This document shows, piece after piece, positions 1 through 18,925 of a DNA stretch of 18,925 nt (position 1 is its first letter; the number at the start of each line of letters is the position of its first letter). Source of the stretch: Bacteroidota bacterium (lineage in GTDB: Bacteria > Pseudomonadota > Alphaproteobacteria > Puniceispirillales > Puniceispirillaceae). The notes below the pieces were generated by a model that worked only from the letters and a program-made list of their open reading frames with translations, had not been told where the DNA came from and ran no database searches. The DNA lies in assembly GCA_009936825.1 (NCBI GenBank), contig JAACDV010000110.1, positions 1-18,925 on the forward strand. Reading direction: 5' to 3'. The translations under genes were made by a program, and so were the position numbers.

Positions 1-1
1 G

Positions 2-226
2 GCGCTGGCATACGGAAATGATATTGATGATCGCATCACGACTTATAATACCGAGATCACCGATTACACTACAACATTAGCAGATTTTGAAGACAAAATT
101 GCCAGTCTGAGAATACAATATGTGAACCAGTTCGCCGCTATGGACAGAGCGGTTGCAGGTTTGGACAGAACAAAAGAAACGTTGAACTCGATGATGGAAA
201 GCTGGAAAGGCTCAATGAGCGGCTAA
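2..226 (+). CDS. fliD: Flagellar filament cap FliD (hook-associated protein 2), 3' end only
   Basis: The window opens inside a forward gene; the frame beginning at base 2 is open for 74 codons and stops at TAA (224-226). The visible tail has the FliD C-terminal pattern: a helical stretch with many Thr/Asp (TYNTEITDYTTTLADFEDKI), then IQYVNQFAAMDRAVAGL and a final NSMMESWKG segment. This matches the usual FliD ending of the type 'RYRxQFxAMDxxVxxLxxT...LxxxW'. FliD caps the growing filament and folds exported flagellin at the tip. The flagellin gene lies downstream on the same strand, which suits that role. No fliS-like chaperone gene follows. The rest of the gene is outside the window. The family call rests on the C-terminal pattern and context only. 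Confidence 0.82.
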   Translation, partial: ALAYGNDIDDRITTYNTEITDYTTTLADFEDKIASLRIQYVNQFAAMDRAVAGLDRTKETLNSMMESWKGSMSG

Positions 227-231
227 TTTCG

Positions 232-355
232 GCAGACCTATCTATATTAGCAGACCTATCTTTTTTGGCAGACCGGTCTATGTTAAAGGAATGGGTCTAT
301 ATTAAGGACCTATCTTTTATTCTGAACTTGGCTTTTTTGGATCTGGCGCGGGTCT
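232..355. repeat. Cluster of AGACC / GGTCT repeat arms after fliD
   Basis: AGACC occurs at 234-238, 252-256 and 270-274; the reverse complement GGTCT occurs at 275-279, 294-298 and 351-355; a variant GGACC is at 306-310. The 12-mer GCAGACCTATCT is repeated exactly at 232-243 and 250-261. AGACCGGTCT (270-279) is a perfect palindrome. The arms can form several mutually exclusive hairpins, some followed by T runs, so the cluster may be a degenerate multi-terminator. No function is known to me. Confidence 0.6.
291..317 (+). terminator. Possible weak terminator of fliD
   Basis: ATGGGTC (291-297) pairs with GACCTAT (307-313) with one G-T wobble and a 9-base loop, followed by CTTTTATT. The stem is short and AT-rich, so this is a weak candidate. 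It lies about 65 bases after the fliD stop. Confidence 0.3.
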
Positions 356-839
356 AGATAAAATCTAGAAAGCTGGATTGCTTTCTTACCAATTCTCCAA
401 ACGCCTCCAAATTCTCGTCATCTTCCAGCCGCCAGCCTGCCGGTGCAGATTGCTGTTGGTTGGAGCGCAGCCTATACACATAGGCTCTAAAAGATTTTCT
501 GATCAAATCTTCCGAATATTCCACCTGCTTTACCGGATCCTCGATCGAGCCAAACAAAGGCTTCATTTTTCTGGGAATGCCAACCCGCTCCGAATACAGA
601 CGGAAATGCGTAAATCCATCGAGTAAAGGTACTGCATTTTCTCCAGCTTCTATTTCGCCCAGAAACTCAATTAACAAAGCAGAGCTTGCGGCAAGCAACT
701 CCGGGCTGATCTCCGCATAGGTTTCTGACAAGCCTTCGGCGTATTTCTTCACCGCAGTTTCCATGGGAAATTCTGAACCAAGATATTCAGAGGCGATGCG
801 ACACACAGCAATTTCGAAAATCCAAGGGGGACAATACAC
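354..839 (-). CDS. Hypothetical protein, family not recognised
   Basis: Reverse-strand open frame of 161 codons starting at GTG (837-839) and ending in TAG. I do not recognise the family. The protein is acidic, apparently soluble and probably mostly helical, with no signal peptide or membrane segment. It has a central segment GFTHFRLYSERVGIPRKMK and an acidic C-terminal part ending EAFGELVRKQSSFLDFI. No Shine-Dalgarno precedes the GTG; an in-frame ATG at 762-764 (codon 26) also lacks one, so the start is uncertain. It sits between fliD and flagellin on the opposite strand. A possible sigma-70-like promoter lies about 35 bases upstream. Flagellar function is only suggested by position. It is not FlaF, FlbT or FliS as far as I can tell. 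Confidence 0.6.
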   Translation of the reverse strand: MYCPPWIFEIAVCRIASEYLGSEFPMETAVKKYAEGLSETYAEISPELLAASSALLIEFLGEIEAGENAVPLLDGFTHFRLYSERVGIPRKMKPLFGSIEDPVKQVEYSEDLIRKSFRAYVYRLRSNQQQSAPAGWRLEDDENLEAFGELVRKQSSFLDFI

Positions 840-1078
840 CGGAAAAAACCAATAAAAATTGTTTGAACACAGTGAATATATTCCAATTTTTTACTTTTGC
901 AAGTAAATCTATTCAAAATCCTTAATTTTTTACAAATAATTTCAATGATTTAACAAATTTAATTTTTTTTCTAACAGTTTTTGCACGGCGTCGTTAACGG
1001 GGGTGACAGGCTCACTTCACCGATGTTGGGCCGCTAACTTAAACGCCACAACACTCGGTAAAACAACAGGAGACGACA
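840..1078 (+). promoter_or_regulatory. AT-rich divergent spacer upstream of flagellin
   Basis: This 239-base spacer separates the divergent hypothetical gene and flagellin. Bases 840-980 are strongly AT-rich with T and A runs, as often seen upstream of highly expressed genes; bases 981-1078 have normal composition. No GG-N10-GC sigma-54 element is present. GCCGCTAA (1030-1037) resembles the sigma-28 -10 box GCCGATAA, but there is no matching -35, so the flagellin promoter class cannot be assigned. The ribosome site CAGGAGA (1067-1073) serves the flagellin ATG. Confidence 0.4.
875..902 (-). promoter_or_regulatory. Possible sigma-70-type promoter for the hypothetical gene
   Basis: On the reverse strand, TTGCAA (897-902) and TATATT (875-880) are separated by 16 bases, resembling -35/-10 elements. 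Transcription would begin near base 868, about 30 bases before the GTG at 839. The region is very AT-rich, so a chance match is possible. Confidence 0.35.
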
Positions 1079-1900
1079 ATGGCTCTTTCAGTAAATACAA
1101 ACGTCGCGGCTCTTAGCGCTAGCAATGCAGCCAGTTCAGTTAACCGTTCAATGGAAGCTTCCATGAACCGTCTTTCCACAGGCATGCGCATCAATGCTGC
1201 ACGTGATGACTCTGCCGGTCTGGCAATTGCATCACGGCTAACAGCTGAGGCCCGCGGTCTCGACATGGCAGCACGTAATGCTGCCGACGGTCAGGCACTC
1301 CTCGACACAGTAGAAAGTGCACATGCTGAGGTCGGTGCGATCCTTCAGCGGATGCGTGAACTTGCTGTTCAAGGTGCAAGTGACACCAACGGCACAGTCG
1401 ATCGCGAAGCGATCGTAACTGAACTGGATGCAATGATTGCAGAGATTGACTCCATTGCTGCAGACACCAAATGGGCCGGCAAAGATCTTATCTCAGCAGC
1501 CAATACATTCGTTTTCCAGGTTGGTGATGAAGGCGATGAGACTATCACGGTAACTACAAGTTTAGTGGCTTCGACAGCTCTGTCCGTTGATGGGACGTCT
1601 TCGTTGACGGCGGCTGGTGAATTCACAACCTTTATCGACACTGTCGACTCGGCGATCGCAGATATTGCATCTTACCGGGCAGATTATGGTGCAGTCAGCA
1701 ACCGTCTGGACCATGTAATGTCCCACCTTGCAACAAATTCAGAAAGCGTGAAATCTAGCCTTGGCCGTATTCAGGACACAGATTATGCTGCTGAAACAAC
1801 AAATCTTGCAAAGGATCAGATCCTGCAACAGGCAGCTACTTCAATGCTTGCTCAGGCAAACGCTTCAAAGCAGACAATTCTGTCACTGATCCAAGGTTAA
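1079..1900 (+). CDS. fliC: Flagellin, short form
   Basis: Filament subunit of 273 residues, exported through the flagellar type III system and polymerised under the FliD cap. The N-terminal D0/D1 domain (about 1-140) is canonical: MALSVNTNVAALSA, then MNRLSTGMRINAARDDSAGLAIA, then LQRMRELAVQGASDTN. The C-terminal D1/D0 domain (about 195-273) shows RLDHVMSHLATNSESVKSSLGRIQDTDYA and ends TSMLAQANASKQTILSLIQG. Only about 50 residues lie between, so the surface D2/D3 domains are essentially missing. That linker is rich in Thr/Ser around 155-185 and could carry O-glycans. There are no cysteines. Start ATG has SD CAGGAGA. A hairpin terminator follows directly, so the gene is probably monocistronic. 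The symbol fliC is used generically; alphaproteobacterial names such as fljK or flaA would serve equally. Confidence 0.96.
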   Translation: MALSVNTNVAALSASNAASSVNRSMEASMNRLSTGMRINAARDDSAGLAIASRLTAEARGLDMAARNAADGQALLDTVESAHAEVGAILQRMRELAVQGASDTNGTVDREAIVTELDAMIAEIDSIAADTKWAGKDLISAANTFVFQVGDEGDETITVTTSLVASTALSVDGTSSLTAAGEFTTFIDTVDSAIADIASYRADYGAVSNRLDHVMSHLATNSESVKSSLGRIQDTDYAAETTNLAKDQILQQAATSMLAQANASKQTILSLIQG

Positions 1901-1932
1901 TTAGCCTTAAGGTTAAAACCTCAAAAACCAAA

Positions 1933-1959
1933 GGGCTCGCCTCAGGCGGGTCCTTTTTT
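1933..1959 (+). terminator. Rho-independent terminator of flagellin, probably bidirectional
   Basis: GGGCTCGCC (1933-1941) pairs with GGCGGGTCC (1945-1953) over 9 positions, two of them G-U, with a TCA loop, followed by six T. On the reverse strand the same stem is followed by TTTGGTTTTT, so it can also terminate the convergent TPR-glycosyltransferase gene. Confidence 0.85.
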
Positions 1960-1985
1960 GTTGCTTTGGCGTTTGAGTTATATCT

Positions 1986-3995
1986 TCACTTGGCTTTTGT
2001 TTTTATGGCACGCTCAATCTGATCTCCGACATAGTTGAGAACGGACCGCCAACTCCCTATGTCCTGTTGCCGGACCAATTTAATGCTGCGGTACCATGCA
2101 TTCGATTTTTTATCCAAACCCCAGCGCCAATCAGGCCAGAACGGAACCATAAGCAAAGTCGGCCTGCCAAGTGCGCCGGCCAGATGCACCACGCTGGTAT
2201 CAACGCTAACGATTAAATCCATATGCTCGCAAAGCGCCGCCGTATCGGAAAAATCACCAATGAGTTGATAATGCGTCTTCACATCATTGCGGATGGCTAG
2301 CGCTGCATGGTCAGTGTCCCGCAACTCTTTCTGAAGCAAATGATATTCGGCGCCAACTGGAAGATTTTTCAGAAACTCAGTCATATTCAGACTGCGGCAG
2401 CCATCATTGGCATGGTCGGAATTTCCGCTACACACAAATCCAACACGCAGTTTATCAGAGGCGCCAAGAATGCTTTCCCATTTTTCAATGCAGGCCGCAG
2501 GAGCGCTGAGATATTTTTGTGGCGCGGGGATATCATCCCACTGATCCGCAGTCAGATATGGCAGGCTCAACAACGGGCAGTGATGGTCAATTTTACCCAC
2601 ATTTTCGCCAACGCTGACCAGCTTTGCATCCGTATCCAGTGATTCCATCAATGAAAAGAGCGCGCGCGGAACGGCAAGGGTTACCTTAGCACCATTTCCT
2701 TGCAGAAACTTTATAAAGCGGCATGCCATGATGGTATCGCCAAAGCCCTGTTCGGGATGCAGCAGAATATGCTTTCCCTCAATATCGTCTAACGCATCCA
2801 GCAGAGGTTCAACACCCCGATAAGACGGCAGCAAACTGGCCTCGCGGTTGAACCGGCTTTCATAATATTTAAACCCCGCCTTATATTGCCCCTGCAAAAG
2901 CAAACACATGGATTTGTTGAACCGCACCGACTTTTTTTCAGGGTCTATTTTCTCCAGCTTATTGAACACCTCAATTGCTTCATCAATCTTGCAAAGCCGT
3001 TCAAGAACCACGCCCCTATTTCGGTGCAGAGAAAAATCATCCGGAAAATGCGTTAGAGTTTCGTCGATGTAAGCCAGAGCTTCTTTCATCAGACCAAGAC
3101 GGAAATAGCAGTTTGCGCGCAATTCCATTATATCGCGAAGTGTCGGGTCAAGGCTTAGCGCATGATTAGCGGCAAGAATGGCCAAATCAAACTGATCGAC
3201 TCCCATAAAACCATGGCACAGCAGCGACATAATCCTAGAATCATTCGGGGCTACATTTGCCATCGTGCGCGCAACTTCGAGAAACTCATCCATTTTCCTG
3301 TTTTTGAACAGGGCATGACATTGCAACTGACCTGCGCGCAAGTCTCTGGGATTTCGCTTGAGCAATAATGTTGTATTTGCCAGTGAAGCATCCCAGTTTT
3401 CTTGCTTCAAAAATATTTCGGATTGAGCAAGCAGCGCTTCACGGTTGGACGGTTCATCAAACAGAATTTTCTGGCAATATGACAGTGCCCGCTCATATTC
3501 GCCCCTCTCTAGATGCAGTCCGGAAAGCGCAATAAGTGTCGATAGATTGTCTGGGCGCAAGTGCATCGCAAATTCGAGTTCGGCAATTGCGCTCTCAATA
3601 TTCCCCATGGCGATCTGAATTTGACCGCGCTTGATAGGAAATTTGTCATCCCCTAAATCAGTAAGGTTTTCATGCGACAGCACAACCAGCGCCTCATCCG
3701 CCCGGCCGTGCTTTATCAACAGGTCTGCTAGATGAAGTGACGCTTCGGTAACCCATGGCGCATCCTGAATAATGAGTTTGAAAATGCCTTCGGCTTTCTC
3801 AAACTTTCCCAAATCAGTGCAGCAAATTCCAAACAGATTCAGCGCCTCGAACTCTATGTCATGCTCTTCAAAAAACTTTACATAAGCATCATGGGCACCT
3901 TGGATATCCCCTGCGAATTGCCGGTCAATGATGGCGTTTAAATCGCTGGTGGGCGGTGTGTTTGCGGGCTTTTGTGGAAAACCTATATCGTCCAT
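1986..3995 (-). CDS. TPR-repeat glycosyltransferase, FlmG-like (probable flagellin O-glycosyltransferase)
   Basis: 669 residues, soluble, no signal peptide. Residues ~20-375 are tandem TPR units, for example 'ALSGLHLERGEYERALSYCQ' and 'ANCYFRLGLMKEALAYI'. Residues ~405-665 form a GT-B domain of the TPR-linked GT9/GT41-like type: LHPEQGFGDTIMACRFIKFL, VGFVCSGN..HANDGCRSL, and VSVDTSVVHLAGALGRP followed by PFWPDWRWGLD. This architecture is that of Caulobacter FlmG, in which the TPR part recruits flagellin and the GT-B part transfers a nonulosonic acid sugar. The flagellin gene is the convergent neighbour. The frame is open up to a GTG at 4049, but that codon lies inside a sigma-54 promoter; ATG 3993-3995, preceded by AAGAAGAG, is therefore chosen. 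The sugar donor is unknown, and no sugar-synthesis genes are in the window. Domain call is strong; flagellin as substrate is inferred. Confidence 0.85.
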   Translation of the reverse strand: MDDIGFPQKPANTPPTSDLNAIIDRQFAGDIQGAHDAYVKFFEEHDIEFEALNLFGICCTDLGKFEKAEGIFKLIIQDAPWVTEASLHLADLLIKHGRADEALVVLSHENLTDLGDDKFPIKRGQIQIAMGNIESAIAELEFAMHLRPDNLSTLIALSGLHLERGEYERALSYCQKILFDEPSNREALLAQSEIFLKQENWDASLANTTLLLKRNPRDLRAGQLQCHALFKNRKMDEFLEVARTMANVAPNDSRIMSLLCHGFMGVDQFDLAILAANHALSLDPTLRDIMELRANCYFRLGLMKEALAYIDETLTHFPDDFSLHRNRGVVLERLCKIDEAIEVFNKLEKIDPEKKSVRFNKSMCLLLQGQYKAGFKYYESRFNREASLLPSYRGVEPLLDALDDIEGKHILLHPEQGFGDTIMACRFIKFLQGNGAKVTLAVPRALFSLMESLDTDAKLVSVGENVGKIDHHCPLLSLPYLTADQWDDIPAPQKYLSAPAACIEKWESILGASDKLRVGFVCSGNSDHANDGCRSLNMTEFLKNLPVGAEYHLLQKELRDTDHAALAIRNDVKTHYQLIGDFSDTAALCEHMDLIVSVDTSVVHLAGALGRPTLLMVPFWPDWRWGLDKKSNAWYRSIKLVRQQDIGSWRSVLNYVGDQIERAIKTKAK

Positions 3996-4032
3996 TTTCT
4001 CTTCTTTCGCTAGAAACCTGAACCTCCTAAAC

Positions 4033-4048
4033 AGCAAAATCTGTGCCA
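4033..4048 (-). promoter_or_regulatory. Sigma-54 promoter of the TPR-glycosyltransferase
   Basis: Reverse strand reads TGGCACAGATTTTGCT, against the RpoN consensus TGGCACGRNNNTTGCW; only one defined position differs, and GG and GC are separated by exactly 10 bases. Transcription would start near base 4022, leaving a leader of about 27 bases before ATG 3995. That length matches the other sigma-54 transcripts here. Confidence 0.85.
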
Positions 4049-4131
4049 CGCCCTGCGGCGCGCTGCGTTTTATGATGCAAAGCTGGCTTTCCGCCCACCA
4101 AATTTACCGCCGCATCTTTGATACATCCTGA

Positions 4132-4147
4132 TGGCATGAAGTTTGCT
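4132..4147 (+). promoter_or_regulatory. Sigma-54 promoter of the GT2-like gene
   Basis: Forward strand reads TGGCATGAAGTTTGCT: -24 GG and -12 GC with 10 bases between, and a full TTGCT at -12. Predicted start near 4158, giving a leader of about 34 bases to ATG 4192. It is divergent from the promoter at 4033-4048, with 83 bases between the two elements in which activator sites could be shared. Confidence 0.83.
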
Positions 4148-4191
4148 TAAAGAGGGAAGGATTTTTTCATCCACCTCACAAAGGGAGATAC

Positions 4192-5349
4192 ATGATGTCT
4201 TATTCACACCTCGCTATTACAGTCCTGTTTGACGGGTCTTTGGAGCGTCTGGGTACGTGTCTTAAAAGCATCGGCTCGCAGGTTATGCCGGCAAATACCA
4301 AAGTCAGCCTGTTGGTGGCGCATCGCAGTGACGAGATTTCTGTTGCCCAACTGCAGCCGCATTTAGACAACACCGACATAAAGGTCCAACTTGTCGAAAT
4401 AGATGATCCTCACAATGATAGCCTGATCTACCGGAACCAATCCATTGCCGCCCTCACTGCCTCAATTCCGCAAGACGCAGACTGGGTTTGGCTTTTTGAT
4501 GAAACGACTCGCCTCTATTCAAAAACGTCGTTGATAACGGTTGATGAGACGATCATGCGGTCTAACGACGCTGATTTTGATTTCATCCATCTTTGCCGTG
4601 CAAGTCGTTCAAACGATACCGGACAGCTTGAGGTCAGCAACGCAGTCAAGCTTTGCGAAGATCATGGCTATCATGAGATCTTTGGCAATATGGCATCTAT
4701 GGCGTTGAAAACAGAGGTTTTGAAGAACGCATTTGGACATTATTTTCAAGAGCATGTCAGTCTAGCCGTTACAACTGACACTGACCTGACAGAATTCACC
4801 CATACGAAGTTTCTTTATCTGGCGCTTTGCGAGGGCAAGGCTGCCCTTTTGGATCGCAAGATTGTTGAAACCCAACTCAGCAAATTTGACGAAGCTGCTG
4901 GTGACACTCTGGACATGACATCCTTCACCCTTATACAGGATTTGATCAATCTTGGTGAGGCAATTACTTTTAAACCCCGGTGGAGTCCGAAATTCTTTAG
5001 ATGCAATGAATCCTCTCTTTGGACAGAAACTCTGAAGCAGCAGGTCATAGTGCTGAATGGTTTGGATGAAACTTCCAATGCCTTTGATCAGGTTGCAGTA
5101 GGATTTATTGATAACTGGCAGGAGATTTGGCAGCTAGTAGATTTTATCAAATGCGAGAAGACCCAAGACCTACTCAGAAATTTGGTGAAAGATGCTCTTG
5201 GGAAAACACTCGATTGTCTGCGGGATGAGCGCCGTGATAAAAGTTTACTTCATGAGTTTCTGCGAATTGAAATCGAAAATCAGGATATCTATCCAACAAC
5301 GACCATCAATCTTGACGCTGGCGATGCGGCGATTAAGCTAACCGCCTGA
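4192..5349 (+). CDS. Putative glycosyltransferase, GT2 / abequosyltransferase-like
   Basis: 385 residues, soluble. The N-terminus (LAITVLFDGSLERLGTCLKS followed by IGSQ) resembles the first beta-alpha unit of GT-A family 2 enzymes ('xxVxxxxxxxxLxxCLxSIxxQ'). Residues ~97-104 (DADWVWLFDE) sit where GT2 enzymes carry the metal-binding DxD region, but a clean DxD is absent. DFDFIHLCRASR and FGNMASMALKTEVLKNAFG recall the abequosyltransferase-like subgroup. The last ~130 residues match nothing I know. SD AAGGGAG (4181-4187) serves ATG 4192 or the adjacent ATG 4195. A sigma-54 promoter lies upstream and the gene is divergent from the FlmG-like gene, so a role in building or transferring the flagellin glycan is plausible. 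The distant similarity makes the catalytic claim tentative. Confidence 0.6.
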   Translation: MMSYSHLAITVLFDGSLERLGTCLKSIGSQVMPANTKVSLLVAHRSDEISVAQLQPHLDNTDIKVQLVEIDDPHNDSLIYRNQSIAALTASIPQDADWVWLFDETTRLYSKTSLITVDETIMRSNDADFDFIHLCRASRSNDTGQLEVSNAVKLCEDHGYHEIFGNMASMALKTEVLKNAFGHYFQEHVSLAVTTDTDLTEFTHTKFLYLALCEGKAALLDRKIVETQLSKFDEAAGDTLDMTSFTLIQDLINLGEAITFKPRWSPKFFRCNESSLWTETLKQQVIVLNGLDETSNAFDQVAVGFIDNWQEIWQLVDFIKCEKTQDLLRNLVKDALGKTLDCLRDERRDKSLLHEFLRIEIENQDIYPTTTINLDAGDAAIKLTA

Positions 5350-5355
5350 TCACGG

Positions 5356-5394
5356 CAAGGTGCCAATCCTCAAGGCACCTGACTTCAAGGTGCC
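5356..5394. repeat. Three alternating inverted arms after the GT2-like gene
   Basis: AGGTGCC (5358-5364), GGCACCT (5374-5380) and AGGTGCC (5388-5394) alternate, so the middle arm can pair perfectly over 7 bases with either flank. CAAGGTGCC is repeated exactly at 5356-5364 and 5386-5394. The arms begin just after the stop codon and lack a T run. They may stabilise the 3' end of the message. Confidence 0.55.
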
Positions 5395-5461
5395 TGACCC
5401 AGGGTTCGAGGAGCGTAATCTGAGCCCCGCTATCTGGATCAATATTTGAAGACAAAACAAC

Positions 5462-5491
5462 AAAGCCGCGCTTGCATAGCGCGGTTTTTTT
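5462..5491. terminator. Bidirectional terminator between GT2-like gene and flgL operon
   Basis: CCGCGCT (5466-5472) pairs perfectly with AGCGCGG (5478-5484) around a TGCAT loop, followed by seven T; the A run at 5462-5464 lengthens the stem. It lies between convergent genes. On the reverse strand the stem is followed by CTTTGTTGTTTT, so it probably also ends the flgC-flgL transcript. Confidence 0.88.
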
Positions 5492-5559
5492 CATGAGGGA
5501 TGGAGAAATAGTAGGGAGAATGACCCGTCTGTTGGCCCGAGTTTTGGTGTTGGTTAGCC

Positions 5560-6462
5560 TTAAGCTATCAGATCGAAAAGGCTCAGCTGGCTGATTCTAG
5601 CGAAGGTCTTCTGGGCCGTTTCCTTGTTCAGCAACAGCATCTGAAGATCGGTGACAATTTTAGCCAGATCGGCATCTTCCATCTCACCAATATTTTCAGT
5701 CAGGGCCATCTGGCGATTTTCCAATACACCCCGTTGGTTGTCGGCCTTGTTCATCTCGGCACCAACCCACGCCCGCTGATCGGCAAAATGCGCCGCTGCC
5801 TTGCGAAGATCGTCAATTGGCATGGTTGATCCGTTACCAGCCTTCAGTTCAGTCACCATAGTCTTCAGCGTGTCAAAAATGGTGGTAACTCCACCAGCAC
5901 TATTTGGCACACGCTCAAAGACAGTTGCACCGTCCAACGTGGTTTGCAGGCGCATGGCATTGGAAATTTTTACCTCGTGAACACCGCGATCCCCAGTATA
6001 GTCGACATTGCCTTCGCTATCGGTCTCGAACGGTTTTTCACCGACTTTAAAACCACCAAAAATGGCTCGGCCGCTGCTATCCGATGAATTTGCAATGTCA
6101 CGGATGTTGTTCAGCAATCCTTCAATTTCAATGGCAATGGACTGTCGGCCATCGCTATTGCTGTCCGAAGCTGCCTGCAAAGCAAGCTCATAGCTGCGCG
6201 TTGTCAAATTGCTGACCTGTTCAAGCGCGGTTTCAGTCAACGATAGCTTTACATAGCTAAGATCAATATTGCGGATAAACTGTTCGGTCTGACCTAGCTG
6301 ATCGCCAACGACCATCACCCGTGCAGCCAACACCGGATCATCAGAGGGATCAACCAGTCCTTTGCCGGTGGCAACCTGTTCCTGTTTCTTTTGAATTTGA
6401 TTGGTAAGATCAGCAAAACTCTCAATAGATTGCTGCGTGAACACCTTATTACTAACTTGCAT
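5560..6462 (-). CDS. flgL: Hook-filament junction protein FlgL (HAP3)
   Basis: 300 residues, the usual FlgL size. FlgL forms the second junction layer between the hook and the flagellin filament. The flagellin-like N-terminus reads VSNKVFTQQSIESFADLTNQ, then QVATGKGLVDPSDDPVLAARV, a typical FlgL motif. IFGGFKVGEKPFETDSEGNV with VDYTGDRG (~135-165) matches the FlgL signature 'fsGxxxxxxPFxxxxxGxvxYxGD'. The C-terminal helix is KIVTDLQMLLLNKETAQKTF ending SLFDLIA. ATG 6462 is preceded by AAAGGTAAG. It is the last gene of the cluster, 58 bases after flgK. A GGGGCAC stretch in that spacer resembles half of a sigma-54 site, but the -12 part is wrong. Confidence 0.95.
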   Translation of the reverse strand: MQVSNKVFTQQSIESFADLTNQIQKKQEQVATGKGLVDPSDDPVLAARVMVVGDQLGQTEQFIRNIDLSYVKLSLTETALEQVSNLTTRSYELALQAASDSNSDGRQSIAIEIEGLLNNIRDIANSSDSSGRAIFGGFKVGEKPFETDSEGNVDYTGDRGVHEVKISNAMRLQTTLDGATVFERVPNSAGGVTTIFDTLKTMVTELKAGNGSTMPIDDLRKAAAHFADQRAWVGAEMNKADNQRGVLENRQMALTENIGEMEDADLAKIVTDLQMLLLNKETAQKTFARISQLSLFDLIA

Positions 6463-6520
6463 TATCTTACCTTTTCAAAAATTAGTGCCCCGGAATTACA
6501 TATCCCGGACCTGCTCAAAC

Positions 6521-9500
6521 CTAAACCGCGTCCAAAAGAACCTGGAAAATCTCACGCGCTGCGGACAAAATTCTGGCCGATGCCTGATATGCCTGCTGCT
6601 GCTGAATCAAATTGGCAGCTTCACTATCAAGGCTAACTCCTGAGAAGGATGACTCCACCTCGATGCTTGCATCGCGCAGTTGTTTTGCTGCTTCGTTCGT
6701 TGCCGCCGTTGACTGAAGCGTTGAGCCAATTTCCGAGATCATTCCAGCGAAAACTTCTTGAAACCCGCCACGACCATTCGATGAATTCTGCAAATCCGTA
6801 AGTGCCAGCAAGTTCCTAGCATCACCGTCGGCGTTACTATTCGCAGAGATGAAAAATTCATCATTGGCAATCAGACTGCCCGAAAAATTTACATTCAATC
6901 CAACTGCCGAAGCCACCTGCTCGCTATCAAGCGTCCGGGTAGCCAGCGATGTGCTGGTGGCGGTGTCGATAAATTCTACCGTTCCAGCGCTTGCATCCAG
7001 AACTTTTACGGTGACGTCCCGGGGCAAAACCGGAGTGCCCTCGGGCAGCGTATCATAACTCGCCGCCAGCTTGCGCGCTCCGCCCCCATTAACAAGGATC
7101 AACAATTCTTCATCGGGAAGGTTGGTAAGAGTGATCCGCTCACCAACTGCGCTTGCACCAGACACACTTGCAGACATCGTCGCGGACCCGTCTGACAAGG
7201 TCGCGGAAATACGCGCACCATTGATGGTAAGCTCAAAACCATAGGTCGAAAAACCAGCAACCGTCTGCAAAGTGCCAGTACCGCCTGCCGTTAGACCAAA
7301 AGCGGTTGCCGCGGTGGAATTGCCGCTAAGATTACTCTCCGAAAGGACAGAAATATTGCTGGATGAAATGGTTCCGCTGGTTGATGACACATATAAAACT
7401 TTGTCTTTTCCGAAGAAAGCGCGAAGCCGACCTTCTTCGCCCCCGGTTACGACAACCTCATCATCCACCATGCTGATCTGATATTGATTATTCTCAAAGG
7501 AAACAGAGACGCTGGTTCCATTAGCCGGAATGCTGGACACCGCAGTGCCCGTCAACGCTGCGATAGGCGCATCATCCCGAAACTTTTTGATCATCGCGGC
7601 AGCCACATCAGCGTGCGATGCGTCCTTGCCAAAATCAGTAACAGTGACGGTTTTGGAAACGCCTTCAACGGTCAACGTGTAGGACGAGGTGTCATAATGT
7701 GCCGCTTTGCCGTCGGAGGCCGAGATGGTGGCATCAATATCGCCAAGCCGCAGAAAGTCAAACGTGCCGCCGGCGCCACTCACCGTTGATGTAATCAAGT
7801 TTTCCGTTGAGGTCGATTTATGACTGACCCCAACGCCAAGATAACCGCCATCGGTATTCAAATAGGTGCTGTTGTAAAGCGCCGCTGCATCAAACCCGTT
7901 CGCAACTGTAAGCAAACTTGCCTGATCGCTAGCGCTGAGCGCACTACCAGCAATGTGGCGACCCTCACGCGTGAAAATCTGAATGTTTGACGCGGTGGTT
8001 TCCTGCGCCGTCAACTCGGCTGTGACCGTTGAACCTGAACCGTAAGTGACGGTTCCGCTGACAAAATCATTAGAGCCAAGGGAGATGGATAAAGCACCAC
8101 CACTTCCAGCCGCCTGACCACCAAGATCGGCAAGAGAGACGGAGCTACCGTCACCCAATGTTCCAGTGATCGCACCAACATTCAAGAGATCGGCTATTTC
8201 ACTAGCATTGGGCCAACCGGTACCAGTGTCGGAAAACGATGCGTGATTTAGTGAAAATGTGGCGGTGGTCTGATTTCCGCTGGCATCTTCGCTAACCAAA
8301 ACCATACTGCTGACAGTTGACAGGCTGTCGTCAGCGATGGTGAATTTGGCAACGCTTTGCTGAAAAAGACTGACAATATCAAGATTATCGATATTTCCCG
8401 GAACAACCGAAACAGCGCCATCCGTCAGAAAGCTTGTCGAGGCAATGGTAGAAATACTGTTTCCGAAAAGTGACTTAACGTCATCAAGGCCGCTGGCAGC
8501 CGGCCCGGTGGTATCAGTGACAACCAGATCAGCGGTACTGGCATTACTACTGCCGGAATACACCAGACGCGTCGATGCAGCGGCAAATTCTTCACCGCGC
8601 TGCAAGGCGAAAGTCATACCTTCGGCGGCGGCGCGCGTCGGATCAATGATAATCTGATCACCATCAAAAGGCTCACCAAAGAACCGCAGAGTCATTCCGG
8701 GTAATGTTGCAGTCGCACCACCAGTCGCCAATTTAGTGCCTAAACGATCCGTTGCTGTCCATTTACCCGTGGCATCGGCATAGGTAAAAGTGACCGCTTT
8801 AGGCGCAATACTGGAGATGTCGTCAACATCCACTTCGGCATAGGATTGGCCAACATTGGACACGCCAATTTCAACAATCGGCCGGTTTGAAAGAAACAGG
8901 TCACCACCCTGATTACCATCAAGATTCAGGCCCTTGTGGTGAACTTCATTCAATTGCTGCGCAGTTGAAAAAGCCAGCTCATCTATTTCCCCCTGCGTTT
9001 CAAAAACAGTTCGATATCCATCAGAATACCCTGCCAGACTGCCATTTATAATCTGATTTGTGGTGGTTTGCTGACCGGGCAAACCAACTTTGTAAACCAG
9101 CCTGTTATCAACATTTTCCATGCTAATATTAATGGACCGGCTTGCTTCAACAATTTTAGGACCGGCAATTGACTGGCCAAGACGAATCGTTGCCCGGCCC
9201 TGATTATCCAGAGTAACGTTGACTTGCGCATATTTGCTCATCTTATCGATCAGTTTGTCGCGATTATCCAACAGCGACTTTGATGAACCGCTGTCAGAAC
9301 TAGTCAGCTGACTGTTCACATTGGCAAGCGAGGTGGCTAATCCGTTCAGATCGCTAACACCTTGACGCGCCTGTGTTGCCAGACCTTCTTTTAGCGAGCG
9401 AAGTGTGCGCGCAACTTCATTGAAGTTTTCAGCAACCGCCTCACCGCGCTTTTTGGCAACAATACGCGGCCCCATCTCGGCCGGTAGATTACTGATATCG

Positions 9501-9865
9501 TGAAGACCGGCGAAGAATTGCTCCAACGAGGTCCCGATATTGCTGTCCCCAGGCATAAGAATGGCCTGTATCTGCTCAAGGGCCCGCAAATAGGTGGTCG
9601 ATGTCTCGGTGCTTGCGGTGGCGTCACGAACCTTATTCAGCAGAAATCCATCAAACGACCGTTTGACGTCATTTACCCTGACACCCAGACCAGCGTTGCT
9701 GCTGACGCCCTAAACATCACCGCGAATACCGCTGACCTCATGCAGGTCTGCTTCCCGGCGCTTATAGCCTTCAGTATTCACATTGGCGATGTTCTGGCCA
9801 GTGACAGCCAGCGCCCTGCGATAGGATTGAAGACCAGACCGGCCAATGTCAAACAGGTTGGACAT
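6521..9865 (-). CDS. flgK: Hook-filament junction protein FlgK (HAP1), very long, interrupted by an in-frame TAG at codon 52
   Basis: FlgK is the first junction layer on the hook. The true start is ATG 9863-9865, three bases after the flgJ stop, because the N-terminus SNLFDIGRSGLQSYRRALAV then TGQNIANVNTEGYKRRE is the canonical rod/hook domain. Codon 52 is TAG (9710-9712). The same frame then continues (GVSSNAGLGVRVNDVKRSFD) to TAG at 6521, with C-terminal LDSEAANLIQQQQAYQASAR and ILSAAREIFQVLLDAV. Full length would be about 1114 residues, against ~550 in E. coli; the excess lies in the middle and includes NIQIFTREGRHIAG near 629. After the TAG the first usable start is a TTG at 9589, which would lose the N-terminal D0 helix. 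Sequencing error, recent mutation or read-through are all possible. Confidence 0.85.
9710..9712 (-). other. In-frame amber stop inside flgK
   Basis: The reverse strand reads GGT GAT GTT TAG GGC GTC in the FlgK frame, 51 codons after the ATG. The flanking residues on both sides fit FlgK. TAG is used as the ordinary stop of flgH, flgI, flgJ and of flgK itself, so a genome-wide reassignment of TAG is not likely. Confidence 0.9.
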
Positions 9866-9868
9866 ACC

Positions 9869-10171
9869 CTATTTCACCTGTCCTTCACACTGGCGGATAA
9901 GCGCTTCGGCAATGCCAAGATTAACCTGGCCCGCCATGCTGTTCGAATATTCGCGATCAAGCATCTCTTCATAAGTGGATTTTGCATTGCTACCGAAAAG
10001 GTCTTCGGCAAGCTTTGCTGAGCGCGCCTGTTTCAAAAACTGATTCAAAAAGATCGCTTCAAATTGCTCGGCTGCATCACGAAGTTCCGAATTGGGAGCA
10101 GGTGCAGGCATATGCGCGTCTTCGGCGGCATGACGAACCGCATCAAACATATTTGACATATCCATATTCAT
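9869..10171 (-). CDS. flgJ: Rod-binding protein FlgJ, short form without muramidase
   Basis: 100 residues corresponding to the N-terminal rod-binding domain of FlgJ: ELRDAAEQFEAIFLNQFLKQ, then AEDLFGSNAKSTYEEMLDRE and YSNSMAGQVNLGIAEALIRQ. This matches the family pattern 'AAxxFExxFLxxxLKxxR...Y..M.d..y...ma...GiG.a..i'. The C-terminal glucosaminidase domain of enterobacterial FlgJ is absent, as is usual in alphaproteobacteria, where a separate lytic enzyme opens the wall for the rod. ATG 10171 has SD GGGAG eight bases upstream; three more Met codons follow within eight residues. The stop is three bases from the flgK ATG, so translation may be coupled. Confidence 0.93.
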   Translation of the reverse strand: MNMDMSNMFDAVRHAAEDAHMPAPAPNSELRDAAEQFEAIFLNQFLKQARSAKLAEDLFGSNAKSTYEEMLDREYSNSMAGQVNLGIAEALIRQCEGQVK

Positions 10172-10183
10172 TTTTGCAGCTCC

Positions 10184-11335
10184 CTAGATCACAATAATTT
10201 CAGCACGAAGCGCGCCAGCTTCACGAAGCGCCTCAAGAATTGCCACCAGATCAGCAGCACCGGCACCAACGCCATTAATCGCATCAACGATATCGGAGAG
10301 CTCGGTTCCCGGATCAAAAACAAAGGCCTTCGCCGGTTCTTCTTCAATGGTAATTTCGGTGTCATCTACCGCGGTAATTTCACCCGGTGCTACGACAGCG
10401 CCTTGCGCATTCTGGGCAACATTATTCGCCTGGAAAACGTCCTTATCTTCATTAACCCGCACCGTCAGCGATCCATGCGTTACCACCGAAGGTGTAACCC
10501 GCACATCACCACCAATGACGATGGTGCCAGTCCGTGAATTCACGATGACCTTTGCTGCGGGCATTGCCGGGTTAACCTCGATATTTTCCAAAAGACTAAT
10601 GAAGGAAACTTTTTGCGACGGGTCGGACGGGGCGCGAACCTTAATCGAAGACGCATCTAGCGGCACCGCAACCTGTGGGCCAAAAACATCATTCACAGCG
10701 TCGGCAACCCGCATCGCAGTGCTGAAGTCCGCCTGATGCAAATTTAGCAAAATATTTTCGTTTGATTGAAATGGCGTGTCGACCATTCGCTCAACCGATG
10801 CACCGCGCGGAATGCGGCCAACTGTCGGAACATTGACAATCACCGACGAGCCATCATTGCCCTCAACCCCAAGTCCGCCAACAATAAGATTGCCCTGTGC
10901 AATCGCATAGGTCTCACCATCCGCACCAAGAAGCGGCGTCATCATTAACGTGCCGCCACGCAGCGACCGGGCACCACCAATGGTAGAAACAGTAATATCA
11001 AGACGCTGGCCCGGCTTCATAAAAGCAGGCAATTCCGCTGTCACAATAACAGCGGCTGCATTCTTGGCAGTAAGATTGGATGCCTCAGTAACAAGGCCAA
11101 ACTGCGATACCATTGACTGCAAAGATTGCAATGTAAGACCAGAAGAACCGTCACCCGTTCCTGCAAGGCCGACAACCACACCATAGCCAACAAGCTGGTT
11201 CGAGCGAACACCGGCAATCGAGGTCATATCCTTTAGACGATCGGCGAGCGCAACATTTGCCTTGACGGCAAAGGCGGCACTGGCAGCAACGGCCAAAAAC
11301 AGTGTCACAAGGATTTTTGCCATTCTATGGTGCAT
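10184..11335 (-). CDS. flgI: Flagellar P-ring protein FlgI
   Basis: 383 residues. FlgI forms the peptidoglycan-level bushing around the rod. A Sec signal peptide is visible: basic start MHHRMAK, hydrophobic [17 protein letters not shown], then cleavage before mature [20 protein letters not shown]. Family motifs follow: [81 protein letters not shown] [20 protein letters not shown], and C-terminal [17 protein letters not shown]. Length is close to the usual ~365-370. ATG 11335 has a strong SD (AAGGAGG) nine bases upstream. It lies 72 bases after flgH and 12 bases before flgJ. Confidence 0.97.
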
Positions 11336-11407
11336 TCTTGTTCCTCCTTAATGAGATACCCGACCAATATGCGCCCACCTAATATCGGGGTGAACTCATT
11401 GGCGACC

Positions 11408-12121
11408 CTAAAGCGGTGATAAGGTGCGCAACGTCCGGCTCAGCCATCCTTGGCGGCTAGAATCTGCAATTTCACCGGCACCAACATAAACGACTTCCGC
11501 ATCAGCAATTCGGTTAGAGGCCACAAGGTTCGTGGCTGAAACATCTTCAGGTCTGATCAAACCCGTCAATCTGATATATTCATCGCCGTTATTCAGCCGT
11601 AGCTTTTTCTGGCCAGCAATTTCCATATTTCCGTTTTCAAACACCCGCGTCACGGTAACGGTAAGATAACCGGTCAGTGAATTTGACTGGGCAGCATTAC
11701 CAGACCCGCTAAAGCTTCGCGTTGTGCCAGCCTTCAAAGGATCGACGCCCTTATCAAAGCCGCCGGTAAATAGGTTCGGCAACCCGATGGGAAGATCTAC
11801 ATCAAACGCATCAGACTTTGCCGAGGCTGCAGTCTGCGCCTTGGTAGCACTGAACTGCTCGGACAATGCGACTGTCAAAATATCGCCAACATCGCGGGCG
11901 CGAATGTCGCTTGCAAAAAGACCGTTCGAGCTTGCCTTATAGATACCACCAGTTGGTGCAAGGCGATCAGCCTTCAAGTGCGACGCCGGATAGATCGGCT
12001 TAAAATCAAGTGATGCCTGATTCTCAACATAGGTTGTGCAACCGGCTGTCATCATAGCCAGCGCAACAAGTCCTGCACCTCTAAATTGCGCGGCGCCTCT
12101 AAATTTTTTGACCATCATCAT
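11408..12121 (-). CDS. flgH: Flagellar L-ring lipoprotein FlgH
   Basis: About 237 residues. FlgH forms the outer-membrane ring. A lipoprotein signal is clear: MMMVKKFRG, hydrophobic GLVALAMMTAGC, with the lipobox Cys at residue 28. Mature motifs are SNGLFASDIRARDVGDILTV, GSGNAAQSNSLTGYLTVTVT, NGNMEIAGQKKLRLNNGDEY, IRLTGLIRPEDVSATN, and C-terminal SSRQGWLSRTLRTLSPL, all typical. The frame stays open upstream to 12175, but that would overlap flgG and give an 18-residue non-signal extension; one of the three consecutive ATGs at 12113-12121, after AAGGG, is the better start. It follows flgG by 16 bases. The signal region contains an 18-base in-frame duplication. Confidence 0.95.
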   Translation of the reverse strand: MMMVKKFRGAAQFRGAGLVALAMMTAGCTTYVENQASLDFKPIYPASHLKADRLAPTGGIYKASSNGLFASDIRARDVGDILTVALSEQFSATKAQTAASAKSDAFDVDLPIGLPNLFTGGFDKGVDPLKAGTTRSFSGSGNAAQSNSLTGYLTVTVTRVFENGNMEIAGQKKLRLNNGDEYIRLTGLIRPEDVSATNLVASNRIADAEVVYVGAGEIADSSRQGWLSRTLRTLSPL

Positions 12122-12137
12122 TATCCCTTTTGCCAAA

Positions 12138-12926
12138 TTAGAGGTTCTGTGAGATAAAGCGCAGCATCTCATCAACCGAGGTGATTGATTTGGAACTCAC
12201 CTCATAGGCGCGCTGCGTTTCGATCATCTCAACCAACTCATTCACAACATTGACGTTTGACGCTTCGAGTGAGCCTTGAACAATACGGCCAATGCCGCCT
12301 TCGTTCGCGTTTCCAACAATGGGGTCGCCGCTGGTATCGGTCTGAGCGTAGAAACTTTCACCCACAGGCTGCAGACCGTTTCGATTGGTAAAATCTGCCA
12401 GCGTTATCTGACCGACAGCCTCAGCGCCAACCCCGCCAGCAACCAAAACACTGATGATGCCATCTGTGGAAATATTGATCTGGGTTGCGCCATCAGGAAT
12501 GGTGATTTCAGGCTGCACAACATACCCGCTGGCCGTTGTCAGCACCCCTTCAGCATTAGTTGAGAATGATCCATTTCGGGTGTAACCTACGCGCCCGTCG
12601 GGCATCAGCACTTGAAAGAACCCGCCACCTTCAATCGACATATCCAAAGCGTTATCAGTGGTGATCAGGCTGCCCTGCGTCATAAACTTCTGGGTGTTGA
12701 CGATACGTGCGCCAGTACCAACTGAAAATGATGAGGTCAGGTTTGTCTCGGCCGTTGTCTGGTCACCGGCAACGCGGCGAACCTGGTACAGCAATGTTTC
12801 GAAATTGGCCCGGTCACGCTTGAACCCAGTGGTGCTGACGTTTGCAAGGTTGTTTGCAATGATCTGCATTCGGGTTTGTTGGGCGTTCAGACCCGTCTTT
12901 GCAACGTGCATAGAACTGGTGGACAT
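12138..12926 (-). CDS. flgG: Distal rod protein FlgG
   Basis: 262 residues, the normal FlgG size. FlgG builds the distal rod that passes through the P and L rings. The N-terminal rod/hook domain reads AKTGLNAQQTRMQIIANNLA, then NVSTTGFKRDRANFETLLYQ; the stretch VRRVAGDQTTAETNLTSSFS after it is the FlgG-type insertion that stiffens the rod. LDMSIEGGGFFQVLMPDGRV and GYTRNGSFSTNAEGVLTTAS match the central domain, and SLEASNVNVVNELVEMIETQ RAYEVSSKSI is the C-terminal domain. ATG 12926 has SD AGGAG. A sigma-54 promoter sits about 40 bases upstream, so transcription of flgG onwards can start independently of flgE-flgF. Confidence 0.97.
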   Translation of the reverse strand: MSTSSMHVAKTGLNAQQTRMQIIANNLANVSTTGFKRDRANFETLLYQVRRVAGDQTTAETNLTSSFSVGTGARIVNTQKFMTQGSLITTDNALDMSIEGGGFFQVLMPDGRVGYTRNGSFSTNAEGVLTTASGYVVQPEITIPDGATQINISTDGIISVLVAGGVGAEAVGQITLADFTNRNGLQPVGESFYAQTDTSGDPIVGNANEGGIGRIVQGSLEASNVNVVNELVEMIETQRAYEVSSKSITSVDEMLRFISQNL

Positions 12927-12964
12927 CTTTTATCTCCTGGGCGAATTAGCTTGCCTGAAGAGTA

Positions 12965-12980
12965 AGCAAAAGATGTGCCA
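12965..12980 (-). promoter_or_regulatory. Sigma-54 promoter upstream of flgG
   Basis: Reverse strand reads TGGCACATCTTTTGCT: full TGGCAC, full TTGCT, and exactly 10 bases between GG and GC. It lies in the 77-base flgF-flgG spacer. Predicted start near 12954, about 27 bases before the flgG ATG. Confidence 0.85.
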
Positions 12981-13003
12981 AACGGGTGTCTGGCGTGCAA
13001 ATT

Positions 13004-13759
13004 TTAGCGTGGAAGGCGAAGCAGCGTCGCGCTGGCTTCATCGAGCTCGCTGGCTGAGGTCAAAAGCTTGACGTTAACTTCGTAGGCGCGCTGATCTTCG
13101 ATTGTGTTTACTAGCTCTTCGGTGATGTTCACGTTGCTAAGCTCAATAAACTTTGGAATAAGCCTGATGTCGCCGTTCACCGGCGGTATGGTGCCATCAC
13201 TAGCACGAATTTCACCATCGGGAAACTTCTTCAATTCCACCCCTCTTTCAGAAACCATACCAATTCTGGCAATCACGTTTTGTGTTCCAACGGGGCTTCC
13301 TAACGGCTCAATGGTCACCTCACCTGAATCGGCAACCTTGATTTGCCGGTAGGGTGGAATGTTGATTTCATTCAGGTTTTCATCCAGCATTTTCTGTTTG
13401 GCACCATTGACTAGGAACCCATTTATGTCGACCGACATATCTCCGCGCCGCGACAATGACGGCTCGCCTAGTCCCTTAACCAGAAAATATCCCTCGCCGC
13501 GGATGGCGACGTCGGTCTCCCTTCCGGTTTCGCTAAGCGTACCGGGGTCTCCCTGAAAGCTGTGTTTATCATCAAGCACAGCGAAGGCGCGCGAATTCAG
13601 CGTGTTCATACCTTCCAGGAACGCAGACCCCGAGGATTTAGTGCCAAGGTCACGTCGATAGCCCGGCACATTCAGGTTCGCCATATTCTGGGCGCGAACG
13701 GAGCGGTTGTCATAAATATTGTTCAACGTATTGAACGCTGTATAGATCATCTTATCCAT
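13004..13759 (-). CDS. flgF: Proximal rod protein FlgF
   Basis: 251 residues, the usual FlgF size. FlgF is one of the minor proximal rod proteins. The N-terminus MDKMIYTAFNTLNNIYDNRS with VRAQNMANLNVPGYRRDL is the FlgF-type variant of the rod domain ('NNlAN...GfkrD' becomes 'QNMANLNVPGYRRD'). GRETDVAIRGEGYFLVKG and LSRRGDMSVDINGFLVNGAK match the central domain; IELSNVNITEELVNTIEDQR with AYEVNVKLLTSASELDE is the C-terminal domain. The start MDKMIYTAF resembles FlgF rather than FlgG openings. ATG 13759 has SD GGAGG. It follows flgE by 39 bases, with no promoter visible between, so it is probably co-transcribed from the flgE promoter. Confidence 0.94.
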   Translation of the reverse strand: MDKMIYTAFNTLNNIYDNRSVRAQNMANLNVPGYRRDLGTKSSGSAFLEGMNTLNSRAFAVLDDKHSFQGDPGTLSETGRETDVAIRGEGYFLVKGLGEPSLSRRGDMSVDINGFLVNGAKQKMLDENLNEINIPPYRQIKVADSGEVTIEPLGSPVGTQNVIARIGMVSERGVELKKFPDGEIRASDGTIPPVNGDIRLIPKFIELSNVNITEELVNTIEDQRAYEVNVKLLTSASELDEASATLLRLPR

Positions 13760-13798
13760 AACATTCCTCCGTTTCTATCAGCCTAAATCAGGTGTTTA

Positions 13799-16700
13799 TT
13801 ATCTGATTTGAATGATTGTTTGGGTAAGGCCAGTTGTTGTTTCGATGGCCTTTGCCGATGCTTGGAAGTTTCGCTGGGCGGTAATCAGATTGACCAACTC
13901 TTCGGTAATATCGACGTTCGAGCGTTCCAGTGAACCAGACAGGATATTACCATACCCTTCGGACCCGGCCTCACCAACCTGTGGATTTCCCGAAACAGCC
14001 GTTTCGGTGTAGGTCGCGTTTCCGATCTGCTTTAGACCGTTCTGGTTGTTAAAGTTGGCAACAACAATCTTACCAAGCGGGTTGTTCTGACCGTTGGTAT
14101 AGTTGGCACGGATCGTTCCCGATGAATCGATCTCGATACCGTCCAACCGGCCAGACGTAAATCCATCCTGATCCACCGTCAGAACCGAGAAAGGCTGGGC
14201 CAACTGGGTTGATGACGAGAAGTCAACATCCAGCGAAATTGACAAGCCTTCTTCCTGCTTCTCGTAATGGACAAGGTTTTTCGGGCTGACCAGCTTACCT
14301 GTCTTATCAAAGGTCAATTCACCCTCATCGATGTAAAGTGGATAATAGCCTTCAACCATATTTTCTGGTGGGTTGGTAACAACCTCGCCATCGGCATCAA
14401 CATAAAGCGCAACGCCTTCGGAGTCGGTTGCTTGAACCAGATTGTAAATTTCTGGAACCGAGCCAACTCCCAAGGGAACATCATCAAGTCCAAGACGCGC
14501 TGCACCCTTAACCTTAATAGTTGAGTCAGACCCCATCGTGCCCGTGGAAAAGGTGAAGGAGTTCGAATCACTGCTATAGCCTACCGTTACACCGCCAATA
14601 GTATCTCCGGTGACCGGATCAACAATCTGGTTAATCCGGGTTTGCAGAGCATCGGCCAAAGTGGTGCCAACATAAGATGTGGCAGGCACTTCGATGATAC
14701 CGCTGATGCCATTCACCGAGACGTTGAAAATATTGTCACCGTTCTGGGTGGACAGCTTGAAAACATTGGTCAACGGCTCGTTCGCACTGGCACCAACCGC
14801 TTGGGCTGTTTCTGCTTGTAGGCCAGTTCCAGCGGTAAACAGAAAATCGTTCTTTGAAGCTCCAACACCCAGCAGTGAATTATCACCATTGCCGATGATT
14901 GTGCCATCAACGTCATAGGCCTGTTCAACACGCGCGCCGGTGGTCTCACTGATGAAATAGCGGCCAACCTGAATGTTCGAGGCTTTTTGCTGTTCATTCA
15001 CCCCAATGGCACCGTCCTTGGCAATCGCCTCGCCGGTCGTACCACTGGATATTGAGAAATTCTGCAACTCACTATTATAGGAAACTTTAATACCATAGCG
15101 TTTGTCATTTGGCTGAATTTCTTCACCAGTCGCAACAAAGGGATCACCGTATAGAACCTCACCGCCACGGATTTGGACGCGCTGCGCATTATCCGAATTA
15201 GTCAGACCCAGATTGTTGGTACCAGTCTGGGTGGCAGACCCATAAACCGAAAATGAGTTGAAGTTAGAATCTGTACCACTACCAAGAACCGTACGATCAA
15301 CCTCAAAACTCAAACGCTGATTTGTTTCATCATATCCAACCTTCACAGGCGGATTTTTCTCGTCTACCCAATCCACACTTGATTTACTCAGGCTTGTCGT
15401 TGTAGCGGCAGTGGAAGTAACTGTAGCAGCAACTCCTCCGCCAAGAGCAGCACTAAAAGCTGATACTGTATCAGTCGTCGTGACACTGAAATCTGTCATA
15501 TCGTCACGATTGACATACATTTTCGCAAGGGTTGTATCGGTAGGTGCTGGTGACACCGTGGCAATGTCCGCACTGGTATCACGCCATGACGTTGCAGAGG
15601 TTTTAAAAACCGCCTCACCGGCTGCATTAACAAAAGTGAAAGAAAAGCCCTTTAAATCTGTTAAAGCATCAAGAGCGTCTTTAACAGCCGTCAGACCGGA
15701 TCCAGCCGCAGGGCTAAGTCCAAGATCACCGGTTGCGATAGTTAGCGAATTCGTGCCGTCAGTGAATGTCAGGTCGAGATTATCGTTGTCTGCTAATACG
15801 GGTTCAGTAATTTCCATCGGACGCTTAAGGTTTTGCAATCCTAGTAAAGCCAAATTCGTGGCGAGGGTTGCCCCTTCCGTACCATTTGTGATTTTCCACT
15901 CACTGGCAACAAATGAACCTGATGACGTATCGGCAGTGGTTCCTTGTTGTTCACGAATTATGATACGCTGACTACTGTAATCTTCCTGAGCTCCTGCATA
16001 GACTGGATAGGATCCCTCAAAAAATGCTTCAACTGTTGGTTCATCATCCGAAGGGCTAGTTAGCGCAAATACAGTAGTGGCGGCGCTATCGATGATGTTA
16101 AAATCTTCATCAGCAACAGCCAGACCTGATGTACTCACATCCACATATTTGTTGCCGCCGGCGTCCGTTCCTGTAGATGAAATCAGGAAACTGCGGCCAT
16201 TAAGGTCGCCGCGAAAATTCTCATTTCCTGCCAAAGTAATTGAACGACCTTGTTCGTAATCAGTTAAATCTGCACTTGTATCAAGGTAGATTCTCAGGCG
16301 GTTCTCCGTCGAGGCATACTCAATCAAATTGGTTCCATTACCTGCCACCGAGTCATTTACGGTATGAACGCTGAGACTAGGACGCTTGTTGTAATATGAA
16401 TGCACCATGTAGTGGTTGTCGCTAGGCGCGTCTGTGCGCTCCAACTTTACAACTTGTGTGTATTCATAAACCGCCGAAATCGTCTCACCTTTGGACTTGA
16501 CGAACTGCAATCCACCAACGCCCAGCGGATCATCACTATAGGTACGGCCATAGGTATTAAGAGTGTCGTTTATGCGCAGTTGTGAGTGAGCCAGAAACTC
16601 TTCCTTGGTGCAGTCCGGCGAGGTACCCGTGATCGAGAAATCGTCACCCAGCCCCTCAGTCACAAACGTATCAGTGCCAAGAAGTTCGACGGACACTTTG

Positions 16701-17953
16701 TTGGTAAGGTTGGTTACCGCGCCATCAGCGCCAACACGCTGAAAATCCAGCGTGATTGTGTCATCAACATTCTGTTCAACCTGGAATTTGCGATCATCAC
16801 CATAGGCAGCATTAATGGCCCGCTCAACTTCATTAGCAAGCTGATCGGCATTATAAAGGCCCGGGTTAATATCGATGCTAACGGGCTGGTCAGAATCATC
16901 TACATTCACCAGCAGAAAATCTTTGCCCCAGTAAACCTCACTACCCGTATTACCGGCTTCACGCGTTGATTTGAACTGTAGCGGGTCGGTAACAATCTCA
17001 ACCAGCTTGTCACCCTCTTCACCAAAATCAAAACTGGTTGTCTCTCCGCTGATTTTAGCCGGCTGCGATGGAACAAGAGATCTCAGATCATCCAACTTGT
17101 ACAACGGCGATCCCTTGCCCTCGATAAAGTAGTTGTCGTCTGGAATAGCTGTTGTCTGTTGGCCAAAGCGATCGATAAACTTCTGGCTGCCAGATTCATC
17201 AACCGCGCTCACCAAATCCGGGGTAATGATTGTGTCATTGATCACCAGGCGGGTGTCATATTTATTAGTCGGATCGTCGGCAGACGCAGCTTGCGTCTTA
17301 ATGAAATACACCGTGGCAATCGTTGGGTTACCAAGATCGTCAAAAATCGTGATTGAAGTTGAATTGGTAAAGCTATTCGGATCATCCGGGCTGAATGTAT
17401 AGCCGTCAACAAATTGTGAACGATTTGGCACGACGTCTGACGCCGCATTTACGTTTACACCGAGATCGATGTTGGATGTTGCCTGCGGCTCACCAGACGT
17501 CACTGGCAGTTGCAAAGGCACCGCACTGTCAAGGTCTTTGGCAGTCACCGATCCGTCAGTGTTCACTGGATATGTCAAAAGATACTGACCGGCCGAATCC
17601 ACAACATAGCGGTCATTATTGACGTTGAGCGAGCCGTTTCGAGTGTAAACTGTCTGCGCCGACGTCAGCGACGGCTTCAACGCGAAAAAGCCCTGTCCCG
17701 AAATCGCAAGATCAAGAGCGTTTAGCGAGGAGGCAATGTTACCTTGCGTAAACTGCTGCTTAATCCCTTTCAAGATCGTGCCTGAACCAATCGAAGATGA
17801 TGCGTTCTGCAACGGTGAAGTGGCAAAAATATCACCAAATTCCACCCGACTTCGTTTAAAACCCGTTGTACCAACGTTGGCAATGTTGTTTGACGTTGCC
17901 GAAATGTCTGCTGAAGAACCGTTCAGTCCTGTTAGCGCGGTATAAAACGACAT
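13799..17953 (-). CDS. flgE: Flagellar hook protein FlgE, giant form (1384 aa)
   Basis: FlgE polymerises into the hook, the flexible joint. Both ends are canonical: N-terminal SFYTALTGLNGSSADISATS, NNIANVGTTGFKRSRVEF and LDLAISGQGFFALK; a D2-like start NSTSITIFDDLGNPTIATVY (~200-220); and C-terminal LGKIVVANFNNQNGLKQIGN, GSLERSNVDITEELVNLITA then QRNFQASAKAIE. Length is more than three times the ~400 residues of E. coli FlgE; the excess of about 1000 residues is in the surface domains. At least three related segments recur there: VGYDETNQRLSFEV (from 872), VSYNSELQNFSISSGTTG (from 957) and VGYSSDSNSFTFSTGTMG (from 1124). The only cysteine I find is residue 448. ATG 17953 has SD AGGAGAG. A sigma-54 promoter precedes it. 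Confidence 0.95.
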   Translation of the reverse strand: MSFYTALTGLNGSSADISATSNNIANVGTTGFKRSRVEFGDIFATSPLQNASSSIGSGTILKGIKQQFTQGNIASSLNALDLAISGQGFFALKPSLTSAQTVYTRNGSLNVNNDRYVVDSAGQYLLTYPVNTDGSVTAKDLDSAVPLQLPVTSGEPQATSNIDLGVNVNAASDVVPNRSQFVDGYTFSPDDPNSFTNSTSITIFDDLGNPTIATVYFIKTQAASADDPTNKYDTRLVINDTIITPDLVSAVDESGSQKFIDRFGQQTTAIPDDNYFIEGKGSPLYKLDDLRSLVPSQPAKISGETTSFDFGEEGDKLVEIVTDPLQFKSTREAGNTGSEVYWGKDFLLVNVDDSDQPVSIDINPGLYNADQLANEVERAINAAYGDDRKFQVEQNVDDTITLDFQRVGADGAVTNLTNKVSVELLGTDTFVTEGLGDDFSITGTSPDCTKEEFLAHSQLRINDTLNTYGRTYSDDPLGVGGLQFVKSKGETISAVYEYTQVVKLERTDAPSDNHYMVHSYYNKRPSLSVHTVNDSVAGNGTNLIEYASTENRLRIYLDTSADLTDYEQGRSITLAGNENFRGDLNGRSFLISSTGTDAGGNKYVDVSTSGLAVADEDFNIIDSAATTVFALTSPSDDEPTVEAFFEGSYPVYAGAQEDYSSQRIIIREQQGTTADTSSGSFVASEWKITNGTEGATLATNLALLGLQNLKRPMEITEPVLADNDNLDLTFTDGTNSLTIATGDLGLSPAAGSGLTAVKDALDALTDLKGFSFTFVNAAGEAVFKTSATSWRDTSADIATVSPAPTDTTLAKMYVNRDDMTDFSVTTTDTVSAFSAALGGGVAATVTSTAATTTSLSKSSVDWVDEKNPPVKVGYDETNQRLSFEVDRTVLGSGTDSNFNSFSVYGSATQTGTNNLGLTNSDNAQRVQIRGGEVLYGDPFVATGEEIQPNDKRYGIKVSYNSELQNFSISSGTTGEAIAKDGAIGVNEQQKASNIQVGRYFISETTGARVEQAYDVDGTIIGNGDNSLLGVGASKNDFLFTAGTGLQAETAQAVGASANEPLTNVFKLSTQNGDNIFNVSVNGISGIIEVPATSYVGTTLADALQTRINQIVDPVTGDTIGGVTVGYSSDSNSFTFSTGTMGSDSTIKVKGAARLGLDDVPLGVGSVPEIYNLVQATDSEGVALYVDADGEVVTNPPENMVEGYYPLYIDEGELTFDKTGKLVSPKNLVHYEKQEEGLSISLDVDFSSSTQLAQPFSVLTVDQDGFTSGRLDGIEIDSSGTIRANYTNGQNNPLGKIVVANFNNQNGLKQIGNATYTETAVSGNPQVGEAGSEGYGNILSGSLERSNVDITEELVNLITAQRNFQASAKAIETTTGLTQTIIQIR

Positions 17954-17989
17954 TCTCTACTCTCCTGTGACCAATTCAGTGGCCATTTC

Positions 17990-18005
17990 TGCAATTTCTG
18001 TTCCA
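17990..18005 (-). promoter_or_regulatory. Sigma-54 promoter upstream of flgE
   Basis: Reverse strand reads TGGAACAGAAATTGCA: GG and GC separated by 10 bases, full TTGCA at -12, one change (C to A) within the -24 TGGCA. It lies in the 84-base flgD-flgE spacer. Predicted start near 17979, about 26 bases before the flgE ATG. In Caulobacter the hook operon is also sigma-54 dependent. Confidence 0.75.
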
Positions 18006-18037
18006 GTGTGAAAACCGAAACTCAAAAAATAAAAATC

Positions 18038-18733
18038 TTAGCGGCGAAACTTCGCTACTTCAGCAGCGCGAACAGCGCCGTAATCCTCAACATCCAGCAT
18101 CACACCCGTTGTTGCGTCGCCCGTTGAGGCTGCCAGAACTTGAGCAAAAACGCTCGGTGTCAGGTTTTCCATCCCTTTGCCCATATCGGCATACGCATCA
18201 ATGCGCACGACAGAACCGCTGTTGCGAATTGATTCGGGAAGCTCGGTCCATGCAAAACCAACCAGCCCCGATGCCTGCGCACCAAGATCGATGCTGTGTA
18301 GAATTTCGCCAGCTTCGTTGGTGAATGTAAGATTGGTGGTACCGGACGCGGACGGCAGATCCAGCATGCCATGGATTTCGCCATCTTCATCCGGGCGCGC
18401 ATAATTGCCAGGCACCATGACCGAACTTCCAAGGAGATTGGTGGCAGTGGCCATCCGGAACTCGCCAAGCTGATCAGCGATCCCGGACAGGGTCGTGCCC
18501 ATTTCGGTGATCCCTGTCACAGTTGAAAACTGCGCCATCTGCGCGATGAATTCTGCGTTTTCCATTGGTGCAAAAGGATCCTGGTTTTGCAGCTGAGTGG
18601 TCATCAGCTTCAGAAAATCCGCCTGACCAAGAGAGTCCTTGCTCCCACTCGCCTCTTTTTCCTCAGCGTTAACGCCAAGTTTTTTGAGAATGCTGTCCAG
18701 TTGTGACTGGCTTGATGGATCGATAGTGCTCAT
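18038..18733 (-). CDS. flgD: Hook-assembly scaffold protein FlgD
   Basis: 231 residues, the usual size. FlgD is the temporary cap on which FlgE assembles into the hook. The conserved N-terminal part is [40 protein letters not shown] and ITEMGTTL (~35-85), a textbook FlgD signature. It is followed by a middle region ([11 protein letters not shown]) and a Tudor/FnIII-like C-terminal half ([25 protein letters not shown]). ATG 18733 is preceded by GGAGAG. The gene begins 17 bases after the flgC stop, so the two are co-transcribed. The canonical FlgD next to a giant FlgE suggests the enlargement of the hook subunit is not matched in the cap. Confidence 0.95.
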
Positions 18734-18750
18734 TCATGCTCTCCGTTAAA

Positions 18751-18925
18751 TCACTTGCCCATTCTTATGGTGTGCATCATCAAGGCGCGAAGTGTGGTCA
18801 CGACCTCAATATTGTTTTGGTACTGACGCTTGGCTTCAAGCATCTCAACGAACTCTTCTTCGACATTAACCCCGGCGGAATAAACAAAACCGGTTTCATC
18901 AGCCACGGGATGGCTGGGCATATAA
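18751..18925 (-). CDS. flgC: Proximal rod protein FlgC, C-terminal part only
   Basis: The reverse frame is open from the window edge to TGA (18751-18753), giving 57 residues. The start reads YMPSHPVADETGFVYSAGVN, then VEEEFVEMLEAKRQYQNNIE and VVTTLRALMMHTIRMGK. This matches the FlgC ending 'yxPxHPxAdxxGyVxxPNVnxxxEmvxMxxAxRxYxxNvxvxxxxkxmxxxxlxig'. FlgC is a proximal rod subunit, usually paired with FlgB, which is expected just beyond the right edge. The visible VYSAGVN replaces the more common 'VaxPNVN'. Confidence 0.9.
   Translation of the reverse strand, partial: YMPSHPVADETGFVYSAGVNVEEEFVEMLEAKRQYQNNIEVVTTLRALMMHTIRMGK

Follow-up and report, generated by a model that had tools for sequence, protein, structure and literature searches.

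A probable sigma-54-controlled flagellar glycosylation module that pairs an FlmG-like protein with a non-classical GT2 descendant

In a stretch of 18,925 nucleotides (the window), two genes lying beside the flagellin gene diverge from a pair of sigma-54-type sites, and together they probably constitute a sigma-54-controlled flagellar glycosylation module. The reverse gene encodes a TPR protein with a GT-B domain (TPR-GT), and the forward gene encodes a near-orphan protein of glycosyltransferase family 2 (GT2) descent. A first-pass annotation of the same DNA had interpreted the pair as two glycosyltransferases that decorate flagellin. The glycosylation module it proposed is supported by the promoters, the GT2 descent, the FlmG-like layout, the linkage to flagellin and the sugar genes of relatives; a second working enzyme, which was also part of that proposal, is not.

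Results

Gene layout and sigma-54-type sites in the window

The open reading frames of the window place the TPR-GT gene and the forward gene back to back beside flagellin (Table 1), and both the coordinates and the two sigma-54-type sites, 83 bases apart, are as first annotated. At full length the reverse reading frame would code for 687 aa, with its first codons inside its own predicted promoter, and the ATG at 3995 (669 aa) is the plausible start. The flagellar proteins encoded at these loci include large hook and hook-associated proteins (FlgE, 1384 aa in the window; FlgK, 1113 aa in a Rhodobiaceae MAG, L001), and the FlgK frames of a low-GC alphaproteobacterial family are likewise long.

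Table 1. Coordinates of the features discussed (positions in the window)
Feature	Position	Strand	Details
Flagellin gene	1079..1900	+	273 aa; likely substrate; Flagellin_N E 2.9e-34, Flagellin_C E 3.7e-23
TPR + GT-B gene	1986..3995	-	669 aa, laid out like FlmG; predicted transferase; TPR families and a weak Glyco_transf_9 match in Pfam
Sigma-54-type site, TPR-GT gene	4034..4048	-	TGGCACAGATTTTGC; L001 equivalent 9895-9909 (+)
Sigma-54-type site, forward gene	4132..4146	+	TGGCATGAAGTTTGC; L001 equivalent 9821-9835 (-)
Forward gene	4192..5349	+	385 aa; GT2-derived by homology; near-orphan in direct searches; degenerate donor site
Donor-motif codons 103-106	4498..4509	+	D-E-T-T; sister clade G-D-D-D
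Sigma-54-type site, flgG	12966..12980	-	Positive control within the window

Sites were counted as zero-mismatch matches to TGGCAY-N5-TTGC, with 300 first-order simulated windows as the null. Three such sites are present in the window, i.e. the divergent pair and that of flgG, versus a simulated mean of 0.21 and a maximum of 2. For a given 200-base stretch, the probability of an exact site in the right orientation is roughly 0.0011, and that for both genes roughly 1.3e-6; once two mismatches are allowed, the pattern becomes uninformative (30 matches vs. 25 expected). With a -24/-12 element at a fitting distance that is kept in relatives, the two sites are predicted to act as promoters of the flagellar sigma-54 regulon.

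Upstream of the flagellin gene, no sigma-54-type site with up to one mismatch was found in the window or likewise in L001, a result counted against the module. The window flgE has a site with one mismatch and flgG an exact one, a distribution that would suit a module directed at the large hook or hook-associated proteins (FlgE, FlgK) instead of flagellin, as would the long FlgK frames in the low-GC family. Such a target appears unlikely, since the pair adjoins flagellin in both the window and L001 and FlmG, a studied protein of this layout, is described as modifying flagellins (PMC7591256).

The TPR-GT protein

The reverse protein carries TPR repeats and, at its C-terminus, matches Glyco_transf_9 (E 1.8e-5; 24.6 bits vs. 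a cut-off of 22), and its relatives were gathered in a 13-member alignment. Of the 28 columns with at least 85% conservation among 168 TPR-GT domains it keeps 27, with C522 in place of W in the other; as judged from these columns, its GT-B part looks intact and is a predicted transferase. An N-terminal TPR part and a C-terminal GT-B-like domain make up the layout of the FlmG class as defined in PMC7591256, with FlmG compared by description, and at this level of domain layout the FlmG-like label is borne out. Viral contigs queried with the TPR-GT alignment yielded no relative.

GT2 descent of the forward protein

Searched against Pfam, the forward protein of the window hit zero families, even at E 10, and matched neither PF00535 nor any other GT2 model directly. 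Only noise-level matches were obtained from Pfam and NCBIfam together. Among solved structures a single match was found, at E 2.4, with none in further searches, and plasmids and PHROGs gave nothing useful. A direct search with the protein found only a 98% copy. Over a 29-member alignment of forward proteins, 3 members matched Glyco_tranf_2_4 (E 0.018) and 2 matched GlfT1 (E 0.0046), but the unrelated Rap1_C scored better and more often (E 0.00066 in 24 members).

An iterated search, on the other hand, led to full-length relatives in the low-GC family, and 8 of the 8 scanned match Glycos_transf_2 (PF00535). Profile-profile alignment with hhalign joined the forward protein to three PF00535-matching relatives (99.5%, E 4e-22) over 335 columns, so that homology to such proteins covers most of its length. 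On this evidence, the forward protein is a descendant of GT2. With no Pfam match for the forward protein by itself, the label given earlier went beyond what its one sequence proves and was a guess, though a right one; with the relatives and the hhalign bridge it holds, and the possibility that GT2 was the wrong label was rejected.

Changes in the donor/metal site

GT2 enzymes typically carry a DXD/DDD metal-donor motif and an S-T-D nucleotide motif. Neither is present in the window forward protein, which has ETT where the sister clade has DDD, and in which E48 replaces D. Ten donor-motif columns, chosen from known GT2 motifs, are invariant in the 14-member sister clade; the window protein keeps only one of these, compared with 22 of the 40 other sister-clade-invariant columns (hypergeometric 0.011). 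Elsewhere in its wider branch, D104 is kept in 14 and D105 in 13 of 17 representatives, and because these residues survive in most, the donor-site change is only partial outside the window protein. E162, D221 and R270 are invariant in the window branch and the sister clade alike. Across the window branch the donor/metal site is relaxed, and in the window protein itself it is changed.

A second working glycosyltransferase, as stated in the first-pass annotation, is unsupported by this single retained column, and the "two enzymes" reading of the pair appears doubtful. The forward protein might still be a conventional, catalytically active glycosyltransferase, attaching a second sugar to the glycan that the TPR-GT starts and using its remaining acidic residues (D103, E104) or working metal-free. 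We regard this as possible but no better than a minority prospect: the sister clade has full GT2 motifs and lies upstream of sugar genes, E162, D221 and R270 are shared by both branches, most of the wider branch keeps D104 and D105, and some GT-A enzymes lack a DXD, whereas the window protein keeps one of the ten donor-motif columns but 22 of the 40 others. Because the window branch retains other residues that are invariant in the family but has a degenerate donor/metal site, the forward protein is most likely a non-classical partner of the TPR-GT: it may be an accessory subunit (a pseudo-glycosyltransferase) or a transferase that handles its donor in an altered way.

Sigma-54-type sites across the family

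An exact site lies upstream of 14 of the 16 testable forward-family genes, versus 3 of 88 unlabelled ORFs (Fisher 1e-12); with up to one mismatch, the counts are 15 of 16 and 6 of 88. After kin were grouped at 60% identity or more, eight of nine forward-family groups had an exact site. Beyond the window and L001, forward-family sites are exact in 11 further genomes and, with up to one mismatch, present in 12, and flgG carries a site in 8/8 across loci. These counts indicate that sigma-54-type sites are a trait of the forward-protein family. The sites first annotated before both genes of the pair are kept in L001, and those of the forward family prove to be general. None of the TPR-GT genes of the low-GC loci scored a sigma-54-type site, which was also counted against the module.

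Neighborhoods and distribution

In L001, the divergent pair, both sites and the flagellin neighbor all recur, and in a further genome (G014) a GT2-family fragment, a TPR-GT gene with an exact site and flagellin lie in a row. The search for the same pair beside flagellin in related genomes, proposed earlier, was thus answered by L001 and, with the GT2-family fragment, by G014. A chance neighborhood was rejected on the recurrence in L001 and on the promoter sites.

Sugar-biosynthesis genes follow the forward-family gene in 11 of 12 low-GC loci, and sister-clade genes lie before CDP-sugar genes or a gene for an RfbH-type aminotransferase. An O-antigen-ligase-like gene is present in 9 of the 12 (backed by a Pfam Wzy_C match in one of these nine, L093), and this too was counted against the module. 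Such genes would be expected if the pair, or the forward protein, served LPS or another surface polysaccharide and had flagellar neighbors by chance. Genes that we take to be rml-like also lie inside the same 22 kb of L001, and a distant GT2 relative in L125 adjoins an RfbH-like gene (judged by eye). Nonetheless, a role in LPS or another surface polysaccharide appears unlikely given the sites upstream of 14 of 16 family genes, the adjoining flagellin in the window, L001 and G014, and the FlmG-like layout of the TPR-GT. As for homologues residing mainly in LPS loci, which the earlier reading had named as evidence against itself, the near relative does not fit this description, while the low-GC family, with its ligase-like genes, may do so in part.

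The window's TPR-GT domain is no close relative of those in the low-GC family (by tree distance, 138th nearest of 167 others), which was counted against the module, and the pair therefore was not simply inherited together; inheritance of TPR-GT and GT2 as one unit is unsupported. Among 32 genomes, the GT2 family occurs in 12 of 13 with a TPR-GT at E<=1e-100 vs. 0 of 19 others, and in 12 of 23 vs. 0 of 9 at E<=1e-20, the stricter cut-off having been picked after the list was inspected and the counts being uncorrected for kinship. With the forward-family profile, hits came from a single genome among the 136 in the order of G001 and from 4 of 385 genomes sampled across its class; within the genomes searched, the family is therefore rare. 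When the profile was widened, it found 5 of the 385, 12 of 32 in the low-GC family, and 14 of 398 in a phylum sample, where 13 match the N-terminal GT2 part only and the remaining one is G001. Of three low-GC genomes tested for flagellin, two have it, and FlgK scores above the cut-off in 20 of 32.

Discussion

In the module proposed herein, sigma-54 would turn on both genes during flagellar assembly, the TPR part of the reverse protein would bind flagellin (or a hook protein), and its intact GT-B part would transfer a sugar, in the manner of Caulobacter FlmG. The forward protein, if a pseudo-enzyme, could for example present flagellin or hold the growing glycan. A GT2 may have been recruited into the flagellar sigma-54 regulon, with one lineage later losing the donor site. 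We tentatively suggest, at somewhat short of an even chance, that the forward protein is the founding member of a family of flagellar pseudo-glycosyltransferases and serves as a dedicated partner of an FlmG-type enzyme.

In two alphaproteobacterial lineages, separate from each other, the forward family has the promoter type of flagellar genes, and in one of them it heads exchangeable sugar-gene runs. Those runs may provide a sequence handle for predicting the flagellar glycans of uncultured bacteria. Should the window branch have lost catalysis, it would offer a case in which to study how a sugar transferase turns into a non-catalytic helper of protein glycosylation. A narrow literature search found no paper combining "pseudoglycosyltransferase" and "flagell", which says little about print generally.

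Among known systems, GT2 (PF00535) resembles the forward family in that the sister clade matches it ("abequosyltransferase-like" was the earlier label); the window branch departs from PF00535 in its donor/metal motifs and escapes detection by Pfam. In Clostridium difficile, type B flagellin modification involves several putative glycosyltransferases devoted to flagellin, and the opening of the abstract describes no TPR-GT or sigma-54 pair (PMC5207246). Pelagibacterales, for which an O-chain cluster is described, are likewise small-genome marine alphaproteobacteria with sugar gene clusters; that order is stated to lack flagella (PMC11898729), whereas the low-GC family has flagellin and FlgK. 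Another close parallel is FlmG of Caulobacter crescentus (596 aa, N-terminal TPR and C-terminal GT-B), which is described as required and, given pseudaminic acid, sufficient for flagellin glycosylation (PMC7591256). The window protein (669 aa) shares with it the order of TPR and GT-B and an alphaproteobacterial host, and its gene lies beside flagellin. The main text of PMC7591256 contains neither "RpoN" nor "second glycosyltransferase". Thus, one TPR-GT is reportedly enough in Caulobacter (PMC7591256), while here a second gene family shares the flagellar promoter type, and a GT2-derived putative partner diverges from the TPR-GT under sigma-54-type sites.

Layout of the flagellar cluster

The window carries a flagellar cluster of an alphaproteobacterium, in which the end of fliD, a 161-aa ORF, flagellin and the divergent pair are followed by minus-strand flgL, K, J, I, H, G, F, E and D. 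Domain scans support the names flagellin, FlgK and FlgE; the remaining names (fliD, flgL, J, I, H, G, F and D) are those we presume from the translations. The start of the reverse gene, encoding the TPR-GT, was placed as listed below because the longest ORF begins within the promoter.

The 161-aa ORF has no Pfam match. Its relatives lie near flagellin or FliD in four related loci (L001, L089, L090 and L101), and it is a conserved flagellar gene without a name. Past the TAG in flgK, the frame is open and resembles FlgK of L001, a Rhodobiaceae locus; the TAG reflects either a genuine nonsense mutation or an error in sequencing. FlgE is long, and many FlgK frames of the low-GC alphaproteobacterial family reach about 1640 to 1795 aa, some being interrupted at contig ends.

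Coordinates of features in the window and in related loci
Feature	Sequence	Position	Strand	Remark
161-aa ORF	window	354-839	-	
TPR-GT gene	window	3995-1986	-	true start probably ATG at 3995
Forward gene	window	4192-5349	+	385 aa
flgK	window	start near 9865	-	in-frame TAG at 9710-9712, about codon 52
FlgE	window	13799-17953	-	1384 aa
DUF5672 protein	L001 (JAAZUU010000004.1)	17225-18098	-	E 7e-18; own exact sigma-54-type site
Forward-family gene	L092	3433-4596		no site even at one mismatch
TPR-GT and flagellin-like ORFs	L102 (G024)	C1:2240000-2258000		one stretch holding four TPR-GT ORFs next to five flagellin-like ORFs

Sigma-54-type sites

Promoters were scored as TGGCAY-N5-TTGC on each gene's own strand, from -200 to +45. 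The window holds three mismatch-free sites (0.21 expected from 300 simulations), one before flgG and one before each gene of the pair, the latter two 83 bases apart. Among the forward-family genes, 14 of the 16 testable carry an exact site and 15 a site with one mismatch allowed, the sole exception lying in the low-GC locus L092; grouped at 60% identity or more, eight of nine groups have an exact site. In the same loci, a site precedes flgG in 8/8 cases and unlabelled ORFs in 3/88 (6/88 with one mismatch). No site was found before rfbF (0/8), rfbG (0/9), the methyltransferase (0/10), the epimerase (0/7), the transketolase halves (0/14) or flgI (0/8), while flagellin-like genes scored 4/14, fliD 1/4 (3/4 with one mismatch) and the single rmlC a site with one mismatch. 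TPR-GT genes have exact sites in 3 of 23 cases (the window, L001 and genome G014), or 5 with one mismatch. Three of the scored genes have their site at -11 or within the longest ORF, so that the true starts must lie further in.

Relatives and descent of the forward protein

A direct search of about 5.8 billion proteins with the forward protein returned a single match, a 98% metagenomic copy. L001, a contig of a Rhodobiaceae MAG, was found by scanning with the reverse protein's alignment; its TPR-GT is 44% identical to that of the window and its 385-aa protein 30% identical (E 2.5e-57). In L001 the TPR-GT, the 385-aa protein, the sigma-54-type sites ahead of both, flagellin and a relative of the 161-aa ORF are arranged as in the window.

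With the L001 sequence added, a search scoring the best 7997 word-sharing candidates listed 27 proteins, the 98% copy included, none with a Pfam domain. A profile built on these reached longer homologues in three genomes (E about 1e-32 to 1e-35) that match Glycos_transf_2 above cut-off; five more homologues from further genomes match it too. Profile-profile comparison of the forward family with the GT2-matching relatives gave a probability of 99.5% (E 4e-22, 335 columns), and a reversed-sequence control gave no matches at E 10. Judged by the longer relatives and this score, the forward protein is of GT2 descent, as its original label proposed.

Donor site of the forward protein

The sister clade (14 proteins) shows no variation at ten alignment columns of what we take to be GT2 donor motifs, GDDD included. 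The window protein retains one of these ten; of the 40 further columns that do not vary in that clade, it retains 22. In eight distant GT2-like proteins, T13, D48, D104, D105 and D106 (window numbering) are kept 8/8 and the remaining five columns in 3 to 7 of the proteins, a check biased towards retention, as these proteins came through a profile containing the motifs and the five residues were picked afterwards. Among 17 representatives of the window's branch, T13 is retained in 0, D48 in 6, D104 in 14, D105 in 13 and D106 in 0; the window protein keeps none of the five. Column 48 changed nine times on the tree, more often than 98% of columns. The rate of change is close to average for columns 104 and 105, which never change within the sister clade. 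Neither branch varies at fourteen columns, which include C135, C155, E162, D221 and R270. Sequencing error is unlikely to account for D-E-T in the window protein, because the 98% copy has the same residues. The TPR-GT, by contrast, retains 27 of 28 conserved superfamily columns.

Retention of the fold and some pocket residues, with loss of the donor motifs, suggests that the protein has an accessory function or a changed chemistry. This loss does not prove inactivity, since some GT-A enzymes function without DXD.

Sugar genes and the surface-polysaccharide alternative

The low-GC family, to which one of the three genomes with longer homologues belongs, comprises 32 genomes of 0.9 to 2.0 Mb, from which 12 loci (27 to 29% GC) were fetched. 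The wider forward-family profile matches 12 of the 32 genomes, and FlgK is above cut-off in 20; of three genomes tested, two have flagellin, on the contig that bears the GT2 gene and about 20 kb away from it. TPR-GT genes lie within 11 of the 12 loci, and the twelfth genome has one on a separate contig; the copy in L091 is short with stops, a better one lying about 6 kb beyond.

Behind the GT2 gene, 8 of the 12 loci carry CDP-glucose cytidylyltransferase-like and CDP-glucose 4,6-dehydratase-like genes (named by similarity), both proteins scoring above NCBIfam cut-offs in L062. In L062, L063, L064 and L096-L099 the run after the GT2 gene comprises rfbF-, rfbG-, C-methyltransferase- and epimerase-like genes and two transketolase-half-like genes, and resembles a branched CDP-dideoxysugar pathway downstream of a sigma-54-type site; L099 has its rfbG frame broken into two ORFs. 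The genes downstream of the GT2 gene in L093 encode an RfbH (over cut-off), a fusion of cytidylyltransferase and phosphatase, and a NeuB-family protein; the last two have Pfam matches and NCBIfam scores below equivalog cut-offs, so its sugar is left unnamed. By eye, L094 and L095 appear to have the same run. Several other genes separate the GT2 gene from flgG in L093, L094 and L095, the distance being about 6 kb. L092 has neither cassette at the locus.

A surface-polysaccharide reading may still apply to the low-GC loci, since 9 of the 12 hold an O-antigen-ligase-like gene (Pfam PF04932 match shown for L093).

Further flagellin links

In a set of 61 genomes made up of G001 and its relatives, 19 contain a TPR-GT at E<=1e-20 and 36 contain flagellin; by listed coordinates the two are less than 5 kb apart in five (G001, G014, G024, G045 and G058). 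In G014, a genome listed among the G001 relatives, one contig begins with the C-terminal part of a sister-type forward-family protein, its donor half cut off; next come a TPR-GT preceded by an exact site, flagellin, flgL and flgK. In L102 several flagellins lie beside several transferases.

In L001, the DUF5672 gene sits after rmlA, C, D and B-like genes (names presumed from translations) on the same strand, which makes dTDP-rhamnose a candidate sugar there. TPR and PF18922 (DUF5672) are combined in one protein, P0106. Together with the exact site beside the rml-like genes, this suggests that DUF5672 may be another flagellar glycosyltransferase.

A probable flagellar glycosylation module

The best reading of the pair, and a fairly probable one, is a flagellar glycosylation module. 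The two-enzyme scheme proposed in the first-pass annotation, with the forward protein working as another glycosyltransferase, is weakened by the changed donor site and appears possible but doubtful. Given that change, a non-catalytic partner is at least as likely, if itself a tentative assignment. The module would be of a kind already known, in a new variant.
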